64,000 nt of DNA from the NCBI RefSeq assembly GCF_016902445.1, contig NZ_JACSNX010000005.1, positions 1 through 64,000 on the forward strand, given 5' to 3'. This DNA comes from Oscillibacter valericigenes (GTDB lineage: Bacteria; Bacillota; Clostridia; Oscillospirales; Oscillospiraceae). This document shows positions 1-64,000 of the stretch, one piece after another. The translations under genes were made by a program, and so were the position numbers. Each line of letters opens with the position of its first letter. Position 1 is the first letter of the stretch. Under the pieces are notes generated by a model. That model had not been told where the DNA came from. It was given only the letters and a program-made list of their open reading frames with translations, and did no database searches.

Positions 1-765
1 TCCCATCCCCGCACCCGCCCCCCGTATCTGGAGGCGGAGGCGGTGAGCCGCCTGCTGCGGATCGCCCAGGCGGCGGACGCGCCGGTGGTCATCGTCCACC
101 TCACCAACCGGGAGGCCCTGCTGGAGGTGGACCACGCCCGGAAGCGGGGGCAGACCGTCTACGTGGAGACCTGCCCCCAGTACCTGCTGCTGGACGAGAG
201 CGTGTATTTCAATGCAGATTACTCCGCCGCGGCCCGGTATGTCTGCGCGCCGCCCCTGCGGGACAAGGCGGAACAGGAATACCTGTGGAAGGGCCTGCGG
301 CGGGGCGCCATCCAGACCGTGTCCACGGACCACTGCTCCTTCACCCTGGCCCAGAAGGACATGGGGCGGGAGGACTTCACGAAGATCCCCGGCGGCCTGC
401 CCGGCGTGGAGACCCGGGGCGAGCTGATGTACTCCTACGGCGTGGCCAGGCGGAAGATCAGCGCCGCCCAGATGTGCCGGGTGCTCAGCGAGAATCCCGC
501 CCGGCTGTACGGCCTCTATCCCCGCAAAGGCGTGCTGCGGCCCGGCAGCGACGCGGACATCGTGGTCTACGACCCCGGCGCCAGCCATGTGATCCGTGCG
601 GAGGACTGCGTGGCAAATGTGGACTACAACCCCTACGAGGGCTTCGTCACCGCCGGCGGCATCCGGCAGGTGTGGCTGCGGGGCCGGCTGTCCGTGGAGG
701 ACGGCAAGGTCCTGGCGGAGGCCCCGGCGGGCAAGTACATGGCCCGGGGCAAGAATTCCCTGTAA
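1..765 (+). CDS. Dihydropyrimidinase / D-hydantoinase family amidohydrolase, C-terminal part
   Basis: The reading frame is open from the first base, so the N-terminal part lies outside the window; about 254 residues are visible. These zinc amidohydrolases open cyclic amides such as dihydropyrimidines and hydantoins in the cytoplasm. The family pattern STDHCSF, followed by QKDMG, DFTKIPGG and GVETR, is seen, as is the SENPAR..GLYPRKG segment and the usual C-terminal beta-sandwich (ADIVVYDP). The stop codon overlaps the ribosome binding site of the racemase gene, so the two are co-transcribed, and a hydantoinase next to a racemase is a known pairing for hydantoin or N-carbamoyl amino acid use. 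Substrate cannot be told from this fragment. An allantoinase or dihydroorotase is less likely given the STDHCSF motif. Confidence 0.85.
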   Translation, partial: SHPRTRPPYLEAEAVSRLLRIAQAADAPVVIVHLTNREALLEVDHARKRGQTVYVETCPQYLLLDESVYFNADYSAAARYVCAPPLRDKAEQEYLWKGLRRGAIQTVSTDHCSFTLAQKDMGREDFTKIPGGLPGVETRGELMYSYGVARRKISAAQMCRVLSENPARLYGLYPRKGVLRPGSDADIVVYDPGASHVIRAEDCVANVDYNPYEGFVTAGGIRQVWLRGRLSVEDGKVLAEAPAGKYMARGKNSL

Positions 766-779
766 GGAGGACCGCCGCT

Positions 780-1472
780 GTGAAAACCATCGGACTGCTG
801 GGCGGTATGAGCTGGGAGAGCACTGTCCCCTATTATCAGATCATCAATGAGGCGGTCAAGGCCGCCCTGGGCGGACTGCACTCCGCCAGGATCCTGCTGT
901 ACAGTGTGGACTTTGCCGAGATCGAGGCCTGCCAGGCCACCGGGGACTGGGACCGCTCCGCCGCCATCCTGGGCGAGGCCGCCCAAAATCTGGAGCGGGC
1001 GGGGGCGGACCTGCTGGTCATCTGCACCAACACCATGCACAAGGTGGCGCCTCAGATCCAGAGTCAGATCCGCATCCCCCTGGTCCACATCGCAGAGGCC
1101 ACTGCCGACGCGCTGCACCGGAAGGGCGTCTCCAGGGTGGCGCTGCTGGGCACCAAGTACACCATGACCCAGGACTTCTACAAGGACAAGCTCATCGCCT
1201 CCGGCATCGACGTGCTGATCCCGGAGGAGGATGACATCGCCTTTGTGAACCGCGTGATCTACGACGAGCTGTGCCTTGGCGTCATCTCCGAGGACTCCCG
1301 GCGGGGCTATCTGGCCGTCATCGACAAGCTGGCCGCCCGGGGCGCCCAGGGCGTGATCCTGGGCTGCACGGAGATCGGCCTGCTGATCCGCCAGTCCGAC
1401 ACCGCCCTGCCGGTGTTCGACACCACCCGGATCCACGCGGAGCGAGCCGCAGCGCTCGCGCTGGAGTCTTAG
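780..1472 (+). CDS. Aspartate/glutamate racemase family protein
   Basis: A GTG start is chosen because TAAGGAGG sits 9 bases upstream, overlapping the hydantoinase stop; this gives 230 residues, normal for the family. These cofactor-independent enzymes racemise amino acids or hydantoins using two cysteines. Both are present: C82 in ICTNTMH and C196 in LGCTEI. The N-terminal GLLGGMSWEST is typical of the YgeA / aspartate racemase branch rather than of glutamate racemase MurI. Coupling to the hydantoinase suggests a role in D/L interconversion of the substrate or product of that enzyme; this is inferred from position. A broad-specificity amino-acid racemase is the main alternative. Confidence 0.85.
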   Translation: MKTIGLLGGMSWESTVPYYQIINEAVKAALGGLHSARILLYSVDFAEIEACQATGDWDRSAAILGEAAQNLERAGADLLVICTNTMHKVAPQIQSQIRIPLVHIAEATADALHRKGVSRVALLGTKYTMTQDFYKDKLIASGIDVLIPEEDDIAFVNRVIYDELCLGVISEDSRRGYLAVIDKLAARGAQGVILGCTEIGLLIRQSDTALPVFDTTRIHAERAAALALES

Positions 1473-1483
1473 GTTCCGGATCC

Positions 1484-1515
1484 AAAAAAGCAGCCCGGCC
1501 GATGGCCGGGCTGCT
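1484..1515 (-). terminator. Rho-independent terminator of the DUF4330 gene
   Basis: A perfect 12-bp stem (1489-1500 with 1504-1515) with a GAT loop is followed on the minus strand by six T. It lies 6 bases past the stop of the minus-strand gene. The plus-strand racemase transcript also runs into the hairpin but has no T tract after it. Confidence 0.8.
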
Positions 1516-1520
1516 CCGAT

Positions 1521-2015
1521 TCAAGGCTCCTCCCACTGGACATCCACGATGGTGCCGTCAGAGAACTCGATGTACTCGCTCTTCAGAATGTAATCCGTCT
1601 TGCCGATCCGGACCTCCTGGTCCCCCACCTTGGTGGTCATGACCTCACCGGCAGGCGTCTCCGTGGTGGCGGTGAAGAACAGCGTCACTTGCTCCGGGTC
1701 CTCGATCCACTGTCCGTCAGGCCCCAGCACATAGTAGGGCTCCATCTCCACGCTTTCGATCTGGCCGCCCACCAGGGCGCCGGAGGCCATCAGATCCGAC
1801 GGCAGATGGGCCTTGCAGGTCTCGTACAGCTCCGCGGGCACGCCCTCGCACTTGACCACGTAGGTCACCTTCACCATGCCGGTCTCTCCGTCTGTTCCTC
1901 CGCCGCTGCTGCCCAACAGCTTCCAGGCGCCGAAAGCCACCACTGCCAGGATCAGGATCACGGCGATGATGTCGATGATGTTGAACTTTCCGATGCGCTT
2001 TGCTTTTTCTTCCAT
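1521..2015 (-). CDS. DUF4330-like single-pass membrane protein
   Basis: The start at 2015 (MEEKAKRIGKFN) follows ACGGAGGAG; a longer frame upstream has no ribosome binding site. The 164-residue product has a short basic N-terminus, one hydrophobic segment (about residues 15-36, IIDIIAVILILAVVAFG) and an outside domain of about 120 residues after a glycine-rich linker. This matches the layout of DUF4330 proteins, which often sit beside exopolysaccharide genes in Clostridia. Here it is divergent from a glycosyltransferase-CsaB gene, so a role in envelope polysaccharide assembly is plausible but not shown. No catalytic motif is visible. Confidence 0.6.
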   Translation of the reverse strand: MEEKAKRIGKFNIIDIIAVILILAVVAFGAWKLLGSSGGGTDGETGMVKVTYVVKCEGVPAELYETCKAHLPSDLMASGALVGGQIESVEMEPYYVLGPDGQWIEDPEQVTLFFTATTETPAGEVMTTKVGDQEVRIGKTDYILKSEYIEFSDGTIVDVQWEEP

Positions 2016-2148
2016 GGTCTCCTCCGTAAACGGCGCAGATGCGCCTGTATTTGGCGTTTGTCGGCTGGACAATAACTGGTTCATATTGTATAATATTTTT
2101 TACGATTTCACAACCCCCATTTGCGAAAAGCGGAAAGAAAGGCATTCC

Positions 2149-4374
2149 ATGAAAGTCATCCATCTCATCAGCGGCGGCGACTCCGGCGGCGCCAAGACCC
2201 ACGTGCTGAGCCTGCTGCAGCATCTGAATCAGACCATCACCGCCCAGCTGGTGTGCTTCCGGGACGGCCCCTTTGCCGAGGAAGCCCGCCAGATGGGCAT
2301 TCCCACCATGATCTATGAGGGCAACAACGTCTTCCGCACCCGGCGGACGCTGGCGGCCTATATCCGGGAGGGCGGCTATGAGATCATCCACTGCCACGGC
2401 TCCCGGGCCAACATGATCGGCGCCATGCTCCGCAAGGTCACAGGGCTGCCGGTGGTGACCACCGTTCACAGTGACTACCGGCTGGACTACATGGGCCGGC
2501 CTCTCAGCCACCTGACCTTCGGCACCATCAACGCCCTGGCCCTGCGGAAGCTGGACTACCGCATCGGCGTGTCTGACGCCATGGTGGACCTTCTGATCTC
2601 CCGGGGCTTCCCGGCGGACCGGTTCTACTCCATCTACAACGGCATCGACTTCACACCCCCGCCCCCTCAGGAGGACCGGCTGGAATACCTGCGGAGCCTG
2701 GGGGCGGATGTGGATGAGGACTCCGTGGTGGTGGGCATCGCCGCCCGGATGAATCCGGTGAAGGACATGGCCACCCTGGTGCGGGGCTTTGCCGCGGGCT
2801 ATGCCAAGTGCCCCCGTCTGCGGCTGCTGATCGCCGGCGACGGCCCGGAAAAGGGCAGGCTCACCGCACTGGCGGCGGAGCTGGGCGTGGAGCGGCAGGT
2901 GTGCTTCGCCGGGTGGATCTCCGGCGGCATGGACCGGTTTTACAGCGCACTGGACATCAACGCCCTCACCAGCCTGTCGGAGACCTTCCCCTACGCTCTG
3001 ACGGAGGGTGCCCGATTCCACCTGGCCACCGTCTCCACCGCTGTGGGAGGCATCCCCTATCTCATCGACCAGGGTGTGAACGGCTATCTCTTCCGCCCCG
3101 GCGACTGGCAGTCCCTGGGGAACTATCTGTCCGCCCTGGGCAGCGACGACGAGCTGCGCCGCCGGCTGGGAGAGAAGCTCTACGAAAAGGCCTCCTCTCA
3201 TTTTTCCATCCAGAACACGGTGTCCACCCAACTGCAGATCTACGCCTCCATTCTCCGCCGTCACCAGCGCCGCTCCGCCGCGCGGGACGGCGTGGTGATC
3301 TGCGGTGCCTACGGCCGGGGCAACGCCGGCGACGATGCCATCCTGGAGGCCATTTTGCAGGAGATGCGATCCATCGACCCGGACATGCCCATGACGGTCC
3401 TCAGCAAGGACCCCAAGAGCACCCGGCTCACCTACCGGGTGCGGGCAGTGCACCGTTCCAATTTCCTGGCCTGGCACACAGCCATGTGGAACAGCCGCCT
3501 GTATATCAACGGCGGCGGCAGCCTAATCCAGGACGTGACCTCCCGCCGTTCCCTGTGGTTCTATCTGGCCAACATCCGGGCCGCCAAGCGGGCCGGCAAC
3601 CGGGTGCAGATGTACGGCTGCGGCATCGGCCCCGTCACCCGGGAGAGCCACCGGAAGCTGGCCGCCAAGATCATCAACCAGAATGTGGACGTCATTACCC
3701 TGCGGGAGCCGGACTCCCTGGAGGAGCTGCGGTCCATGGGCGTCACAGAGCCGGAGATCCTGCTGACCGCCGACCCGGCCCTGACGCTGCGGAAGGCCCC
3801 GGATGACGAGGTCGACAGTGTGCTGCTGCGCTCCGGCATCCCGCCCCGCGGCCAGTATCTCTGCTTCGCCCTGCGGCGGTGGAAGGGCTTTGAGGAGAAG
3901 GCCCCTATCTTCGGGGCAGCTGCGGAGTACGCCTATCGCACCTATGGGCTGACGCCGGTGTTCGTGGCGGTGGAGAAGCATCTGGACCCTGGGGCCGGCC
4001 AGCTGGCCGCCCGGGGACTGACCATCCCCCACTATTTTCTCAACGATGCCGGCAGTGCCGGGACCATCATCGGCGCCCTCAGCCGGATGCAGGCGGTGGT
4101 GTCCATGCGGCTCCACGCCCTGATCTTCGCCGCCGGGCAGGGCATCCCCCTGGCGGGCGTGGTCTATGACCCCAAGGTCTCCGCCTTCCTGCGGTATATC
4201 GGGCAGGACCTGTTCGTGGACCTGGCGGATCTGACGGAGACAGACCTCCGGTCCATGATCGACCAGTGCGTGGCGCAGGCCGCCCACCCGGAGACTCAGG
4301 AGGCCGCAGTACGAACGCTCCAGGCCATGGAGCACAAAAATGTGGAGGTGGCCCGCCGGCTGCTGAAAAGCTGA
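2149..4374 (+). CDS. csaB: Fusion of a GT4-type glycosyltransferase and a CsaB-type polysaccharide pyruvyl transferase
   Basis: The ATG at 2149 follows AAAGAAAGG and begins the typical GT-B sequence MKVIHLISGGDSGGAKTH. Residues 1-370 are a GT4 glycosyltransferase (ISGGDSGGAKTH, VGIAARMNPVKD, ALTEGARFHLATVSTAVGG). Residues about 380-741 are a CsaB-like domain (VVICGAYGRGNAGDDAI, INGGGSLIQD, GCGIGPV, SMRLHALIFAA). CsaB adds ketal pyruvate to cell-wall polysaccharide, which anchors S-layer-homology proteins. The two activities are usually separate proteins. The frame is continuous with no internal stop or start signal at the joint. A dehydrogenase gene follows 34 bases later in the same direction, and DUF4330 is divergent. 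The sugar acceptor cannot be inferred. The gene symbol applies only to the C-terminal half. Confidence 0.85.
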   Translation: MKVIHLISGGDSGGAKTHVLSLLQHLNQTITAQLVCFRDGPFAEEARQMGIPTMIYEGNNVFRTRRTLAAYIREGGYEIIHCHGSRANMIGAMLRKVTGLPVVTTVHSDYRLDYMGRPLSHLTFGTINALALRKLDYRIGVSDAMVDLLISRGFPADRFYSIYNGIDFTPPPPQEDRLEYLRSLGADVDEDSVVVGIAARMNPVKDMATLVRGFAAGYAKCPRLRLLIAGDGPEKGRLTALAAELGVERQVCFAGWISGGMDRFYSALDINALTSLSETFPYALTEGARFHLATVSTAVGGIPYLIDQGVNGYLFRPGDWQSLGNYLSALGSDDELRRRLGEKLYEKASSHFSIQNTVSTQLQIYASILRRHQRRSAARDGVVICGAYGRGNAGDDAILEAILQEMRSIDPDMPMTVLSKDPKSTRLTYRVRAVHRSNFLAWHTAMWNSRLYINGGGSLIQDVTSRRSLWFYLANIRAAKRAGNRVQMYGCGIGPVTRESHRKLAAKIINQNVDVITLREPDSLEELRSMGVTEPEILLTADPALTLRKAPDDEVDSVLLRSGIPPRGQYLCFALRRWKGFEEKAPIFGAAAEYAYRTYGLTPVFVAVEKHLDPGAGQLAARGLTIPHYFLNDAGSAGTIIGALSRMQAVVSMRLHALIFAAGQGIPLAGVVYDPKVSAFLRYIGQDLFVDLADLTETDLRSMIDQCVAQAAHPETQEAAVRTLQAMEHKNVEVARRLLKS

Positions 4375-4408
4375 CGGGGCCCTCTGTCCAGAGAGTTTCG
4401 GAGGTTTT

Positions 4409-5404
4409 ATGAAGATCATGGTCTATGAGGTCCGTCCCGACGAGCAGGCGGACCTGGAACAGCAGGCGGCGCTCCACGGCGTGGAGCTGGCCGTCACCGA
4501 CGCAGTGCCCACGCTGGAAAACGCCGCCCTGGCCGCCGGCTGCGCCGGCGTCTCCATCCTGGGGCAGGGGCGGATCGACGCCGCCCTGCTGGACGCCTTT
4601 TATGCCCAGGGGGTGCGGTATCTCTCCACCCGGACCATCGGGTACGACCACATCGACCTGGACCACGCCCGCTCCATCGGCCTGCGGGTGTGCAACGCCC
4701 GCTATGATCCCAACGGCGTGGCGGACTTCACCGTCATGCTGATCCTCATGTGCCTGCGGCACTACAAGCAGGCCCTGTGGCGGGGGCAGGTCAACGATTT
4801 CTCCCTGGCCGGCCTTCAGGGCCGGGAGATGAAGGATCTGACCATCGGCATCATCGGCACCGGACGGATCGGCGCCCAGGTGGCCCGGAACCTCTCCGGC
4901 TTCGGCTGCCGCCTGGTGGCCTATGATCTGCGGCAAAATCCGGCGCTGGAGGGCATGGTGACCTATGTGGACTTTGACGGCCTGCTCTCCCAGTCGGACG
5001 TCATCACCCTCCACATGCCGCTGCTGGACTCCAACCGCCACCTCATCAACCGGGAGACCATCGCCAAAATGCGGGACGGCGTGGTGATCATCAACTGCTC
5101 CCGGGGCGAGATGGCGGACATCGAGGCGCTGATCGAGGGCATTGAGACGGGAAAGATCGGCGCCCTGGGCATGGACACCGTGGAGGGGGACGAGGGCATC
5201 ATCCACGCCGACCACCGGGTGGACATCCTGCCCAACCGGAACTGGTTCTATCTCCACCAGTTCCGCAACGTCATCATGACCCAGCACATGGCCTTTTACA
5301 CCGACGCCGCCGTGGCCAGCATGGTCTCCTGCGGCATCGGAGGCATCTGCGCTATGGCCGCCGGCGAGCCCTGCCCCACGGAGCTGACGCCGCCCGCTGT
5401 CTGA
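4409..5404 (+). CDS. D-2-hydroxyacid dehydrogenase (D-lactate dehydrogenase / VanH-like branch)
   Basis: The 331-residue product has the full D-isomer-specific 2-hydroxyacid dehydrogenase fold. The substrate-domain motif STRTIGYDHID is followed by the Rossmann motif GIIGTGRIG near residue 150, the catalytic Arg in NCSRGE near 231, the Glu in MDTVEGDE and the catalytic His in TQHMAFYT near 291. It would reduce a 2-oxoacid such as pyruvate with NADH in the cytoplasm. The STRTIGYDHID and HMAFYTDAA segments resemble D-lactate dehydrogenases and VanH, but no vanA or vanX lies nearby, so a resistance role is not claimed. GGAGG precedes the ATG, and the gene probably shares a transcript with the upstream csaB fusion. 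Confidence 0.8.
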   Translation: MKIMVYEVRPDEQADLEQQAALHGVELAVTDAVPTLENAALAAGCAGVSILGQGRIDAALLDAFYAQGVRYLSTRTIGYDHIDLDHARSIGLRVCNARYDPNGVADFTVMLILMCLRHYKQALWRGQVNDFSLAGLQGREMKDLTIGIIGTGRIGAQVARNLSGFGCRLVAYDLRQNPALEGMVTYVDFDGLLSQSDVITLHMPLLDSNRHLINRETIAKMRDGVVIINCSRGEMADIEALIEGIETGKIGALGMDTVEGDEGIIHADHRVDILPNRNWFYLHQFRNVIMTQHMAFYTDAAVASMVSCGIGGICAMAAGEPCPTELTPPAV

Positions 5405-5408
5405 TCCC

Positions 5409-5588
5409 TCAGGTCCGGCCCCCGCCGCGGCGGCGCTGGGCGGCGATCGTACCCAGCGTGTCCCCCAGCTGATTCAGCAGAACCGCCGCTAGCTCCAGAT
5501 CCTCGTCGTTCAGCCCGGCGGCCAGCATGACCGCCAGGGTATTGACGGCGGTCGTCAGCGCCATGGGATCCCGGGGAAGTTCCATCAT
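5409..5588 (-). CDS. Small DUF6774-like protein (59 aa)
   Basis: This minus-strand frame gives 59 residues beginning MMELPRDPMALTT, with a helical core (LAVMLAAGLNDEDLELAAVL, then NQLGDTLGTIAAQRRR). It resembles the short DUF6774 proteins found in Oscillospiraceae, whose function is unknown; that match is from memory. Two ATG codons are adjacent (5588 and 5585). The ribosome binding site is weak (GGTGATG), which lowers confidence in expression. It is convergent with the dehydrogenase gene, with 4 bases between the stops. It has no signal peptide or membrane segment. Confidence 0.55.
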   Translation of the reverse strand: MMELPRDPMALTTAVNTLAVMLAAGLNDEDLELAAVLLNQLGDTLGTIAAQRRRGGGRT

Positions 5589-5656
5589 CGCATCACCGAT
5601 GCTACTCTATGCCGGAATCGGGCGATCCAACCCAGTTTCCCGGTCAGAAATCCGAT

Positions 5657-5693
5657 AAAGGCCCGGCTGCCAAGAATGGCAGCCGGGCCTTTT
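5657..5693. terminator. Bidirectional intrinsic terminator downstream of the CLC gene
   Basis: A perfect 16-bp inverted repeat (5657-5672 with 5677-5692) with a 4-base loop is flanked by T tracts in both directions. It ends the CLC transcript on the minus strand, 18 bases past its stop, and would also stop plus-strand transcription. Confidence 0.8.
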
Positions 5694-5709
5694 CATGCGC
5701 CGCCGCAAA

Positions 5710-7035
5710 TCAGTCCTCTCCCTCCGAAGATCCCTCCTGGTGGAAGGGATCCACCGGCTCCCCGGCGTGGTGGGCGTTGGTGCGGACATTGATATACTGG
5801 GCCTTCAGCTTGGAGTAGACGATGGTCTGGCTGGAGTACAGGCCGTTGTAGCCCGACAGCATGTAGCTGATGCCGCAGGCCAGGGCGAAGTACAGCAGGC
5901 CACCGTCGCCGAACAGCTCCACAGACAGGAAGATGGACGCCAGCGGGCAGTTGGTGGCTCCGCAGAACACCGCCGTCAGGCCCACCGCGGCTGCAAAGCC
6001 CGCCGGGATCCCCAGCAGCGGCCCCGCCACACAGCCGAAGGTGGCCCCCACAAAGAAGGAGGGCACCACCTCGCCGCCCTTGAACCCGGCGGAGAGGGTC
6101 ACGGCCGTGAACAGGATCTTCAGCAAAAACGCCTCCGGCCGGGCGGAGCCCTGCTCTACGGCGGCGGTGATGATGTCCATGCCGGCGCCGTTGTAGTCCC
6201 GGGTGCCGCAGAGGTACGTCAGGGCGATCACGGCGCAGCCGCCCGCGGCCACCCGCAGCCAGGCGTTGGGCAGGCGCTTTTTCATCTGATGCTCCGCAAA
6301 GTGCAGCGTCCTGCACAGCAGGACAGACACCAGCGCACAGCCCACCGCCAGCACCGCCACCCGCAGCAGCATCAGCTTCTCCAGCGCCGGCGCCGCCACG
6401 GCGAAGCGGGTGGGCGCCACGCCCATGGCCAGGGAGATCCAGTAGGACACCAGAGACGCCGTCAGGCACGGGATGAACGCCACGTGGTACACCACGCCGA
6501 TGCTGATGACCACGATGGCGAACACGGTGGCGGTGAGGGGCGTGCCGAACAGGGCAGAGAAAAATGCCGCCATGCCGGCCATGGTGGCGGTGCGCAGGTC
6601 CCGGTCGTCCAGGCGGAACAGCCCTCCTGTGTGGTGGCCGATGGTGCCGCCCATCTGGAGGGCCGCCCCCTCCCGGCCGGCGCTGCCGCCGCACAGATGG
6701 GTCAGCACCGTGCCCAGAAAGATGGCAGGCAGCAGCCAGATGGAGAGCTTTTTGCCGTGGTGCACCGCCTCGATGATGTCGTTGGTGCCCTGGCCCTCGG
6801 TCTTTGTCAGCTTGTAGAAGGCCACGATCACAAGGCCCGCCGCCGGCAGGCACCACAGCAGCCACGGATGCTGCTCCCGCAGCTCCGTGGCCCGCTCCAC
6901 ACCGATGTGGAACAGGGACCCCACCACACCGCAGAACACCCCTGTGACCATCGCTACCGCCAGCCATTTGGCCATGGCCCGGACATACAGCCCCGCATGG
7001 GTCCTCCCCGGATCCGCTCTGTTTTCCACGTCCAT
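5710..7035 (-). CDS. CLC-family anion transporter, CLC-F (fluoride/proton antiporter)-like
   Basis: Hydrophobic throughout, with about 10-12 membrane segments. The gating motif GSAGREGAALQMGG carries the external Glu of CLC transporters. The helix-N region reads GFKGGEVVPSFFVGA rather than the usual GxFAPxLxxGA; this and GREGxxxQMG are features I associate with the CLC-F branch, which exports fluoride in exchange for protons, so fluoride resistance is the best guess. The frame can be extended to a TTG at 7095, but that codon lies where the promoter below would start transcription. The ATG at 7035 after AGGGGGGA is therefore preferred, giving 441 residues. I do not find a recognisable fluoride riboswitch in the short leader. 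Confidence 0.75.
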   Translation of the reverse strand: MDVENRADPGRTHAGLYVRAMAKWLAVAMVTGVFCGVVGSLFHIGVERATELREQHPWLLWCLPAAGLVIVAFYKLTKTEGQGTNDIIEAVHHGKKLSIWLLPAIFLGTVLTHLCGGSAGREGAALQMGGTIGHHTGGLFRLDDRDLRTATMAGMAAFFSALFGTPLTATVFAIVVISIGVVYHVAFIPCLTASLVSYWISLAMGVAPTRFAVAAPALEKLMLLRVAVLAVGCALVSVLLCRTLHFAEHQMKKRLPNAWLRVAAGGCAVIALTYLCGTRDYNGAGMDIITAAVEQGSARPEAFLLKILFTAVTLSAGFKGGEVVPSFFVGATFGCVAGPLLGIPAGFAAAVGLTAVFCGATNCPLASIFLSVELFGDGGLLYFALACGISYMLSGYNGLYSSQTIVYSKLKAQYINVRTNAHHAGEPVDPFHQEGSSEGED

Positions 7036-7097
7036 TCCCCCCTGGTCCGCCGGGCCGGCATCCGCCGGCGGATCCTCACGTAAAGATTCCGCCAAGA

Positions 7098-7126
7098 ATT
7101 ATACGGCATGAGGGCGGTTTTTGCAA
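7098..7126 (-). promoter_or_regulatory. Sigma70-type promoter for the CLC gene
   Basis: On the minus strand, TTGCAA (7121-7126) and a perfect TATAAT (7098-7103) are separated by 17 bases. Transcription would start near 7090, about 55 bases before the chosen ATG. Confidence 0.7.
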
Positions 7127-7168
7127 CTGCATCCGGCGGGATTTTCTCCCGCGCGCGGCGCTTTCCGG

Positions 7169-7196
7169 TTGATTCCTGCAGATTCTATGCTATACT
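7169..7196 (+). promoter_or_regulatory. Sigma70-type promoter for serC
   Basis: TTGATT (7169-7174) and TATACT (7191-7196) are 16 bases apart. The leader to the serC ATG is about 65 bases. The promoter is back to back with the CLC promoter. Confidence 0.6.
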
Positions 7197-7268
7197 GGAC
7201 TCAGAGACAGGCGTACAGCAGCACGCCGGCCGTGCGCCTGGAATTTGAAAGGTTTGGAGGATGAAAAC

Positions 7269-8357
7269 ATGAAATACGGACGTACCTACAACTTTTCCGC
7301 CGGACCCGCCATGATGCCTGAGGAGGTCCTGGAGGAGATCGCCGCTGAGATGATGAACTACCGGGGCAGCGGCATGTGCGTGATGGAGATGAGCCACCGC
7401 TCCAAGGTCTTCCAGCAGATCCGGGATGAGGCGGAGGCCGATCTCCGGACGCTGATGGGCATCCCGGACAACTACAAGGTCCTGTTCGTCCAGGGCGGCG
7501 GCACGGTCCAGTTCGCCATGGTGCCCATGAACCTGATGAAAAACGGCGTGGCCTGCTATGTGGAGACCGGCAACTGGTCCAAGAAGGCCATCAAGGAGGC
7601 TCAGAAGTACGGCGAGGTGAAGATCGTCGCCTCCTCCGCCGACAAGAACTTCTCCTACATCCCCGACTGCTCCGACCTGGACATCCCTGACAACGCGGAC
7701 TATGTCTACATCTGCGAAAACGAGACCATCAACGGCACCACGTATTTCAAGCTGCCCGACACCAAGGGGAAGGTGCTGGTGAGCGACCAGTCCTCCATGT
7801 TTCTCTCCCGTCCCTGCGATGTGTCCAAGTACGGCCTGATCTGGGCGGGCGTGCAGAAGAACGTGGGCCCCGCCGGCATGGCAGTGGTCATCGTCCGGGA
7901 GGATCTGCTGCGGGACGACCTGCCCAAGTTCGTGCCCACCTACATGAGCTACAAGACCCACGCGGACAACGACTCCCTGTACAACACCCCCAACTGCTGG
8001 GCCATCTACTGCTGCGGCAAGGTGTTCAAGTACCTGCTGAAGAACGGCGGCCTGGAGGCCATGAACAAGCGCAACGAGGAGAAGGCCGCCATCCTCTATG
8101 ACTTCCTGGACCAGAGCAAGTTCTTCACCGGCGCTGTCCGGAAGGAGGACCGCTCCCTGATGAACGTGCCCTTCGTCACTCCCAGCAAGGAGCAGGACGC
8201 CGACGTGGTGGCCGCCTCCAAGGCCGCGGGCTTCGACAACCTGAAGGGCCACAAGAGCGTGGGCGGCCTGCGGGCGTCCATCTACAACGCCATGCCCAAG
8301 GAGGGCGTGGAGGCTCTGGTGGAGTTCCTGAAGAAGTACGAGGCGGAGCACACTTAA
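7269..8357 (+). CDS. serC: Phosphoserine aminotransferase
   Basis: At 362 residues it has the exact length of typical SerC. It catalyses the PLP-dependent transamination of 3-phosphohydroxypyruvate with glutamate, the second step of serine synthesis. The N-terminus TYNFSAGPAMMPEEVLE, the MEMSHRSK segment, QGGGTVQFAM and the PLP-binding Lys197 in GVQKNVGPAG are all present. The ATG at 7269 follows TTTGGAGGATG; an upstream in-frame ATG at 7245 lies before that ribosome binding site and is not used. The gene is followed, after a hairpin-rich gap, by serA, the preceding enzyme of the pathway. Confidence 0.95.
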   Translation: MKYGRTYNFSAGPAMMPEEVLEEIAAEMMNYRGSGMCVMEMSHRSKVFQQIRDEAEADLRTLMGIPDNYKVLFVQGGGTVQFAMVPMNLMKNGVACYVETGNWSKKAIKEAQKYGEVKIVASSADKNFSYIPDCSDLDIPDNADYVYICENETINGTTYFKLPDTKGKVLVSDQSSMFLSRPCDVSKYGLIWAGVQKNVGPAGMAVVIVREDLLRDDLPKFVPTYMSYKTHADNDSLYNTPNCWAIYCCGKVFKYLLKNGGLEAMNKRNEEKAAILYDFLDQSKFFTGAVRKEDRSLMNVPFVTPSKEQDADVVAASKAAGFDNLKGHKSVGGLRASIYNAMPKEGVEALVEFLKKYEAEHT

Positions 8358-8760
8358 AGAGGGGACTGCGTCCCCCCTTTACGCTCCGGCAGACCTGCGG
8401 TCTGCCTCCGCTATTCCCCCTCACCAGTGACGTCGGTCACTGGTGTGTGCGCCCCAAGGGCGCACGGGTCGGGGAATTTTCGACAGGTACACGCCCTGCC
8501 GAAAATGATTAGAATTTATTCTTTCGCCGGAGGCGAACGAACTGGGGAAACCGGATGGTTTCCCCTAGCCCCCTTCCTTTTGAGGGGCGGAGCATTTGGT
8601 GGGATGCCATAGGCATATCTCCACTCTCTATTCTCCACTCTTCACTCTGGCGAAGCCTGACGCTTCGCCTCCCCCTTCCGGTTTGCCGGTGACGCCTGTC
8701 CCCCAATGGGCGTTTGGGATTTTCCGACGTTGGCACCCCTGGGGTGTGCCGGAAATGCAT
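8357..8760. repeat. Hairpin-array intergenic element between serC and serA
   Basis: About 400 bases without a gene, built almost wholly from consecutive short inverted repeats. Clear ones are 8361-8375 (GGGGAC/GTCCCC), 8388-8406 (8 bp, TGC loop), 8422-8445 (10 bp, GTCG loop), 8447-8465 (8 bp, CAA loop), 8477-8505 (TTTTCG/CGAAAA with inner CAGG/CCTG), 8523-8537 (TTCGCC/GGCGAA, GGA loop), 8544-8565 (9 bp, GGAT loop), 8624-8636 (5 bp), 8649-8669 (8 bp) and the bulged stem around 8731-8756. A pyrimidine-rich stretch (8638-8648) separates two groups. The first hairpin could end serC transcripts. Short frames here (for example 8427-8612) have no coding character. The composition is that of a mosaic repeat element. 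Confidence 0.75.
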
Positions 8761-8778
8761 GAAAGGGGTCATATCAAT

Positions 8779-9693
8779 ATGGCATTGAGAGTTTTGGTCA
8801 CCGACGGCATGGACGCCGGCGCGATGGAACAGCTGCGCAAAGATGGGTATGAGGTCGTTGAGCAGTTTTACGAGCCCGACCAGCTAGGCACGGCCCTGCG
8901 GGAGTTTGACGTGGTCATCATCCGCAGCGCCACCAAGATCAAGGAGCCGCAGATCGATGCCGCTGCGGGCAGCCGCCTGAAGCTCATCATCCGCGCCGGC
9001 GTGGGCGTGGACAACATTGCAGTGAAATATGCGGAGGAACACGGCATCCAGGTCAGAAACACGCCCCGCGCCTCCTCCAACGCGGTGGCGGAGCTGGCCC
9101 TGGCGCTGCTGTTCTCCTGCGCCCGGAACATCTCCATCGCGGGCCACACCATGCGGGAAAACAAGTGGGAGAAGAAGGCCTACTCCAAGGGCTTTGAGCT
9201 TGCCGGAAAGACCATGGGCGTCATCGGCTACGGCCGGATCGGCCAGATGGTGGGCGCCAAGGGTCAGGCCCTGGGCATGGATGTGCTGTCCGTGGTCCAC
9301 CGGAACAAGCCGGAGGGCTGCGAGTGCGAGACCATGCACTTCGTCTCCATGGACGAGCTGCTCTCCCGGTCCGACATCATCGTCCTCTGCGCCCCCGGCG
9401 GCGACAGGCCCCTGGTGGATGCAGAGTCTCTGGCCAAAATGAAGGACGGCGTGGTGATCATCAACGTCTCCCGGGGCTCCAACGTGGATGAGGCGGCCCT
9501 GCTGGAGGCGCTGAACAGCGGCAAGGTCAAGGCCGCCGGCCTGGATGTGTGGATGAGCGAGAAGGATCCCAACTGGGCTCTGGCCCAGCATCCGGCCGTC
9601 TCCTGCACGCCCCATATCGGAGCAGGCACCAAGGAGGCGCAGAAACGCATCGGCGCGGAATTGGTGGATATCGTGGAGCATTTCGGAAAATAA
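8779..9693 (+). CDS. serA: D-3-phosphoglycerate dehydrogenase, short form
   Basis: The 304-residue product oxidises 3-phosphoglycerate to 3-phosphohydroxypyruvate, the first step of serine synthesis, feeding SerC. It has RAGVGVDNIA, the Rossmann motif GVIGYGRIGQMVG, the Arg in NVSRGSNVDE and the catalytic His in CTPHIGAGT. It ends right after the catalytic domain, so the C-terminal ACT domain that mediates serine feedback in long SerA proteins is absent. The ATG at 8779 follows GAAAGGGG; upstream in-frame codons lie in the hairpin array. A transcription terminator follows. A general 2-hydroxyacid dehydrogenase is possible, but the position beside serC supports SerA. Confidence 0.88.
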   Translation: MALRVLVTDGMDAGAMEQLRKDGYEVVEQFYEPDQLGTALREFDVVIIRSATKIKEPQIDAAAGSRLKLIIRAGVGVDNIAVKYAEEHGIQVRNTPRASSNAVAELALALLFSCARNISIAGHTMRENKWEKKAYSKGFELAGKTMGVIGYGRIGQMVGAKGQALGMDVLSVVHRNKPEGCECETMHFVSMDELLSRSDIIVLCAPGGDRPLVDAESLAKMKDGVVIINVSRGSNVDEAALLEALNSGKVKAAGLDVWMSEKDPNWALAQHPAVSCTPHIGAGTKEAQKRIGAELVDIVEHFGK

Positions 9694-9707
9694 GCTCATC
9701 CGCTCAG

Positions 9708-9743
9708 GCCCCCTCCCGCGAAATCGGGAGGGGGCTTCTTTTT
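9708..9743 (+). terminator. Terminator of serA
   Basis: An 11-bp GC-rich stem (9708-9718 with 9725-9735) with a 6-base loop is followed by TTCTTTTT. It sits 14 bases past the serA stop. Confidence 0.85.
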
Positions 9744-9803
9744 CCGCCCATTTCTACTTTTTCCTTTTTCCGCAAATTTTCCTTAAATTTTTATCGTTTT
9801 TTA

Positions 9804-9845
9804 ACTGCCATCTCTATTTACTTTTTAAAGTTGGCAGTGTATAAT
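9804..9845 (+). promoter_or_regulatory. busR-opu promoter with a bipartite inverted-repeat operator
   Basis: TATAAT (9840-9845) with TTTACT (9817-9822) 17 bases upstream form the promoter. The arms ACTGCCA (9804-9810) and TGGCAGT (9832-9838) form a perfect inverted repeat with 21 bases between them and bracket the -35 box. The BusR family is known to bind a bipartite site whose halves are separated by 22 bp, so this is a good candidate autoregulatory operator of the gene that follows. Confidence 0.65.
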
Positions 9846-9884
9846 AGGGACCATACAATCGCAGAAGAGAAGGTGATGGATCCC

Positions 9885-10514
9885 ATGAGGCAGGCAGTTG
9901 TCCCGGCCCAGTATCTGCAGATCGCGCTGGATCTGGCCACACGCATCGCCCAGGGGGAGCTGGCGGAGGGCAGCCGGATCTACGGCCGGTCCGTGCTGGC
10001 ATCGGAGTACGGCGTCTCTCCGGAGACGATCCGCAAGGCCCTGCGGCTGCTGGCGGATATGAAGGTGGTGGACGTAAAGCCCCAGAGCGGGGCCGTGGTC
10101 CTCTCCGCCGACAGCGCCAGGCGGTACATCGACAACTTCTCCGAAGACGCGGACATCCACTCTCTGCGCTGTCAGCTGAAGGACCTGCTGGCGGAATCCG
10201 CAGAGGTGAACCGGCGCATGGCGGAAACGGTGACGGCCCTGGTCAAGAGCCAGGATACCTTCGCAGCTGCCGGCCAGCCGCTTCCCAACTACGAGGTCCC
10301 TGTTCCAAAGGATTCCCCCCTGATCGGGAAAAGCATCGGAGAGCTGCAGTTCTGGCAGTCCACCGGCGGCACCATCGTGGCCATCCGGCGGGGCCAGACG
10401 GTGATCCTCTCCCCCGGCCCCTACGCCGAACTGTACGGCGGTGACGTCATCATCCTGGTGGGAAGCCCCAGCGCCGCGGAAGCGGCCCACCGGCTAGTAA
10501 CGACAAAGGAGTGA
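9885..10514 (+). CDS. busR: BusR-like transcriptional regulator: GntR-type winged helix plus RCK_C (TrkA_C) domain
   Basis: Residues 1-70 are a GntR-type winged helix (GRSVLASEYGVSPETIRKAL). Residues about 80-125 form a heptad-rich helix (LRCQLKDLLAESAEVNRRM), and residues 130-209 an RCK_C domain (SPLIGKSIGELQF, YGGDVIILVG). This order is that of BusR, a tetrameric repressor of glycine-betaine importer genes that binds c-di-AMP through RCK_C. It lies 10 bases upstream of the Opu operon, as expected. ATG at 9885 is preferred because AAGGTGAT lies 7 bases upstream; ATG at 9876 in the same frame is also possible. Control by c-di-AMP is inferred from the family, not shown. Confidence 0.8.
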   Translation: MRQAVVPAQYLQIALDLATRIAQGELAEGSRIYGRSVLASEYGVSPETIRKALRLLADMKVVDVKPQSGAVVLSADSARRYIDNFSEDADIHSLRCQLKDLLAESAEVNRRMAETVTALVKSQDTFAAAGQPLPNYEVPVPKDSPLIGKSIGELQFWQSTGGTIVAIRRGQTVILSPGPYAELYGGDVIILVGSPSAAEAAHRLVTTKE

Positions 10515-10524
10515 AGGCAGCAGT

Positions 10525-11634
10525 ATGATCCAGTTTGAACACGTATCCAAAAGCTATGGCAAGACCCCGGTCCTGAAGGACCTGAATTTCACCATTCCCG
10601 ATGGACAGTTCGTGGTCCTGATCGGCCCCTCCGGCTGCGGTAAAACCACCACCATGAAGATGATCAACCGCCTGCTGGAGCCGGATACCGGCACCATCCG
10701 CATCGACGGAAAAGATGTCCACAGCCAGGACAAGGTGGAACTGCGGCGGCATATCGGCTATGTCATCCAGCAGATCGGCCTGTTCCCCAACATGACTGTG
10801 GCCCAGAACATCTGCGTGGTGCCCAGGCTGCTGAAGTACGACAAGGCCCGGTGCGACGAGATCGTCCAGGAGATGCTGCAGCTGGTCCATATGGAGCAGT
10901 ATGCCAACAAGTACCCCTCTGAGCTCTCCGGCGGCCAGCAGCAGCGCATCGGCGTGCTGCGGGCCCTGGCGGCCTCTCCCCCCATCGTGCTGATGGATGA
11001 GCCCTTCTCCGCCCTGGATCCCCTGACCCGGGAATCCCTGCAGGATGAGGTGAAGAGCCTGCAGCAGAAGCTGAACAAGACCATCGTCTTCGTCAGCCAC
11101 GACATGAGCGAGGCGCTGAAGCTGGCAGACATCATCATCTTTATGTCCGCCGGTGAGGTGGTGCAGATGGCCTCTCCCGAGGAGATGCTGGAGCATCCCG
11201 CCAACGACCTGGTCCGCACGTTTATGGGCAAGCACACGCCGGACACGGCGCCCTCCAAGGTGGAGAGCTTCATGCGCACCAATGTGTTCAGCGTCCACAA
11301 GGACCGTGGCGTGCTGGAGTGCGCGGAGCGCATGGCCCGCGGCAGCGTGGATACCCTGCTGGTCACGGACGAACAGAACCGGTACTTAGGCACGATCTCC
11401 ATCGGCGACATCCGCCACTGGGGACGGGAGCTCACGACCATCGAGCCCCTGATCCGCCAGACCGCCCGGACCGTCCGGGTGGGCGACGAGGCCAAAGAGA
11501 GCTTCGACTATCTGCTGGACTCCGGCGCCAACTACGTGGTGGTGCTGAACGCGGACGACACCATCGCCGGCATCGTCACCAAGACCAGCGTTGCCCGCTC
11601 CGTGGCGGAGAATCTGTGGGGTGAGGCCAAATGA
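10525..11634 (+). CDS. opuCA: Osmoprotectant (betaine/choline/carnitine) ABC importer, ATP-binding subunit with CBS domains
   Basis: A 369-residue ATPase with Walker A GPSGCGKTT, signature LSGGQQQRIGV and Walker B IVLMDEPFSALD. After about residue 245 two CBS modules follow (VDTLLVTDEQNRYLGTISIGD and ANYVVVLNADDTIAGIVTKTS), as in OpuCA/OpuBA. It powers uptake of compatible solutes across the membrane. AAAGGAG precedes the ATG and overlaps the busR stop. The gene overlaps the next one by 4 bases (ATGA), so the operon is translationally coupled. CBS pairs in these ATPases can sense ionic strength or c-di-AMP in other species; which applies here is unknown. Confidence 0.9.
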   Translation: MIQFEHVSKSYGKTPVLKDLNFTIPDGQFVVLIGPSGCGKTTTMKMINRLLEPDTGTIRIDGKDVHSQDKVELRRHIGYVIQQIGLFPNMTVAQNICVVPRLLKYDKARCDEIVQEMLQLVHMEQYANKYPSELSGGQQQRIGVLRALAASPPIVLMDEPFSALDPLTRESLQDEVKSLQQKLNKTIVFVSHDMSEALKLADIIIFMSAGEVVQMASPEEMLEHPANDLVRTFMGKHTPDTAPSKVESFMRTNVFSVHKDRGVLECAERMARGSVDTLLVTDEQNRYLGTISIGDIRHWGRELTTIEPLIRQTARTVRVGDEAKESFDYLLDSGANYVVVLNADDTIAGIVTKTSVARSVAENLWGEAK

Positions 11635-12275
11635 TGACTCTGATCCAGGACTACGGAGCGGATCTGCTGCGGGCCATCGGCCAGCACACGGTGTATGTGC
11701 TGATCTCCGCGGCCATCGGCTTTGCCGTGGGGCTGGTGTTCGGCATCCTGCTCTCCCGGGTCCCCCGATGGCTGTCCGGCATCATCATCCCCATCCTCTC
11801 CATCTTCCAGACCATCCCGGGCCTGGTGTTCATCGGCGTGCTGTTCATCTGGTGGGGCAACATCTATCCCACGGTGATCGTGGCACTCAGTGTCTACGCC
11901 ATGTTCCCGGTGCTGAAAAACACCTACACCGGCATTCTGGAGGTGGAGAGCCAGTATATCGAAGCCGCCAAGGGCTGCGGCATGTCCTCTCTTCAGACGC
12001 TGCTGCTGGTGGAGCTTCCCCTGGCCATGCCGGTCATCATCGCAGGGCTCCGGATGGCCACCATCTACACCGTCTCCTGGGCGGTGCTGGCCTCCATGAT
12101 CGGATTGGGGGGCCTGGGGGACTTCGTATACCGGGGCACCAATTCCAACAATAACACCCTGATCCTGCTGGGGGCCATCCCGGCGGCCATTTTGGCCATT
12201 CTCTTCGGACTGGTGATCGACCTGCTGCAGAAAAAGGTCACGCCCCGTGGCCTGCGGAAGGAGGCGGGCAGATGA
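11631..12275 (+). CDS. opuCB: Osmoprotectant ABC importer permease
   Basis: A 214-residue BPD-type permease with about five or six membrane helices. The EAA-type loop (EVESQYIEAAKGCGMSSLQTL) contacts the ATPase. The pattern IPILSIFQTIPGLVFIG is typical of OpuCB/ProW-like permeases. The start ATG overlaps the opuCA stop and the end overlaps the next start (both ATGA), a tightly coupled arrangement. It would pair with the membrane domain of the following fusion protein to form the channel. Confidence 0.9.
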   Translation: MMTLIQDYGADLLRAIGQHTVYVLISAAIGFAVGLVFGILLSRVPRWLSGIIIPILSIFQTIPGLVFIGVLFIWWGNIYPTVIVALSVYAMFPVLKNTYTGILEVESQYIEAAKGCGMSSLQTLLLVELPLAMPVIIAGLRMATIYTVSWAVLASMIGLGGLGDFVYRGTNSNNNTLILLGAIPAAILAILFGLVIDLLQKKVTPRGLRKEAGR

Positions 12276-13774
12276 GCTGGGATCTGATCTTCCAACACCT
12301 GTTTATCGTGCTGGCGGCCAGCCTGCTGTCCATCGCCGTCGGCCTGCCCCTTGGCATCTGGGCCTATGTGTCCAAAGTGGCTCGTCCGGTGATCCTGCGG
12401 ATCGTGGACCTGCTGCAGACCATCCCCTCCCTGGCGCTGCTGGGCATCATCATGGTGGTGCTGGATCCGGGCAAGCTGACGGTCATCACAGGCATCACCC
12501 TCTACTCCCTGCTCCCCATTGTGCGGAACACCTGCCTGGGACTTCAGGAGGTGGATCCCGGCGTGAAGGAGGCCGCCCGCGGCATGGGCATGAGCAAGCC
12601 CTACCGCGTGCTGATGGTGGAGTTTCCCCTGGCCTTCCCCACGGTGTTCACCGGCATCCGCATCGCGGTGGTGAACGCCATCGGCACCGCTGTGTTCGCG
12701 GCCTTCGTGGGCGGCGGCGGCCTGGGCGGCGTCATTACTCAGGCTATCCGCATCTCGGATATGCCTCTGATCCTGGCGGCCACCGGTGTGCTTATGGTCA
12801 TCGCCGTGGCGCTGGACTTCATCATGAGCTGGTTCGAAGGCCAGATGCGCAAGAGTCGGGGTGGCTCCAAAAAGATGTGGATCCCGGTGGCGCTGATCGT
12901 GGCGGCCTTCATCGCCCTGCTGCCCTATGGACGGGGCGGCACCGGCGACATCCTGCTGTATGACGGCGACTACTCCGAGACCCAGCTGATGCACCACATG
13001 GTGAAGATGCTGGTGGAGGACCAGACGGACCTGACCGTCACCATCCAGGACCAGATGTCCCAGGTGAACAACTGGAATGCCCTGAAGGATGACGGCCACA
13101 CCTGCGACCTGATGATCTCCTACGACGGCACACTGCTGACCACCTTCTTCCATCAGGACACCCCCGACGTGCCGGAGGGCATGACCATCTACGAGTATGT
13201 GAAGGAAAAGGCCCTGGCAGACTATGACATCCATGTACTGGGCCGGCCCGGCTTTGAAAACACCTATGCCATCGGCGTGCCTCAGGAGCTGGCAGATACG
13301 TACGGTCTGGAGACCATCAGCGACCTGATCCCCATCGCGGATCAGCTGACCTTCGGCGCGGAGCAGGAGTTCTTCACGCTGGAGGGCAGCATGAAGTACG
13401 ATCCCTTCGTGAAGTTCTACGGCCTGAATTTCAAGGACGCGGTATCCGTGGACATGGGCCTGAAATACTCCGCCATCGAAAACGGCACCTTTGACGTATC
13501 TGTGGTCTACACCACAGACGGTCTGAACATCAAGACCGGCCTGAAGGTCCTGGAGGATGACCAGAGCTTCTTCCCGGACTACTACGGAATGTACATCGTC
13601 CGGGGCGACCTGCTGGAGAAATACCCGGAGGTGGAGGGCATCCTGGAGCAGCTGACCGGGAAGATCTCCACCCAGCAGATGACCGAGCTGACCTATCAGG
13701 TGGATGTGGAAGGCCGCACCGTGGACGAGGTGGCCCGCGAGTTCCTGGTGAGCCTGGGCTTGCTGGACGCCTGA
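12272..13774 (+). CDS. Osmoprotectant ABC importer: permease fused to substrate-binding protein
   Basis: Residues 1-210 form a second BPD permease (ISIAVGLPLGIW, LLQTIPSLALLG, EEVDPGV..AARGMGMS-type EAA loop). Residues about 215-500 form an OpuC/OpuBC-like binding domain after a membrane anchor (WIPVALIVAAFIALLPYG): GDILLYDGDYSETQLM, YDGTLLTTFFHQD, RPGFENTYAIGVP. The fusion tethers the receptor to the channel, as in OpuFB-type systems. An extra stand-alone permease is encoded upstream, so the complex probably has two different membrane subunits and a tethered receptor. Ligand is predicted to be a quaternary ammonium osmolyte; the aromatic cage cannot be confirmed by eye. A terminator follows. 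Confidence 0.88.
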   Translation: MSWDLIFQHLFIVLAASLLSIAVGLPLGIWAYVSKVARPVILRIVDLLQTIPSLALLGIIMVVLDPGKLTVITGITLYSLLPIVRNTCLGLQEVDPGVKEAARGMGMSKPYRVLMVEFPLAFPTVFTGIRIAVVNAIGTAVFAAFVGGGGLGGVITQAIRISDMPLILAATGVLMVIAVALDFIMSWFEGQMRKSRGGSKKMWIPVALIVAAFIALLPYGRGGTGDILLYDGDYSETQLMHHMVKMLVEDQTDLTVTIQDQMSQVNNWNALKDDGHTCDLMISYDGTLLTTFFHQDTPDVPEGMTIYEYVKEKALADYDIHVLGRPGFENTYAIGVPQELADTYGLETISDLIPIADQLTFGAEQEFFTLEGSMKYDPFVKFYGLNFKDAVSVDMGLKYSAIENGTFDVSVVYTTDGLNIKTGLKVLEDDQSFFPDYYGMYIVRGDLLEKYPEVEGILEQLTGKISTQQMTELTYQVDVEGRTVDEVAREFLVSLGLLDA

Positions 13775-13780
13775 CGCCAT

Positions 13781-13826
13781 CCGAAAAGAACGCTCCGGAG
13801 CGGCAAAGCCCCGGAGCGTTTTTCGG
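13781..13826. terminator. Bidirectional terminator after the opu operon
   Basis: CCGAAAA..TTTTCGG flanks an inner 10-bp stem (13789-13798 with 13811-13820) followed by TTTTT. It lies 7 bases beyond the opu stop. Confidence 0.8.
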
Positions 13827-13883
13827 AACAGATCTTTCGGACCGCACAGCGCTCTGCCCTCCGGCACGCAGCCGGCAGCAGCG

Positions 13884-13909
13884 GGCCCCGCGCCATTCGG
13901 CGCGGGGCC
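13884..13909 (-). terminator. GC-rich hairpin downstream of the flavin-rubredoxin gene
   Basis: An 11-bp perfect stem (13884-13894 with 13899-13909), ATTC loop, lies just past the minus-strand stop at 13915. There is no clear T tract after it, so it may act as an RNA-stabilising hairpin or a weak terminator. Confidence 0.5.
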
Positions 13910-13914
13910 TGTCC

Positions 13915-14541
13915 TCATTTTTCGATCTTCACGAACTTCTCCGCCGGGGCGCCGCACAGGGGGCACCGGAAGTCCGGCGGCAGGGACTCTCCCTCGTACA
14001 CATAGCCGCAGACGGTGCAGCGGTAGCCATTGATCTCCACGGTGCGGTAGACGGTGGCGGCAGGCGGCGTGGCCTTGCCCCGGTCCGTGTAGGCCTGGAG
14101 GGTCAGCACCTTCCCGTCCCCCAGGACCTCCGCCTCCGCAGCCTGTCCTACAAACAGGATATAGCTGCCGATCTCCAGCCGGTCCACCACCTTGCAGGCG
14201 ATGCGGGAGACCATATGCTCCTTCAGATAGGGGTTGCCGCTGCCGTCTGTCTGGACCTCCCGGCCGGCGAACTTGTCCGCCACCCGGCCGGACTTGTAGC
14301 CAAAGGTGTCGATCAGCTCCGCCGGCGCGTCCGCGTCCAGCAGCGTGACGGAAAAGCTCCCAGCCGCCTGGACAGCCTTGCAGGTCTCGTGGTCCTTGTT
14401 CACCGCCACCGTGAACTTGGGCGGGAAAGAGGAAGTCACCTGGTGGAACGAGTTGACGATGCAGCCGTGGTTCCTGCCATCCGCCGCCGCTGAGAGCAGA
14501 CAGAGGGCGTAGTCCATTTTCTGATACGCTTTGTTATCCAT
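13915..14541 (-). CDS. hrb: Flavin reductase-like protein with C-terminal rubredoxin (high-molecular-weight rubredoxin)
   Basis: The 208-residue product starts at 14541 after AAAGGAAGG. Residues 1-150 are an FMN-binding split-barrel flavin reductase domain (NHGCIVNSFHQVTSSFPPKF, ETCKAVQAAGSFSVTLLD). Residues about 165-208 are a rubredoxin with iron ligands in CTVCGYVYEG and CPLCGAPAEKF. This is the layout of Hrb of Moorella, which passes electrons from NAD(P)H to flavodiiron proteins in oxygen and peroxide defence in anaerobes. No flavodiiron gene is adjacent here. A cytoplasmic redox role is expected. Upstream DNA is AT-rich (14600-14625), but I could not fix a promoter. Confidence 0.85.
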   Translation of the reverse strand: MDNKAYQKMDYALCLLSAAADGRNHGCIVNSFHQVTSSFPPKFTVAVNKDHETCKAVQAAGSFSVTLLDADAPAELIDTFGYKSGRVADKFAGREVQTDGSGNPYLKEHMVSRIACKVVDRLEIGSYILFVGQAAEAEVLGDGKVLTLQAYTDRGKATPPAATVYRTVEINGYRCTVCGYVYEGESLPPDFRCPLCGAPAEKFVKIEK

Positions 14542-14693
14542 GTTGCCTTCCTTTCTGGCGGCTCCGGCCGCCGATCCCCGGAAAATCCTCTGTGACCATT
14601 TTATATATTTAATATATAGTTTACCAGAAGCGCCCGGCAGATGCCTGTTGCAGCCGCGACTGGTCCGCCGCAAAAATTTTCTCCCGTTTTCTG

Positions 14694-14722
14694 TGGACAA
14701 ATACCGGTTTATGGCTTATACT
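14694..14722 (+). promoter_or_regulatory. Sigma70-type promoter for adenine deaminase
   Basis: TGGACA (14694-14699) and TATACT (14717-14722) are separated by 17 bases. The leader to the ade start is about 80 bases and AT-rich. I see no riboswitch motif in it. Confidence 0.6.
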
Positions 14723-14807
14723 CTCTATAACCATACAGCATTATTGCAATTTATATCTGATATAAGTTAATATGATGCTTTCAATTTTCAACAGAAGGAG
14801 TGGTTCT

Positions 14808-16532
14808 ATGTCTGAGAGCTACGCTGGCAAGATCAACCGGAAGCTGCTGAAAAAGCGCCGCATCATCAACGCCGCCGCCGGGCGGGAGCCGGCGGACCTG
14901 GTGCTGAAGAACGCCACCTATGTCAACGTCTTCTCCAACGAGCTCTGCCACGCCGACATCGCCGTGGCGGAGGGGCTGATCGTGGGCATGGGCCAGTACT
15001 CCGGCACCGTGGAGGAGGACTGCACCGGCAAGATCGTCCTCCCCGGCTTCCTGGACGCCCACATCCATCTGGAGAGCTCCCTGGTCTCCCCCAAGGAGTT
15101 CGTGAAGGCCGTGCTGCCCCACGGCACCACCACCGTCATCACCGACCCCCACGAGATCGCCAACGTCATGGGCACCGACGGCATCGAGTACATGCTCCAG
15201 GCCACGGAGGACCTGCCGGTGGACGTGCGGTTCATGCTGCCCTCCTGCGTGCCGGCCACGCCTCTGGACGAGTCCGGCGCCGTGCTGGACTACCGGGCCA
15301 TCGACTCCTTCTACGACCATCCCCGGGTCCAGGGCCTGGCGGAGATGATGAACTTCGTGGGCATCATCGCCGGGGACGACCAGCCGGTGGAGAAGATCGT
15401 GGCCGCCCAGGCCCACCACAAGAAGATCGACGGCCATGCGCCGGACCTGGTGGGCAACGACCTGAACGCCTACATCGCCGCCGGCGTCTACTCCGACCAC
15501 GAGTGCCACGACCTGAACGACGCCATCGCCAAGCTGGAGCGGGGCCAGTTCATCATGATCCGGGAGGGAACCGCCGCCCGGAATCTGGACGCCCTGGCCC
15601 CCCTGCTGTGCGACAAATACTCCGAGCGGTGCATGTTCTGCACCGACGACAAGCACCCCAACGACCTGCTGGAAAAAGGCCACATCGACTACATCGTCAA
15701 GCGGGCCATCGGCCTGGGGGTGGACCCCATCACCGCCGTGAAGGTGGCCTGCCACAATGCCGCCCGGTACTTCCTGCTGAACAACCGGGGCGCCATCGCC
15801 CCGGGCTACCTGGGGGACTTTGTCATCATTGACAGCTTCCAGGACTTCCACATCGAGAAGGTGTTCAAGAAAGGCGAGCTGATGGTGGATCACGGCGTGG
15901 TGAAGGACTTCCCCACCCCGGCCATCGACCCCTACCTGACGGAGCGGGCCCACAGCACCTTCCACGTGGAGCACCTGACGGCGCAGGACTTCACGGAGGC
16001 CCGGCCCCGGGGCATCATCGGTATGGTGAACGGGGAGATCACCACCGTGGACGCCGGCTACTCCGACCGGATCGACGCGGAGTACGACGTGCTGAAGATC
16101 GCCGTGGTGGAGCGCCACAAGAACACCCGCCACATCGGCATCGGCTTCCTCCAGGGCTACGGTTTGAAATCCGGCGCTGTGGCCACCTCCGTCTCCCACG
16201 ACTCCCACAACATCATCGTGGTAGGCACCAGCGAGGCCGACATGGCCGCCGCCGCCAACCGGGTGGTGGAGCTGAACGGCGGCATCGTGGTCTGGGACGG
16301 CGGCAAGCCCGTGGCGGAGGTCCCCCTGTCCATTGCCGGCATCATGAGCGACGAACCCCTGACCGCCGTCAATGAGAAGCTGGAATTCGCCAAGGCCAAG
16401 GCCCACGCCCTGGGCGTCAACCCGGGCATCGACCCCTTCATGACCCTGAGCTTCATGGCCCTGCCGGTGATCCCCTCCCTGCGGATCACCACCCGGGGCG
16501 TGTTCGACGTGACCACCCAGAGCTATGTGTGA
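14808..16532 (+). CDS. ade: Adenine deaminase
   Basis: The 574-residue length and sequence match bacterial adenine deaminase (Ade/AdeC), which converts adenine to hypoxanthine and ammonia in purine salvage. Metal-binding motif GFLDAHIHLESS, the THD-type segment TTTVITDPHEIANVMG, DGHAPDLVGNDLNAY, SDHECHDL and CTDDKHPNDLL are seen. The C-terminal region (GVNPGIDPFMTLSFMALPVI) is typical too. ATG at 14808 follows AGAAGGAG; an earlier in-frame ATG at 14772 precedes that site and is rejected. It is probably followed on the same transcript by a small membrane-protein gene. Confidence 0.95.
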   Translation: MSESYAGKINRKLLKKRRIINAAAGREPADLVLKNATYVNVFSNELCHADIAVAEGLIVGMGQYSGTVEEDCTGKIVLPGFLDAHIHLESSLVSPKEFVKAVLPHGTTTVITDPHEIANVMGTDGIEYMLQATEDLPVDVRFMLPSCVPATPLDESGAVLDYRAIDSFYDHPRVQGLAEMMNFVGIIAGDDQPVEKIVAAQAHHKKIDGHAPDLVGNDLNAYIAAGVYSDHECHDLNDAIAKLERGQFIMIREGTAARNLDALAPLLCDKYSERCMFCTDDKHPNDLLEKGHIDYIVKRAIGLGVDPITAVKVACHNAARYFLLNNRGAIAPGYLGDFVIIDSFQDFHIEKVFKKGELMVDHGVVKDFPTPAIDPYLTERAHSTFHVEHLTAQDFTEARPRGIIGMVNGEITTVDAGYSDRIDAEYDVLKIAVVERHKNTRHIGIGFLQGYGLKSGAVATSVSHDSHNIIVVGTSEADMAAAANRVVELNGGIVVWDGGKPVAEVPLSIAGIMSDEPLTAVNEKLEFAKAKAHALGVNPGIDPFMTLSFMALPVIPSLRITTRGVFDVTTQSYV

Positions 16533-16543
16533 GGAGACCGCAT

Positions 16544-16765
16544 ATGCTGGAATTTCTTCTTGGGGCGTGCTTTTTCCTGTGCATCTTTGCCCCCTTCACC
16601 TTCGTGATCTTTCTGATCGACGCCATCAAAAAGGTCGTCTCCGGCGAGGGAAATGAGTATCTCTCCGGACTCGGCGCCGGGCTGAGTCTGCTGATCATAC
16701 TGGGGGGATCTTCTATCTGTTGCTGTGAAGGCAACTGGTTAGCACTCCTTTCACTTGAGTGCTAA
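16544..16765 (+). CDS. Small two-helix membrane protein, function unknown
   Basis: A 73-residue frame with GAGGAG 7 bases before the ATG, directly after the ade stop. It has two hydrophobic segments (about residues 2-28 and 44-62) joined by DAIKKVVSGEGNEYLSG. The last residues (CCCEGNWLALLSLEC) and its stop codon coincide with the CIRCE operator of hsp20, so the C-terminus may be a chance extension or the gene may be trimmed. I do not recognise the family. Confidence 0.5.
   Translation: MLEFLLGACFFLCIFAPFTFVIFLIDAIKKVVSGEGNEYLSGLGAGLSLLIILGGSSICCCEGNWLALLSLEC
16739..16765 (+). promoter_or_regulatory. CIRCE element (HrcA operator)
   Basis: TTAGCACTC, nine bases, then GAGTGCTAA is an exact match to the CIRCE consensus bound by the heat-shock repressor HrcA. 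It lies 184 bases upstream of the hsp20 start and overlaps the end of the small membrane-protein gene. In Firmicutes CIRCE usually controls groESL and dnaK operons; here it places hsp20 under HrcA. Confidence 0.9.
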
Positions 16766-16812
16766 TGTTTACAAATCGTTCAAACAAATGACACACAATA
16801 TCCGATTTTCCA

Positions 16813-16941
16813 TCCTATCATAAGACTCGAAAAGAAGAACAGGAGGTCTTGAGAAAGGCGCCTGTTCCCCCCGGCGGCACATCCTCCATGATCCGTCTGC
16901 CGCCGGTCCCAACCACGGATCATCAGGATTTGATAGGAGGA
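16813..16941 (+). promoter_or_regulatory. Structured hsp20 leader with interleaved stems and ribosome-binding-site pairing
   Basis: The leader holds several perfect complementary pairs. TCCTATCA (16813-16820) pairs with TGATAGGA (16931-16938), which contains part of the ribosome binding site. GAACAGG (16837-16843) pairs with CCTGTTC (16861-16867). CCGGCGGCA (16871-16879) pairs with TGCCGCCGG (16898-16906), and ATGATCCGT (16888-16896) with ACGGATCAT (16915-16923). The last two 9-bp pairs interleave with loops of 8, 1 and 8 bases, the geometry of an H-type pseudoknot or of two exclusive hairpins. TCCTCC (16882-16887) can also pair with GGAGGA at the ribosome binding site (16936-16941). A temperature- or ligand-responsive translational switch is a reasonable reading. 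Confidence 0.55.
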
Positions 16942-16948
16942 ATCGAAT

Positions 16949-17395
16949 ATGTTTGAACTGAGACCTTACCGCAGAAACACCATGAGCACCTGGAACCCCT
17001 TCTCTGAGATGGAAGAGATGGAGCGCCGTTTCTTCAACAACGACTTCTTCACGGGCCGGGGCCTGGCGGAGTTCAAGACCGACATCACCGACGAGGGCGA
17101 CCACTACGAGCTGAAGGCCGACCTGCCCGGCTTCAAGAAGGAGGACATCCAGCTGCAGCTGGACGGCGATACCCTCACCATCCAGGCCCAGCGCCACTCC
17201 GAGCATGAGGAGCAGGAGAAGAAGGGCAAGTATGTGTGCTGTGAGCGCTCCTACGGCGCCTACAGCCGGAGCTTCGACGTCTCCGGCATTCGGACGGAGG
17301 ACATCAAAGCCGCCTACGACAATGGCGTGCTGGATCTGAAGCTGCCCAAGAAGACGGCGGAGGTCTCTTCCAGCCGGCAGATCAGCATCGAATAA
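16949..17395 (+). CDS. hsp20: Small heat-shock protein, Hsp20/alpha-crystallin family
   Basis: The 148-residue chaperone has a short N-terminal arm and an alpha-crystallin domain at about residues 38-135 (FKTDITDEGDHYELKADLPG, FKKEDIQLQLDGDTLTI, YDNGVLDLKLPKK). The C-terminal QISIE is the I/V-x-I/V anchor that binds a neighbouring subunit. It holds unfolding proteins in the cytoplasm under stress. ATG at 16949 follows TAGGAGG. Transcription is probably controlled by HrcA through the upstream CIRCE, and translation possibly by the structured leader. A strong terminator follows. Confidence 0.93.
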   Translation: MFELRPYRRNTMSTWNPFSEMEEMERRFFNNDFFTGRGLAEFKTDITDEGDHYELKADLPGFKKEDIQLQLDGDTLTIQAQRHSEHEEQEKKGKYVCCERSYGAYSRSFDVSGIRTEDIKAAYDNGVLDLKLPKKTAEVSSSRQISIE

Positions 17396-17408
17396 GGGCT
17401 GAAGTCAG

Positions 17409-17446
17409 ACCGGGCCCGCGGCATTCTGCCGCGGGCCCGGTTTTTT
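17409..17446 (+). terminator. Terminator of hsp20
   Basis: A perfect 15-bp stem (17409-17423 with 17427-17441), TTC loop and TTTTTT. The T tract supplies the stop codon region of the convergent minus-strand gene. Confidence 0.88.
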
Positions 17447-17993
17447 ACGTCTCGTTCTCCACTGTGATCTGGCAGGGCCCCATGGCCGCCAGGGCGGCCC
17501 GGTGGCTCTCCGGCGTCACGCCGGCGCAGCAGGCGGCGTCCACAACGACCTCCGCCTCCGGCAGAAACGCCTTCACCAAAAGGGCGTTGGAGATCACGCA
17601 GATATCCGTGCACAAGCCGACGAGCGTGACCTGTTCCACCCCCGGCTCTCCCTGGCGGCGCAGGTCCTCGTCCCGGGCCTTCAGCAGCGCCCCCAGATAC
17701 TGGCTGCCGAAGGTGGGCTTGTCGATGGGGTGCTCTGCGTATTTTTGCAGAGGCTCCACGATCTCCCATCCCTCCGTGCCCCGGATGCAGTGGGGCACCG
17801 GCAGCTTCTTCCCCTCCTGGGTGTTCAAGTAATCCGTTTCATGGGTGTCCCGGGTGAAGAGGATCTTCTCTCCCCGGCGGATGCCCTCCTCCACCCGGTC
17901 CACCACCCGGGGCACGATCTCCCGGGCCTCCGGCGTGCCCAGCGCACCGGAGACAAAGTCGTTCTGCATGTCCACAACGATCAGTACGTTCAT
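17445..17993 (-). CDS. Cysteine hydrolase, isochorismatase/nicotinamidase family
   Basis: The 182-residue product starts at 17993 after AAAGGAGG. The family core is clear: VVDMQNDFV with the catalytic Asp, the Lys in HPIDKPTFGSQY, and the nucleophilic Cys in GLCTDICVISNAL. These enzymes cleave amides such as nicotinamide, N-carbamoyl compounds or ureidoacrylate. FVSGALGTPEA and the CTDICV motif fit the nicotinamidase-like branch, but substrate is not certain. Its terminator-side end overlaps the hsp20 terminator by a few bases. It stands alone on the minus strand. Confidence 0.85.
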   Translation of the reverse strand: MNVLIVVDMQNDFVSGALGTPEAREIVPRVVDRVEEGIRRGEKILFTRDTHETDYLNTQEGKKLPVPHCIRGTEGWEIVEPLQKYAEHPIDKPTFGSQYLGALLKARDEDLRRQGEPGVEQVTLVGLCTDICVISNALLVKAFLPEAEVVVDAACCAGVTPESHRAALAAMGPCQITVENET

Positions 17994-18074
17994 CACAGCG
18001 CCTCCTTTGCCCCACATCATAGCAGAGATCTTCCACATCCGCAAGGTCCCGTCCTGCCAGGCGGGAAAAGATGA

Positions 18075-18103
18075 TTGACTTCTCCCCCTTTCCGGTTTAA
18101 GAT
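18075..18103 (+). promoter_or_regulatory. Sigma70-type promoter for the NSS transporter
   Basis: TTGACT (18075-18080) and TAAGAT (18098-18103) are 17 bases apart, about 60 bases before the TTG start. Confidence 0.6.
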
Positions 18104-18165
18104 AGGGAAGGTCTGTCTGCGGGCGTGGTTCCGGCAGACGGGAAAAATGAGAAGGAGAGAGAAAC

Positions 18166-19614
18166 TTGAGTCGAGAAAACTTCCGGTCCCGGCTGGGATT
18201 CATTCTGGTGAGCGCCGGCTGCGCCATCGGCATCGGAAACGTGTGGAAATTCCCCTACGTCACCGGTGCCAACGGCGGCGGCGTATTCGTGCTGTTCTAT
18301 ATTCTGTCCCTCATCATCATGGGCGTGCCCATCCTGACCATGGAGCTGGCGGTGGGCCGTGCCAGCCGCAAGAGCGCCGTGGAGGGCTACCGGGCCCTGG
18401 AGCCCAAGGGCAGCCGCTGGCATGTCCACGGCTGGCTTGGCATCATCGGCTGCTGCCTGCTGATGATGTTCTACACCACGGTGGCCGGCTGGATGCTGGG
18501 CTACTGCGTCAAGTTCGCCGCCGGCACATTCAACGGCATGACCCCCGCCGATGTGGACGCCGTGTGGACCAATATGCTGGCCAACCCCGGCGAGATGACG
18601 CTGTGGATGGCGCTCATCGTCCTGGCGGGCTTCGCCGTGTGCAGCTTCGGCCTGCAGAAGGGCCTGGAGCGGATCAGCAAGTGGATGATGATCTGCCTGC
18701 TGGCCCTGATCGTGATCCTGGCCGTCAACAGCCTGACCCTGGAGGGCGCCATGGAGGGCGTGAAGTTCTATCTGCTGCCGGACTTTGAGCGGGCGGCGGA
18801 GGTCGGCATCGGCAACGTGATCGTGGCCGCTATGAACCAGTCCTTCTTCACCCTGAGCCTGGGGATCGCCGCCATGGAGATCTTCGGCAGCTACATGTCC
18901 GACGCCAACCGCCTCCCCGGCGAGGCGGTGCGGATCTGCTGCCTGGACACCTTCGTGGCCCTCATGTCCGGCATGATCATCTTCCCCGCCTGCTCCAGCT
19001 TCGGCATCGAGGCCAGCAGCGGCCCTCCTCTGATCTTCCTGACCCTGCCCCGGGTGTTCGTCAGCATGGCCGGCGGCCGGGTGTGGGGCGCCCTGTTCTT
19101 CCTGTTCCTGACCTTCGCCAGCTTCACCACGATCATAGCGGTGTTCGAGAACATCATGGCCTGCTGCATGGACACCTTCGGCTGGTCCCGGAGGAAAGCC
19201 ACCATCCTGGGCTGCGTCTTCATGCTCCTGGCCAGCATGCCCTGTCTGCTGGGCTACAACCTGTGGTACTTCGAGCTGACCCTGCCCAACGGCGTTACGG
19301 GCCAGGTCCAGGACGTGGAGGACTTCCTGGTGAGCAACCTGCTGCTGCCCATCGGGTCCCTGATCTACCTGCTCTTCTGTGTGAGCAAGTGGGGCTGGGG
19401 CTTTGACCGCTATCTGGCCGAGGCCAACAAGGGCACCGGCCTGGGGATGTCCCCCAAGCTGAAGCGCTATTTCCAGTTCGTGCTGCCGCTGCTGATCCTG
19501 GTGATCCTGCTGGTGGGCCTCGCCACCTGGTTCTGGCGCATCCTGGTGTGCGCCGTGGTGGTGCTGTTCGTCTGGTTCATGGCCCGGCGCGGCGCTGCCA
19601 AGGCCTCCCGTTGA
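18166..19614 (+). CDS. Sodium-dependent transporter, NSS/SNF family
   Basis: A 482-residue membrane protein with about 11-12 helices. The N-terminal SAGCAIGIGNVWKFPYVTGANGG is the hallmark of the neurotransmitter:sodium symporter family and includes the unwound TM1 and Na+-site residues. Bacterial members import amino acids with sodium. TTG is taken as start because GAAGGAGA lies just upstream and the protein begins normally there (SRENFRSRLGFIL). The C-terminus ends with a short basic tail. The substrate cannot be assigned by eye; tryptophan, leucine and tyrosine carriers belong to the family. A strong terminator follows. Confidence 0.92.
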   Translation: MSRENFRSRLGFILVSAGCAIGIGNVWKFPYVTGANGGGVFVLFYILSLIIMGVPILTMELAVGRASRKSAVEGYRALEPKGSRWHVHGWLGIIGCCLLMMFYTTVAGWMLGYCVKFAAGTFNGMTPADVDAVWTNMLANPGEMTLWMALIVLAGFAVCSFGLQKGLERISKWMMICLLALIVILAVNSLTLEGAMEGVKFYLLPDFERAAEVGIGNVIVAAMNQSFFTLSLGIAAMEIFGSYMSDANRLPGEAVRICCLDTFVALMSGMIIFPACSSFGIEASSGPPLIFLTLPRVFVSMAGGRVWGALFFLFLTFASFTTIIAVFENIMACCMDTFGWSRRKATILGCVFMLLASMPCLLGYNLWYFELTLPNGVTGQVQDVEDFLVSNLLLPIGSLIYLLFCVSKWGWGFDRYLAEANKGTGLGMSPKLKRYFQFVLPLLILVILLVGLATWFWRILVCAVVVLFVWFMARRGAAKASR

Positions 19615-19628
19615 GAACATCGGATCAA

Positions 19629-19659
19629 AAAAGAGGACCGTCTCTGACGGTCCTCTTTT
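19629..19659. terminator. Bidirectional terminator between the NSS and HTH-desulfoferrodoxin genes
   Basis: A perfect 14-bp stem (19629-19642 with 19646-19659) with TCT loop, preceded by A and followed by T runs. It serves both convergent genes. Confidence 0.85.
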
Positions 19660-19666
19660 CTGTGCC

Positions 19667-20257
19667 TCAGGGCAGCTCTGCCCGGAACAGCCCGTGGCGG
19701 GAGCAGCAGAGATACAGCTTTGCCCCGCCCCGCAGCTGGGGGATCCGGAACTCGCTGCCCTGCTCCGGGTACAGCCGCACCAGCAGCAGACGGTCCGGCG
19801 CCACACAGGCGGCGAAGCGGATGAAGTGCCCCTTCTCCATGGGATGGCGGAAGGTGACGTACCAGTCCGTCTCCACCTCCTGAACGGTCGCGGCGTGCTC
19901 CGCATCCGCGGGGACAGCCCGCAGCGGCTCCAGCTTCCGGCCGCAGCAGGAGAGCTGCCCGCCGGAGCTGGACGTCAGGATGTTGCCGCAGTCCGGGCAC
20001 ACATAGAATTGCAGTCGTTTCATATTTCCTCCATCCGGCGCAGCGGGGTTCAGGCCTCCGTCCAGAAGCCCCTCCACGCTGACGCCAAAGATCTCTGCCA
20101 GGTGCGGCAGCAGCCCCACGTCCGGGATGCCCTGGTCCCGCTCCCATTTGCTCACCGCCTGGGTGCTGACGCCCAGCTGCTCCGCCACCTGGCGCTGGGT
20201 CCAGCCCCGCTCCTGCCGCAGCTTTCGGAGCAGTGCCCCCGTTCTCTGGTCCTGCAT
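19667..20257 (-). CDS. XRE-type HTH regulator fused to a desulfoferrodoxin-like two-iron domain
   Basis: Residues 1-66 are an XRE helix-turn-helix (LRKLRQERGWTQRQVAEQLG, VSTQAVSKWERDQGIPDVGL). Residues 80-196 match desulfoferrodoxin, the two-iron superoxide reductase. C87, C90, C104 and C105 fit the Cys4 centre I. H121, H138, H144, C185 and H188 (HPMEKGHFI and CSRHGLF) fit the His4-Cys centre II. The lysine that precedes the first His ligand in superoxide reductases is Glu here, so it may sense rather than reduce superoxide. It is convergent with the NSS gene and divergent from aconitase, an oxidant-sensitive iron-sulfur enzyme. No strong ribosome binding site other than GAGGTGAGGAACG is seen before the ATG. 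Confidence 0.82.
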   Translation of the reverse strand: MQDQRTGALLRKLRQERGWTQRQVAEQLGVSTQAVSKWERDQGIPDVGLLPHLAEIFGVSVEGLLDGGLNPAAPDGGNMKRLQFYVCPDCGNILTSSSGGQLSCCGRKLEPLRAVPADAEHAATVQEVETDWYVTFRHPMEKGHFIRFAACVAPDRLLLVRLYPEQGSEFRIPQLRGGAKLYLCCSRHGLFRAELP

Positions 20258-20428
20258 CGTTCCTCACCTCCCTCTCAGGATACCCGAAGCCGGCGGAAAA
20301 CGCAAGCAACGCTCCGTTGAATTTCCAGCTCCCGCCGCAAAATGCCCTTTTCCCCCTGCCGCAGCCGGGTGATTTCTGGGCAAGTCTCCCGAATTTGCAG
20401 GACGAAGTACTTTTTCCTGCAAAACCGC

Positions 20429-20457
20429 TTTTCATCCGGCCGGCGGTATGGTATATT
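20429..20457 (+). promoter_or_regulatory. Promoter for the aconitase gene
   Basis: TTTTCA (20429-20434) and TATATT (20452-20457), 17-base spacing, lie about 50 bases before the aconitase ATG. The -35 box is weak (4 of 6), which fits an activated promoter. Confidence 0.5.
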
Positions 20458-20507
20458 GAGGGGAAGAAGCACGGCTCCCCCGTGACACACAGGAGGTCTT
20501 TGAGAAT

Positions 20508-22748
20508 ATGATCACTCTCCATGACAACGGCGTGTTCCTGACCGGCGGCATCCCCCAGGCGGACGCCGGCATCTCCCCGGAGGAGGGGCGGAAGCGCACC
20601 ATGGCCTGGTCCATCCTCCAGGCCCACAACACCTCCGGCGACCCGGCGCATCTGCAGATCCGCTTTGACGCCATGGTGTCCCACGACATCACCTATGTGG
20701 GCATCATCCAGCAGGCCCGGGCCTCCGGGATGAAGGAATTCCCCATCCCCTACGCCCTCACCAACTGCCACAACAGCCTGTGCGCCGTGGGCGGTACCAT
20801 CAATGAGGACGACCACGTGTTCGGCCTCTCCGCCGCCAAGAAGTACGGCGGCATCTATGTGCCCGCCAACCAATCCGTCATCCACTCCTACGCCCGGGAG
20901 CAGATGGCCAGGGGCGGCGCCATGATCCTGGGCTCCGACTCCCACACCCGGTACGGTGCTCTCGGCACCATGGCCGTGGGCGAGGGCGGCCCGGAGCTGG
21001 CCAAGCAGCTGCTGAAAAACACCTGGGACATCAGCTACCCCAAGGTGGTGCTGGTGTACCTCACCGGCGCGCCCCGGCGGGGCGTGGGGCCTCACGACGT
21101 GGCCATCGCCCTGGTGAAGGCCACATTTGCAAGCGGCTTCGTCAACAACTGCGTTTTGGAGTTCTGCGGCCCCGGCATCGCAAGCCTCCCCATCGACTAC
21201 CGCAACGGCATCGACGTGATGACCACCGAGACCACCTGCCTGTCCTCCATCTGGGAGACGGACGGCGTCACCAAGGACTTCTACCAGGCCCACCAGCGGC
21301 CGGAGGATTACCGGGAGCTGCATCCGGCGGATGGGGCGTATTACGACAAGTACATCGAGATCGACCTCTCCAAGGTCGAGCCCATGATCGCCCTGCCCTT
21401 CCACCCCTCCAATGCCTGGACCATCCACGAGTTCCTGGAGAACGCCGCCGACATCCTGGCGGCGGTGGAGGCGGACGCCCAGAAGCGCTACCCCAAGGCC
21501 CACGTGAAGCTGGCGGACAAGATCCACGACGGCGGCGTGTGGGCGGACCAGGGCGTTATCGCCGGGTGCGCCGGCGGCCTCTTCGACAACATCACCGAGG
21601 CGGCGGACATCCTCCGGGGCGGCTCCACCGGCAACGGGGCCTTCACCCTGGATGTGTATCCCACCAGCGTGCCCGTCAGCCTGGAGCTGACGAAGATCGG
21701 CGCCACGGCGGACCTGCTGGCCACCGGCGCCATCATCAAGCCCAGCTTCTGCGGTCCCTGCTTCGGCGCGGGAGACGTGCCCGCCAACAACGGCCTGTCC
21801 CTGCGGCACACCACCCGGAACTTCCCCAACCGGGAGGGCTCCAAGCCCGCCGAGGGCCAGTTCGCCGGCGTGTGCCTGATGGACGCCCGGTCCATCGCCG
21901 CCACAGCCCTGAACGGCGGCAGGATCACCGCCGCCACGGACATCGACTACACCCCCGTCCACCGCGACTACCACTTCGACAAGGGCGTCTACGACCGGCG
22001 GCTGTACTACGGCTTCGGCAAGGCGGACCCCAGCGTGGAGCTGGTGATGGGTCCCAACATCACCGACTGGCCCAAGATGCAGCCCCTGGCGGAGAACCTG
22101 CTGGTGGAGCTGGCGGCGGTGCTCCACGATCCCGTCACCACCACCGACGAGCTGATCCCCTCCGGCGAGACCTCCTCCTATCGCTCCAACCCTCTGCGGC
22201 TGGCGGAGTTCACCCTGTCCCGCCGGGAGCCGGCCTACGTGGGCCGGGCCAAGGCCGTGGCGGCAATCGAGGCGGAGCGCCTGGCCGGGAACGCCCCGGA
22301 CAAGCTGACCACCATCCTGGACAAAGTGGGCGACGGCAAAGCGCTGGCCCAGAACACCCAGTTCGGCTCCTGCGTGTTCGCCAACAAGCCCGGCGACGGC
22401 TCCGCCCGGGAGCAGGCGGCCTCCTGCCAGAAGGTGCTGGGGGGCTTCGCCAACATCTGCTACGAGTTCGCCACGAAGCGCTACCGCTCCAACTGCATCA
22501 ACTGGGGCATCCTGCCCTTTACCCTGGATGCGGGCACGTCCTTTGACTATGCCCCCGGCGACTGCGTGTTCGTCCCCGGCATTCGGAGCGCCATCGAGAC
22601 CGGCGTGGAGGACATCTCCGCCAAGGTCATCCGGGCCGACGGCAGCGTGGAGGATCTGATGCTCCACGTGAAGGGCCTCACCGATGACGAGAAGGAGATC
22701 ATCCTCGATGGCTGCCTGATGAACTATTACGCAAAGCGGAGCAACTGA
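20508..22748 (+). CDS. acn: Aconitase-family hydratase (aconitate hydratase)
   Basis: The 746-residue protein isomerises citrate to isocitrate through a 4Fe-4S cluster. Cluster cysteines are visible in SFCGPCFGAGDV and probably in VIAGCAGGLFDN. Other aconitase features are ILGSDSHTRYGALGTMAVGEGG (substrate site), GVGPHDVAIAL, and the C-terminal swivel domain (SNCINWGILPF). It starts at 20508 after AGGAGGTC. Isocitrate dehydrogenase follows 95 bases downstream in the same direction, so the two form the oxidative branch from citrate to 2-oxoglutarate, probably for glutamate synthesis. It differs in detail from AcnA/AcnB, and a related hydratase activity on another acid cannot be excluded. Confidence 0.85.
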   Translation: MITLHDNGVFLTGGIPQADAGISPEEGRKRTMAWSILQAHNTSGDPAHLQIRFDAMVSHDITYVGIIQQARASGMKEFPIPYALTNCHNSLCAVGGTINEDDHVFGLSAAKKYGGIYVPANQSVIHSYAREQMARGGAMILGSDSHTRYGALGTMAVGEGGPELAKQLLKNTWDISYPKVVLVYLTGAPRRGVGPHDVAIALVKATFASGFVNNCVLEFCGPGIASLPIDYRNGIDVMTTETTCLSSIWETDGVTKDFYQAHQRPEDYRELHPADGAYYDKYIEIDLSKVEPMIALPFHPSNAWTIHEFLENAADILAAVEADAQKRYPKAHVKLADKIHDGGVWADQGVIAGCAGGLFDNITEAADILRGGSTGNGAFTLDVYPTSVPVSLELTKIGATADLLATGAIIKPSFCGPCFGAGDVPANNGLSLRHTTRNFPNREGSKPAEGQFAGVCLMDARSIAATALNGGRITAATDIDYTPVHRDYHFDKGVYDRRLYYGFGKADPSVELVMGPNITDWPKMQPLAENLLVELAAVLHDPVTTTDELIPSGETSSYRSNPLRLAEFTLSRREPAYVGRAKAVAAIEAERLAGNAPDKLTTILDKVGDGKALAQNTQFGSCVFANKPGDGSAREQAASCQKVLGGFANICYEFATKRYRSNCINWGILPFTLDAGTSFDYAPGDCVFVPGIRSAIETGVEDISAKVIRADGSVEDLMLHVKGLTDDEKEIILDGCLMNYYAKRSN

Positions 22749-22764
22749 GCAGATAAAGGTGAAA

Positions 22765-22819
22765 AGATAAGAGATAAAAGATACTTCGCCGAATATCTCA
22801 TATCTTTTATCTCTTATCT
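22765..22819. repeat. Perfect 19-bp inverted repeat between acn and icd
   Basis: A purine-rich arm (22765-22783) and its exact complement (22801-22819) flank a 17-base loop that contains CTTCGCC. Without a T tract after the stem it is more likely an RNA-processing or stabilising hairpin, or a dispersed repeat, than a terminator. The TTCGCC core also occurs in the hairpin array between serC and serA. Confidence 0.75.
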
Positions 22820-22843
22820 CATATCTCAATTTGAGGTGTTGAT

Positions 22844-24061
22844 ATGCAGAAAATTCAAATGACCACTCCCCTGGTGGAGATGGACGGCGACGAGATGACC
22901 CGGGTGCTGTGGGGCTGGATCAAGGAGAAGCTGATTCTTCCCTTCGTGGACCTGAAGACGGAATACTATGACCTGGGCCTGCTCCACCGGAACGAGACGC
23001 GGGACCAGGTGACCATCGACGCCGCCAACGCCACCAAGCGCCTGGGCGTGGCGGTGAAGTGCGCCACCATCACCCCCAACCGCCAGCGGATGGAGGAATA
23101 CCCCCAGCTCACGGAGATGTGGAAGAGCCCCAACGGCACCATCCGGGCCATTCTGGACGGCACCGCCTTCCGGGCGCCCATCGTCCTGCCCATAATCCAC
23201 CCGGTGGTGAAGAACTGGGAAGCCCCCATCACCATTGCCCGCCACGCCTACGGCGACATGTACAAGGCCGTGGACATGGTGACGGAGGAGCCCGGCACCG
23301 CCACCCTCACCTTCAAAGGGGCCAGCGGCGCCGAAAAGACCCTGACGGTCCAGACCGTGGACGGCCCCGCCGTGTGGCAGGGGCAGCACAACACGGAGAA
23401 GAGCATCCGGGCCTTTGCCCGCAGCTGCTTCCAGTACGCCATCACCCAGAAGCAGGACCTGTGGTTCTCCACCAAGGACACCATCTCCAAGGTCTATGAC
23501 GGGGAGTTCAAGCGGATCTTCGAGGAGGAGTACGAGAACACCTACAAGGCGGAGTTTGAGAAGCTGGGCCTCACCTACTTCTACACCCTGATCGACGATG
23601 CCGTGGCCCGTGTGATCCGCTCCAAGGGCGGCTTCATCTGGGCGCTGAAGAACTACGACGGCGACGTCATGAGCGACATGGTGGCCACCGCCTTCGGCAG
23701 TCTCGCCATGATGACCTCCGTGCTGGTGTCCCCCGACGGCACCATGGAGTTCGAGGCCAGCCATGGCACCGTCACCCGGCACTACTACCGCTACCTGAAG
23801 GGCGAAAAGACCTCCACCAACCCCATCGCCACCATCTTCGCCTGGTCCGGCGGACTGAAGCGCCGGGGCGAGCTGGATGACCTGCCGGAGCTGGTGCGGT
23901 TCGGTCAGGCCCTGGAGGACGCCTCCCTCCAGACCCTGACGGACGGCGTCATGACGAAGGATCTGCTGGGCCTGGTGGAGCCCGGCTTCACCGCCCGCGG
24001 CGTGGACAGCGAGGAATTCCTGGACGAGATCGCCAGGCGGCTGGCGGCCAGGCTGGCGTGA
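22844..24061 (+). CDS. icd: NADP-dependent isocitrate dehydrogenase, type II (eukaryote-like)
   Basis: The 405-residue product oxidises and decarboxylates isocitrate to 2-oxoglutarate. The sequence is of the homodimeric eukaryote-like type: VEMDGDEMTRVLW at the N-terminus, CATITPN, WKSPNGTIRAILDGTAFR, IDDAVARVIRSKGGFIWA, NYDGDVMSDMVA and FEASHGTVTRHYYRYLKGE. GAGGTG precedes the ATG at 22844. It lies directly after aconitase, separated only by the 19-bp inverted repeat. This type uses NADP, so it likely supplies NADPH as well as 2-oxoglutarate for glutamate. Confidence 0.95.
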   Translation: MQKIQMTTPLVEMDGDEMTRVLWGWIKEKLILPFVDLKTEYYDLGLLHRNETRDQVTIDAANATKRLGVAVKCATITPNRQRMEEYPQLTEMWKSPNGTIRAILDGTAFRAPIVLPIIHPVVKNWEAPITIARHAYGDMYKAVDMVTEEPGTATLTFKGASGAEKTLTVQTVDGPAVWQGQHNTEKSIRAFARSCFQYAITQKQDLWFSTKDTISKVYDGEFKRIFEEEYENTYKAEFEKLGLTYFYTLIDDAVARVIRSKGGFIWALKNYDGDVMSDMVATAFGSLAMMTSVLVSPDGTMEFEASHGTVTRHYYRYLKGEKTSTNPIATIFAWSGGLKRRGELDDLPELVRFGQALEDASLQTLTDGVMTKDLLGLVEPGFTARGVDSEEFLDEIARRLAARLA

Positions 24062-24126
24062 GCTTCCGGTCCCGGCGCACCCTGTGGTGCGCCGGGACCT
24101 GCTTCTCTCTTCCGCCGGCCCTCCCC

Positions 24127-24155
24127 TTGACTTTGCCGGCGTTCTCCTTTAAACT
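24127..24155 (+). promoter_or_regulatory. Sigma70-type promoter for the GNAT gene
   Basis: TTGACT (24127-24132) and TAAACT (24150-24155), 17-base spacing, in the otherwise featureless gap after icd. Confidence 0.6.
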
Positions 24156-24212
24156 GGTCCCGTCCCGCCAGTCCTCCGGCGGACGCTCAAATCACCGAAA
24201 AGAGGGTTTTCC

Positions 24213-24722
24213 ATGCACATTCGACAAGAGACCCCCGCCGACTATCCCGTGGTCTACACGCTGATCAAAGACGCCTTCGCCTCGGCGGAGCACTGCGACG
24301 GCAACGAGCAGGATCTGGCCGCCGCCCTGCGGCAGAGCACCAGCTTCGTCCCGGAGCTGTCCCTGGTGGCGGAGGCGGACGGCCGCATCGTGGGTCACAT
24401 CCTGTTCACGAAGATCCGGATCGGCACCAGCACCCAGCTGGCGCTGGCGCCTCTCTCCGTCCTGCCGGCGTTTCAGGGGCAGGGCGTGGGCTCCGCGCTG
24501 GTCCGGCAGGGCCACCAGATCGCCCGGGACCTTGGCTATTCTTACAGCGTCGTCCTGGGCAGCGAGACCTACTATCCCCGCTTCGGCTACGTCCCTGCGG
24601 AGCAGCTGGGCGTCCAGACGCCGTTCCCCGTGCCGGCAGAGAATTTCATGGCCGTCAAACTGACGGAAGATGCGCCCCCGGTCCGGGGGGTGGTGCAGTA
24701 TGCCCCGGAGTTTGGGATCTGA
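24213..24722 (+). CDS. GNAT-family N-acetyltransferase
   Basis: The 169-residue product has the acetyl-CoA binding motif in LSVLPAFQGQGVGSALVRQG, with Q/R-x2-G-x-G/A fully kept, and the strand-helix pattern of GNAT enzymes. VVLGSETYYPRFGYVPA resembles the YhbS-like subgroup. It would transfer an acetyl group from acetyl-CoA in the cytoplasm; the acceptor is unknown. AAAGAGGG precedes the ATG. It is a single-gene unit with its own promoter and terminator. Confidence 0.88.
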   Translation: MHIRQETPADYPVVYTLIKDAFASAEHCDGNEQDLAAALRQSTSFVPELSLVAEADGRIVGHILFTKIRIGTSTQLALAPLSVLPAFQGQGVGSALVRQGHQIARDLGYSYSVVLGSETYYPRFGYVPAEQLGVQTPFPVPAENFMAVKLTEDAPPVRGVVQYAPEFGI

Positions 24723-24740
24723 CGCCGCCTCAGCCGCGCC

Positions 24741-24775
24741 AGACGGCCCGCCGCACTTGCGGCGGGCCGTCTTTA
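24741..24775. terminator. Terminator between GNAT and LysR genes
   Basis: A perfect 14-bp stem (24741-24754 with 24759-24772), 4-base loop, followed by TTT; it reaches the stop codon of the convergent LysR gene. Confidence 0.8.
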
Positions 24776-25660
24776 TGTCTGCGTATCCCCCAGATGCTCC
24801 CGCAGCACCTGGATCACCCGCCTCATGCCGTCTGTGAGATACTTGCCCCGGTGGCGTACCAGAAAGTAGTTCCGGCAGAAGCTGCCGCCCACCACCGTCA
24901 GTTCCCGGAGGCTGCCCCGTGCGACGTCCCGCTCCACCAGAGAGCGGGGCAGCAGCGTGATTCCCAGCCCCGCCCGGGCGCAGGACAGCAGCGCAGCGGT
25001 GCTGATGCTCTCCACTGCGGGCCGAATCGGAACGCCCGCCTGCTGGAATCCCGCTTCCACGCTGCTGCGGGTGCCGCTGCCCTGCTCCCGCAGCAGCAGT
25101 CGCTCTCCCGCCAGCTCTGCCAGGGTCAGGGTGTCCTTCCCCGGCAGATAGACGGGGGCGCACACCGCCGCCAGGGTCTCTCCGCACAGCGGCTCCGCCA
25201 GATAGTGGGGCGAGAGCGTGACATTGTCCACCACGGCAAAATCCAGCTCATTCTGCAGGATCATCCGCTCCGTCTCCCGGGAGTTCTGGACACAGGCCCG
25301 GATTTCCATCTCCGGCAGCTCTGCCGCCAGATGGATCAGGATCTCCGCCAGCCGGGTCTCTCCCAGTGTCACATGGACGCCGAAGGCACAGGTGCCCCGT
25401 GCACCGCTCTCCCGCAGGACCTCCACCGACTCCCGCATCTGGGAGAGGACTGTATCCGCGTACTGCCGCAGAGTTCGCCCTGCCTCCGTGAGGTAGATCC
25501 GGCGGTTCATCCGCTCAAACAGCCGCACGTTGTAAAAAACCTCCAGCTCCCGGATAGCCAGGCTTACCGCCGGCTGGGCCATATTCAGCTTTTCCGCCGC
25601 CCGGGTGAAGCTGCCCTGGGCGCAGACAGTCGAGAAGATCTCCAGATGCCGCAGCGTCAT
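24773..25660 (-). CDS. LysR-family transcriptional regulator
   Basis: The 295-residue protein has an N-terminal winged helix (HLEIFSTVCAQGSFTRAAEK, LNMAQPAVSLAIRELE) and a periplasmic-binding-like effector domain. The start at 25660 follows GGGGTGG; an ATG 18 bases upstream has no ribosome binding site. It is divergent from the two chromate-transporter-family genes, with about 120 bases between them, so it is the likely regulator of that pair. The effector is unknown. Confidence 0.88.
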   Translation of the reverse strand: MTLRHLEIFSTVCAQGSFTRAAEKLNMAQPAVSLAIRELEVFYNVRLFERMNRRIYLTEAGRTLRQYADTVLSQMRESVEVLRESGARGTCAFGVHVTLGETRLAEILIHLAAELPEMEIRACVQNSRETERMILQNELDFAVVDNVTLSPHYLAEPLCGETLAAVCAPVYLPGKDTLTLAELAGERLLLREQGSGTRSSVEAGFQQAGVPIRPAVESISTAALLSCARAGLGITLLPRSLVERDVARGSLRELTVVGGSFCRNYFLVRHRGKYLTDGMRRVIQVLREHLGDTQT

Positions 25661-25780
25661 GTCGTCCACCCCATTCATATCATTTTTATTATGGATATTA
25701 TTTTATCATATGGATTGATGAATGTCACGAAAAAGCGTATGCTGGGAGCGAACTTCAAGAGAACGAGAGGAGCGTTTCCC

Positions 25781-26341
25781 ATGCGTACAGACCTCGGCAA
25801 AGCCCGCCTGCTGTTCTGGACCTTTTTCAAGATCGGCGCCTTCACCTTTTGCGGAGGGTATGCCATGATCCCACTGATCCAGCGGGAGGTGGCAGAACGC
25901 CGCTGCTGGCTGAAAGACGGAGACATTCTGGACATCGTGGCCATCGCGGAATCCACTCCGGGACCCATTGCCATCAACTCCGCCACCTTTGTGGGATATC
26001 AGGTGTGCGGCACTTTCGGAGCCTTCTGCGCTACGCTGGGCGTGGTGCTGCCCTCCTTCCTGGTGATCTACGTCATCTCCTTCGTGCTGCGCCAGTTCTC
26101 CCAGCTGCTGGTGGTGCAGTATGCCTTCAACGGCATCCGGGCCGGTGTCCTGGCCCTGCTGCTGAAGGCGCTGCTGTCCATGTACCGGCAGAGTCCCAAG
26201 GGAGCTGTGGCCTACGCGATCATGGCTGGTGCCTTTGTGCTGACGGCCTTCTGCGGCGTGGATGCCGTGCTGGTGATCCTGGCCAGCGCTGCCATAGGTC
26301 TGGCCGCCTCCCACATGGCCAAAAGGAGGGCTGCGGAATGA
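25781..26341 (+). CDS. chrA: Chromate transporter family (ChrA), first short subunit
   Basis: A 186-residue single-domain ChrA protein with about six hydrophobic segments. Family motifs FKIGAFTFCGGYAMIPLIQ, AESTPGPIAINSATFVGY and LGVVLPSFLVI are present. Short ChrA proteins come in pairs encoded in tandem and together equal one long bidomain ChrA. AGAGGAG lies before the ATG. Its stop overlaps the start of its partner (ATGA). Real substrate in gut anaerobes may be an anion other than chromate. Confidence 0.88.
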   Translation: MRTDLGKARLLFWTFFKIGAFTFCGGYAMIPLIQREVAERRCWLKDGDILDIVAIAESTPGPIAINSATFVGYQVCGTFGAFCATLGVVLPSFLVIYVISFVLRQFSQLLVVQYAFNGIRAGVLALLLKALLSMYRQSPKGAVAYAIMAGAFVLTAFCGVDAVLVILASAAIGLAASHMAKRRAAE

Positions 26342-26898
26342 TCTGTCTGGAGCTTTTTGTCACCTTTTTCAAAATCGGCCTCTTTACCATCGGCGGGGGC
26401 TATGCCATGCTGCCCCTGATCCAGGCGGACGTTCAGGCACACGGCTGGATGACCGCGGAGGAACTGGTGAACTTCATCGCCGTCAGCGAGAGCACGCCGG
26501 GCCCCTTTGCGGTGAACGTCTCCACCTATGTGGGAGCGGAGCTGGCCGGCCTGCCCGGCGCCCTCTGCGCCACGCTGGGCGCGGTGCTGCCCTCCTTCCT
26601 CATCATCCTGCTGGTGGCCCGGTTTTACGCCGCCTTCCGGTCCAGTGCCATCATCAGCGGAGCCATGAGCGGCCTGCGGCCGGCGGTGATCGGCATGATC
26701 GGTGCCGCCGCGGTCTCTGTGGGACAGACGGTGTTCGCTCCTGACGGCGTACAAGCGCTGGCCGGCTATCCCCTGGCCTGCTCCCTGGCCATCTTTGTCC
26801 TGATGGCGTTCCTGACCCACAGGAAGCTGCATCCCATCGCCATCATCCTGCTGTCCGCCCTGCTGGGGATCGCCGCCGGCTATCTCCGGCCCATGTGA
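26338..26898 (+). CDS. chrA: Chromate transporter family (ChrA), second short subunit
   Basis: Also 186 residues, with FKIGLFTIGGGYAMLPLIQ, SESTPGPFAVNVSTYVG and LGAVLPSFLIILLVARF. It differs enough from the upstream copy to be a heteromeric partner of opposite topology rather than a recent duplicate. ATG overlaps the previous stop by 4 bases and follows AAAAGGAGG. Control by the divergent LysR protein is likely from position. Confidence 0.88.
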   Translation: MICLELFVTFFKIGLFTIGGGYAMLPLIQADVQAHGWMTAEELVNFIAVSESTPGPFAVNVSTYVGAELAGLPGALCATLGAVLPSFLIILLVARFYAAFRSSAIISGAMSGLRPAVIGMIGAAAVSVGQTVFAPDGVQALAGYPLACSLAIFVLMAFLTHRKLHPIAIILLSALLGIAAGYLRPM

Positions 26899-26937
26899 TC
26901 TGCACCGGTCCTTGTTCGGATTTTTGCCGCTCACCTC

Positions 26938-26968
26938 TTGACTTGGAGCGCACTCCAGGTGGTATTCT
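26938..26968 (+). promoter_or_regulatory. MerR-type promoter for the aldo/keto reductase
   Basis: TTGACT (26938-26943) and TATTCT (26963-26968) are 19 bases apart, the overlong spacing used by MerR-family activators. The spacer holds a near-perfect dyad, ACTTGGAG then CTCCAGGT around CGCA. No merR gene is in the window, so the regulator acts from elsewhere. Confidence 0.75.
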
Positions 26969-27090
26969 CTTGGTAAGAGGGGCCGCCTCAGGGCGGACGG
27001 AGGCTCTTTCCATCCAGGCGCGGATGGCAGAAGTGCCTTATAGGGCTGCGGGGCTCCGCAGCCGGAATTTCGGAAAGAGGAGTGATTGCA

Positions 27091-28218
27091 ATGATCTACA
27101 GGGACTTTCAGGATCTGAAGCTGTCCGCTTTGGGCATGGGCTGCATGCGCCTGCCTGTCATCGGCGGCGACGATGCCCGGGTGGACGAGGACGCCGCGGC
27201 GGAGATGGTGGACTACGCCATGGCCAACGGCGTCAACTACTACGACACCGCCTGGGGCTACCACAGCGGCAACTCGGAGCTGGTCTTGGGCAGGGCCCTG
27301 GCCAGACATCCCCGGGACAGCTTTTACATCGCCGACAAATTTCCCGGCTACGACCTGTGCAATATGCCGAAGGTTCAGGAGATCTTCGAAGCGCAGCTGA
27401 AAAAGTGCCAGGTGGACCACTTTGACTTCTATCTCTTCCACAATGTGTGCGAGATGAACATCGACGCCTACCTGGACCCCCGGTACGGCATCCATGACTA
27501 CCTGATGGAGCAGAAGAAGAACGGCCGCATCCGGCATCTGGGCTTCTCCTGCCACGGCAATCTGCCGGTGCTGAAGCGGTTCCTGGAGGCCTACGGCAAG
27601 GATATGGAGTTCTGTCAGCTGCAGCTGAACTACATCGACTGGAGCTTCCAGAACGGGCGGGAGAAGGTTGCGCTGCTGGACAGCTATCACATCCCCGTCT
27701 GGGTCATGGAGCCCCTGCGGGGCGGCCGGCTGGCCCGGCTCAGCGAAGCGGAGTCCGCGCCTCTGAAGGAGATGCGGCCGGAGGAGCTCGTCCCCGCCTG
27801 GGCCTTCCGGTTCCTGCAGTCCATCCCCAGCGTCACCATGATCCTCTCCGGCATGTCCGATCTGGAGCAGATGAAGGCCAATATCGCCACATTCCGGACG
27901 GACGCCCCCCTCAGCGGCAGCGAAATGGACCGTCTGCTGGCCCATGCGCAGGACATGGTCCGCAAGGCGGGTGTCCCCTGCACCGCCTGCCACTACTGTG
28001 TCAGTCACTGTCCCCAGGGGCTGGATATTCCCGGCCTGCTGGCGCTGTACAACGAGCATGCCTTCACCGGCGGCGGCTTCATCGCCCCCATGGCCCTGTC
28101 CGCCCTGCCCAAGGACAAGTGGCCCAGTGCCTGTCTGGGCTGCCGCAGCTGCGAGGCGGTCTGCCCCCAGCAGCTGAAGATCTCCGAGGCCATGGCCGAC
28201 TTTGCCTCCAGACTGTGA
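27091..28218 (+). CDS. Aldo/keto reductase with C-terminal 4Fe-4S clusters
   Basis: The 375-residue protein has an AKR barrel (LGMGCMRLPVIGG, YDTAWGYHSGNSELVLGRAL, GFSCHGN) and, after residue about 290, two Cys clusters (CTACHYCVSHCPQ and CLGCRSCEAVCPQ) as in ferredoxin-type domains. This is the clostridial AKR group that likely couples carbonyl reduction to iron-sulfur electron transfer. ATG at 27091 follows AGAGGAG; a GTG 9 bases earlier is too close to that site. The MerR-type promoter upstream suggests induction by an electrophile, aldehyde or metal. Confidence 0.9.
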   Translation: MIYRDFQDLKLSALGMGCMRLPVIGGDDARVDEDAAAEMVDYAMANGVNYYDTAWGYHSGNSELVLGRALARHPRDSFYIADKFPGYDLCNMPKVQEIFEAQLKKCQVDHFDFYLFHNVCEMNIDAYLDPRYGIHDYLMEQKKNGRIRHLGFSCHGNLPVLKRFLEAYGKDMEFCQLQLNYIDWSFQNGREKVALLDSYHIPVWVMEPLRGGRLARLSEAESAPLKEMRPEELVPAWAFRFLQSIPSVTMILSGMSDLEQMKANIATFRTDAPLSGSEMDRLLAHAQDMVRKAGVPCTACHYCVSHCPQGLDIPGLLALYNEHAFTGGGFIAPMALSALPKDKWPSACLGCRSCEAVCPQQLKISEAMADFASRL

Positions 28219-28233
28219 CCCAGCATGCAGACG

Positions 28234-28260
28234 GCCCCGCCGGAAGCGCTCCGGCGGGGC
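28234..28260. terminator. GC hairpin between the aldo/keto reductase and DUF6514-like genes
   Basis: An 11-bp perfect stem (28234-28244 with 28250-28260). Only a short T run (GTTCT) follows, so termination is probable but weaker than elsewhere. Confidence 0.6.
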
Positions 28261-28266
28261 TCCGTT

Positions 28267-28518
28267 CTATCTGAAGGTCGTTGCTGCGTCCGGGAATGCG
28301 GCTTCAAGAGCCTCCAGCAGCTTCGCCGGGGCCAGCTGCTCCCGGGTGCATCGCTCCGCAAAGCGCCGCACCGCCGCCTCATCCTGTGAGACATGCGGGA
28401 TAAACGAGGTCTCCACGATATGCCCCTCTTCCAGTTCCTGGATCAGGATGCCGCAGGTGTACGGGTGCTCTGCCCCCATGCCGAGGACACGGATCCGCAC
28501 AGAGGTATAGCGGTACAT
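28267..28518 (-). CDS. DUF6514-like small protein
   Basis: An 83-residue product starting at 28518 after AAGGGAGGG. It has a beta-rich first half (YRYTSVRIRVLG, YTCGILIQELEEGHIVETSF) and a helical end (AAVRRFAERCTREQLAPAKL), resembling DUF6514 proteins of Clostridia; that assignment is from memory and moderate. It is in the same frame as the HTH coding sequence upstream with no stop between, so it may be made separately from its own start or as the C-terminal part of a longer protein. Confidence 0.6.
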   Translation of the reverse strand: MYRYTSVRIRVLGMGAEHPYTCGILIQELEEGHIVETSFIPHVSQDEAAVRRFAERCTREQLAPAKLLEALEAAFPDAATTFR

Positions 28519-28759
28519 GAGGATCCCTCCCTTCCACGGCCGGCAGATGAGGGCGTGCACCGTACAGCCGTAGATTGCTGCGATCCGGTCCGCTGTGCTG
28601 AGCTTCGGTTCGGCCTCACCCGCTTCATAGCATTGAAGTGTCCGCACAGAGATGCCGATCAGCTCTGCTGCCTTTTCCTGGCTGAGTCCCGCCCGTTCCC
28701 GCTCTGTGCGATAGACGATCCCCGCCTGGGGATCTCTTTTTTTTTTGCTTCTTTTTCAT
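28519..28759 (-). pseudogene. XRE-family HTH gene with a frame break at an A10 tract
   Basis: The ATG at 28759 follows a strong AAGGAGG and reads MKKKQKKK through a run of ten A (28737-28746). The frame then gives nonsense ending at 28625. In the +1 frame after the run the sequence is a good XRE domain: VYRTERERAGLSQEKAAELI, GISVRTLQCYEAGEAEPKL, STADRIAAIYGCTVHALI. In that frame a TGA overlaps the ATG, so it has no start of its own. Nine A instead of ten would join the start to the HTH domain, which then continues into the DUF6514-like sequence. This can be a mutation, slippage-based expression, a phase-variable switch or a sequencing error. Confidence 0.7.
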
Positions 28760-28845
28760 CGCAAATCCTCCTTCTATGGAGGATTTTACAGGAATTTCCA
28801 AATATTGAACACGAAGGAATCTGCGGGTCCTGTAAAAAAGGGCGA

Positions 28846-28874
28846 AAAATATCGAAATTTGTCGTTTTTGACAA
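28846..28874 (-). promoter_or_regulatory. Promoter and dyad upstream of the XRE gene
   Basis: On the minus strand TTGTCA (28869-28874) and TATTTT (28846-28851) are 17 bases apart. The inverted repeat TTTGTC/GACAAA (28858-28875) covers the -35 box and could be an autoregulatory operator. Confidence 0.5.
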
Positions 28875-28877
28875 AAC

Positions 28878-28906
28878 ACGGGCCCCGACCGTCATACGGG
28901 GCCCGT
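28878..28906 (-). terminator. Terminator of the amidase gene
   Basis: A 10-bp perfect stem (28878-28887 with 28897-28906) followed on the minus strand by GTTTTG; 5 bases past the amidase stop. Confidence 0.65.
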
Positions 28907-28910
28907 TGGC

Positions 28911-29663
28911 TCAGACAAATCCCTCCAGCCTGGCGATCCGGTATTCCAGCACCGCGAACTGCCGGCGGGTCAGGGGCTGATCCAGCATCAAATCCCCCTG
29001 GCTGTTCCCCTGCAGGACGCCGTTTTCCGTCAGCCAGGCCACGGCGGCCTGCACCTCGGCCTCATAGCCCGGATCCGTCTCATCCTCCGTCCATGGGATT
29101 CCCAGGTACTCCAGGATCCCCCTGGCCTCCGCAACGGCCAGCTTCTGGCGGTAGGCAGCCTCCTTCAGAAGCGACACCTCATCCTGATTGGTGTGGAAGC
29201 CGTTCTCGATCAGGACGGCCGGGGCCTTGGTGTGTTTCAGCACATACAGTTCCGGGGCATAGACGATGGGCGTGGACCGCACGGTGATCCCGGCCGCCCG
29301 CACCTGCTCCAGAATGTCCTGGGCCGCCTGCTCCCGTCTGCCGCCGGGGCCATAGAGATAGATGCTCCACCCTTTGGCAGAGGACCAGCCGCTTCCCGCG
29401 GCGGCGTTGCTGTGGAGGCTTACGAACAGATCCAGATCCGGGATGCTGTTGGCGATCTCGCACCGTTTGGCCAAACTCACCGCCTCACCGCCGGTGCGGG
29501 TCATGGTGACGGCCACGCCCCGGTCTGTCAGCAGCTTCTCCAGCCGCTTTCCCAGGTCCAGGGTGAATTCCTGCTCATAATAGGTCCCGTCCGGGCTCCT
29601 GTTGGCCAGATTGCCTGCGTCATGTCCCGGGTCCAGACAGACGCGTCCAGATGGTTCACGCAA
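28911..29663 (-). CDS. N-acetylmuramoyl-L-alanine amidase (Amidase_3) with C-terminal domain
   Basis: A TTG start at 29663 is chosen because AGGGGAGGTG lies 5 bases upstream; longer frames lack such a site. The 250-residue product has the zinc amidase core: VCLDPGHD and the Glu in YEQEFTLDLG, then SLHSNAAAGS, and the catalytic Glu in LIENGFHTN. It cleaves the bond between muramic acid and L-alanine in peptidoglycan. The last 50 residues (VQAAVAWLTENGVLQGN, LTRRQFAVLEYRI) look like one SLH-type or similar repeat. No signal peptide is seen, so export would need a holin or another route. A holin-like gene is divergent to it. Confidence 0.85.
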   Translation of the reverse strand: MREPSGRVCLDPGHDAGNLANRSPDGTYYEQEFTLDLGKRLEKLLTDRGVAVTMTRTGGEAVSLAKRCEIANSIPDLDLFVSLHSNAAAGSGWSSAKGWSIYLYGPGGRREQAAQDILEQVRAAGITVRSTPIVYAPELYVLKHTKAPAVLIENGFHTNQDEVSLLKEAAYRQKLAVAEARGILEYLGIPWTEDETDPGYEAEVQAAVAWLTENGVLQGNSQGDLMLDQPLTRRQFAVLEYRIARLEGFV

Positions 29664-29826
29664 AGGCGCACCTCCCCTCTGTACAGATTCCGCTTGGCAG
29701 CGCAGGGGCGCATTGCCCCTGGTCCAGTGTATCGGAATCCGGCCTGTCCCGACACCGGAATGTCGCTCTGCCGTGCCGCCGCGCATATCATGGGTTGACT
29801 CCATACTCGATCGGGGGGCTCCGCCT

Positions 29827-30045
29827 ATGTACTCCATCCTTCTCAAACGCCTGAGCAATCTGCTGTGCGTCAAGAGCATCGTGACACTGATCCTCACGTC
29901 GGTCTTTGCGTATCTGGCCGCTGCCGGACAGGTGTCCAGTCATGATTTTCTGACCGTATTCTCCGTAGTCATCGCCTTCTATTTCGGGACCCAGAGCGAG
30001 CGGCTCCATGAGCAGGGCGAAACGGGCACCGCCCCAAAGCCGTGA
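29827..30045 (+). CDS. Small holin-like membrane protein
   Basis: A 72-residue protein with two hydrophobic helices (SIVTLILTSVFAYLAAAG and FLTVFSVVIAFYFGTQ) and a charged tail, as in small holin-like proteins of clostridial phages and mobile elements. The ATG at 29827 is preceded by GGGGGG. It is divergent from the amidase gene, 164 bases away. The pair may be a domesticated lysis or cell-wall-release module, but there are no other phage genes here. Its stop lies 6 bases from the convergent ZIP gene. Confidence 0.6.
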   Translation: MYSILLKRLSNLLCVKSIVTLILTSVFAYLAAAGQVSSHDFLTVFSVVIAFYFGTQSERLHEQGETGTAPKP

Positions 30046-30051
30046 GCGGGC

Positions 30052-30828
30052 TCAGCCCAGAGCTACGTCCAGCACCATCATCACGCTGAAGCCCAGAGCG
30101 AAGGCCAGTACCCCCACGTTGGAGTGGCGGCCCTGGGACATCTCCGGGATCATCTCCTCCACCACCACGTAGAGCATGGCACCGGCGGCAAAGCTCAGCA
30201 GATAGGGCAGCGCCGGCACAAACAGCCCCGCCGCCAGGATGGTCAGCAGCGCTCCCAGCGGCTCCACGATCCCGGAGAGCACACCGCCGGCAAAGGCCCG
30301 GAGCTTGCTCTCTCCTTCCGCCCTCAGGGGCAGGGAGATGATGGCGCCCTCCGGAAAATTCTGGATGGCGATGCCCAGGGCCAGGGCCAGCACCCCCAGG
30401 GAGGAGATCTCTGCATCTCCCGCCAGGTATCCGGCGCAGACCACGCCCACCGCCATCCCCTCCGGGATGTTGTGGAGCGTCACCGCCAGAACCAGCATGG
30501 TGGTCCTGCGAAGCTGGCTGCTGGGCCCCTCCGGCTGGCCGCTGCTGCGGTGGAGATGGGGAATGATATGGTCCAAGGCCAGCAGGAACAAAACGCCGAT
30601 CCAAAAGCCTGTGACAGCCGGCAGGAACGCCCACTTCCCCAACTCCGCCGACCGGTCGATGGCCGGGATCAGCAGGCTCCAGATGGACGCTGCCGTCATG
30701 ACCCCTGCCGCAAAGCCGGTGAGGCCCCGCTGGATCCCATCCGATAAGTCCCTTCTCAGAAAAAATACGCATGCCGCGCCAAAAGTGGTCCCCAAAAAGG
30801 GGAGCAGCAGACCATAGACCGCTTCCAT
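30052..30828 (-). CDS. ZIP-family divalent metal transporter
   Basis: The 258-residue membrane protein has eight predicted helices. The ZIP metal-site motif LAVTLHNIPEGMAVG (helix 4) and NFPEGAIISLP (helix 5) are present, with a histidine-containing loop (DHIIPHLHRSSG). It imports zinc, manganese or iron. AAAAGGAG precedes the ATG at 30828. A strong promoter with a palindromic repressor site lies upstream, pointing to metal-dependent repression. Confidence 0.9.
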   Translation of the reverse strand: MEAVYGLLLPFLGTTFGAACVFFLRRDLSDGIQRGLTGFAAGVMTAASIWSLLIPAIDRSAELGKWAFLPAVTGFWIGVLFLLALDHIIPHLHRSSGQPEGPSSQLRRTTMLVLAVTLHNIPEGMAVGVVCAGYLAGDAEISSLGVLALALGIAIQNFPEGAIISLPLRAEGESKLRAFAGGVLSGIVEPLGALLTILAAGLFVPALPYLLSFAAGAMLYVVVEEMIPEMSQGRHSNVGVLAFALGFSVMMVLDVALG

Positions 30829-30865
30829 GCCAGCACTCCTTTTCCTCTTTTATTCTGAATGTTTC

Positions 30866-30908
30866 GTTAGTTTACACTAACTATATAGGAGATCCAGCGG
30901 TTTGTCAA
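30866..30908 (-). promoter_or_regulatory. Promoter and palindromic operator of the ZIP gene
   Basis: On the minus strand TTGACA (30903-30908), 17 bases, TATAGT (30880-30885). The perfect palindrome GTTAGT-GTAA-ACTAAC (30866-30881) overlaps the -10 box and start site. Its form resembles sites of DtxR/MntR-type metalloregulators, which fits a metal importer, but the regulator is not in the window. Confidence 0.75.
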
Positions 30909-30930
30909 TGCCTTTTTCCGGATCAAACGC

Positions 30931-30964
30931 CAGGTGCCCCGCCGGTCTGCCGGCGGGGCACCTG
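30931..30964 (-). terminator. Strong hairpin downstream of the ECF S-component gene
   Basis: A perfect 15-bp stem with TCTG loop (30946-30949), 24 bases past the minus-strand stop. The following bases are GCGTTTG, so the T tract is poor. Confidence 0.65.
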
Positions 30965-30988
30965 CTGTGATACGGATCTGGGTCCTGT

Positions 30989-31558
30989 TCACTTTCCGGC
31001 GGCCCGGACCTCCGCCCGCTCCCGGCGGAAGTGCACCATGCCGGTGCGGTCCAGCGCCACCATCAGCGCGGGGATGAAGATCAACTGCAGAATGATGCCG
31101 GGAATGGCGTTCACCAGCGCCTCCGTCAGGAAGATCTGCCAGGTGAAGGGCACGCTGGCCACGCCGGTCATCACCACCCGCACGGTGGCCCAGACCAGCC
31201 GTCCCCCGATCATGGCGGCGATCAGGGAACGATAGAGGGCCACCACGCACTGCCAGCGGGAGCGGCTGTACAAAAATCCGGCGATGCCGGCATAGGCAGC
31301 CAGCTCAAAGGCCATGGCCACCGCCGTCATCAGCGGCGGCATACCGAAGAGCACCATCCGCAGCAGCGGCATGATAAAGCCCACCACCACGCCGAACTGC
31401 CAGCCGCAGATCAGCCCGCAGAGGAAGGCAGGGATGTGCATGGGCAGCAGCATCCCGCCGATCTGGGGGATCTGTCCGGTAAAGAAGGGCAGGACCAGGC
31501 CCAGGGCCAGGAACATGGCGGACAGGACCATGGCACGAATCTGTTTGCTGTGTTTCAT
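30989..31558 (-). CDS. ECF transporter S component
   Basis: The 189-residue protein has about six helices. MLLPMHIPAFLCGLICGW, GFIMPLLRMVLFGMPPL and MAFELAAYAGIAGF are typical of S components, the vitamin-binding membrane subunits of ECF importers. These share an energising module (EcfA1A2T) encoded elsewhere. ATG at 31558 follows GAAGGAG. It lies downstream of a kinase gene in the same direction, with three similar hairpins between, so the kinase may phosphorylate the imported vitamin or nucleoside. Substrate not assignable by eye. Confidence 0.8.
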   Translation of the reverse strand: MKHSKQIRAMVLSAMFLALGLVLPFFTGQIPQIGGMLLPMHIPAFLCGLICGWQFGVVVGFIMPLLRMVLFGMPPLMTAVAMAFELAAYAGIAGFLYSRSRWQCVVALYRSLIAAMIGGRLVWATVRVVMTGVASVPFTWQIFLTEALVNAIPGIILQLIFIPALMVALDRTGMVHFRRERAEVRAAGK

Positions 31559-31589
31559 AGGGAATAACTCCTTCTCAAAAAGTCTTGTC

Positions 31590-31681
31590 ACGGCGCCTTC
31601 TGGCGCCGTACCAGCCTTCTGGCTTTTTTTCCGGAGTTTTTGCATGGGTCATTGGAGTGGACGCCCGGCCTTCTGGCCGGG
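31590..31681 (-). repeat. Three hairpins with the same CC-AGAA-GG apex between kinase and ECF genes
   Basis: On the minus strand, stems at 31664-31681 (7 bp), 31613-31624 (4 bp) and 31590-31609 (8 bp) all end in CC-AGAA-GG. The stems differ while the loop and closing pairs are identical. They lie in the leader of the ECF gene or in the spacer of a kinase-ECF transcript. Confidence 0.7.
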
Positions 31682-31703
31682 AGATTCCATTGTGGGCGTT
31701 GAA

Positions 31704-32753
31704 TCAGAAAAAGGCGCTGGTGTCGATCACCAGGTCGCTGCCGTTCTCCGGCCCGCACTGCTGAAAGTATCGCTCTTCCAGCGGCATCCAGCGGCTCTCA
31801 TAGGCGGCGAAGTGACCGCCCTCCCGCCGCTCCAGACGGCGGCGCTGGACCTTCGGACCGCAGGTAAGGAACAGCTTCAGGTCATACCGGGCGGACAGCA
31901 GCGGATGCTGGGAATAGCTGCCCTCTACCACCGTCAGGTTCCGGGGCGGCAGCGCCGCCGGAACGCCAAGGGTCCCGCTCTGGCAGTCAAAGGGCCGGTA
32001 GCAGACCGGCTCCCCCGCCTCCGCCGGGATCAGGACCTCCCGCAGGAAGCGGGCAAAGTCCATGTTCCCGCCGGGAATCTCCGTCCAGTTCTCCGCCCGC
32101 AGGTCCGGCGGCAGATAAAAGTCGTCCATATGGACCACGTTGCAGGGGATAAGCTGCCGGATCAGCTCTGCCAGGCTGGTCTTTCCGCTGCCGCAGCGGC
32201 CGTCGATGGCCACCACCGCCGGAGCACCTCTCCCGGCCAGGACCGCGATCTGCAGCAGAGCCGGGAAACAGCCGCCGTATGCCGTCCGCATCACCCGGTA
32301 ATGGGGATGGTATGCCTCCCGGTAGGCTGCGGAGTGATGGACCGGCGGACAGCCCTGACCGCGGTACTCCGCCAGCCAGGCCGCCATGCCAGGCAGCTCC
32401 GCCGCCTCCAGCACCGCCAGCCCCGCTTCCAGATCTGCCGGTGTGCCCTGGCACCGCTCCGCCGTCATGCAGAGCAGATCCGCTGCCAGCTGCGCCGCCA
32501 GGGGCAGATGGTCCGTTCCCGCCAGATACAGACGGCACAGTCCGTTGCCGATCTTCTCCGGCGGACGGGGCCGGCTGTCAGCCGGGATCCGGCTCCACTC
32601 CTGCAGCAGGCCCCGCAGGACCTGCTCCCGCTCCGCCAGGGTGTGCGCCGGGCCAAGTGCGCTCTGATACGCCAGCTTGGCGCAGTCCTGGGGCTGCATC
32701 AGCGGATATCGTGCCAGATGCTCCCGCAGGACTGCTTGGAATTCCTGATCCAT
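31704..32753 (-). CDS. Uridine kinase-like P-loop kinase with an unknown N-terminal domain
   Basis: The 349-residue product starts at 32753 after GGAAGGGGAG. Residues about 185-349 are a PRK/uridine-kinase-like domain with P-loop AIDGRCGSGKTS and VVHMDDFYLP, the usual substrate-site pattern, and an RRRLERREG lid. Residues 1-180 are a helical domain (LMQPQDCAKLAYQSALGPAH) seen fused to such kinases but without known function. It would phosphorylate a nucleoside, pantothenate-like or other small alcohol. The downstream ECF S-component gene suggests a salvage pathway. Two palindromic operators overlap its promoter. Confidence 0.75.
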   Translation of the reverse strand: MDQEFQAVLREHLARYPLMQPQDCAKLAYQSALGPAHTLAEREQVLRGLLQEWSRIPADSRPRPPEKIGNGLCRLYLAGTDHLPLAAQLAADLLCMTAERCQGTPADLEAGLAVLEAAELPGMAAWLAEYRGQGCPPVHHSAAYREAYHPHYRVMRTAYGGCFPALLQIAVLAGRGAPAVVAIDGRCGSGKTSLAELIRQLIPCNVVHMDDFYLPPDLRAENWTEIPGGNMDFARFLREVLIPAEAGEPVCYRPFDCQSGTLGVPAALPPRNLTVVEGSYSQHPLLSARYDLKLFLTCGPKVQRRRLERREGGHFAAYESRWMPLEERYFQQCGPENGSDLVIDTSAFF

Positions 32754-32923
32754 ACGCGCTCCCCTTCCGATCCCGGCAGCTGCCGCCAAATCTCTGCGGA
32801 TCTCCGTCCGGAGCCGCCGCAGCCCTTCCCCTTTGGGAGGGCCGGAGTCCCTGGCCGGTCCGGTGCCGGCCGCCTTCTTCTGAACGCAGCCGACCGCCGC
32901 AGGATGCTGTTCGCATCCACTCG

Positions 32924-32973
32924 TTGACATCATGTCAAGTGATATTATACGCCTGCGTCTGACATGATGTCAA
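32924..32973 (-). promoter_or_regulatory. Kinase promoter flanked by two palindromic operators
   Basis: On the minus strand TTGACA (32968-32973), 18 bases, TATAAT (32944-32949). A 15-base palindrome TTGACATCATGTCAA (32924-32938) covers the start site. A near-identical one (32959-32973, one end base different) covers the -35 box. Centres are 35 bp apart. This is the form of a repressed promoter with two sites for one dimeric regulator, not identified here. The rest of the gap 32754-32923 shows nothing else. Confidence 0.75.
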
Positions 32974-33021
32974 TACGCTGTCCTGGCCCGCGGCCCATCC
33001 TGCTTTTTGGTCACAAAGCCA

Positions 33022-33111
33022 AAAGTTTGGCGTAAACTTTGACATTTCCAGCATTGACAAATGGGGCAAAAAGAAACTATCATAAAATACGAAGTATCGT
33101 AAACGTTTGCA
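33022..33111 (+). promoter_or_regulatory. Promoter of the HAD-mutase operon with two dyads, including LacI-type operator S1
   Basis: TTGACA (33054-33059), 18 bases, TATCAT (33078-33083). Operator S1, CGTAAACGTTTGCA (33098-33111), lies just past the start site. Upstream, AAAGTTT-GGCGT-AAACTTT (33022-33040) is a perfect inverted repeat of a different type. S1 matches the operators before the importer, lacI and PiT genes. Confidence 0.7.
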
Positions 33112-33208
33112 CAATCTGTCAAAACCGACCCACGGCCTTTTCTGAGGCCCGCGCTGCCGATGCGTCTGTTTTCGGCCCTGATGAAATCAAAAAGCAAGGA
33201 GGAGCCTT

Positions 33209-33946
33209 ATGAATGCGGAATCCCGTTACAAAGCCGTGATCTTTGATCTGGGCGGCACCCTGCGCATCGCTCTGGAGGATGAGCCCTATATGCGGCATGC
33301 CCGCCGGAAAATGGCGGAGATCGCAGGCACTTCTCTGGATGTGGAGGCGTTCTATCAGCTGGTGGAAGATCGCTATGAGGACTACCGCCGCTGGGCGCTG
33401 GCGGAAAACAAGGAGTCCGGAGACGAAGAGCTGTGGCGCAGGTGGCTGCTGCCGGACTATGATCCTGTCCGCATCTCCCAGGTCTGTCACGAGCTCTCCT
33501 TCCAGTACCGGCAGGCCAAGGGGCGCCGTGTGCTGGTGGACGGCGGCAGAGAGGTCATCGAGACCCTGCACGCCCGGGGCTACCGGCTGGGCATCGTCTC
33601 CAACCTGATCGGCGAGCATGAGGTCCCCGACTGGCTGGAGGAGGACCGGCTGGATCCCTATTTCAGCAGCGTGGTCCTGTCCTCCGTCTGCCATCTCCGC
33701 AAGCCCGGCGCGGAGATCTACCGGATCGCTCTGCGGGAGCTTGGCGTGGAGCCCGGCGAATGTGTCTCCGTAGCGGACAACATCAAGCGGGACATCACCG
33801 GCGCCAAGGAGGCCGGGATCGGCTGCAATGTCATTTTCCGCTCTCCGGAAAAAAAGCATCCCGTGGTATTTACGGAGGAAAACCGTCCGGACGCAGTCAT
33901 CTCCCAGTTCACGGAGCTGCTGGATCTGCTGCCGGCGCTGAACTGA
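33209..33946 (+). CDS. HAD-family hydrolase (DxGGT type)
   Basis: The 245-residue protein has HAD motif I as VIFDLGGTL, motif II in GIVSN, motif III Lys in LRKPGAEIYRIAL and motif IV VADNIKRDITGAKEAG. The nucleophilic Asp is kept, but the second Asp of DxDxT, the usual acid-base, is Gly. In that respect it resembles dehalogenase- and phosphonatase-like HADs more than standard phosphatases. AAGGAGG precedes the ATG. The gene is followed 15 bases later by the mutase gene and shares promoter and operator S1. The second HAD protein at 40838 has the same substitution and similar motifs. Confidence 0.85.
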   Translation: MNAESRYKAVIFDLGGTLRIALEDEPYMRHARRKMAEIAGTSLDVEAFYQLVEDRYEDYRRWALAENKESGDEELWRRWLLPDYDPVRISQVCHELSFQYRQAKGRRVLVDGGREVIETLHARGYRLGIVSNLIGEHEVPDWLEEDRLDPYFSSVVLSSVCHLRKPGAEIYRIALRELGVEPGECVSVADNIKRDITGAKEAGIGCNVIFRSPEKKHPVVFTEENRPDAVISQFTELLDLLPALN

Positions 33947-33961
33947 GAGGAGGCATCTTTC

Positions 33962-35530
33962 ATGTCTGCATCTGACCGAGGCGGCGCAGAGCTGGCCCAG
34001 GCCGTCCGGCGGGCCTATGAGGCCGGACAGGACGACTACCATCTGCAGCCGATGGTCCTGACGGAGCACGGCGTCCCCGTGGGCCGCATCCGGGACCATG
34101 ACGCCGTCATCTTCTGCTGCCGCCGGGGCGAGCGGGAGGTGGAGCTGACGGAGCTTTTCACCCAGCCGGACTTCACGCCGGTGGAACGGCGGTCCCTGCG
34201 GGATCTGTACTTCGCTATCCTGACCCTGTATCACGACAAGTTCAAGGACCTGCCCGTGGCCTTCGCCCCTGCCCATGTGGAACGGCCGCTGGCGCAGGTG
34301 CTGTCAGAGGCCGGAAAGACCCAGCTCCACTGTGCGGAGTCTGAAAAATTCGCACATGTCACCTTTTTCTTCAACGGGGGCGAGAATCGTCCCTTCCCCG
34401 GAGAGGATGACGTCTGTATCCCCTCGCCCAAGGGCATCGACTTCGACCAAAAGCCGGAGCTGTCCCTGCCCCAGGTGGCGGAGACTGTGACCCGGGCGCT
34501 GGGGAAGTACGACTTCATCGTCACCAACTTCGCCAACGGCGACGTGATCGGCCACACCCAGAACACCGCCGCCAAGCTGGAGGCCTGCGGCCACGTGAGC
34601 CGCCATCTAGGTGCCGTGGTAAAGGCCGCGCTGGCTCAGAACTATGTGGTGGCTATCACCGCCGACCACGGGAACATCGAAAAGCTCTACACCGCCTCCG
34701 GCAAGCCGGACGGCGCCCACACCACCAATCTGGTCCCCTTCCTGCTGCTGGATCCGGCGCAGAAGGCGCCGATCTCCCTGCGGGACGGCTCTCTGTGCGA
34801 CGTAGCCCCCACAGTCCTCGACGTGATGGGCATCCCCCAGCCGCCGGAGATGACGGGCCGCTCTCTGGCGGAAGGCCATGCCTGGGGACCTGACCGAAAG
34901 ATGCTGCTGATCATCTGCGACGGCTGGGGCCTGGGGACCGGCGACAGCGGCGACGCCATCCATCTGGCGGATACGCCGGACTGGGATCGTCTGCTGGCGG
35001 AGTGCCCCTCCTGGTCCCAGCTCCACGCCTCCGGCGAATTTGTGGGCCTGGGCAGCGGAAAGGCCGGCAACTCCGAGGCCGGCCACACCAATCTGGGTGC
35101 CGGGCGCTGCGTCCCCCAGGACGACGTCCGGCTGGACGCCGCCATCCGGGACGGCAGCTTCCAGCACAATCCGGTCTTTCTGCAGGCCATCGACCACGCC
35201 AAGCGCAACGGCTCTGCCCTGCATCTGCTGGCGTATCTGAGCCGCAAGTCCTCCCACGGCTCCATTGACTATCCCCTGGCCATCTGCCGGACGGCGAAGG
35301 AGCAGGGACTGGCGGACGTGTATCTCCATATCATCTTCGACGGCCGCTCCACAGAGCCCGGCTCCGCCCCCGCTCTGCTGGCGGAGCTGGATCAGCAGCT
35401 GGCAGAGATCGGCACGGGCCGCATCGTGGACGGGGTCGGCCGGGGGATCGCCTTGGACCGGGACCGGAACTATGAAAAGGTGAAGCTGGCCTATGACGCT
35501 CTGGTCGACGGGGCCGGTGCCCTCTATTGA
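33962..35530 (+). CDS. Circularly permuted cofactor-independent phosphoglycerate mutase-like metalloenzyme
   Basis: All landmarks of GpmI are present but in rotated order. Residues 1-305 match the GpmI C-terminal part: AYEAGQDDYHLQP, VIFCCRRGERE (both Arg kept), ESEKFAHVTFFFNGG, NFANGDVIGHT (D194, H198), TADHGN (D235, H236), H253 in AHTTN, and DVMGIPQPPEMTG. From about 310 the GpmI N-terminal part follows: LLIICDGWG (D320), HASGEFVGL, GNSEAGHTNLGAGR (catalytic S371), FDGRSTEP, ALDRDRNYEKVKLAYDALV. The break falls just after the AYDALV segment of normal GpmI. One change is DGRDT to DGRST. All metal ligands and the Ser are intact, so mutase or related phosphotransfer activity is likely. GAGGAGG precedes the ATG. 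Confidence 0.85.
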   Translation: MSASDRGGAELAQAVRRAYEAGQDDYHLQPMVLTEHGVPVGRIRDHDAVIFCCRRGEREVELTELFTQPDFTPVERRSLRDLYFAILTLYHDKFKDLPVAFAPAHVERPLAQVLSEAGKTQLHCAESEKFAHVTFFFNGGENRPFPGEDDVCIPSPKGIDFDQKPELSLPQVAETVTRALGKYDFIVTNFANGDVIGHTQNTAAKLEACGHVSRHLGAVVKAALAQNYVVAITADHGNIEKLYTASGKPDGAHTTNLVPFLLLDPAQKAPISLRDGSLCDVAPTVLDVMGIPQPPEMTGRSLAEGHAWGPDRKMLLIICDGWGLGTGDSGDAIHLADTPDWDRLLAECPSWSQLHASGEFVGLGSGKAGNSEAGHTNLGAGRCVPQDDVRLDAAIRDGSFQHNPVFLQAIDHAKRNGSALHLLAYLSRKSSHGSIDYPLAICRTAKEQGLADVYLHIIFDGRSTEPGSAPALLAELDQQLAEIGTGRIVDGVGRGIALDRDRNYEKVKLAYDALVDGAGALY

Positions 35531-35552
35531 TGGTGCTTTTTCTGCGCGAAAA

Positions 35553-35738
35553 GGATAACGTTTGCGAACAAATTTGCAGGAACAGGGCGCTTTATGTAAA
35601 GAATGCGCAAGTTCTCTAATCTTTTTTCACAGAAAAATATACAAATATTTGTTCATTCTTCTAAATTAAAAGAGCATTATTGACAAAAACATTTTTGAGG
35701 GGTATCTTTAGTAATAAGAGGAAACGAAAACGCTTGCG
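35553..35738 (+). promoter_or_regulatory. Importer promoter with paired LacI-type operators S2 and S3
   Basis: TTGACA (35680-35685), 17 bases, TATCTT (35703-35708). Operator S3, CGAAAACGCTTGCG (35725-35738), lies about 17 bases past the -10 box. S2, GGATAACGTTTGCG (35553-35566), lies upstream. Their centres are 172 bp apart, suited to repression by looping. The AT-rich DNA between holds a poor hairpin (35587-35608) and a T6 run that may end the mutase transcript. Confidence 0.7.
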
Positions 35739-35786
35739 AAACATTTGTAAACAGCAAACAGTTAGGAGAGAGGGTGCAAGAGGAAG

Positions 35787-37631
35787 ATGAAACCACAAGA
35801 GCAAACGTATTCAAAAAGCCGGCGGCTGAAGAATCAGATCAAGGCCGTGGTGACCAATCCCTACAACATCATCGTATTGGTCGCCATCGTCCTGTTGGTC
35901 TATCTGATCGTTCTGCCGCTGCTGGACATGATCACAACTACCTTCGAGCTGGCCCAGCGGGATCTGCGGGCCGTGGGCGGTACCATGGATGACGTGGGAA
36001 CGTTTACGCTGTATTACTGGCAGCGGCTCCTGGCCAGCGAATTGTCCTGGACCATGCTGATCAAGCCGCTGATCAACTCCCTGACCATCGGCGTATGTGT
36101 CTCCGTGTGTGCCATCCTGCTGGGATCCATCCTGGCATGGCTGATGGTCCGCTCGGATCTGCCCTTCAAGAAGTTTTTCTCCCTGGCAGTGATCATCCCC
36201 TACATGATCCCTTCCTGGTGCAAATCTCAGGCTTGGCTGTCCATGTTCAAGACTTCCCGCCTCGGCGGCGCACCGGGCTTCATGGCATCCCTGGGGCTGG
36301 ACGTGCCGGAGTGGCTGGCCTACGGCCCCATCGCCATCATCATCGTGCTGACGCTCCACTATTACGCCTATACATATCTGCTGGTGTCGTCGGCACTGGA
36401 CTCCATCAACTCCGAGCTGGAGGAGATGGGTGAGATCCAGGGCGCCGGCAAGGCCATGATCCTCCGCCGGATCACGCTGCCTCTGGTGCTGCCGGCCATC
36501 CTCTCCGCGGTGATCCTGACCTTCTCCAAGGCCATCGGTACCTTCGGCACCATCAACTACCTGGGCTCTCCGGTGCAGTACTACACCCTGTCCAGCCAGC
36601 TGTACATGAACAGCAAGTCCCAGAACACCCAGACGGCGTTTGCCATGGCGATCCTGATGATCATCATCGCCTCCATCGCCGTGTTCATCAACCAGAAGCT
36701 CATCGGCTCCCGCAAGTCCTACGCCACCATCGGCGGCAAGGGCGGACGCTCCACCCTGATCGGTTTGGGGAAAGTCGGCAAGCCGGTGATCACCGTGGTG
36801 CTGCTGGCGTTCTTCGCCGTTGGCATCATCATGCCCATCGTCATCCTGATCCTGGAGAGCTGCATGCTGAAAGAGGGCATCTACTCCCTGGAGAACTTCA
36901 CCCTCCACTACTGGATCGGCGACCCGGACCCGAAGATCATGGAGGGCATGCCCGGCATCTTTCAGAATGAAGATTTTATCAACTCCCTGCTGAATTCCCT
37001 GCGGCTGACGCTGGTGAACGGCGTGTTCGGCACCATCTTCGGCCAGCTGCTGGGCTACATCACGGCCAAGGGCCGCGGCAAGCTCCATGGCAAGCTGGTG
37101 GAGCAGCTGGTGTTCATTCCCTATCTGATCCCGTCCGTGGCCTTCGGCGGCATCTATCTGTCCATGTTCTCCAAGCCCCAGACCCTGTTCGGCGTGACTC
37201 TTGTCCCCGCCCTGTACGGGACCTTCGCCCTGCTGACGCTGGTGTCTGTGGTGAAGCACCTGCCCTTCGCGGCCCGCGCCGGCACCTCCAACATGCTGCA
37301 GATCAGCGGCGAGCTGGAGGAGGCGGCCACCATCGAGGGCGCCGGCTTCTTCCGCCGGTTCGTCAAGATCGTGTTCCCCCTGTCCAAGGGCGGCTTCATT
37401 TCCGGCTTCATGCTGATCTTTGTTTCCATCATGAAGGAGCTGGATCTGATCATCCTGATCATGACCCCCACCACCTCCACGCTGCCGTATCTGGCCTTTA
37501 CCTATCAAAACGGCAACTCGCCCCAGGCATCCAACTGTGTGGCGATCGTGATGTTCGCCATCGTGTTCCTGGTGTACGCGATCGCGAATCTCTCCGGCAA
37601 GGCAGACCTGGCAAAGAGCATGGCAGGCTGA
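35787..37631 (+). CDS. ABC importer permease, fused double domain (AfuB/PhnUV/ThiP-like)
   Basis: The 614-residue protein is two BPD permease domains in one chain, about 12 helices. EAA-type loops are seen in each half: EEMGEIQGAGKAMILRRITL near residue 212 and EEAATIEGAGFFRRFVKIVF near 515. This fused form occurs in Fe3+-type importers, including AfuB for sugar phosphates and permeases for 2-aminoethylphosphonate. It works with the ATPase and lipoprotein genes that follow. AAGAGGAAG precedes the ATG. Ligand is unknown; the genomic context argues for a phosphorus compound. Confidence 0.85.
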   Translation: MKPQEQTYSKSRRLKNQIKAVVTNPYNIIVLVAIVLLVYLIVLPLLDMITTTFELAQRDLRAVGGTMDDVGTFTLYYWQRLLASELSWTMLIKPLINSLTIGVCVSVCAILLGSILAWLMVRSDLPFKKFFSLAVIIPYMIPSWCKSQAWLSMFKTSRLGGAPGFMASLGLDVPEWLAYGPIAIIIVLTLHYYAYTYLLVSSALDSINSELEEMGEIQGAGKAMILRRITLPLVLPAILSAVILTFSKAIGTFGTINYLGSPVQYYTLSSQLYMNSKSQNTQTAFAMAILMIIIASIAVFINQKLIGSRKSYATIGGKGGRSTLIGLGKVGKPVITVVLLAFFAVGIIMPIVILILESCMLKEGIYSLENFTLHYWIGDPDPKIMEGMPGIFQNEDFINSLLNSLRLTLVNGVFGTIFGQLLGYITAKGRGKLHGKLVEQLVFIPYLIPSVAFGGIYLSMFSKPQTLFGVTLVPALYGTFALLTLVSVVKHLPFAARAGTSNMLQISGELEEAATIEGAGFFRRFVKIVFPLSKGGFISGFMLIFVSIMKELDLIILIMTPTTSTLPYLAFTYQNGNSPQASNCVAIVMFAIVFLVYAIANLSGKADLAKSMAG

Positions 37632-37663
37632 CGCGGACAGAGAACTGAGAGGAGACGACGAAG

Positions 37664-38785
37664 ATGAGCAAGATCGAATTAAAGCATATCGATAAATTCT
37701 ACGGCAAGAACCACGTGCTGAAAGACCTGAACCTGACCATCGAGGACGGCGACTTCATGACGCTGCTGGGCCCCTCCGGCTGCGGCAAGACCACCACGCT
37801 GCGTGTGGTGTCCGGCCTGGAAAAGCCCCAGAACGGCTTCATTTACATGGACGGCAAGGAGATCGTCAACGCCGCCGAGGCGTACTACGCGCCCCCGTCC
37901 CAGCGGAATTTGAACCTGGTGTTCCAGTCCTACGCCCTGTGGCCCCACATGACGGTGTTTGAGAACGTGTCCTTCGGCCTGAAGATCAAGAAGATCCCCT
38001 CCGCGGAGATCGAGAAGATGGTGGCCAGCGCCCTGGACCGGATGCAGATCGGCCAGTACGCCAAGCGGTACCCCACGGAGCTCTCCGGCGGCCAGCAGCA
38101 GCGGGTGGCCATCGCCCGTGCCATCGTGTCGGAGCCCCGGCTGCTGCTTCTGGATGAGCCCCTGTCCAACCTGGACGCCAAGCTCCGGGTGGATATGCGG
38201 TCCGAGCTGAAGCGCCTGCACCACGACACCGGCAGCACCATCATCTATGTGACCCACGACCAGGTGGAGGCCCTGACCATGTCCACCAAGATCGCCCTGT
38301 TCCGGGAGGGCGAGCTGGTCCAGGTGGATAAGCCCCTGGCGCTGTATGACAACCCCTGCAACCTGTATACGGCGGACTTTATCGGCAACCCCAGCATCAA
38401 CTTCATCCAGGCGGCCGGCACCATCGACGCCGGAGGTCTTGTGGCGGAGGGCATCATGGGCAGGCTGATCTTCCCCAAGGAGGACATGACGGACAACGCC
38501 CCCACCTCCGGCAAGTACGATCTGATCCTGGGCATCCGGCCGGAACAGATCTCCATCTCCCGGGAGCGGACGTCTCCGGAGCAGGTGGAGGCCCACGTCT
38601 ACGCCGGCATGCCCGCCGGCTCCGAGACGCTGGTGGCCGTGCGGGTCGGCGAAAAGCTCATCACAGTAAAGGAACTGGGCTCCACCCACTACGGCGGCGA
38701 CGAAGTCGTGTATCTCTCCTTTGATCCCCGGAAGATCAACGTCTTTGATGCCAAGTCCGAGAACCTGATCAAATACTGCCGCTGA
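37664..38785 (+). CDS. ABC importer ATP-binding protein
   Basis: A 373-residue ATPase of the PotA/FbpC/UgpC class: Walker A GPSGCGKTT, Q-loop LVFQSYALWPHM, signature LSGGQQQRVAIARAI, Walker B LLLLDEPLSNLD and H-loop YVTHDQVEA. After residue about 240 a TOBE-type regulatory domain follows (ILGIRPEQISISRE). It drives the fused permease encoded 32 bases upstream. GAGAGGAGACG precedes the ATG. Operon with permease and receptor. Confidence 0.9.
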   Translation: MSKIELKHIDKFYGKNHVLKDLNLTIEDGDFMTLLGPSGCGKTTTLRVVSGLEKPQNGFIYMDGKEIVNAAEAYYAPPSQRNLNLVFQSYALWPHMTVFENVSFGLKIKKIPSAEIEKMVASALDRMQIGQYAKRYPTELSGGQQQRVAIARAIVSEPRLLLLDEPLSNLDAKLRVDMRSELKRLHHDTGSTIIYVTHDQVEALTMSTKIALFREGELVQVDKPLALYDNPCNLYTADFIGNPSINFIQAAGTIDAGGLVAEGIMGRLIFPKEDMTDNAPTSGKYDLILGIRPEQISISRERTSPEQVEAHVYAGMPAGSETLVAVRVGEKLITVKELGSTHYGGDEVVYLSFDPRKINVFDAKSENLIKYCR

Positions 38786-38892
38786 GACAGCCATCTCTTT
38801 CCTGCATCTGCAAATCCCATTCCCTGGTATCCTGACGGCCTGTGCCGTTGTGATAAGAACCCGCGGAAGAATGATTAAGGAGGAAAAGAATC

Positions 38893-40101
38893 ATGTTGAA
38901 GCACAAGAAGCTATTGAGCCTTCTGCTGGCCGCTACGATGCTGTTCACCGTCACCGGCTGCGGCGGCGGGACGGACGACGGCGGTGCCGCTGGCGACACC
39001 GGCGAGAGCGGTCTGACAGAGTGGGAAGAGACCGCCAACATCTATGCCACAGACGAGACGGATGAGGAACTGTATGAGCAGGCCATCGCGGAGGGCGGCG
39101 AGGTCACGCTGTACTCCATCTCCTCCCGCTGCGGCAAGGTGGCCGAGGCCTTCACGGCCAAGTATCCTGAGATTGAGTGCACCGCCTTCGATATCTCCAC
39201 CAACGAGCTGCTGGAAAAGGTCACCCGTGAGCACGAGGCCGGCCAGTACGTGGCGGATGTGGTCCACATCAAGGATCAGGACGGCTCCCTGTACAACGAA
39301 TACGTGCAGAACAAGATCTTCTATCTGTATCAGCCCGCCGACATCTTCTCTCACATCGACCCCAGCTACACGGAGACCGCCACTCCCCTGTACATTGAGC
39401 TGACCCAGCTGTTCTACAACGCCGAGGCCTATCCCGACGGCTCTCCCATCACCAACATCTGGCAGCTGACCGAACCCCAGTGGAAGGGCAAGATCCTGAT
39501 GCAGAATCCGCTGGATAACCTGTCCTGGGGCTCCTGGATCACCGGCTTCTGCGTGGGCGATGTGCCCGATCAGCTGGCTGCCGCCTATGAGGAGCTGTAC
39601 GGCGAAGCCCTGGTCCTCTCCGACGGCTGCGAGAACGCCGGCTATGAGTTCCTGAAGCGCCTGCACGACAATGAGCCCATCTATACCTCCTCCTCTGACG
39701 AGATCGCCGAGGCCGTGGGCACGCCCGGTCAGTCCGATCCTCCCGTGGGCTTCTCTGCCTCCTCCAAGCTGCGCAAGAACGAGGACAACGGCTGGGTCCT
39801 GGCCCCCGTGAATCTGTATCCCACCACCGGCATCCCCGCCATCAACACCCTGTACGTGGTGGAGGGCTGTGAGCATCCCGCCGCCGCCAAGCTGCTGATC
39901 CGCTTCATGATGGGCGGCATCGACGGCGACACCAGCGGCTATGAGCCCTTCAACACCCTGGGCGGCTGGCCCGTCCGGGACGACATCGAGCCCGCCGAGG
40001 GATCCACTCCCTACTCCGAGCTGAACGTGTCTCCCTTCGATCCCGACGAGATCTACGTGACCTACAACACGGTCCGTGACTTCTGGCAGATGCTCGGCTG
40101 A
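38893..40101 (+). CDS. ABC importer substrate-binding lipoprotein (AfuA/FbpA-like)
   Basis: The 402-residue protein has a lipoprotein signal, MLKHKKLLSLLLAATMLFTV then TGCGG, with the lipobox Cys near residue 23. An acidic, glycine-rich linker follows. The body is a type-II periplasmic-binding fold of the Fe3+/AfuA/PhnS cluster (GEVTLYSISSRCGKVAEAF, DVVHIKDQDGS, ELTQLFYNAEAYPDGSP). AfuA was shown in another species to bind hexose phosphates, so an iron role should not be assumed. AAGGAGG precedes the ATG. It is third in the importer operon; a large hairpin after it may set its expression higher. Confidence 0.85.
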   Translation: MLKHKKLLSLLLAATMLFTVTGCGGGTDDGGAAGDTGESGLTEWEETANIYATDETDEELYEQAIAEGGEVTLYSISSRCGKVAEAFTAKYPEIECTAFDISTNELLEKVTREHEAGQYVADVVHIKDQDGSLYNEYVQNKIFYLYQPADIFSHIDPSYTETATPLYIELTQLFYNAEAYPDGSPITNIWQLTEPQWKGKILMQNPLDNLSWGSWITGFCVGDVPDQLAAAYEELYGEALVLSDGCENAGYEFLKRLHDNEPIYTSSSDEIAEAVGTPGQSDPPVGFSASSKLRKNEDNGWVLAPVNLYPTTGIPAINTLYVVEGCEHPAAAKLLIRFMMGGIDGDTSGYEPFNTLGGWPVRDDIEPAEGSTPYSELNVSPFDPDEIYVTYNTVRDFWQMLG

Positions 40102-40134
40102 TCACCGCGACTGTCCTCCCTGATGCGTTTCCAG

Positions 40135-40164
40135 GGCCGGCGGACGGATATCCGTCCGCCGGCC
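40135..40164 (+). terminator. Palindromic hairpin after the binding-protein gene
   Basis: A perfect 30-base palindrome folding to a 13-bp stem with ATAT loop, 33 bases after the stop. There is no T tract, so it is more likely an mRNA-stabilising or attenuating hairpin than a full stop. Confidence 0.65.
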
Positions 40165-40202
40165 TCCCATCTCAATCGGCTTTATCATACAAGGAGCTGC
40201 CC

Positions 40203-40790
40203 ATGAGTCTGTTTGTCGATAAGAACCACCGGCGGAAGAGCCCCATCGCCATTGCCGGATTTTTCACCACCGTGCTGTTTCTCTGCGTCTACGGCGTGCT
40301 GTACGTCCTGCTGGCAGAGCCGCTGTACCGGCATGTGGCGCTGTCCAGCCCCGCCGCCACCAACGTGGCGCACGCGCTGATCATCTCCCTTGCGGGGACC
40401 GCCCTCTGCGGGCTGCTGTTCCTGCTGAAAGATAAGCGCGTGGCCCTGTTCGGCTTCGTGGGGCTGGCGGTGGTCCTGGTCATGTTCTACGTGGCCACAT
40501 TTCTGATGGAGGACAGCCGGCGTGATATGATGCTGCCGCTGATCACACTGTACGGCCTCGCCCCGGCCCTGGTGGGCAATGCCGCTGCATGGCCTTTGTA
40601 CCTCAAGCTGAGAAAGACCCATCCCCTGCCGCAGCCAAAGACGCTACGCGAGGAGATCCGGGAGGCGGCCGGGACTTCCGGCAGCCCTGCTGTTCATGCT
40701 GCGCCGCCGTCTGCCGCGGCCGCGTCCCGGCGTTCCCCGGAAGAAGACGCCATGCTGCTTTACGGGGACGACGGGGACAGCGCCGTCTGA
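40203..40790 (+). CDS. Four-helix membrane protein of unknown function
   Basis: The 195-residue protein begins MSLFVDKNHRRKSPIAIAG and has four hydrophobic segments (about residues 17-37, 55-75, 80-103 and 108-128). A cytoplasmic tail rich in Ala, Ser, Pro and acidic residues follows. CAAGGAGC precedes the ATG. It lies between the importer and the second HAD gene, all in one direction, so it is probably part of the same transcript. I do not recognise the family. A regulatory or assembly role for the importer is a guess only. Confidence 0.7.
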   Translation: MSLFVDKNHRRKSPIAIAGFFTTVLFLCVYGVLYVLLAEPLYRHVALSSPAATNVAHALIISLAGTALCGLLFLLKDKRVALFGFVGLAVVLVMFYVATFLMEDSRRDMMLPLITLYGLAPALVGNAAAWPLYLKLRKTHPLPQPKTLREEIREAAGTSGSPAVHAAPPSAAAASRRSPEEDAMLLYGDDGDSAV

Positions 40791-40837
40791 CACCATCTGC
40801 AAACGAAAACAAACGTACGGAAAGGGAGCGAATCCTG

Positions 40838-41608
40838 ATGCTGACAACAGTCCTATTCGATATGGGCGGGACCCTGGAGGATATCTGGTACAACAAAGAG
40901 ACCCAGCAGGAGGCCGCCCGGAAGCTCCTGGAGATCCTGCGGGACCACGGCCTGGATCCCGGCTGCCCGCAGGAGGTCTTCTGGGAGAAGCTCTTCAGCG
41001 GAGTGAAGGCCTACAAGCAGTGGAGCGAGGGCAACATGCTGGAGAAAAAGCCGGAGGAGATCTGGCCGGACTGGTATCTGCGGGACTTCGCCTTTGACCG
41101 GGAGCAGCTGCTGCCCATCACGGAAGAACTGGCCAACACCTATGAGGTGACCTTTTACCACCGGGAGCTGCGCCCCGATGCCCGGGAGATGCTGCAGGCC
41201 CTGAAGAACCGCGGCTACCGCCTGGGCGTCATCTCCAACAACGCCTCCCTGTACAATGTGTTCAACATGCTGGAGACGTACGGCATCCGTTCCTTCATGG
41301 AGGATGTGACCGTATCCAGCGTCACCGGCTACCGCAAGCCCCATCCGGAGATCTTCCGGATCTCCCTGCGGCAGATGCAGGCCCGGCCGGAGGAATGCGT
41401 CTATGTGGGCGACACCGTCTCCCGGGACATCATCGGCCCCAAGCAGGTGGGCTTTGCCAAGGCAGTCCAGATCCGCTCCTTCCTCTCTGAGCAGAAGGAC
41501 GTGGGACTGTCCCGGGACGTGTTCCAGCCGGACACGGTGGTCCGGGACCTGCGGGACCTGGTCACCTGGCTGGATGAGATCAACCCCCGGCTGGCTCCGC
41601 ATCCATAA
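40838..41608 (+). CDS. HAD-family hydrolase (DxGGT type), second copy
   Basis: The 256-residue protein has VLFDMGGTL (motif I, second Asp replaced by Gly as in the 33209 gene), GVISNN (motif II), YRKPHPEIFRISL (motif III) and VGDTVSRDIIGPKQVG (motif IV). It has a helical cap of about 100 residues. AAAGGGAG lies before the ATG at 40838. It follows the membrane protein by 47 bases and ends with a clear terminator. The two HAD genes flank the importer and are probably paralogues acting on related intermediates. Confidence 0.85.
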   Translation: MLTTVLFDMGGTLEDIWYNKETQQEAARKLLEILRDHGLDPGCPQEVFWEKLFSGVKAYKQWSEGNMLEKKPEEIWPDWYLRDFAFDREQLLPITEELANTYEVTFYHRELRPDAREMLQALKNRGYRLGVISNNASLYNVFNMLETYGIRSFMEDVTVSSVTGYRKPHPEIFRISLRQMQARPEECVYVGDTVSRDIIGPKQVGFAKAVQIRSFLSEQKDVGLSRDVFQPDTVVRDLRDLVTWLDEINPRLAPHP

Positions 41609-41659
41609 ACGTACACCGCACGATCCGGCCGCCTCCGCTGCGGGCGGTCCGCCTGGCAA

Positions 41660-41691
41660 AGGCTCCCCGGCTCACTGGAGCCGGGGAGCCT
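41660..41691. terminator. Terminator between the second HAD gene and the GDPD gene
   Basis: A perfect 14-bp stem (41660-41673 with 41678-41691) with ACTG loop, then a pyrimidine-rich TCGTGCTGTTCTTT. It closes the importer operon and faces the convergent GDPD gene. Confidence 0.75.
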
Positions 41692-41718
41692 CGTGCTGTT
41701 CTTTGAAAACGGCTCTGC

Positions 41719-42465
41719 TCAGCAGCAGAGGCCCTCTGCCACGCGGCAGAGCCGGTCCGGCCGGTTGGTGATGATCCCGTCCGCACCGCGGGCGATCATA
41801 TCCCGCATATCCGCCTCTTCATTGACCGTCCAGGTGTGGATCTCCATTCCCCGCTCATGAAACAGATCCGTCAGCTCCGGCAGGTTCTGGAGGAGCCGGT
41901 ACCGGGGATGGATGCAGTCCGCATTGGAGCCGTCCAGATAGCGGTCCATGTGCAGCAGCGGCTTGTCGTACAGGAGTCCTGTCCGGATCTCCGGGCAGAG
42001 CGTCTTGAACCTCTGCATGGAGAGATGGTTGAAGGACGAGACGAACACCTGCTCCTGCATCTGGCGGCTGGTCACCGCATCGATCACCCGCTGCTCCAGC
42101 CCCTCGTAGAAAAAGAAGTCGTTTTTCAGCTCCAGGTTCAGCAGCCTGTCCGTCTCCCGGCAGAAGTCCAGCAGCTGATCCAGCGTCCAGATGTGCTGTC
42201 CTGCAAACGCCGGAGACTTCCAGACGCCGATGTCCAGCTCCAGCAGCTCCTGATAGGTATGATCCCGAACGAAGCCGGTGCCATTGGTGGTGCGGTCCAC
42301 AGTGTCGTCGTGGATGATCACCGGAACGCCGTCCCGGGTCATGTGGACGTCGCTTTCAAAGCCGTCTGCCTCTGTCCGGTCCACGGTCATCTGAAAGGCC
42401 AGCGGGCTGTTCTCCGGGTACTGTTCGCTGAAACCGCGATGGGCCAAGATCAACGGTCTTTTCAT
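41719..42465 (-). CDS. Glycerophosphodiester phosphodiesterase
   Basis: The 248-residue protein starts at 42465 (MKRPLILAHRGFSEQYPENS). The GDPD active site is complete: LAHRG and PENS, FESDVHMTRDGVPVIIHDDT with metal-binding Glu and Asp, and LNLELKND. It hydrolyses glycerophosphodiesters to glycerol 3-phosphate and an alcohol. No signal peptide is seen, so substrates must be imported or made inside the cell. It is on the minus strand, divergent from the ABC exporter pair. It supports the idea that the region handles phosphorus-containing metabolites, though no LacI-type site is seen before it. Confidence 0.9.
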   Translation of the reverse strand: MKRPLILAHRGFSEQYPENSPLAFQMTVDRTEADGFESDVHMTRDGVPVIIHDDTVDRTTNGTGFVRDHTYQELLELDIGVWKSPAFAGQHIWTLDQLLDFCRETDRLLNLELKNDFFFYEGLEQRVIDAVTSRQMQEQVFVSSFNHLSMQRFKTLCPEIRTGLLYDKPLLHMDRYLDGSNADCIHPRYRLLQNLPELTDLFHERGMEIHTWTVNEEADMRDMIARGADGIITNRPDRLCRVAEGLCC

Positions 42466-42540
42466 CTGTCCGTTCGCTTCCTTTCCGGCGGTCTTCCGCC
42501 GCAGCCGCGCGCCCTGCAGGGCCGCGTTCGATTTATCTGT

Positions 42541-42569
42541 AGTATAGGAGCTTTTGTGTGAACCTGCAA
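42541..42569 (-). promoter_or_regulatory. Promoter of the GDPD gene
   Basis: On the minus strand TTGCAG (42564-42569) and TATACT (42541-42546) with 17-base spacing, about 75 bases upstream of the GDPD start. Confidence 0.6.
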
Positions 42570-42622
42570 GAGGACGGGACATTTTCTCCGGTCCAGACTC
42601 TCTCCGAAAAGAAGGCGATGGC

Positions 42623-44332
42623 ATGAAAACAGTTCTGGGATACCTCCGCCCTTATGCCGGGCGGGCCGCCTGCGGCGTGCTCATCAAGTTTTCCGCCGCC
42701 GTTCTGGAGCTGATCCTCCCCCTGCTGCTGGCCAACGTCATCGACGTTCTGGTCCCGGCCCGGGATCTGCCTGCCATCTGGCGGACCGGCGGACTGATGC
42801 TGGTGCTGGCCTTCGGCGCGGCGGCCGGCAACATCCTGGCCAACCGCATGGCGGCACGGGTATCCATGGAGATGACCCGGGATCTGCGGCGGGACTTGTA
42901 CCATCAGATCCAGCACCTGCCCTGCGCCCGGGCGGACCGCTACTCCGCCTCCTCCCTGGTCTCCCGGCTGACCAACGACACCTATAACATCCATCAGATG
43001 TTCGACAAGATCCAGCGTGGCGGCGTACGCGCCCCCATGCTGGTGCTGGGCGGTCTGACCCTGACCTTTCTGCTGGAGCCCGTCCTGGCGCTGGTGCAGT
43101 TCTGCGTCAGCCTGCTGACCTTCCTGACCATCTTCCTGGTGACCCGCCGGGGCGTCCCCTTTTACGGAGAGGCCCAAAGCGCCGTGGACACCGTGGTCCG
43201 CATCCTGCGGGAAAATGCCGCCGGTGTCCGCGTCATCAAAGCTCTGGCCAGCCAGAGGCGGGAACAGGACCGGTTTGAGCAGGCCAACCGGCGGGACAGG
43301 GCCGCTGAAGAGCGGGCCGGCCGTGTGATGGCACTGACCAATCCCATCACCGATCTCCTGCTGAACCTGGGGCTGACCCTGGTGGTGCTGGTGGGGGCCG
43401 TCCAGGTGAATGCCGGTGCCATGCCCGCCGGACAGATCGTGGCGTTTTTGACCTATTTTGCCCTGATCCAGAGCGCCACACTGGGCATCGCCAAGGTCTT
43501 TGTCCGGATCAGCAAGGGCGTGGCCTCCGCCCGCCGGATCCGCCAGGTCCTGGAAGAACCTCCGACCCAGTCCCTCTCCGGCGCAGATGCGCGCCGGCCG
43601 GAACTCCTGGGGATGGAGGGGGCCACCTTCTCCTACCACGGGGTAGAGCCGGACCTGGCGGATGTGAGCTTCACCCTGCAGAAAGGGCAGACGCTGGGCA
43701 TTCTGGGTCCCACCGGCAGCGGCAAGACCACACTGGTCTCCCTGCTCCTGCGGCTCTACGACGCAGACAGCGGCGTCGTCTGGGTAGGCGGGCAGGACGT
43801 CCGGTGCCAGACGCCCCGGGCCGTGCAGGACCGGTTCGGCGTCGCCTTTCAGAGCCAGAGCCTTATCGCCGGGACCATTTATGAGAACATCGCCTTTCTG
43901 CGGGATCTCCCCCGGCAGGATGTAGAGGCCGCCGTGGACACCGCCCAGGCCCGGGAGTTCGTCTCCCGCCTCCCCCAGGGGCTGGACACCCCTCTGGAGC
44001 TGCGGGGCGCCAACCTCTCCGGCGGCCAGCGGCAGCGGCTGCTGATCGCCCGGGCGCTGGCCGGCCGGCCGGAGATCTTGGTGTTGGACAACGCCGACAG
44101 CGCCCTGGACTATCAGACAGCCGCCCGGCTGTGGGCGGCGCTGCGCCGGGACTTCCCCAGGACCACCCTGGTGATCATCTCGGAGCGCGTGGCCTCCGTG
44201 CGGGATGCGGACTGCATTCTGGTGCTGGAGCACGGCCGGATCATGGCCAGCGGACGCCATCAGGACCTGCTGGTGTCCGCTCCCCGCTACCGGAAAATGG
44301 CAGAGCTGCAGATGGGAGGCGAGGCGGTATGA
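42623..44332 (+). CDS. ABC exporter half-transporter with degenerate ATP site
   Basis: The 569-residue protein has six membrane helices (residues 1-310) and a nucleotide-binding domain with Walker A GPTGSGKTT and signature LSGGQRQR. The catalytic Glu after Walker B is Asn (LVLDNADSALD) and the H-loop His is Glu (IISERVASV). Such a degenerate half is typical of heterodimeric exporters, where only one of two sites hydrolyses ATP. Its partner is the next gene, overlapping by 3 bases. AAGAAGG precedes the ATG. The substrate (drug, lipid or peptide) is unknown. Confidence 0.85.
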   Translation: MKTVLGYLRPYAGRAACGVLIKFSAAVLELILPLLLANVIDVLVPARDLPAIWRTGGLMLVLAFGAAAGNILANRMAARVSMEMTRDLRRDLYHQIQHLPCARADRYSASSLVSRLTNDTYNIHQMFDKIQRGGVRAPMLVLGGLTLTFLLEPVLALVQFCVSLLTFLTIFLVTRRGVPFYGEAQSAVDTVVRILRENAAGVRVIKALASQRREQDRFEQANRRDRAAEERAGRVMALTNPITDLLLNLGLTLVVLVGAVQVNAGAMPAGQIVAFLTYFALIQSATLGIAKVFVRISKGVASARRIRQVLEEPPTQSLSGADARRPELLGMEGATFSYHGVEPDLADVSFTLQKGQTLGILGPTGSGKTTLVSLLLRLYDADSGVVWVGGQDVRCQTPRAVQDRFGVAFQSQSLIAGTIYENIAFLRDLPRQDVEAAVDTAQAREFVSRLPQGLDTPLELRGANLSGGQRQRLLIARALAGRPEILVLDNADSALDYQTAARLWAALRRDFPRTTLVIISERVASVRDADCILVLEHGRIMASGRHQDLLVSAPRYRKMAELQMGGEAV

Positions 44333-46068
44333 AGCAGAGCAGACGACACACCCTGCTGCGGCTGTGGCGCTTCCTGCGCCCCCACGGCCTGTCCCTGCTG
44401 CTGACGGCGCTTCTGCTGGTGCTGGCCAATCTGCTGACGCTGGCACTGCCTCTGTTCTCCGGCTGGGCGGTGGACGCCATCGGGCTGAAGGCCGGTCATG
44501 TGGACTTTTCCGGCGTGCTGCGCAGCTGCGGCGGCATGGCCGCCTGCTGTCTGCTGGCGGCCGCCCTGAACTATCTGGTCTCATCCCGGCTGATCCAGAT
44601 CGGCCAGGCGGTGTCCTACGATCTGCGGAAGGCCGCCTTCCAGCGGATGACTGAGCTGCCGGTCCAGTATTTCGACACCCACCCCTCCGGAGACCTGATC
44701 AGCCGCATCTGCTATGATGTGGACACGGTGAACACCTCCCTCTCCACAGATCTTCTGCAGATCTGCACCAGCGTTCTGACAGTGGCGGGCTCCTTTGTCA
44801 TGCTGCTGTGGCTGTCCCCCACGCTGTCCGTCGTGTTCTTCGTCACCGTCCCCCTCTCCATCCTGCTGACTTCCGTGCAGATGAAACGGATGCATCCGCT
44901 GTTCCGCCGGCGGTCCCGGGAGCTGGGCGCTCTGAACGGTTTTGCGGAAGAGCGCATCGGCCGTCAGCGGGCCATCCGCACCTACGGCGTGGAGGCAGCG
45001 GACCAGCGCCAGTTTGAAGCCCGAAACGACCAGGCATCCCAGGCGTATTACGAGGCGGACTGCGCCAGCGCCGCACTGGGCCCCTCCGTCAACTTCATCA
45101 ACAACCTCTCCCTGGCAGCCATCAGCGTCTTCGGCGCCATGCTGTATCTGGGCGGCAGCCTCTCCTTCGGGACTCTGTCCTCCTTTGTGCTGTACTCCCG
45201 GAAATTCTCCGGCCCCATTCGGGAGGCGGCCGACCTGCTGGGTGATCTGCAGGCCTCTGTGGCCGCTGCCGAGCGGATCCTGGACCTGCTGGACGAGCCG
45301 CCGGAACCAGCCGACGGGCCGGAGGCCCGGGAGCCTGCTCATCTGCGGGGAGACCTGTCCTTCCGGCACATCTCTTTCCAGTATATCCCCGGGCAGCCGG
45401 TACTGCGGGACTTCTGCACAGAGATCCCCGCCGGCAAAATGGTCGCCGTGGTGGGTCCCACCGGGTCCGGAAAGACCACGCTGGTGTCGCTGCTCCTGCG
45501 GTTCTACACGCCCCAGGAAGGCAGCATCCTGCTGGACGGCCTGCCCCTGTCCGCCTACACCCGGGACGGCCTGCGGCGCCGGATGGCCATGGTGCTGCAG
45601 GATACGTGGCTGTTCGGCGGGACTGTGGCGGAGAACATCGCCTACGGAACGCCGGGCGCCACCCGGGAGCAGATCGCCGAGGCCGCCAAAGCCGCCTGCA
45701 TCCACCGGTTCATCTGCTCCCTTCCGGAGGGCTATGACACAGTCCTCACCGACGAGGGGGCCGGGATCTCCAAGGGGCAGCGGCAGCTGCTGGCCATTGC
45801 CCGGTGCTTCCTGTCCCAGGCGGATCTGGTGATCCTGGACGAGGCCACCTCCGACGTGGACACAGAGACGGAGGAGCAGATCCGGGCAGCGCTGGAGCGG
45901 CTGCGGCAGGGCCGCACCTGCTTTGTCATCGCCCACCGGCTGGCCACGGTCCGAAACGCCGATCAGATTCTGGTCATGTCCGATGGCCGGGTGGCGGAGG
46001 CCGGGACGCATCAGGAGCTCCTGGCCGCCGGCGGGCTGTATGCCAGGCTCTATCAAGCCCAGTTCTGA
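44329..46068 (+). CDS. ABC exporter half-transporter with canonical ATP site
   Basis: The 579-residue partner has six helices and a nucleotide-binding domain with GPTGSGKTT, the full LVILDEATSDVD and IAHRLATV, so Glu and His are intact. Its signature is ISKGQRQLLAIA, differing from LSGGQ. In a heterodimer this variant signature would sit opposite the degenerate site of the partner, as known for asymmetrical exporters such as BmrCD and TM287/288. It starts within the upstream stop (TATGA). Confidence 0.85.
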   Translation: MKQSRRHTLLRLWRFLRPHGLSLLLTALLLVLANLLTLALPLFSGWAVDAIGLKAGHVDFSGVLRSCGGMAACCLLAAALNYLVSSRLIQIGQAVSYDLRKAAFQRMTELPVQYFDTHPSGDLISRICYDVDTVNTSLSTDLLQICTSVLTVAGSFVMLLWLSPTLSVVFFVTVPLSILLTSVQMKRMHPLFRRRSRELGALNGFAEERIGRQRAIRTYGVEAADQRQFEARNDQASQAYYEADCASAALGPSVNFINNLSLAAISVFGAMLYLGGSLSFGTLSSFVLYSRKFSGPIREAADLLGDLQASVAAAERILDLLDEPPEPADGPEAREPAHLRGDLSFRHISFQYIPGQPVLRDFCTEIPAGKMVAVVGPTGSGKTTLVSLLLRFYTPQEGSILLDGLPLSAYTRDGLRRRMAMVLQDTWLFGGTVAENIAYGTPGATREQIAEAAKAACIHRFICSLPEGYDTVLTDEGAGISKGQRQLLAIARCFLSQADLVILDEATSDVDTETEEQIRAALERLRQGRTCFVIAHRLATVRNADQILVMSDGRVAEAGTHQELLAAGGLYARLYQAQF

Positions 46069-46141
46069 GTCTCCTTCCGCCGGCGGGCGGCTGTAAATGG
46101 CGGCTTGTGGTGCACATTTTGTAAAATCCATATGAAATATA

Positions 46142-46234
46142 TTGACAGAAAGAATAAAAATAGATATTCTCTTATATAAGAATTCAAATCTTACAGCTAT
46201 AATCTTCTTTTATTTGGAATCGGAAACGCTTGCG
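46142..46234 (+). promoter_or_regulatory. lacI promoter and operator S4
   Basis: TTGACA (46142-46147), 17 bases, TATTCT (46165-46170). S4, CGGAAACGCTTGCG (46221-46234), differs from S3 by one base and lies 38 bases before the lacI ATG, as expected for autoregulation. Confidence 0.75.
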
Positions 46235-46271
46235 TTTTCACCGGGTATTCCACCAGAGAGGAAAGGCGCAT

Positions 46272-47285
46272 ATGAAACGGGTCACTTTAAAGGATGTCGC
46301 CAAAACCGCGGGAGTCTCCTACGCCACGGTTTCCAGAGCGCTGTCCGGAAGCAATCAGATCGGGCAGGCCACCCGCGAGCGGATCGTCCGCCTGTGTGAG
46401 GAGATGGGCTATACCGGCAACTACGTGGCCAGGTCCATGGTCAAAAAGAAAACGGATCTGATCGGCCTTGTGGTGCCGGCCATCGAAAACGAATTCATGT
46501 CTCAGCTGGCCTATTATGCAGAGATGAGTGCCCGCTCCCACGGATACAACATCATGCTCTGTGATTCCGGGCCGGATCTGCGGCAGGAGATCAATGTGGT
46601 CAAACTGCTGCTGGGCCGCCAGGTGGACGGCATCCTGATCGTCCCTCAGAACTCCATCACCTACGAGCATATCGCGGCCTATATCGAGGATGTCCCCACT
46701 GTGTTTCTCAGTGAAAACCTGCGGGATCAGCCCCAGAGCTATGTGGCCATCGACAACAGCCGGGGGACTTTTCTGGGGACGGAGTACCTCTACCGCCTGG
46801 GGCACCGGGAGATCCTCTATTTCGGCTGCCGGGATTCCACCACCCACCGCCTGCGGGCGGAGGGCTACCAGCGTGCCTGTCAGAAGTTCGGTCTCCGGGA
46901 GCGGATCCTCCACAGTGAGTTTCCCCGCTCTTCCATCGAAAACGGATATCAGATGGCAAAGGCCCTGTTCGAGAAGCCCATCGACTACACGGCGATCTTC
47001 GCCTCTACGGACTCCAATGCGCTGGGCATCATGAAGGCCGCTGACGAGCACGGCATCCGCATCCCCGATCAGCTGTCCCTCATCGGGTTCGACAACATCC
47101 CCTCCACAGCTCTTCCCCGGATCGAGCTCACCACCATTGAGCAGCCGAAGAAGGCCATGGCCATCCAGGCGGTGGAGATGCTGCTGGACAAGATCGAGCA
47201 TGAGACCCAGGGCTATGTCCATCAGATCCTGATGCCCAGCCTTGTGGAGCGTTCCACTTGCCGCTCCATCCAGGAGGACGGCTGA
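46272..47285 (+). CDS. LacI-family transcriptional regulator
   Basis: The 337-residue protein has the LacI headpiece (VTLKDVAKTAGVSYATVSRA, then LSGSNQIGQATRERI) with recognition residues YATVSRAL, a hinge helix (YVARSMVKKKT) and a sugar-binding-like effector domain. YxTVSR proteins bind palindromes with a central CG, which fits the six operators found here. AGAGGAAAGG precedes the ATG. An operator in its own promoter suggests autoregulation. Inducer unknown; the linked genes suggest a sugar phosphate, phosphoglycerate-like or other organophosphorus metabolite. Confidence 0.92.
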   Translation: MKRVTLKDVAKTAGVSYATVSRALSGSNQIGQATRERIVRLCEEMGYTGNYVARSMVKKKTDLIGLVVPAIENEFMSQLAYYAEMSARSHGYNIMLCDSGPDLRQEINVVKLLLGRQVDGILIVPQNSITYEHIAAYIEDVPTVFLSENLRDQPQSYVAIDNSRGTFLGTEYLYRLGHREILYFGCRDSTTHRLRAEGYQRACQKFGLRERILHSEFPRSSIENGYQMAKALFEKPIDYTAIFASTDSNALGIMKAADEHGIRIPDQLSLIGFDNIPSTALPRIELTTIEQPKKAMAIQAVEMLLDKIEHETQGYVHQILMPSLVERSTCRSIQEDG

Positions 47286-47308
47286 CAATGCGTTCCCTTC
47301 CGGACAAG

Positions 47309-47339
47309 AAAAAGCACCGCTTTCCAGCGGTGCTTTTTT
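47309..47339. terminator. Bidirectional terminator between lacI and the DUF47 gene
   Basis: A perfect 13-bp stem (47309-47321 with 47326-47338), TTCC loop, A5 and T6 flanks. Confidence 0.88.
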
Positions 47340-47356
47340 GCGGCCTGTTCATCTCC

Positions 47357-47953
47357 TCAGAACTTCACGATGATGTCCAGCAGGATATCGGCGCTGGCGT
47401 CCCCCTTGTCCGAGGCGTGGTTCATATGGCTGTAAATCTCCCGGTACTTCAGGATGCGCTTGAGATCGTCGGAGGCGAAAAGCTCTGCGATGGACCGGTG
47501 GAACTGAACATTCAGCGTATTCTCCAGCTTCTTGACCCGGGTGGCCTCCTCATAGACCCGGGCCTGGTTCTTCTCCAGATTCTCCATGCAGATCAGCAGG
47601 CCGTCCGCCATCTGCAGCAGCGTTCCCGCCATCTGCGTCAGGTGTTCGTCCGGCTGGATCTCATAGATGCGCAGGTCTTTGACTGTGGTCCAGGCATAAT
47701 CGGCCAGGTCATCTACGGAGGAAGACAGCCGGAACAGGTCCTCCCGGTCGATGGGAGTGATGAAGGTGCGGTTGATGTCCTCCACCAGTTCCCGCCGGAC
47801 GGCGTCCGCCTCCTTCTCTTTGGTCTTGACATAGTCTCCCCGCTCCTGGGTGGGCTCCCGGCAGTATTGGCAGAGTGCGTCCACCGCCTCCTGGATCACT
47901 GTCATCTGCCGGATCAGCAGACTGTAAAAGTTGAGACTTTCCCTCTTGTGCAT
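47357..47953 (-). CDS. DUF47 family protein (PiT accessory protein)
   Basis: The 198-residue, mainly helical protein starts at 47953 after AAAGGAGGATC. DUF47/PhoU-like features are EKEADAVRRELVEDINRTF, TPIDREDLFRLSSSVDDLAD and the C-terminal SDDLKRILKYREIYSHM. Members are encoded beside PiT transporters and are thought to control their activity. It follows the PiT gene by 23 bases, so both are on one transcript controlled by operators S5 and S6. Confidence 0.9.
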   Translation of the reverse strand: MHKRESLNFYSLLIRQMTVIQEAVDALCQYCREPTQERGDYVKTKEKEADAVRRELVEDINRTFITPIDREDLFRLSSSVDDLADYAWTTVKDLRIYEIQPDEHLTQMAGTLLQMADGLLICMENLEKNQARVYEEATRVKKLENTLNVQFHRSIAELFASDDLKRILKYREIYSHMNHASDKGDASADILLDIIVKF

Positions 47954-47976
47954 ATCGAGATCCTCCTTTGTCCAAA

Positions 47977-48996
47977 TCAGAACACCTGCGAAAGCAGAAC
48001 GAACAGCAGTGCCCCCAGTGTGCCCGCCACCGGGATGGTGATGAACCAGGAGAGCAGGATCCGCCTGGCTACGATCCAGTGCACCGCCTTGTACCGCTCC
48101 GCCGCTCCCACGCCCATGATGGAAGAGGATACGATCTGGCTGGCGGAGACCGGCGCCCCCAGCAGCGACGCTCCCAAAATCACAGATCCTGCCGTCAGCT
48201 GGGAAGCGAAGGAGTGGATGGGCTGGACCTTGTAGATCCCGGTCCCCACCGTCTTGATGATCTTGAATCCGCCGAAGGCAATGCCACAGGCCAGGCACAC
48301 AGCCGCGCAGGAGATCGCCCACAGCGGGATCTCCCGGGTCTGCCCGCCATAGATGCCCAGCAGGATCAGAAGGATGCCGATGGATTTCTGGGAGTCATTG
48401 AACGAGTGATTGAACGCCAGGAAGGTCATATTGACCCACTGGGCGTATGTAAAGAATTTGTTGACGCCCACACCGGCGCAGCGCGTCAGCCGCAGCAGCA
48501 GCTTCAGGATGCAGAAGCCCAGGCAGAAACTCACCGCCGGCGTCAGGAAGATCATCAGGACCACTCTCCCCCAGAAATAGTGCCAGGCGATGGCGCCGGT
48601 GCCAAAGGCCGCCAGCCCGGCACCCACCACGCCGCCGATGAGGGAGTGGGAGGACGAGGCCGGGATCCCGAATTTCCAGGTGATGAGATTCCACAGGATC
48701 GCCGCCAGAATGCCGCCGGTGATAAAGGCCAGTGCCGTCTCCTCCGCTCCGTCCCCGGTGTAATATGTCTCCCCCACCAGATTCTGGATGGTATCAGACA
48801 CGCTGGCCCCCAGCACCAGGATCAGGAAGGGCGACAGCAGCTCCACCACCGCAGCCCAGGCCAGGGCCATCTTGGGCTTCATGGCGCGGCTGGCGATGAG
48901 CGTAGCCACCACATTGCATCCGTCGTGAAAGCCGTTTACATAGGTGAATACAAAAACCAGACCGGCCAGTATCACAAATGAGCCCTCCAGCTCCAT
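47977..48996 (-). CDS. pit: PiT-family inorganic phosphate transporter
   Basis: The 339-residue membrane protein begins MELEGSFVILAGLVF. The first PiT signature is NGFHDGCNVVATLIASRAM (Cys where Ala is usual) and the second is GIPASSSHSLIGGVVGAG. PiT proteins move metal-phosphate with protons or sodium. The start at 48996 follows GGGAGGGG; an in-frame codon 39 bases upstream overlaps operator S5 and is rejected. Control by the LacI-type sites is unusual, since PiT is normally constitutive or phosphate-linked. It may balance phosphate released from an imported organophosphate. Confidence 0.9.
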   Translation of the reverse strand: MELEGSFVILAGLVFVFTYVNGFHDGCNVVATLIASRAMKPKMALAWAAVVELLSPFLILVLGASVSDTIQNLVGETYYTGDGAEETALAFITGGILAAILWNLITWKFGIPASSSHSLIGGVVGAGLAAFGTGAIAWHYFWGRVVLMIFLTPAVSFCLGFCILKLLLRLTRCAGVGVNKFFTYAQWVNMTFLAFNHSFNDSQKSIGILLILLGIYGGQTREIPLWAISCAAVCLACGIAFGGFKIIKTVGTGIYKVQPIHSFASQLTAGSVILGASLLGAPVSASQIVSSSIMGVGAAERYKAVHWIVARRILLSWFITIPVAGTLGALLFVLLSQVF

Positions 48997-49017
48997 GGTG
49001 ATATTCCCCTCCCATAA

Positions 49018-49096
49018 CGCAAACGTTTTCTGCAAATCGAGAAAAATTCATCCAGAGTTCAAAATAAATTATGGCCCTTTCCGCTCCGAATGTCAA
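49018..49096 (-). promoter_or_regulatory. PiT promoter and operator S5
   Basis: On the minus strand TTGACA (49091-49096), 17 bases, CATAAT (49068-49073). S5 (49018-49031) reads AGAAAACGTTTGCG on the minus strand, one base from the consensus, and lies in the leader 36 bases past the -10 box. Confidence 0.7.
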
Positions 49097-49179
49097 TATC
49101 ATAAAAATTCATCAGCTAATTATTGTATATATTTCATAAATTTGTTTTTACATATCCGTCTGTTTTTCCAGCCACAAAT

Positions 49180-49193
49180 ATCAAACGTTTGCA
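49180..49193 (-). promoter_or_regulatory. Auxiliary LacI-type operator S6
   Basis: ATCAAACGTTTGCA, with core CAAACGTTTG, is centred 162 bp from S5, upstream of the PiT promoter. Together with S5 it mirrors the S2/S3 pair (172 bp). The DNA between is AT-rich and has no gene. Confidence 0.6.
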
Positions 49194-49215
49194 TTTTTGT
49201 GTGCCGCTCCTCCAT

Positions 49216-49250
49216 AAAAAGCCGCTGCCCCGCAGAAGCGGGACAGCGGC
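49216..49250 (-). terminator. Terminator of the dpp-malY operon
   Basis: A 13-base arm (49221-49233) pairs with 49238-49250 with one mismatch and an AGAA loop; TTTTT follows on the minus strand. It lies 47 bases past the aminotransferase stop. Confidence 0.8.
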
Positions 49251-49296
49251 AGGACCGCCTGTGAAATTTTGCGGCACAGCTGCCTCCCCGCAGCTG

Positions 49297-50451
49297 TCAC
49301 AGATGTTCGGCCAGCGCGTCAGCCGCCTGTCGGATGTTCTCCGGCCGGGTGGCCAGATTGACGCGGATGTGGGTGGCCGCATTGCCGCCGAACCAGGAGC
49401 CGTAATCCACGGCCAGGCCGCACTTCCCTTCCACCACGTCCACCATCTGGTCCGGCCGCACATAGGCCCCCAGATCCAGCCACGCCAGATACGTCCCCTC
49501 CAGCGGAGAGAGGCGCAGATCCGGCTTCCGGGGCAGCAGCTCCGTCCGAAGGATCTCGTAGTTCCCCCGCACCGTCCGCAGCACCTGGTCCAGCCAGGGG
49601 CGGCCGCCGGTGTAGGCCGCCTCGGCGGCGGTGACGCCGAAGCTGTTGCCGCTGTCGGTATGCAGCTTTCCGGTATAGGCATCCCAGGACTTGCGGAGCT
49701 CCGGGTCCGGGATAATGATGACGGAGGTCTTCAGCCCCGCCAGATTGAACGTCTTGCTGGGGGCGGTCAGCGTCACCAGCATGTCGTCATGATCCCCCAC
49801 CGTGGCAGTGGGGATATGGCTGGGCTCACCATACGTGAAGTCATGGTGGATCTCGTCGGCGATCACCCGGACGCCGTACTGCCGGCACAGGGACAGCATG
49901 CGCTCCAGCTCCTCCCGGCGCCACACCCGGCCCACCGGGTTGTGCGGAGAGCAGAGCAGAAACACCTTCACCCGCTCTTCCGCCAGCTTCCGCTCGAAAT
50001 CCGCAAAATCTATGGTGTAGACCCCGTCTGAGTTCACCAGCTCACTGCAGATCAGCCGGCAGCCGTTGTCTGTGGCGGCGGACAGGAACGGATAGTACAC
50101 CGGCGTCTGGACCAGCACCCCGTCTCCGGGCTGCGTGAACAGCTGGACGAACCAGTTGAAGGCCGCCACCACGCCGGGGGAATACCGCAGCCAGTCCCGC
50201 TGGACCGCATAGCCGTGGTACGTCTTCTCCCAGCGGATGAACGCCTCGTAATAGGAATCCGGCGCCGTGTCATAGCCAAAGACGCCGAAGTCCACCTTCC
50301 GGCGCAAAGCCTCCCGCACGCAGGCGGGAGCGGCGAAGTCCATATCCGCCACCCAGAGGCCCAGCAGTCCCTCCCGGGTGAAGCGGCCGGTCAGGTGGTT
50401 CCACTTGTTGCTGTTGGTGCCCCGCCGGTCCCGATAGATCAGTTCTTCCAT
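49297..50451 (-). CDS. patB: MalY/PatB-type PLP enzyme (cystathionine beta-lyase / C-S lyase)
   Basis: The 384-residue protein has the MalY/PatB N-terminus (RRGTNSNKWNHL, GLLGLWVADMDFAAP), the aromatic segment SPGVVAAFNWFV, LLCSPHNPVGRVW, ADEIHHDF and the PLP lysine in LTAPSKTFNLAGLK. Such enzymes cleave C-S bonds of cystathionine, cysteine and cysteine conjugates to pyruvate, ammonia and a thiol; some are regulators. AAAGGAG precedes the ATG. It is last in an operon with a peptide importer, ATC-hydrolase-like proteins and a gamma-glutamyl hydrolase, so it probably acts on a cysteine derivative from that pathway. Confidence 0.88.
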   Translation of the reverse strand: MEELIYRDRRGTNSNKWNHLTGRFTREGLLGLWVADMDFAAPACVREALRRKVDFGVFGYDTAPDSYYEAFIRWEKTYHGYAVQRDWLRYSPGVVAAFNWFVQLFTQPGDGVLVQTPVYYPFLSAATDNGCRLICSELVNSDGVYTIDFADFERKLAEERVKVFLLCSPHNPVGRVWRREELERMLSLCRQYGVRVIADEIHHDFTYGEPSHIPTATVGDHDDMLVTLTAPSKTFNLAGLKTSVIIIPDPELRKSWDAYTGKLHTDSGNSFGVTAAEAAYTGGRPWLDQVLRTVRGNYEILRTELLPRKPDLRLSPLEGTYLAWLDLGAYVRPDQMVDVVEGKCGLAVDYGSWFGGNAATHIRVNLATRPENIRQAADALAEHL

Positions 50452-50463
50452 GATGTGCTCCTT

Positions 50464-51192
50464 TCAGCGCCCCGCATACTGCTCCGCCCGCTCCACCAGA
50501 TGGCGGAACAGGGGCCGGAAGCGGGGATGGCTCTCCACCAGATCCTCCGGGTGCCACTGGACGGCATAGAGATTCCGCTCCGGGTCCTCCACGCCCTCAA
50601 TGACGCCGTCCGCCGCTCTGGCAGTGACGGTGAAGCCGGGGGCCGGCGTGCGGACAGCCTGGTGGTGATAGCTGTTGACAGACAGGGGCTCCCCGCCCAG
50701 CAGCTTCTCCAGCAGAGAGTCGGGCTCCAGGGTCACCCGGTGGGTCAGCTGGCCCCGGATGGCCATGTCCTGGGCATGGCCCAGGACGCCGGGATACTGG
50801 GCCGGCAGGTCCTGGTACAGCGTCCCGCCGAAGCACACGTTCAGCAGCTGGATGCCCCGGCAGATGCCGAAAACCGGCATCCCCCGGTCCACTGCCCCGC
50901 GGATCAGCGCCAGCTCCATCCGGTCTTTTTCCTCATTCATGAAGGTGACCTGGCGCAGGGGATCCTCCCCGTACAGGGCGGGGGTCACGTCCTCTCCGCC
51001 GGGCACCAGCAGGCCGTGGAGCAGCGGCAGATACTCTGCCGCCAGTCCGTCGTCCCCGTCGGAAGGGATCAGCAGCGGCGTCCCGCCGGCGGCAATGACC
51101 GCCCGGACATAGGAGGTGTTGATGAGATGGCGGCCATGGAGCAGCTTGGGATTCGGGGCCGTGATCATTCCGATGACGGGTCTCACAGGCAT
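50464..51192 (-). CDS. Class I glutamine amidotransferase-like gamma-glutamyl hydrolase (peptidase C26)
   Basis: The 242-residue protein starts at 51192 after AAAGGGG and 1 base from the upstream stop. The nucleophile Cys lies in GICRGIQLLN. The His-Glu pair is in AVQWHPEDL, and LLVPGGEDVTPALYGE and VNSYHHQAV fit the PuuD-type branch. These enzymes remove gamma-glutamyl groups, for example from gamma-glutamyl-GABA. In this operon it may release gamma-linked glutamate from an imported peptide. Substrate is inferred only from context. Confidence 0.85.
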   Translation of the reverse strand: MPVRPVIGMITAPNPKLLHGRHLINTSYVRAVIAAGGTPLLIPSDGDDGLAAEYLPLLHGLLVPGGEDVTPALYGEDPLRQVTFMNEEKDRMELALIRGAVDRGMPVFGICRGIQLLNVCFGGTLYQDLPAQYPGVLGHAQDMAIRGQLTHRVTLEPDSLLEKLLGGEPLSVNSYHHQAVRTPAPGFTVTARAADGVIEGVEDPERNLYAVQWHPEDLVESHPRFRPLFRHLVERAEQYAGR

Positions 51193-51193
51193 C

Positions 51194-52087
51194 TCACCCC
51201 TTTGCCAGCTCTGTCCGGACCACCGGCACGAAGCAGCGCTCAAACAGCTCCACGGCGCCGTGGGCCCGATAGCCCTCCCACAGATCCGTCTTGGAGGGAT
51301 CCAGAGTCAGGGGGTAGGTGTCATAGACCACCTGCTCGTCAAAGGGCCGATCATACGCCTTGGCGGTGTTTCTGGCACGCTGGGCCCCGTCCAGGGCCAT
51401 CTTCTCCAGCCCCCGGGCAATGGCGGCCGTGCCCTCCTCCCCAAAAGACTCCTGCACAGCCTCCAGCAGATAGTAGTACAGCTTGATGCTCAAAGTCTCG
51501 AAGCCCCGCTTGCCGTTGGCCTTGGGCACCTCCACCTTCGGCTCCACATAGCCCGGGTCGTATTCGGCAAAGCAGAGGGGCTTCAGCTCCTCCGGCAGAT
51601 TTTCTGCCCGCAGCACCACATTGAAGGCGCAGTACTCGTCCTTCTCCTGGGTCAGCGTCTTGGCCAGGTTGGTGTGGCCGTAGTCAAAGGCGTAGTGGTT
51701 GTAGCAGGCGGGATGGAACTCTTCGCAGTACATGCGGCCGATCGCCCGCTCCCCATAGGCCTTCCAGATGTCCGCCATGGGGCACACCAGGGTGTGGGAC
51801 ACCCGCTCCTCCGGATTCAGCTCCTGGAGCTCCCGGTGGAACCGGGGGTCCGGCGGCAGGTCGCCGCCCACGGAGAAGAGGCTCTTCATATTGATCTTCA
51901 CGCCCAGGGCCTGGTGCTTTTCCCGGGAGCACTGGCCCCGGTCCCGGCCGTAGCGGCGGGTGCCCTCCCGGAAGGCCCGCTCGCCCTCCACGCCGAAGGC
52001 GTCCAGCACCTCTCTGCCCAGGAAGGAGTAGAGGAGGGTGTAATTGTCAGACAGGTCCATGACACACTGCTCTTCATAAGAATACAT
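51194..52087 (-). CDS. L-2-amino-thiazoline-4-carboxylate hydrolase family protein, copy 1
   Basis: The 297-residue protein shows the family core: VCPMADIWKAYGE, GRMYCEEFHPACYNHYAF and LTQEKDEYCAFNVVL, with conserved Cys, Glu and His. The founding enzyme opens L-2-amino-thiazoline-4-carboxylate to S- or N-carbamoyl-cysteine on the way to L-cysteine. The C-terminal half is extended beyond the Pfam-type core. GAGGAAGGAAGACTGTC precedes the ATG. It lies 18 bases downstream of a paralogue. Cys and His placement suggests hydrolysis, but the true substrate is not known. Confidence 0.75.
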   Translation of the reverse strand: MYSYEEQCVMDLSDNYTLLYSFLGREVLDAFGVEGERAFREGTRRYGRDRGQCSREKHQALGVKINMKSLFSVGGDLPPDPRFHRELQELNPEERVSHTLVCPMADIWKAYGERAIGRMYCEEFHPACYNHYAFDYGHTNLAKTLTQEKDEYCAFNVVLRAENLPEELKPLCFAEYDPGYVEPKVEVPKANGKRGFETLSIKLYYYLLEAVQESFGEEGTAAIARGLEKMALDGAQRARNTAKAYDRPFDEQVVYDTYPLTLDPSKTDLWEGYRAHGAVELFERCFVPVVRTELAKG

Positions 52088-52105
52088 GACAGTCTTCCTC
52101 CTTCC

Positions 52106-52990
52106 TCAAGCCAGCTCGGCGGCAATGGGCTCCAGCACCAGCCGCCGCATCAGATCCCGTGCCTCGTCCTCATAGCCGTTCCATGCCGGATCCGCTCCGT
52201 CCAGGGGCAGGGGGAAATTCTTCTCCACAAACCCGGCGTCCAGCGGGCAAAGGGTGTGGTCCGCCTGGACCCGCATGGCCGCAAGGGCCTCTGCCGTCCA
52301 CCGCTTCAGCCCCTCCGCCACGGCGCAGACGCCCTCGCGGCCGCAGATCTCCCGGGCCGTTTCCAGGATATTGGCGTAAATGGAGATGGTCATGTCCCGG
52401 ATCCCCTCGCCGAAGGAGACATCCGCCGGCGGATCCTTGGGGGCCTCATAGCCGGGATCGCAGTGGGCGAAGGCCTCTTTGGCCCGTTCCCGGCTCATGT
52501 TGGCCTCCCGGAAGAACAGGGAGAACCGGCAGAAGTTGTCCCGGGGGCAGGTGAGCTCCTTGGACAGATTCAGCTGCCCCACATTCTCCGTATAGGCCAG
52601 CAGCCGGGCGTACTGGTATTCCTCACAGTAAAAGCTGCCCAGCTTCCCGCCGTCCCGGCGGTTCCAGTAGTCCGCCAGCGGGCAGGTGTAGATCTCCCAG
52701 ATCTGGCGGTCTTCCTCATCAAAGATCTCCTGGCCCCGGACCCGGGGATCCTCCACAAAGTCCCGGCCGCAGTGGTACAGGGTGTGGAGGTTGGTCTTGA
52801 CACCGGCCTGGCGCAGGTGCTCCCGCTGCTGCAGACCGCTGGCCCGGCCGGCCCGGCGGCAGGCCTCCCGCAGGATCCGCTCCCCCACCCGGCGGCCGCA
52901 CAGGTCCGTGACGCTCCTGGCGATGCACAGATACATGGCCGAGAAGGCGTCCTGCTGGTTCTGAAGTTTGATGTCCTCATAGGTGTACAT
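52106..52990 (-). CDS. L-2-amino-thiazoline-4-carboxylate hydrolase family protein, copy 2
   Basis: The 294-residue paralogue has the same layout: TCPLADYWNRRDGG, GSFYCEEYQYARLLAYTE, LTCPRDNFCRFSLFF and a similar C-terminal extension ending DEARDLMRRLVLEPI. The copies are clearly diverged, so they may form a heteromer or have different substrates. In copy 2 the His of EEFHPA is replaced (EEYQYA), hinting that one copy may be inactive or altered. It lies between the importer ATPase and copy 1 in the operon. Confidence 0.75.
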   Translation of the reverse strand: MYTYEDIKLQNQQDAFSAMYLCIARSVTDLCGRRVGERILREACRRAGRASGLQQREHLRQAGVKTNLHTLYHCGRDFVEDPRVRGQEIFDEEDRQIWEIYTCPLADYWNRRDGGKLGSFYCEEYQYARLLAYTENVGQLNLSKELTCPRDNFCRFSLFFREANMSRERAKEAFAHCDPGYEAPKDPPADVSFGEGIRDMTISIYANILETAREICGREGVCAVAEGLKRWTAEALAAMRVQADHTLCPLDAGFVEKNFPLPLDGADPAWNGYEDEARDLMRRLVLEPIAAELA

Positions 52991-53010
52991 GTGTACGATG
53001 CCTCTTTTCG

Positions 53011-53964
53011 TTATCTTTCACACAGGAAACAGGACACGAAGTGCCCCGGCTCCACTTCCAGCAGCTGGGGCTCCGCCTCCCGGCAGTGGTCCGTCGCAAA
53101 GCGGCAGCGGTTGGAAAATCGGCATTCCGCCGGCGGATCGATGGGCGAGGTCAGCTCCCCGGTCATCAGCACCCGCTCCCTCCGGTCGTGGAGGCTGGGC
53201 ACCGGGATGGCGGAGAGCAGCGCCTGGGTGTAGGGATGGACCGGATTGGCAAACAGCTTCTCTGCCGGGGCCTTCTCGATCACCTGCCCCAGGTACATCA
53301 CCATGATCTCATCCGAGATGTGATACACCACGCTCAGGTCGTGGGTGATGAACATGTACGTCAGGTGGAACTCCTTCTGCAGGTCCTGCATCAGGTTCAG
53401 GATCTGCGCCTGGATGGAGACGTCCAGGGCGCTGACCGGCTCGTCGCACACGATGAACCTGGGATTCAGCGCCAGGGCCCGGGCGATGCCGATCCGCTGG
53501 CGGCGGCCGCCGTCCAGCTCGTGGGGATAGGTGTTGTACAGCCGGCGGGCCAGGCCCACGGTGTCCATCAGCTCCGCCACCCGCTTCTGGCGGCTGGTCC
53601 GGTCCGGGCAGATCTTGTAGAGGGCCAGGGGCTCCTCAATGGCCTGGCTGATGGTCATCCGGGGGTTCAGGGAGGAAAAGGGGTCCTGGAAGATCATCTG
53701 CATCTGGCGGCGCTGTTCCCACAGTCCCTGGCGATTCAGCTTGCTGACGTCCTTCCCGTCAAAAAACACACTGCCGGAGGTGGGCTCCTGCAGGCGGATG
53801 ATGGTCCGGCCCAGGGTGGACTTGCCGCAGCCGGACTCGCCCACCACGCCCAGGGTCTTGCCGGCCTCCAGGGTGAAGCTGACATCGTCCACAGCGTGGA
53901 CCATGCCCCGGGCGCTCTTAAAATACTTCTTCAGATGCTCAACGCGGAGCAGCGGTTCACTCAT
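53011..53964 (-). CDS. dppF: Oligopeptide/dipeptide ABC importer ATPase, DppF-like
   Basis: The 317-residue ATPase has Walker [15 protein letters not shown]-loop [15 protein letters not shown], signature variant [15 protein letters not shown], Walker [13 protein letters not shown] and the C-terminal oligopeptide-type Cys cluster ([14 protein letters not shown]) that may bind an iron-sulfur cluster. It starts at 53964, overlapping the end of dppD by 8 bases. It pairs with DppD to drive DppBC. Confidence 0.9.
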
Positions 53965-55129
53965 GATCCAGGACGCCTCCCTTCTGGATGTTTTCCGGGG
54001 TGTACAGGTGGCAGGCCACCGTGTGCTCCTCCGTCCGGTGGAGCACCTCCGGCCGCTCATGGAAGCAGCGGTCGGTGGCATAGCGGCAGCGGTCGGCAAA
54101 GGCACAGCCCTCCGGCAGCCGGCTGGGATCCGGCATCAGGCCGGGGATGGGCTGCAGCCGGGCCTTCCGGTCCTTCATGTTGGGCAGGGAGTTGAACAGA
54201 CCCTTCGTATAGGGGTGCAGGGTATGGTCAAACACATCCTCCAGTGTCCCGTGTTCCACCACCCGGCCGGCGTAGATCACGGACACGCAGTCGCACACCT
54301 CTGCCACGATGCCCAGGTCATGGGTGATCATCAGCATGGAAGTGCCGTTCTGCTCCCGCAGCTTCTTCATCATGTCCAGCACCTGGGCCTGGATGGTCAC
54401 ATCCAGGGCGGTGGTGGGCTCGTCGGCGATCAGCAGGTCCGGGTTGCAGGCCAGCGCCATGGCGATGACCACCCGCTGCTTCATGCCGCCGGAGAACTGG
54501 TGGGGATATTCCTTTCCCCGCTCGCCGGGGATGCCCACCAGCTCCAGCATCTGCCGGGCCTTGTCCAGCGCCTCGCTGCGGGAGAGCTTCTCATGCTTCT
54601 CGATGACCTCGGAGATCTGGCGCTCCACCTTCAGCACGGGATTCAGGGACGTCATGGGGTCCTGGAAGATCATGGACACCGTCTTGCCCCGCATGGCCTG
54701 CAGTTCCTTTTCGGTCATGGCCTCTGCGATCTGGGGCTTCTGGTCCTTCCGGCGTATGGCCTTGGCGGGCTTCTCCGGCTCCTTCTCCGCCGGCGTCTCC
54801 TTCTGCAGCTTCACGGTGCCGGCATTCTCCGCCGGAACAGGCGCCTCCTCAGGCGTCTCTGCCTCCGGCTCGGCGATCCGCAGCACGCAGCTGCCGTTGA
54901 CGGAGATACTGCCGTGGGTCACCACGCCGGGCGGGGACTGGATCAGATTCAGGATGGCAAGCCCGGTGGTGGTCTTGCCCGCGCCGGTCTCACCCACCAG
55001 CCCCAGGGTCTCACCCTTCCGGATCTTCAGGTCCAGGCCGTTGACGGCGTAGACCGTCCGGTCCCGGGTACGGAACTCCACAGACAGGTCCTCGATCTCC
55101 AGCGCGTAAGGGGTCTCATTCAGATTCAT
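53957..55129 (-). CDS. dppD: Oligopeptide/dipeptide ABC importer ATPase, DppD-like, with a Pro/Glu/Ala-rich insertion
   Basis: The 390-residue ATPase has Walker [13 protein letters not shown]-loop [14 protein letters not shown], signature [15 protein letters not shown], Walker [13 protein letters not shown] and the C-terminal [14 protein letters not shown] cluster. About 54 residues (84-137) rich in Ala, Pro, Glu and Lys sit between Walker A and the Q-loop, where normal DppD has a short turn. AAGGAGGTG precedes the ATG. Confidence 0.9.
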
Positions 55130-55141
55130 TGCGGCACCTCC

Positions 55142-56044
55142 TTATTTCAGCCGGGGATCCAGCGCGTCCCGCAGGCCGTCGCCCAGCAGATTCAGCGCCA
55201 GGATGGTCAGCATGATGCACACGCCGGGGATGGTGGCCAGGTATCCGCTGTCCCGGATGAAGTCCCGGCCGCTGGAGAGCAGCGCGCCCCACTCCGGCTG
55301 GGGCTCCTTCACGCCCAGGCCCAGGAAACTCAGGGCGGCGGTGTTGGAGATGGTGGCGGCGATGCGCAGGGTGGTCTGGACGATGATGGGCCCCATGCAG
55401 TTGGGCAGGATGTAGCGGAAGATGGTCCGCCCGGTCTTGACGCCGATGGCCCGGGCCGCCTCCACATACTCCATGTCCCGGACGCTGAGCACGGCGCTGC
55501 GGACGATCCGGGCAAAGGTCGGCACGCAGGAGATGGCCAGGGCGATTACAAGATTGACCATGCTGGCGCCCAGGGCGGCCACGATGACGATGGCCATCAG
55601 CATCATGGGCACCGCCAGGAATACGTCGCACAGGCGCATGATCACATTGTCGACGGCGCCGCCGAAGAAACCCGCGATGGCGCCCAGGATGCCGCCCACC
55701 ACCAGGCCGAAGGCCACGGCGATGAAGCCGATGGACAGGGATACCCGGCTGCCGTGGACCACACGGGCCAGCAGGTCCCGGCCAAACTGGTCCGTGCCGA
55801 ACCAGTGCTCGGCAGAGGGCCACTGGAGCCGCTCGGCGATATTCAGGTCCACGCAGGTGGTCTGGTAGTCAAACAGCAAATCCGCGAAAACGGCCAGCAG
55901 GATCAGAAAGACCAGGAAGATCATGCCCGCCACAGCGGCCTTGTTCTGGCACAGGCGGAGGAACGTCTCCCGGAATTGGCTGTTTTTCTGGACAGAGAGG
56001 AAGTCCAGTTCTTCAGATGTGGCAGGTCTTGCACTGCTGTTCAT
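55142..56044 (-). CDS. dppC: Oligopeptide/dipeptide ABC importer permease, DppC-like
   Basis: The 300-residue protein has an N-terminal cytoplasmic segment, the conserved HWFGTDQFGRDLLARVVHGS and six helices. The EAA-type loop is YVEAARAIGVKTGRTIFRYI. It starts at 56044 after AAAGGAGGGAG. Forms the pore with DppB. Its end lies 12 bases before dppD. Confidence 0.92.
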   Translation of the reverse strand: MNSSARPATSEELDFLSVQKNSQFRETFLRLCQNKAAVAGMIFLVFLILLAVFADLLFDYQTTCVDLNIAERLQWPSAEHWFGTDQFGRDLLARVVHGSRVSLSIGFIAVAFGLVVGGILGAIAGFFGGAVDNVIMRLCDVFLAVPMMLMAIVIVAALGASMVNLVIALAISCVPTFARIVRSAVLSVRDMEYVEAARAIGVKTGRTIFRYILPNCMGPIIVQTTLRIAATISNTAALSFLGLGVKEPQPEWGALLSSGRDFIRDSGYLATIPGVCIMLTILALNLLGDGLRDALDPRLK

Positions 56045-56060
56045 AGTTGGCTCCCTCCTT

Positions 56061-56987
56061 TCAGCGGTACATGGTGCGGACACGGGGGTCCACCGCACCG
56101 TACAGCAGGTCCACGATCAGGTTGACGAACGAGAAGCAGATCGTCATCAGAATGATGCAGCCCATGACCATGGGGGTATCCCGCCCCTCCACGGACTGGA
56201 TCATCAGCCGTCCCACGCCGGGCCAGGCGAACACGGTTTCCGTCAGCACAGAGCCGCCCAGCATCTGGCCAATCTCCAGGCCGATGACGGTGATGGTTGG
56301 CAGCATGCCGTTTCGGAATGCGTGGCGCATGATGATAGTCTTCCGGGACAGGCCCTTGGCATAGGCCGTCCGGATATAGTCCTGCCGGATGGTCTCCACC
56401 ATGGAAGAGCGGGTGGTCCGGGCGATGGAGGCCATGTTCATAAAGCCCAGGGAAATGGCGGGCAGTACGATGCTCTTCCAGGAGTCCGCGCCATATACGG
56501 GGAACAGATTCAGCTTCAGGGAAAAGAGCAGAATCAGCATTACAGCCAGCCAGAAGATGGGCATGGACACGCCGATCAGAGAGACCACCATGCTGACGTT
56601 GTCCACCCAGGTGTTCTGCTTCACCGCGGCCAGGATGCCCAGGGGCAGGGCCAGCAGGATGGACACCACAGCGGCCACCAGCGTCAGCTGGACAGTATAG
56701 GGGAACCGGGCCATGATCTCGTTGGTGACAGAGTCGCCGGTGGTGTAGGACGTGCCCAGATCACCGTGGAGCAAGCCCACCAGATAGTCGAAGTACTGGA
56801 CCAGCAAGGGCCTGTCCAGCCCCATCTCGTGCTCCAGGGCGGCGATCTGCTCCGGGGTGGCGTTTTCGCCCAGGATCATGCCGGCCACATTGCCGGGTGC
56901 CAGATGCATGATGAAAAACACCAGCAGCGTCACGCCCAGAAGCACCGGGATCATGTAGAGGATGCGCTTTGCGATGTATCGCGCCAT
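56061..56987 (-). CDS. dppB: Oligopeptide/dipeptide ABC importer permease, DppB-like
   Basis: The 308-residue permease starts MARYIAKRILYMIPVLLGVT, a typical DppB beginning, with six helices and the EAA-type loop YIRTAYAKGLSRKTIIMRHA. GAAAGGAG precedes the ATG. A hairpin separates it from the receptor gene upstream. Confidence 0.92.
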   Translation of the reverse strand: MARYIAKRILYMIPVLLGVTLLVFFIMHLAPGNVAGMILGENATPEQIAALEHEMGLDRPLLVQYFDYLVGLLHGDLGTSYTTGDSVTNEIMARFPYTVQLTLVAAVVSILLALPLGILAAVKQNTWVDNVSMVVSLIGVSMPIFWLAVMLILLFSLKLNLFPVYGADSWKSIVLPAISLGFMNMASIARTTRSSMVETIRQDYIRTAYAKGLSRKTIIMRHAFRNGMLPTITVIGLEIGQMLGGSVLTETVFAWPGVGRLMIQSVEGRDTPMVMGCIILMTICFSFVNLIVDLLYGAVDPRVRTMYR

Positions 56988-57028
56988 AGGGGGTACGCTC
57001 CTTTCTTGGAGAGGTGACTACGAACAGC

Positions 57029-57051
57029 CCCGGCCCCGCAGAGGGGCCGGG
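57029..57051 (-). terminator. Attenuator-like hairpin between dppA and dppB
   Basis: A 9-bp GC stem (57029-57037 with 57043-57051) with a 5-base loop lies 28 bases past the dppA stop. There is no T tract. It may let the receptor be made in excess over the permeases. Confidence 0.6.
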
Positions 57052-57078
57052 ACTTTCAGAAATTCCAGAATCCGGGGC

Positions 57079-58626
57079 TCAGCTCCAGGACATGGTGCAG
57101 AAGTCCACATAGCCGGTGGCGCTGCACACCACGTTCTGCAGGGCACTGTTATAGGCGCGGTAGTAGTTCACCTGATAGATGGGCACGAAGGGGCAGATCT
57201 CATTGGCATAGGCAATGATGTCCGTGATCATCTCGGAACGGGCCGCGTCGTCCATGGTGACGTTCATCTCCTCCACCATGGCGTCCATGGTCTCATCCGT
57301 CAGGCAGGCGGGGGTCTGGTTGCGCCGGTCGGAGTGGAACCGCTGGACATAGGTCATGGCGTTGGCGGGAGACCAGGAGACGATGGCGGAGGTCAGGTCC
57401 GTGGTCCGCATGGCCGCCTGATAGGTGGCGTCGTCGGTCTCCTCGATGTTGACCGTGATGCCCAGCTCTGCCAGCTCCGCCTGGATGATGGTGGCGATGG
57501 CGGTCTTGGTGTCATTGCTGCAGATGATGTCCAGGGAGACCGTGGAGGGATCGCCGCCCCAGGCGTCCAGATACTGCTGGGCCAGCTCGGGATCATAGGT
57601 GTAGGCGTTCTCATCCGTGGATTCGGCATAGCCCATGGAGACGCAGGAGTAGCTGGGGGTGCCGAAGCCGTTCAGGGCGCCTGCCACGATGTCCTCCCGG
57701 TTGATGCCGTAGGCGATGGCCTTGCGCAGGTTCTCATCGGCAAAGTCCGTGGTCACGCAGTTGAGATACAGGAAGAAGTTCTCCACGCTCACCACGTCGG
57801 TGACGGAGATGCTCTCGGTGCTCTGCAGCCGCTCGATGTCGGAGGAGGCCACGGAGTAGACGAAGTCCACCTCGCCGGACTCCAGGGACATGGTGCGGGT
57901 AGAGCCCTCGGGGATAATGGCAAACTCCAGAGTGGGGATGGAAGCCTTGCGGGCCTCATCAAAGTACTCATCGAAGGCCTCGAAGGTGATGGTGTTGCCC
58001 TTGTTCCACTCCGCCAGCTTGTAAGGGCCGGTGCCCACAGGGTTGGCGCTGAAGTCGTTGCCGGATTCGATCAGGCTCTTGGGCAGGATGAAGTTGTAGT
58101 GATAGGCCAGATCGTACAGCAGATTGGGAGTGGGAGACGCGGTGGTGATCTTCACCGTGTAGGGATCCACCGCCTCCACAGAGGCGATGGCGCCGGTGTA
58201 GGTGGTGCTGGCGGGGAAGGTCTGCGCGTATTCGATGCTGGCCACCACATCGTCGGCGGTGAAGTCATCGCCGTTGTGGAACTTGACGCCCTGCTTCAGG
58301 GTGAAGGTCCACTCGGTGTCGCTGTCCTGGGTGTAGCTCTCCGCCAGGTCGCACACGGGCTCCAGGGTCTCCATGTCGATCCGCATCAGGCCGTTGTAGG
58401 TCAGCAGGTTCATCTGCACGCCCATCAGGGAGTCGTGGTCGCAGGTGGACAGGTAATCCGGTTCGCTGGTGAGGGCGACCGTCAGGGTGCTGGTGTCCAC
58501 TTCTGCAGCCGCGCCGCCGTCAGAGGTGTCACTGCTGCCGCCGCCGCAGCCAGCCAGCAGCCCGGCGATCATGCACACGGCCAGGCACAGGGCCGCAGCA
58601 CGCTTGAGGGACAAAAACTTCTTCAT
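57079..58626 (-). CDS. dppA: Oligopeptide/dipeptide ABC importer substrate-binding lipoprotein, DppA-like
   Basis: The 515-residue lipoprotein has a signal ending in IAGLLAGCGGG (lipobox Cys near residue 27), then an SBP_bac_5 domain (DSDTEWTFTLKQGVKFHNGD, FSANPVGTGPYKLAEWNKG, AYGINREDIVAGALNG). It delivers a peptide-like ligand to DppBC. AGAGAGG precedes the ATG. First gene of the long minus-strand operon that ends with patB; LysR is divergent. Confidence 0.92.
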   Translation of the reverse strand: MKKFLSLKRAAALCLAVCMIAGLLAGCGGGSSDTSDGGAAAEVDTSTLTVALTSEPDYLSTCDHDSLMGVQMNLLTYNGLMRIDMETLEPVCDLAESYTQDSDTEWTFTLKQGVKFHNGDDFTADDVVASIEYAQTFPASTTYTGAIASVEAVDPYTVKITTASPTPNLLYDLAYHYNFILPKSLIESGNDFSANPVGTGPYKLAEWNKGNTITFEAFDEYFDEARKASIPTLEFAIIPEGSTRTMSLESGEVDFVYSVASSDIERLQSTESISVTDVVSVENFFLYLNCVTTDFADENLRKAIAYGINREDIVAGALNGFGTPSYSCVSMGYAESTDENAYTYDPELAQQYLDAWGGDPSTVSLDIICSNDTKTAIATIIQAELAELGITVNIEETDDATYQAAMRTTDLTSAIVSWSPANAMTYVQRFHSDRRNQTPACLTDETMDAMVEEMNVTMDDAARSEMITDIIAYANEICPFVPIYQVNYYRAYNSALQNVVCSATGYVDFCTMSWS

Positions 58627-58896
58627 TCTCAGGACCTCTCTTTACTTCAGTTTTTATGGCTGGCCTCCGCCGGTATCATCCGCCCCGGCGAAAACCCTGC
58701 GCACGATAAAAATGAATCGGGGAGCGCAGGGCGATGCAAAACTGTGGAACGCCCATCGTCTCCCCCTGATTTTTCGGGCCCGTCCCGGGCAGGAAAAATA
58801 TTTAGAATAATAGTAGCATTTTTTCCGATGATATGATAATATACATTTTGGATTGCTGCTATCTGATTTATATATCGTATTTTGGGAGGTCAGCCC
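58627..58896. other. Divergent control region of dppA and lysR
   Basis: The 270-base gap has a GC-rich half near dppA and an AT-rich half near lysR. The inverted repeat CCCTGCGC/GCGCAGGG lies at about 58688-58726. Several AT-rich boxes, such as GATAATATA near 58835, could serve as -10 sites for lysR. I cannot fix a single promoter or a T-N11-A LysR site with confidence. No gene fits in this stretch. Confidence 0.45.
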
Positions 58897-59850
58897 ATGA
58901 CAAACAATCAGATCAAGTATATGATTGAGGTTGCGCAGACCGGCTCTGTGAATCAGGCCGCGCGGAATCTGTTCATCTCCCAGTCCGCCCTCTCCAACGC
59001 CATCATGAGCGTGGAGCAGGAGTTCGGCCGGAAGATCTTCAACCGCAGCTCCCACGGGATGACGCTGACGGCCTTCGGCAAGCTGTTCATCGCCTATATC
59101 ACGCCGATCCACCAGCAGCTGACCCAGCTGTATGCCATGCGCAGCTCCTCCGCCGGCGGCAACACACCCTCTCTGAGCATCATCAGCAACGGGTTCTACT
59201 ATATCAGCGACATCGTTGCGGCCATAGGGCAGAGCCATCAGGCCAGCGGCCTGCGGATCTCCCTGCAGGAGGACTACGGCGGCAATGTGTCGGACGTGAT
59301 CGCCAACGGCATGGCGGATCTGGGCGTGGTGCGGCTTTGGAACTGCTATCGGGAGCGGAATCTGGAGTCCTTTGCCGGAGCCAAGCTCATCTATCATCCG
59401 GTGGCCGAGCTGCAGGTGGGCGTGGACGTCAGCCGGCGCAGCCCTCTGTATGAGTCGGCAGGAGAGGACATCTCTCCGGAAGAGCTGGCGGGTTATCCCC
59501 AGATCATGCACGAAAGCCTGGATTTCGGCCCCTATGCGGACATCCTCTCCAAACTGCATCTGCCCGCAGGCGGTGTTCGGTACGTGACGGATTCCCGGGC
59601 CGCCATGTACGAGCTGCTGGATTCCACGCCCGGGTATGTCCTCAACTCCCGGAAATTCCCCTTCAACGGCCGCTCCCGGGTGGATACCCGGAATCGTGAG
59701 TGGCGGTTCATCCCCCTGCGGGACTGCGCCATCCGCTCTGAGATCGGCTGGCTGACCCGGGAGAGCCAGGTCCTCTCTCCGGAGGCCCGGGAATTCGTCC
59801 GGCGCCTGCGGGATTACCTGGTCCTGGATATCGTTCCAACCGATCAATAG
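58897..59850 (+). CDS. LysR-family transcriptional regulator
   Basis: The 317-residue protein has the winged helix (MIEVAQTGSVNQAARNLFIS, QSALSNAIMSVEQEFG) and an effector domain. ATG at 58897 follows TGGGAGGTC. It is divergent from dppA and upstream of the amidohydrolase gene, so it probably controls the importer operon, the downstream genes or both. The effector may be the imported compound or a product of it. Confidence 0.88.
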   Translation: MTNNQIKYMIEVAQTGSVNQAARNLFISQSALSNAIMSVEQEFGRKIFNRSSHGMTLTAFGKLFIAYITPIHQQLTQLYAMRSSSAGGNTPSLSIISNGFYYISDIVAAIGQSHQASGLRISLQEDYGGNVSDVIANGMADLGVVRLWNCYRERNLESFAGAKLIYHPVAELQVGVDVSRRSPLYESAGEDISPEELAGYPQIMHESLDFGPYADILSKLHLPAGGVRYVTDSRAAMYELLDSTPGYVLNSRKFPFNGRSRVDTRNREWRFIPLRDCAIRSEIGWLTRESQVLSPEAREFVRRLRDYLVLDIVPTDQ

Positions 59851-60022
59851 TAATCTGTTTTTCATGTAATGGAATTTGACAGATTTTTCTTTTGACGCAA
59901 AAAAAATTTCTCCTCTTTTGCAGGAAAATTTTTTAAACTTGCAAAATTTTCAAGATCCCCCCGTGTCCGCCGGCCGACGCCGGCTCCCGGGCACGGGCGG
60001 TCCGGAAGGAGTGAACCTGCCC

Positions 60023-60142
60023 ATGGACGGCATTTCCATCCCCCTGACCGGCCGGAACAGTCTGATGGACTGGGGCCTCTGGCTGCTGCTGATCGGGCTG
60101 ATCGCGCTGTATTTCTGGCTGGCCTTCCGCCGGAAAAAATAA
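60023..60142 (+). CDS. Small single-helix membrane protein (39 aa)
   Basis: AAGGAG lies 8 bases before an ATG that begins MDGISIPLTGRNS; one hydrophobic helix (WGLWLLLIGLIALYFWLAF) and a basic end RRKK follow. It has the right form for a real small membrane protein. It lies 38 bases before the amidohydrolase gene and may be a small partner of a transporter or a regulator; function unknown. Confidence 0.55.
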   Translation: MDGISIPLTGRNSLMDWGLWLLLIGLIALYFWLAFRRKK

Positions 60143-60180
60143 AGGGCGGCTCCTGCCGCAGAAAGGAGTCCAGATCCAAA

Positions 60181-61539
60181 ATGGACCAAATCGAACAGAA
60201 GATCTGTGCGCGGATCGATGCGCACAAGGATGAGATCATCGCCTTTGCGCAGGACCTCTGGACCCACGCCGAGCTGGGCTTTCAGGAGCATCGCACCGCC
60301 GGAAAATTCGCGGAGGCGATGAAGCGCCTGGGCCTGCGGACAGAGGAGGGACTTGCCGTCACCGGCGTGAAGAGCTATCTGAAAGCGGACAGCCACGGCC
60401 CCACCATCTGCCTGATGGGGGAGTTCGACGGACTGCCCATCCCCAACCACGCCTACGCCAATCCGGAGACCGGCGCCGCCCACTGCTGCGGCCATCACGC
60501 CCAGACCGCCGGTGTGATGGGCGCCGCCCTGGCCCTGGCTGATCCGGAGATTGCCGCCGCCCTCCACGGCAATGTGGTGTTCTTCGGCGTGCCGGCGGAA
60601 GAATATGTGGAGATCGAAAAACGCAACGAGATGCGGGAGCAGGGCCTGATCCGCTACGGCTGCGGCAAGTGCGAGCTGCTGCGGATCGGGGCCCTGGACG
60701 ATGTGGACATCGTGGTGGGCCACCACTCCAGCTGTGAAAAGAAGTATCTGGTGGCCAACCGCTCCTGCAACGGCTTCGTCACCAAGCTGGTCCGGTTCGA
60801 GGGCCGCTCCGCCCACGCCGCCGGAGCACCTCAGGACGGCATCGACGCCATGAGCGCCGCCAATATCGCCATGCACGCCGTGGATGTCCAGCGGGAGAGC
60901 TTCCGGGACCGGGATACGATCCGGGTCCACGGCTGCCTGACCAAGGGCGGCGGCGCAGCCAACATCATCGCCGACGACGTGCGGCTGGAGTACTCCGTTC
61001 GGGGCAGGACCATCGCCGCCTATCTGGATGCCGCCCGGAAGGTGGACCGGTCCATGCGGGCCGGCGCCGTGGCCACCGGCTGCGGCCTGACCATCACCAC
61101 CCTGCCCGGCAACCTTCCCATCGTGCCGGTGAAGGATGCCACCGTGGTGCAGGAGGCGCTGGAGCTGGTCTGCGGCGACACACCGGTGACCTGGACCGGT
61201 CCGGAGTTCCACTCCACCAGTTCCGGGGACTACGGCGACGTCAGCTGCCTGATGCCCCTGCTGCAGTTCAACACCGGCGGGTTCCGGGGACACCTCCACA
61301 GCGCAGATGTGGAAGAGGACGACCCTTACGACGCCTATGTGGTGCCCGCCAAGATCTTCGCCCTGATCGCCTACAAGCTGCTGAAGGGCACTGCGGACCG
61401 GGCACAGGCCATCATCGACAGCTTTGAGGCCGTGCTGACCCGGGACCAGTATCTGGATCTGATGGAAAGCATGTTGACCACCGAGCACCTGGAGCAGGAT
61501 CCGCTCCCGCCCCTCCCCCCTGTCACCTCTGTGGTCTGA
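60181..61539 (+). CDS. M20-family amidohydrolase (AbgB-like)
   Basis: The 452-residue protein has metal-site motifs MGEFDGLP, CCGHHAQTAGVMG, the catalytic Glu pair in VPAEEYVE, and a dimerisation domain (RFEGRSAHAAGAPQDGIDAM). It resembles p-aminobenzoyl-glutamate or indole-acetyl-amino acid hydrolases and would cleave an N-acyl amino acid or aminoacyl compound in the cytoplasm. AAAGGAG lies 14 bases before the ATG, a slightly long spacing. A terminator follows. It may process the compound brought in by the divergent importer. Confidence 0.88.
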   Translation: MDQIEQKICARIDAHKDEIIAFAQDLWTHAELGFQEHRTAGKFAEAMKRLGLRTEEGLAVTGVKSYLKADSHGPTICLMGEFDGLPIPNHAYANPETGAAHCCGHHAQTAGVMGAALALADPEIAAALHGNVVFFGVPAEEYVEIEKRNEMREQGLIRYGCGKCELLRIGALDDVDIVVGHHSSCEKKYLVANRSCNGFVTKLVRFEGRSAHAAGAPQDGIDAMSAANIAMHAVDVQRESFRDRDTIRVHGCLTKGGGAANIIADDVRLEYSVRGRTIAAYLDAARKVDRSMRAGAVATGCGLTITTLPGNLPIVPVKDATVVQEALELVCGDTPVTWTGPEFHSTSSGDYGDVSCLMPLLQFNTGGFRGHLHSADVEEDDPYDAYVVPAKIFALIAYKLLKGTADRAQAIIDSFEAVLTRDQYLDLMESMLTTEHLEQDPLPPLPPVTSVV

Positions 61540-61554
61540 CCGCACAGGAAATAC

Positions 61555-61590
61555 AAACAGCCAGCACCCAAACGGCGCTGGCTGTTTTTT
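61555..61590 (+). terminator. Terminator of the amidohydrolase gene
   Basis: An 11-bp stem (61555-61565 with 61577-61587), 11-base loop and TTTTTT. Confidence 0.85.
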
Positions 61591-61618
61591 GTCCCATATC
61601 ACCGGCCGGAGGCCGCCG

Positions 61619-64000
61619 CTACCGCAGATATCGCCCCGTGACGCTGTCGGGATTTTGGGCCACCTGCTCCGGTGTGCCCAGCGCCACGATCCTGCCCCCC
61701 TCTTCCCCGCCGCCGGGACCCATGTCGAGGAGAAAGTCGGCGCTGCGGATCACGTCCAGATCGTGCTCGATCACCACCACAGTGGCGCCGCTGTCGATAA
61801 GCGTCCGGAACACCCCCAGCAGCGTCTGTACATCCAGCGGGTGAAGGCCGATGGTGGGCTCGTCAAAGACGAACACGGTGTCCCCCTGCCCCCGGCCCAT
61901 CTCACTGGCCAGCTTCAGCCGCTGGGCCTCCCCGCCGGAGAGGCTTGGGGTGTCCTCCCCCAGGGTCAGGTAGCCCAGTCCCAGGTCCTCCAATATCTGG
62001 AGCCGCTGGCGGACCACCTTCCAGTCGGCGCAGGCGTCCAGGGCCGTGTGGATATCCATGGCCATCAGCTCCGGCAGGGTGAAGGCCGCCCCGGACCGGG
62101 TCACCACCCGCGCCCGCCCGGCGTCCTTGCTGTACCGGGACCCCCTGCAGTCCGGGCAGGGGATGTCCACATCCGGCAGGAACTGCACGTCCAGGCTGAT
62201 GGCCCCCGTGCCGTCGCAGGTGGGGCAGCGGAGCTTCCCCGTGTTGTAGGAGAAGTCCCCCGCCTTATACCCCAGGGCCCTGGCCTCCGGGCTCCGCGCG
62301 TAGATCTTCCGCAGCTCATCGTGGACGCCCGCGTAAGTGGCCACAGTGGACCGGATGTTGATGCCGATGGGTGTGGCGTCGATGAGCTTCACCCGCTCGA
62401 TGCCGTCGGCCGTCACCTGGCGGACGTGGGGCGGCATGGGCCTTCCGGCGGTGAGGGCCTCCAGCCCCGGCACCAGGCTCTCCAGGATCAGGGTGGTCTT
62501 GCCGGAGCCGGAGACCCCGGTCACCACCGTCAGCCGCCCCTTGGGCAGGTCCACCTCCAAAGGCTTCACCGTGTGGATGGCATCCGTCGCCAAACGAATG
62601 CGCCCCTCGGCGAAAAGCTCCTCCGGCGGGAGCTGCCGGCGAGTCTGCGGCCTGGCTCTGGCGGACAGGAAGGGCCCGATCCGGGAGGCGGGGTCCTCCT
62701 CCAGCTGCCGCACCGTGCCCTGGGCCACCACCTGGCCGCCCCGGGCGCCGGCCTCCGGCCCCATCTCGATGATCCAGTCCGCATGGGACAGGATCTGGGT
62801 GTCGTGGTCCACCAGCAGCACAGAGTTTCCGTCCGCCACCAGGTCATCCATCACCGCCGTCAGGCCCGTGATGTTGGATGGGTGCAGACCGATGGAGGGC
62901 TCGTCCAGCACGTACAGCACGCCGGTGGTGCGATTCCGCACCGCCCGGGCCAGCTGCATCCGCTGCCGCTCCCCGGTGGAGAGGGTGGCGGCGGACCGGT
63001 CCAGAGTCAGGTATCCCAGTCCCAGGTCCATCAGCCGGCGGGCCACGGCCTGGAAGGACTGACAGATGCTGGCCGCCATGGGCCGCATCTCCTCCGGCAG
63101 GGATGCCGGCACGCCGTCCACCCACTTCGTCAGCTCCGCCAGCGTCATCCGGCAGGCCTCGTCCAGGCCGATCCCCCGCAGCCGGGGCGCCCGGGCGGCC
63201 TCGGACAGGCGGGTGCCGCCGCAGTCCGGGCAGATGTCCTCCTTCAGGAATTTCTCCACCCGCTTCATGCCCTTCTCGTCCTTCACCTTGGCAAGGGCGT
63301 TTTCCACCGTGCGGACGGCGCTGTAATAGGTGAAGTCCAGCTCCGCCACATCGTTGGAGTTCTTTGCGTGGTACAGGATGTGCTTCTTCACAGCCGGGCC
63401 GTCGTAGACGATCTCCTTCTCCCGATCCGTCAGGTCCCGGAAGGGCACGTCCGTCCGGACGCCCATGGCCCGGCACACATCGGTCATCAGCGCCCACATG
63501 AGGCTGTTCCAGGGCGCCACCGCCCCCTGATCGATGGTCAGGGAGTCATCCGGCACCAGGGTGGACCGGTCCACTGCCCGCACCACGCCGGTGCCGCCGC
63601 AGGTGCGGCAGGCCCCCTGGCTGTTGAAGGCCAGCTCCTCGGCGCCGGGGGCGTAAAAGCGGGCCCCGCACACCGGGCACACCAGCTCCTGCCCCGCCGC
63701 CACCGCCAGAGAGGGCGGCGCAGAATGCCCGTTGGGGCAACGGTGGCTGGCCAGGCGGGAGAACATCAGCCGCAGGCTGTTGAGCAGCTCCGTCCCAGTG
63801 CCGAACGTGCTGCGGATGCCGGGCACGCCGGGCCGCTGGTGGAGGGCCAGCGCCGCCGGGACGTACAGCACCTCGTCCACATCTGCCCTGGCGGCCTGGG
63901 TCATGCGCCTTCTCGTATAGGTGGACAGCGCCTCCAGATACCGCCGGGAGCCCTCTGCATACAGGACCCCCAGCGCCAGCGATGATTTTCCGGAGCCGGA
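61619..64000 (-). CDS. UvrA-like excinuclease ABC ATPase, short form (5' end outside window)
   Basis: The frame is open to the right edge; 793 residues are visible. The first visible residues are the end of Walker A (GSGKSSLALGVLYAEG); a second Walker A is GVSGSGKTTLILES. Signatures LSTGERQRMQLARAV and LSGGEAQRLKLASEM and zinc-finger-type Cys sets (CPDCGGTRLS and CPTCDGTG..CPDCRGSRY) fit UvrA. The segment between the first ATPase part and FNSQGACRTCGGTG is short, so the UvrB-binding domain of true UvrA seems to be missing, as in UvrA2-type proteins linked to DNA-drug tolerance. It may therefore not serve normal repair. Confidence 0.85.
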   Translation of the reverse strand, partial: SGSGKSSLALGVLYAEGSRRYLEALSTYTRRRMTQAARADVDEVLYVPAALALHQRPGVPGIRSTFGTGTELLNSLRLMFSRLASHRCPNGHSAPPSLAVAAGQELVCPVCGARFYAPGAEELAFNSQGACRTCGGTGVVRAVDRSTLVPDDSLTIDQGAVAPWNSLMWALMTDVCRAMGVRTDVPFRDLTDREKEIVYDGPAVKKHILYHAKNSNDVAELDFTYYSAVRTVENALAKVKDEKGMKRVEKFLKEDICPDCGGTRLSEAARAPRLRGIGLDEACRMTLAELTKWVDGVPASLPEEMRPMAASICQSFQAVARRLMDLGLGYLTLDRSAATLSTGERQRMQLARAVRNRTTGVLYVLDEPSIGLHPSNITGLTAVMDDLVADGNSVLLVDHDTQILSHADWIIEMGPEAGARGGQVVAQGTVRQLEEDPASRIGPFLSARARPQTRRQLPPEELFAEGRIRLATDAIHTVKPLEVDLPKGRLTVVTGVSGSGKTTLILESLVPGLEALTAGRPMPPHVRQVTADGIERVKLIDATPIGINIRSTVATYAGVHDELRKIYARSPEARALGYKAGDFSYNTGKLRCPTCDGTGAISLDVQFLPDVDIPCPDCRGSRYSKDAGRARVVTRSGAAFTLPELMAMDIHTALDACADWKVVRQRLQILEDLGLGYLTLGEDTPSLSGGEAQRLKLASEMGRGQGDTVFVFDEPTIGLHPLDVQTLLGVFRTLIDSGATVVVIEHDLDVIRSADFLLDMGPGGGEEGGRIVALGTPEQVAQNPDSVTGRYLR

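Follow-up and report, generated by a model that had tools for sequence, protein, structure and literature searches.

Can a cofactor-independent phosphoglycerate mutase (GpmI, or iPGM) carry the two halves of its chain in exchanged order, and if so, what does such a protein act on? The question is raised by one open reading frame of Oscillibacter valericigenes, which an earlier note had described as a circular permutation of GpmI, broken in the phosphotransferase domain and possibly changed in substrate. We examined this gene together with its homologs and its surroundings in the window, by which we mean the whole stretch of 64,000 nucleotides that was analyzed. The gene, hereafter cpGpmI, is as follows:

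33962 to 35530, + strand: circularly permuted GpmI relative (cpGpmI), 522 amino acids, in a single open frame (Pfam, NCBIfam, phmmer)

Domain order and predicted fold of cpGpmI

The best PDB match of cpGpmI is chain A of 1ejj, the GpmI of Bacillus stearothermophilus (phmmer, E = 4e-111), and it is obtained in two stretches of swapped order. Residues 15 to 302 correspond to 1ejj residues 220 to 508, and residues 313 to 522 to 1ejj residues 5 to 213. Pfam likewise places Metalloenzyme first and iPGM_N after it. The NCBIfam profile TIGR01307 scores 462 bits against a cut-off of 331, meeting the sequence-match criterion for GpmI, with its best stretch pairing residues 10 to 302 with profile positions 212 to 503. 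The usual phosphatase-transferase-phosphatase order of GpmI is thus absent, and the order is rotated. The new termini fall at about Y213/R214 (1ejj numbering), within the phosphotransferase domain, and a linker of about 10 residues (303 to 312) connects the old N and C termini. With domain limits as we take them to be, the parts run: C-terminal half of the transferase, C-terminal part of the phosphatase, linker, N-terminal part of the phosphatase, N-terminal half of the transferase. Both the permutation and the position of the break proposed in the earlier note are upheld; a profile alignment in normal order, which it had named as a refutation, is not what Pfam and NCBIfam give. A tandem duplication was also considered and was rejected because, taken together, the two phmmer stretches amount to a single GpmI chain.

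The earlier note had itself cautioned that an assembly or sequencing error might have fused two halves of a normal gpmI, a caveat for which we found no support. A search for homologs recovered the same rotation in 61 distinct proteins, a single complete genome (CP102272) carries two permuted copies, and the window's own genome encodes, in addition, an intact normal-order GpmI (a 513-residue frame on contig C74 of G000) that is 44 to 45% identical to cpGpmI in each half. Because equally rotated homologs occur in many genomes, an artefact can be excluded for all practical purposes.

AlphaFold2 returned a confident model of cpGpmI (pLDDT 91.5, pTM 0.83), supplying the fold prediction that the earlier note had proposed as a check. 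VIA matches the model to 1ejj over residues 7 to 304 (Z 22.6, rmsd 3.2, 293 aligned), and Foldseek gives a TM score of 0.48; since these aligners work sequentially, each comparison is confined to a single half. The portions of PMC5382265 that were available describe iPGM as two domains connected by two hinge peptides. The rotated chain is inferred to take up the two-domain clamshell fold of GpmI. Neither hinge is presumably touched by the cut or the join, if the hinges lie where we assume.

Distribution and phylogeny of permuted proteins

After removal of identical rows, the 61 distinct permuted proteins, from Bacillota and Chloroflexota, comprise 47 of a first clade, which includes cpGpmI (clade 1), and 14 of a second (clade 2). 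Among 60 genomes sampled near the window, full-length permuted matches of at least 74% identity occur in 15 of the 37 from the same genus (its own included), and there are none in the 23 genomes from other families of its order. A scan of contigs yielded 30 loci, of which 25 (L023 to L047) are full-length and permuted and four (L049 to L052) have normal order; the remaining one, L048, ends at a contig end. Permuted loci come from Oscillospiraceae, an Erysipelotrichaceae bacterium, [Clostridium] asparagiforme, Anaerolineaceae, other Chloroflexota, and unplaced Firmicutes. Relatives that are 77 to 82% identical to cpGpmI are assigned to Oscillibacter and Dysosmobacter, and the complete genome of [Clostridium] asparagiforme (CP102272, G065) holds one normal copy besides its two permuted ones (L028 and L053).

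Sampling the class of one Chloroflexota genome (G075, the source of L038) gave permuted matches in 22 of 298 genomes, G075 included: 9 at 57 to 61% identity and 13 at 41 to 46%. The latter 13, with one more from a phylum-level sample, form the second, more divergent clade (L071 to L083 and L098), all in Chloroflexota genomes. The trait is patchy in the window's own class, since a permuted match was found in only 2 of 391 sampled genomes, its own and one other, with at most three candidates scored per genome. A tblastn search of plasmids returned 40 records, all below 60% identity; no permuted copy is present among the eight matches listed, because each of these aligns in two pieces.

A tree was computed from 85 rows (35 clade 1, 14 clade 2, and 36 normal order); in it, the permuted proteins make up one side of a branch with support of 100/98, and each clade is supported at 100/100. 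This tree omits 13 rows, 12 near-duplicate clade-1 proteins and 1 normal one, and the partial proteins L049 and L105 had already been excluded. The breakpoint is the same to within a few residues, as 13 clade-2 matches span query positions 9 to 14 through 518 to 520. This pattern fits a single permutation event, inferred from a tree that is unrooted, with a limited sample of normal GpmI and with long branches to both clades. The first tree had already given a warning of long branches meeting between the two permuted clades.

Catalytic residues are kept and Asp154 is lost

Aligned to 1ejj, residues S371, D194, H198, D235, H236, H253, and D320 of cpGpmI correspond to S62, D403, H407, D444, H445, H462, and D12. 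These seven, the catalytic serine and the ligands of the two metals, are kept in all 65 permuted rows (61 distinct proteins), as are H123, R153, R185, R191, R261, R264, and K336. The earlier note's reading that the serine, both arginines, the lysine, and all metal ligands are retained therefore agrees with the alignment.

The same note held that the DGRD(T) motif alone is altered. In cpGpmI, DGRST does replace DGRD, i.e., D154 becomes Ser at residue 463; the claim fails in that V122S, S124G, H125S/C, N259C, F260R, and D263E, which adjoin catalytic residues in sequence, are changed as well. Asp154 is absent from all 61 distinct permuted proteins (47 Ser and 14 Gly; 51 and 14 of the 65 rows), Gly marking the second, Chloroflexota clade, and it is kept in 17 of 17 normal-order rows and in 35 of 36 in a larger normal set. 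V122S, S124G, and D263E are fixed in both permuted clades and absent from normal rows. N259C and F260R are fixed in clade 1, where position 125 is Ser or Cys; position 260 is Phe in GpmI, Arg in clade 1, and Leu or Ile in clade 2.

The role of D154 in iPGM is to contact the hydroxyl from which, or to which, the phosphoryl group moves. Given that Asp154 is missing and that the window's clade has gained an arginine at position 260, the substrate is probably not 2- or 3-phosphoglycerate (2-PG or 3-PG), and the two changes together suggest a different one, as far as an alignment can indicate. The changed substrate at which the earlier note had hinted gains support from this loss in 61 of 61 proteins and from the gene context described below, without biochemical proof.

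The sole exception lacking D154 among the 36 normal-order rows is L128 (contig C64 of G003), from the same genus. This normal-order GpmI relative is degenerate, with H123Y, D154T, R261G, D444S, and H462G.

Host genomes usually encode another phosphoglycerate mutase

We counted normal-order GpmI and the archaeal-type enzyme ApgM in genomes with permuted proteins, leaving the cofactor-dependent GpmA outside the count. Another phosphoglycerate mutase is present in 23 of the 25 genomes with a clade-1 protein reached through L023 to L047: normal-order GpmI in 13 (two as fragments, in G060 and G071) and ApgM above its cut-off in 10. G063 (1.6 Mb) and G084 (1.4 Mb), both small genomes, have neither. 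Within the genus sample, cpGpmI is accompanied by a normal-order GpmI in 12 of 15 genomes, in one of them as a fragment, and none was found in the other three (G005, G012, and G015). For clade 2, a normal-order GpmI occurs in 0 of the 13 genomes checked (of 14), and ApgM is above its cut-off in 12 of them and in pieces in the 13th. The window's clade is probably not glycolytic, an inference for which there are no activity data.

Neighbors and putative regulation in the window

Around cpGpmI the window encodes the following:

33209 to 33946, + strand: HAD-IA hydrolase directly upstream of cpGpmI, motif I DxGxT (profile)
35787 to 37631, + strand: fused double permease of an ABC importer; best profiles ModB, PhnU2, WtpB, and CysT, all below cut-offs
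37664 to 38785, + strand: ATPase of the ABC importer; best profiles UgpC, PotA, and PhnT, below the cut-off of all 25 families listed
38893 to 40101, + strand: solute-binding protein, predicted fold FbpA/AfuA/MctA-like
40203 to 40790, + strand: small open reading frame between the binding protein and the second HAD, no Pfam family
40841 to 41608, + strand: second HAD-IA hydrolase, motif I DxGxT (start chosen by us; listed frame from 40589)
41719 to 42624, - strand: glycerophosphodiester phosphodiesterase (GDPD; profile)
46272 to 47285, + strand: LacI-family regulator (start chosen by us; called frame from 46230)
47977 to 48996, - strand: PHO4 inorganic phosphate transporter (start chosen by us)

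The earlier note's remark that the gene sits with HAD enzymes and an importer rather than with glycolysis genes is borne out by these frames and their profiles. We tried the fold of the binding protein as a reporter of the substrate and set it aside as uninformative. Among the many proteins it resembles are AfuA and VcA0625, which bind glucose-6-phosphate, and it fits ferric-iron and metal-citrate binders too; because iron, metal-citrate, and sugar-phosphate binders tie, it leaves the ligand undecided. Proteins of 162 to 197 residues also follow the binding protein in L029, L030, L032, L035, and L059, which does not imply homology to the small frame at 40203 to 40790.

From the regions flanking LacI genes in four Oscillospiraceae loci (L054, L055, L057, and L059), we read a palindromic 12-mer consensus, GCAAACGTTTGC. 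The window has seven matches with up to two mismatches, none of them assigned to a strand:

33099 to 33110: LacI-type palindrome upstream of HAD-cpGpmI, 1 mismatch
35554 to 35565: LacI-type palindrome upstream of the importer, 2 mismatches
35726 to 35737: LacI-type palindrome upstream of the importer, 2 mismatches
35801: 12-mer match inside the start of the permease, at most 2 mismatches
46222 to 46233: LacI-type palindrome upstream of the LacI gene, 2 mismatches
49019 to 49030: LacI-type palindrome upstream of the phosphate transporter, 1 mismatch
49181 to 49192: LacI-type palindrome upstream of the phosphate transporter, 1 mismatch

Shuffled sequences average 1.55 matches, and 0 of 100 shuffles reach seven. 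When the palindrome was scanned for more strictly, in four stretches of the window, no site emerged. The whole genome has 9 sites with at most one mismatch, versus 1 for a backward control. Five of the 9 lie in the window or in a transketolase/LacI/PHP/kinase locus on contig 19, and the 4 outside both putative regulon loci look like chance matches. Relatives have 38 such sites in 17 loci, versus 0 to 3 for 19 rearranged palindromes; as 4 of these loci had supplied the consensus, the window is the more independent test.

Because LacI-type sites precede them, the importer, HAD, cpGpmI, and phosphate transporter genes look co-regulated, a prediction from sequence that no binding data yet accompany. 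The kinase/transketolase set at the other locus carries the same predicted site. A CcpA-type rather than a LacI-type site may be involved and is not excluded. In several loci the palindromes are paired, about 160 to 215 bases apart. A different palindrome with core GCACACGTGTGC lies upstream of a divergent LacI gene in three Chloroflexota loci (L041, L042, and L044), where it is perhaps the operator.

Neighborhoods of relatives and a possible link to inositol

We surveyed 35 clade-1 loci, read over stretches of differing length with frames called by a custom script rather than a gene finder, and annotated only one or a few members of each neighbor cluster by profile. A HAD hydrolase lies directly upstream on the same strand in 28 of the 35, a LacI regulator is present in 24, and an importer permease or binding protein in 21. 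Less frequent are a PHP-like protein (12 loci; 25.1 versus a Pfam cut-off of 26.4, hence just below it), a kinase resembling TM0415 (12), split transketolase (10), ApgM (10, as a near neighbor), transaldolase (6), GDPD (5), a metallo-beta-lactamase-fold protein (4), and a phosphate transporter (4). In clade 2, neither a HAD nor an importer of the clade-1 type was found near any of the 10 loci read (L084 to L093).

Motif I is DxGxT in all 87 frames of the HAD cluster, from 29 loci, so that its customary second Asp is missing. The Escherichia coli alpha-glucose-1-phosphatase YihX has a similar motif. A related HAD in L094 to L096 reads DAAGV (L094 copy).

An inositol-type gene lies near 18 of the 35 loci; none is present in the stretch read at the other 17, the window included. 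IolG occurs in 6 loci, IolB in 6, and IolD in 4, and curated cut-offs are exceeded by IolB and IolD in L042 and by IolG in L024. The neighboring kinase matches TM0415 at E = 3e-38, and the copy at 1657 to 2538 of L024, the only one whose alignment was read (by eye), matches PPi-dependent kinases at 4 of 5 donor-site residues. TM0415 is a PPi-dependent myo-inositol kinase according to the accessible part of PMC5931981. Another TM0415-like kinase is found at L129:9398, and, as judged by eye, a protein near cpGpmI in both L037 and L046 resembles a proton-pumping pyrophosphatase.

Across the genus, the TM0415-like kinase (at least 80% identity) accompanies cpGpmI in 15 of 15 genomes, versus 3 of 22 without cpGpmI (Fisher P = 9e-8). 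An IolG-type match (E up to 1e-60) is present in 11 of 15, versus 1 of 22 (P = 2e-5), with 2 of these 12 genomes below the family cut-off. Neither statistic is corrected for relatedness. In the window's own genome, both genes are on contigs other than the window's. In G002, one of the three genomes with the kinase and without cpGpmI, the contig ends a few hundred bases after the HAD gene.

Discussion

cpGpmI is homologous to GpmI and fails two of its defining features, domain order and Asp154, as judged from alignments. It has both domains, the Ser nucleophile, and the metal ligands in common with GpmI (TIGR01307; 1ejj), but its halves are swapped, D154 is Ser or Gly, V122S, S124G, and D263E are present, F260 is changed, and the clade-1 proteins sit among HADs and an importer. 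ApgM (TIGR00306/PRK04135) belongs to the alkaline-phosphatase superfamily, as does cpGpmI, but is a separate protein whose profile cpGpmI does not meet (31.4 bits versus a TIGR00306 cut-off of 320). Phosphopentomutase (3m7v) has the phosphatase domain in common (VIA Z 11.7, rmsd 2.6, 174 aligned) and a different cap domain; its profiles PRK05362 and PRK12383 give 28.9 and 34.8 bits, versus cut-offs of 256 and 254, and are not met. We know of no TM0415/myo-inositol catabolic cluster that contains a GpmI relative or a phosphate-ester importer.

On balance, we lean toward a naturally permuted GpmI subfamily that folds as GpmI and acts on a phosphate ester other than phosphoglycerate, with an inositol phosphate as the leading candidate; substrate and reaction are both inferred. 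Under this proposal, the neighboring importer would bring in an anionic phosphate ester other than 2-PG or 3-PG. Ser371 and the two metals would take the phosphoryl group from it, forming a phosphoserine as in GpmI, and the group would pass to another hydroxyl of the substrate (a mutase) or to water (a phosphatase). The HAD hydrolases would strip the imported ester further, and the apparently co-regulated PHO4 transporter would handle the freed phosphate. Moving phosphate from one hydroxyl of the inositol ring to its neighbor would be akin to interconverting 2-PG and 3-PG. Among possible substrates we rank inositol phosphate first, as a tentative judgment that falls short of even chances, then other sugar or sugar-acid phosphates, and plain phosphoglycerate mutase activity third.

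The second-ranked alternative, in which the enzyme acts on some other phosphorylated sugar or sugar acid (a uronate, pentose, or hexose phosphate) and not on inositol phosphate, overlaps with the proposal above and differs from it only in substrate. Three Chloroflexota loci adjoin UxaE and other sugar-acid genes (D-mannonate oxidoreductase and Lar_N), the split transketolase and transaldolase at 10 and 6 loci point the same way, and so does the resemblance of the binding protein to AfuA and VcA0625, shared as it is with many others. This alternative has to contend with the IolB, IolD, and IolG genes that exceed curated cut-offs in L042 and L024 and with the kinase that tracks cpGpmI through the genus; we regard it as possible though not probable. 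It is also conceivable, if rather unlikely, that the permutation is neutral and cpGpmI is a second ordinary mutase, its 2-PG/3-PG interconversion intact and perhaps serving phosphoglycerates that are imported. The conservation of 14 of the 15 active-site residues checked and a score above the TIGR01307 equivalog cut-off would be expected of such an enzyme, the proximity of an ApgM gene in 10 of 35 loci favors it, and one copy from [Clostridium] asparagiforme (L028) lies beside a TctA/TctC carboxylate transporter and an RpiR-like gene named by eye. The one residue lost, however, is missing from every permuted protein and present in 35 of 36 normal-order rows; another phosphoglycerate mutase is encoded by 23 of 25 genomes; and the window gene has an operator-like site and HAD and importer neighbors, not glycolysis genes. 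The other copy in [Clostridium] asparagiforme is near an ABC importer whose binding protein falls in the cluster of the PhnS2-like one of L031.

The author of the earlier note knew of no description of a permuted GpmI, and we likewise found none among the full-text literature matches listed (for one query, 10 of 512), a search that did not cover subscription papers and most preprints. The string "permut" is absent from PMC2964296 and PMC5382265 and "mutase" from PMC12667903; PMC2876114, in the portions available, deals with other proteins.

With at least 61 distinct proteins in two phyla, cpGpmI shows that a two-domain enzyme of central metabolism has been circularly permuted in nature, and it is a clean case of a change in topology accompanied by loss of a substrate residue. 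The domain insertion is inverted, from transferase in phosphatase to phosphatase in transferase, and both interdomain hinges should survive. Scoring above the TIGR01307 cut-off, the window's protein would be labeled GpmI by automatic annotation, which would mislead reconstructions of glycolysis. More speculatively, and with rather low probability, cpGpmI may be a cofactor-independent inositol-phosphate phosphomutase, an activity that is inferred, shifting phosphate between neighboring ring hydroxyls, for example in the Ins(2)P left from phytate, and feeding an unrecognized inositol-phosphate pathway of gut and other anaerobes. A pathway from myo-inositol to butyrate, for which Dysosmobacter welbionis is named, is stated not to be fully characterized in the part of PMC12482443 available to us, and it is this incompletely characterized pathway that the possible inositol link of cpGpmI would touch.
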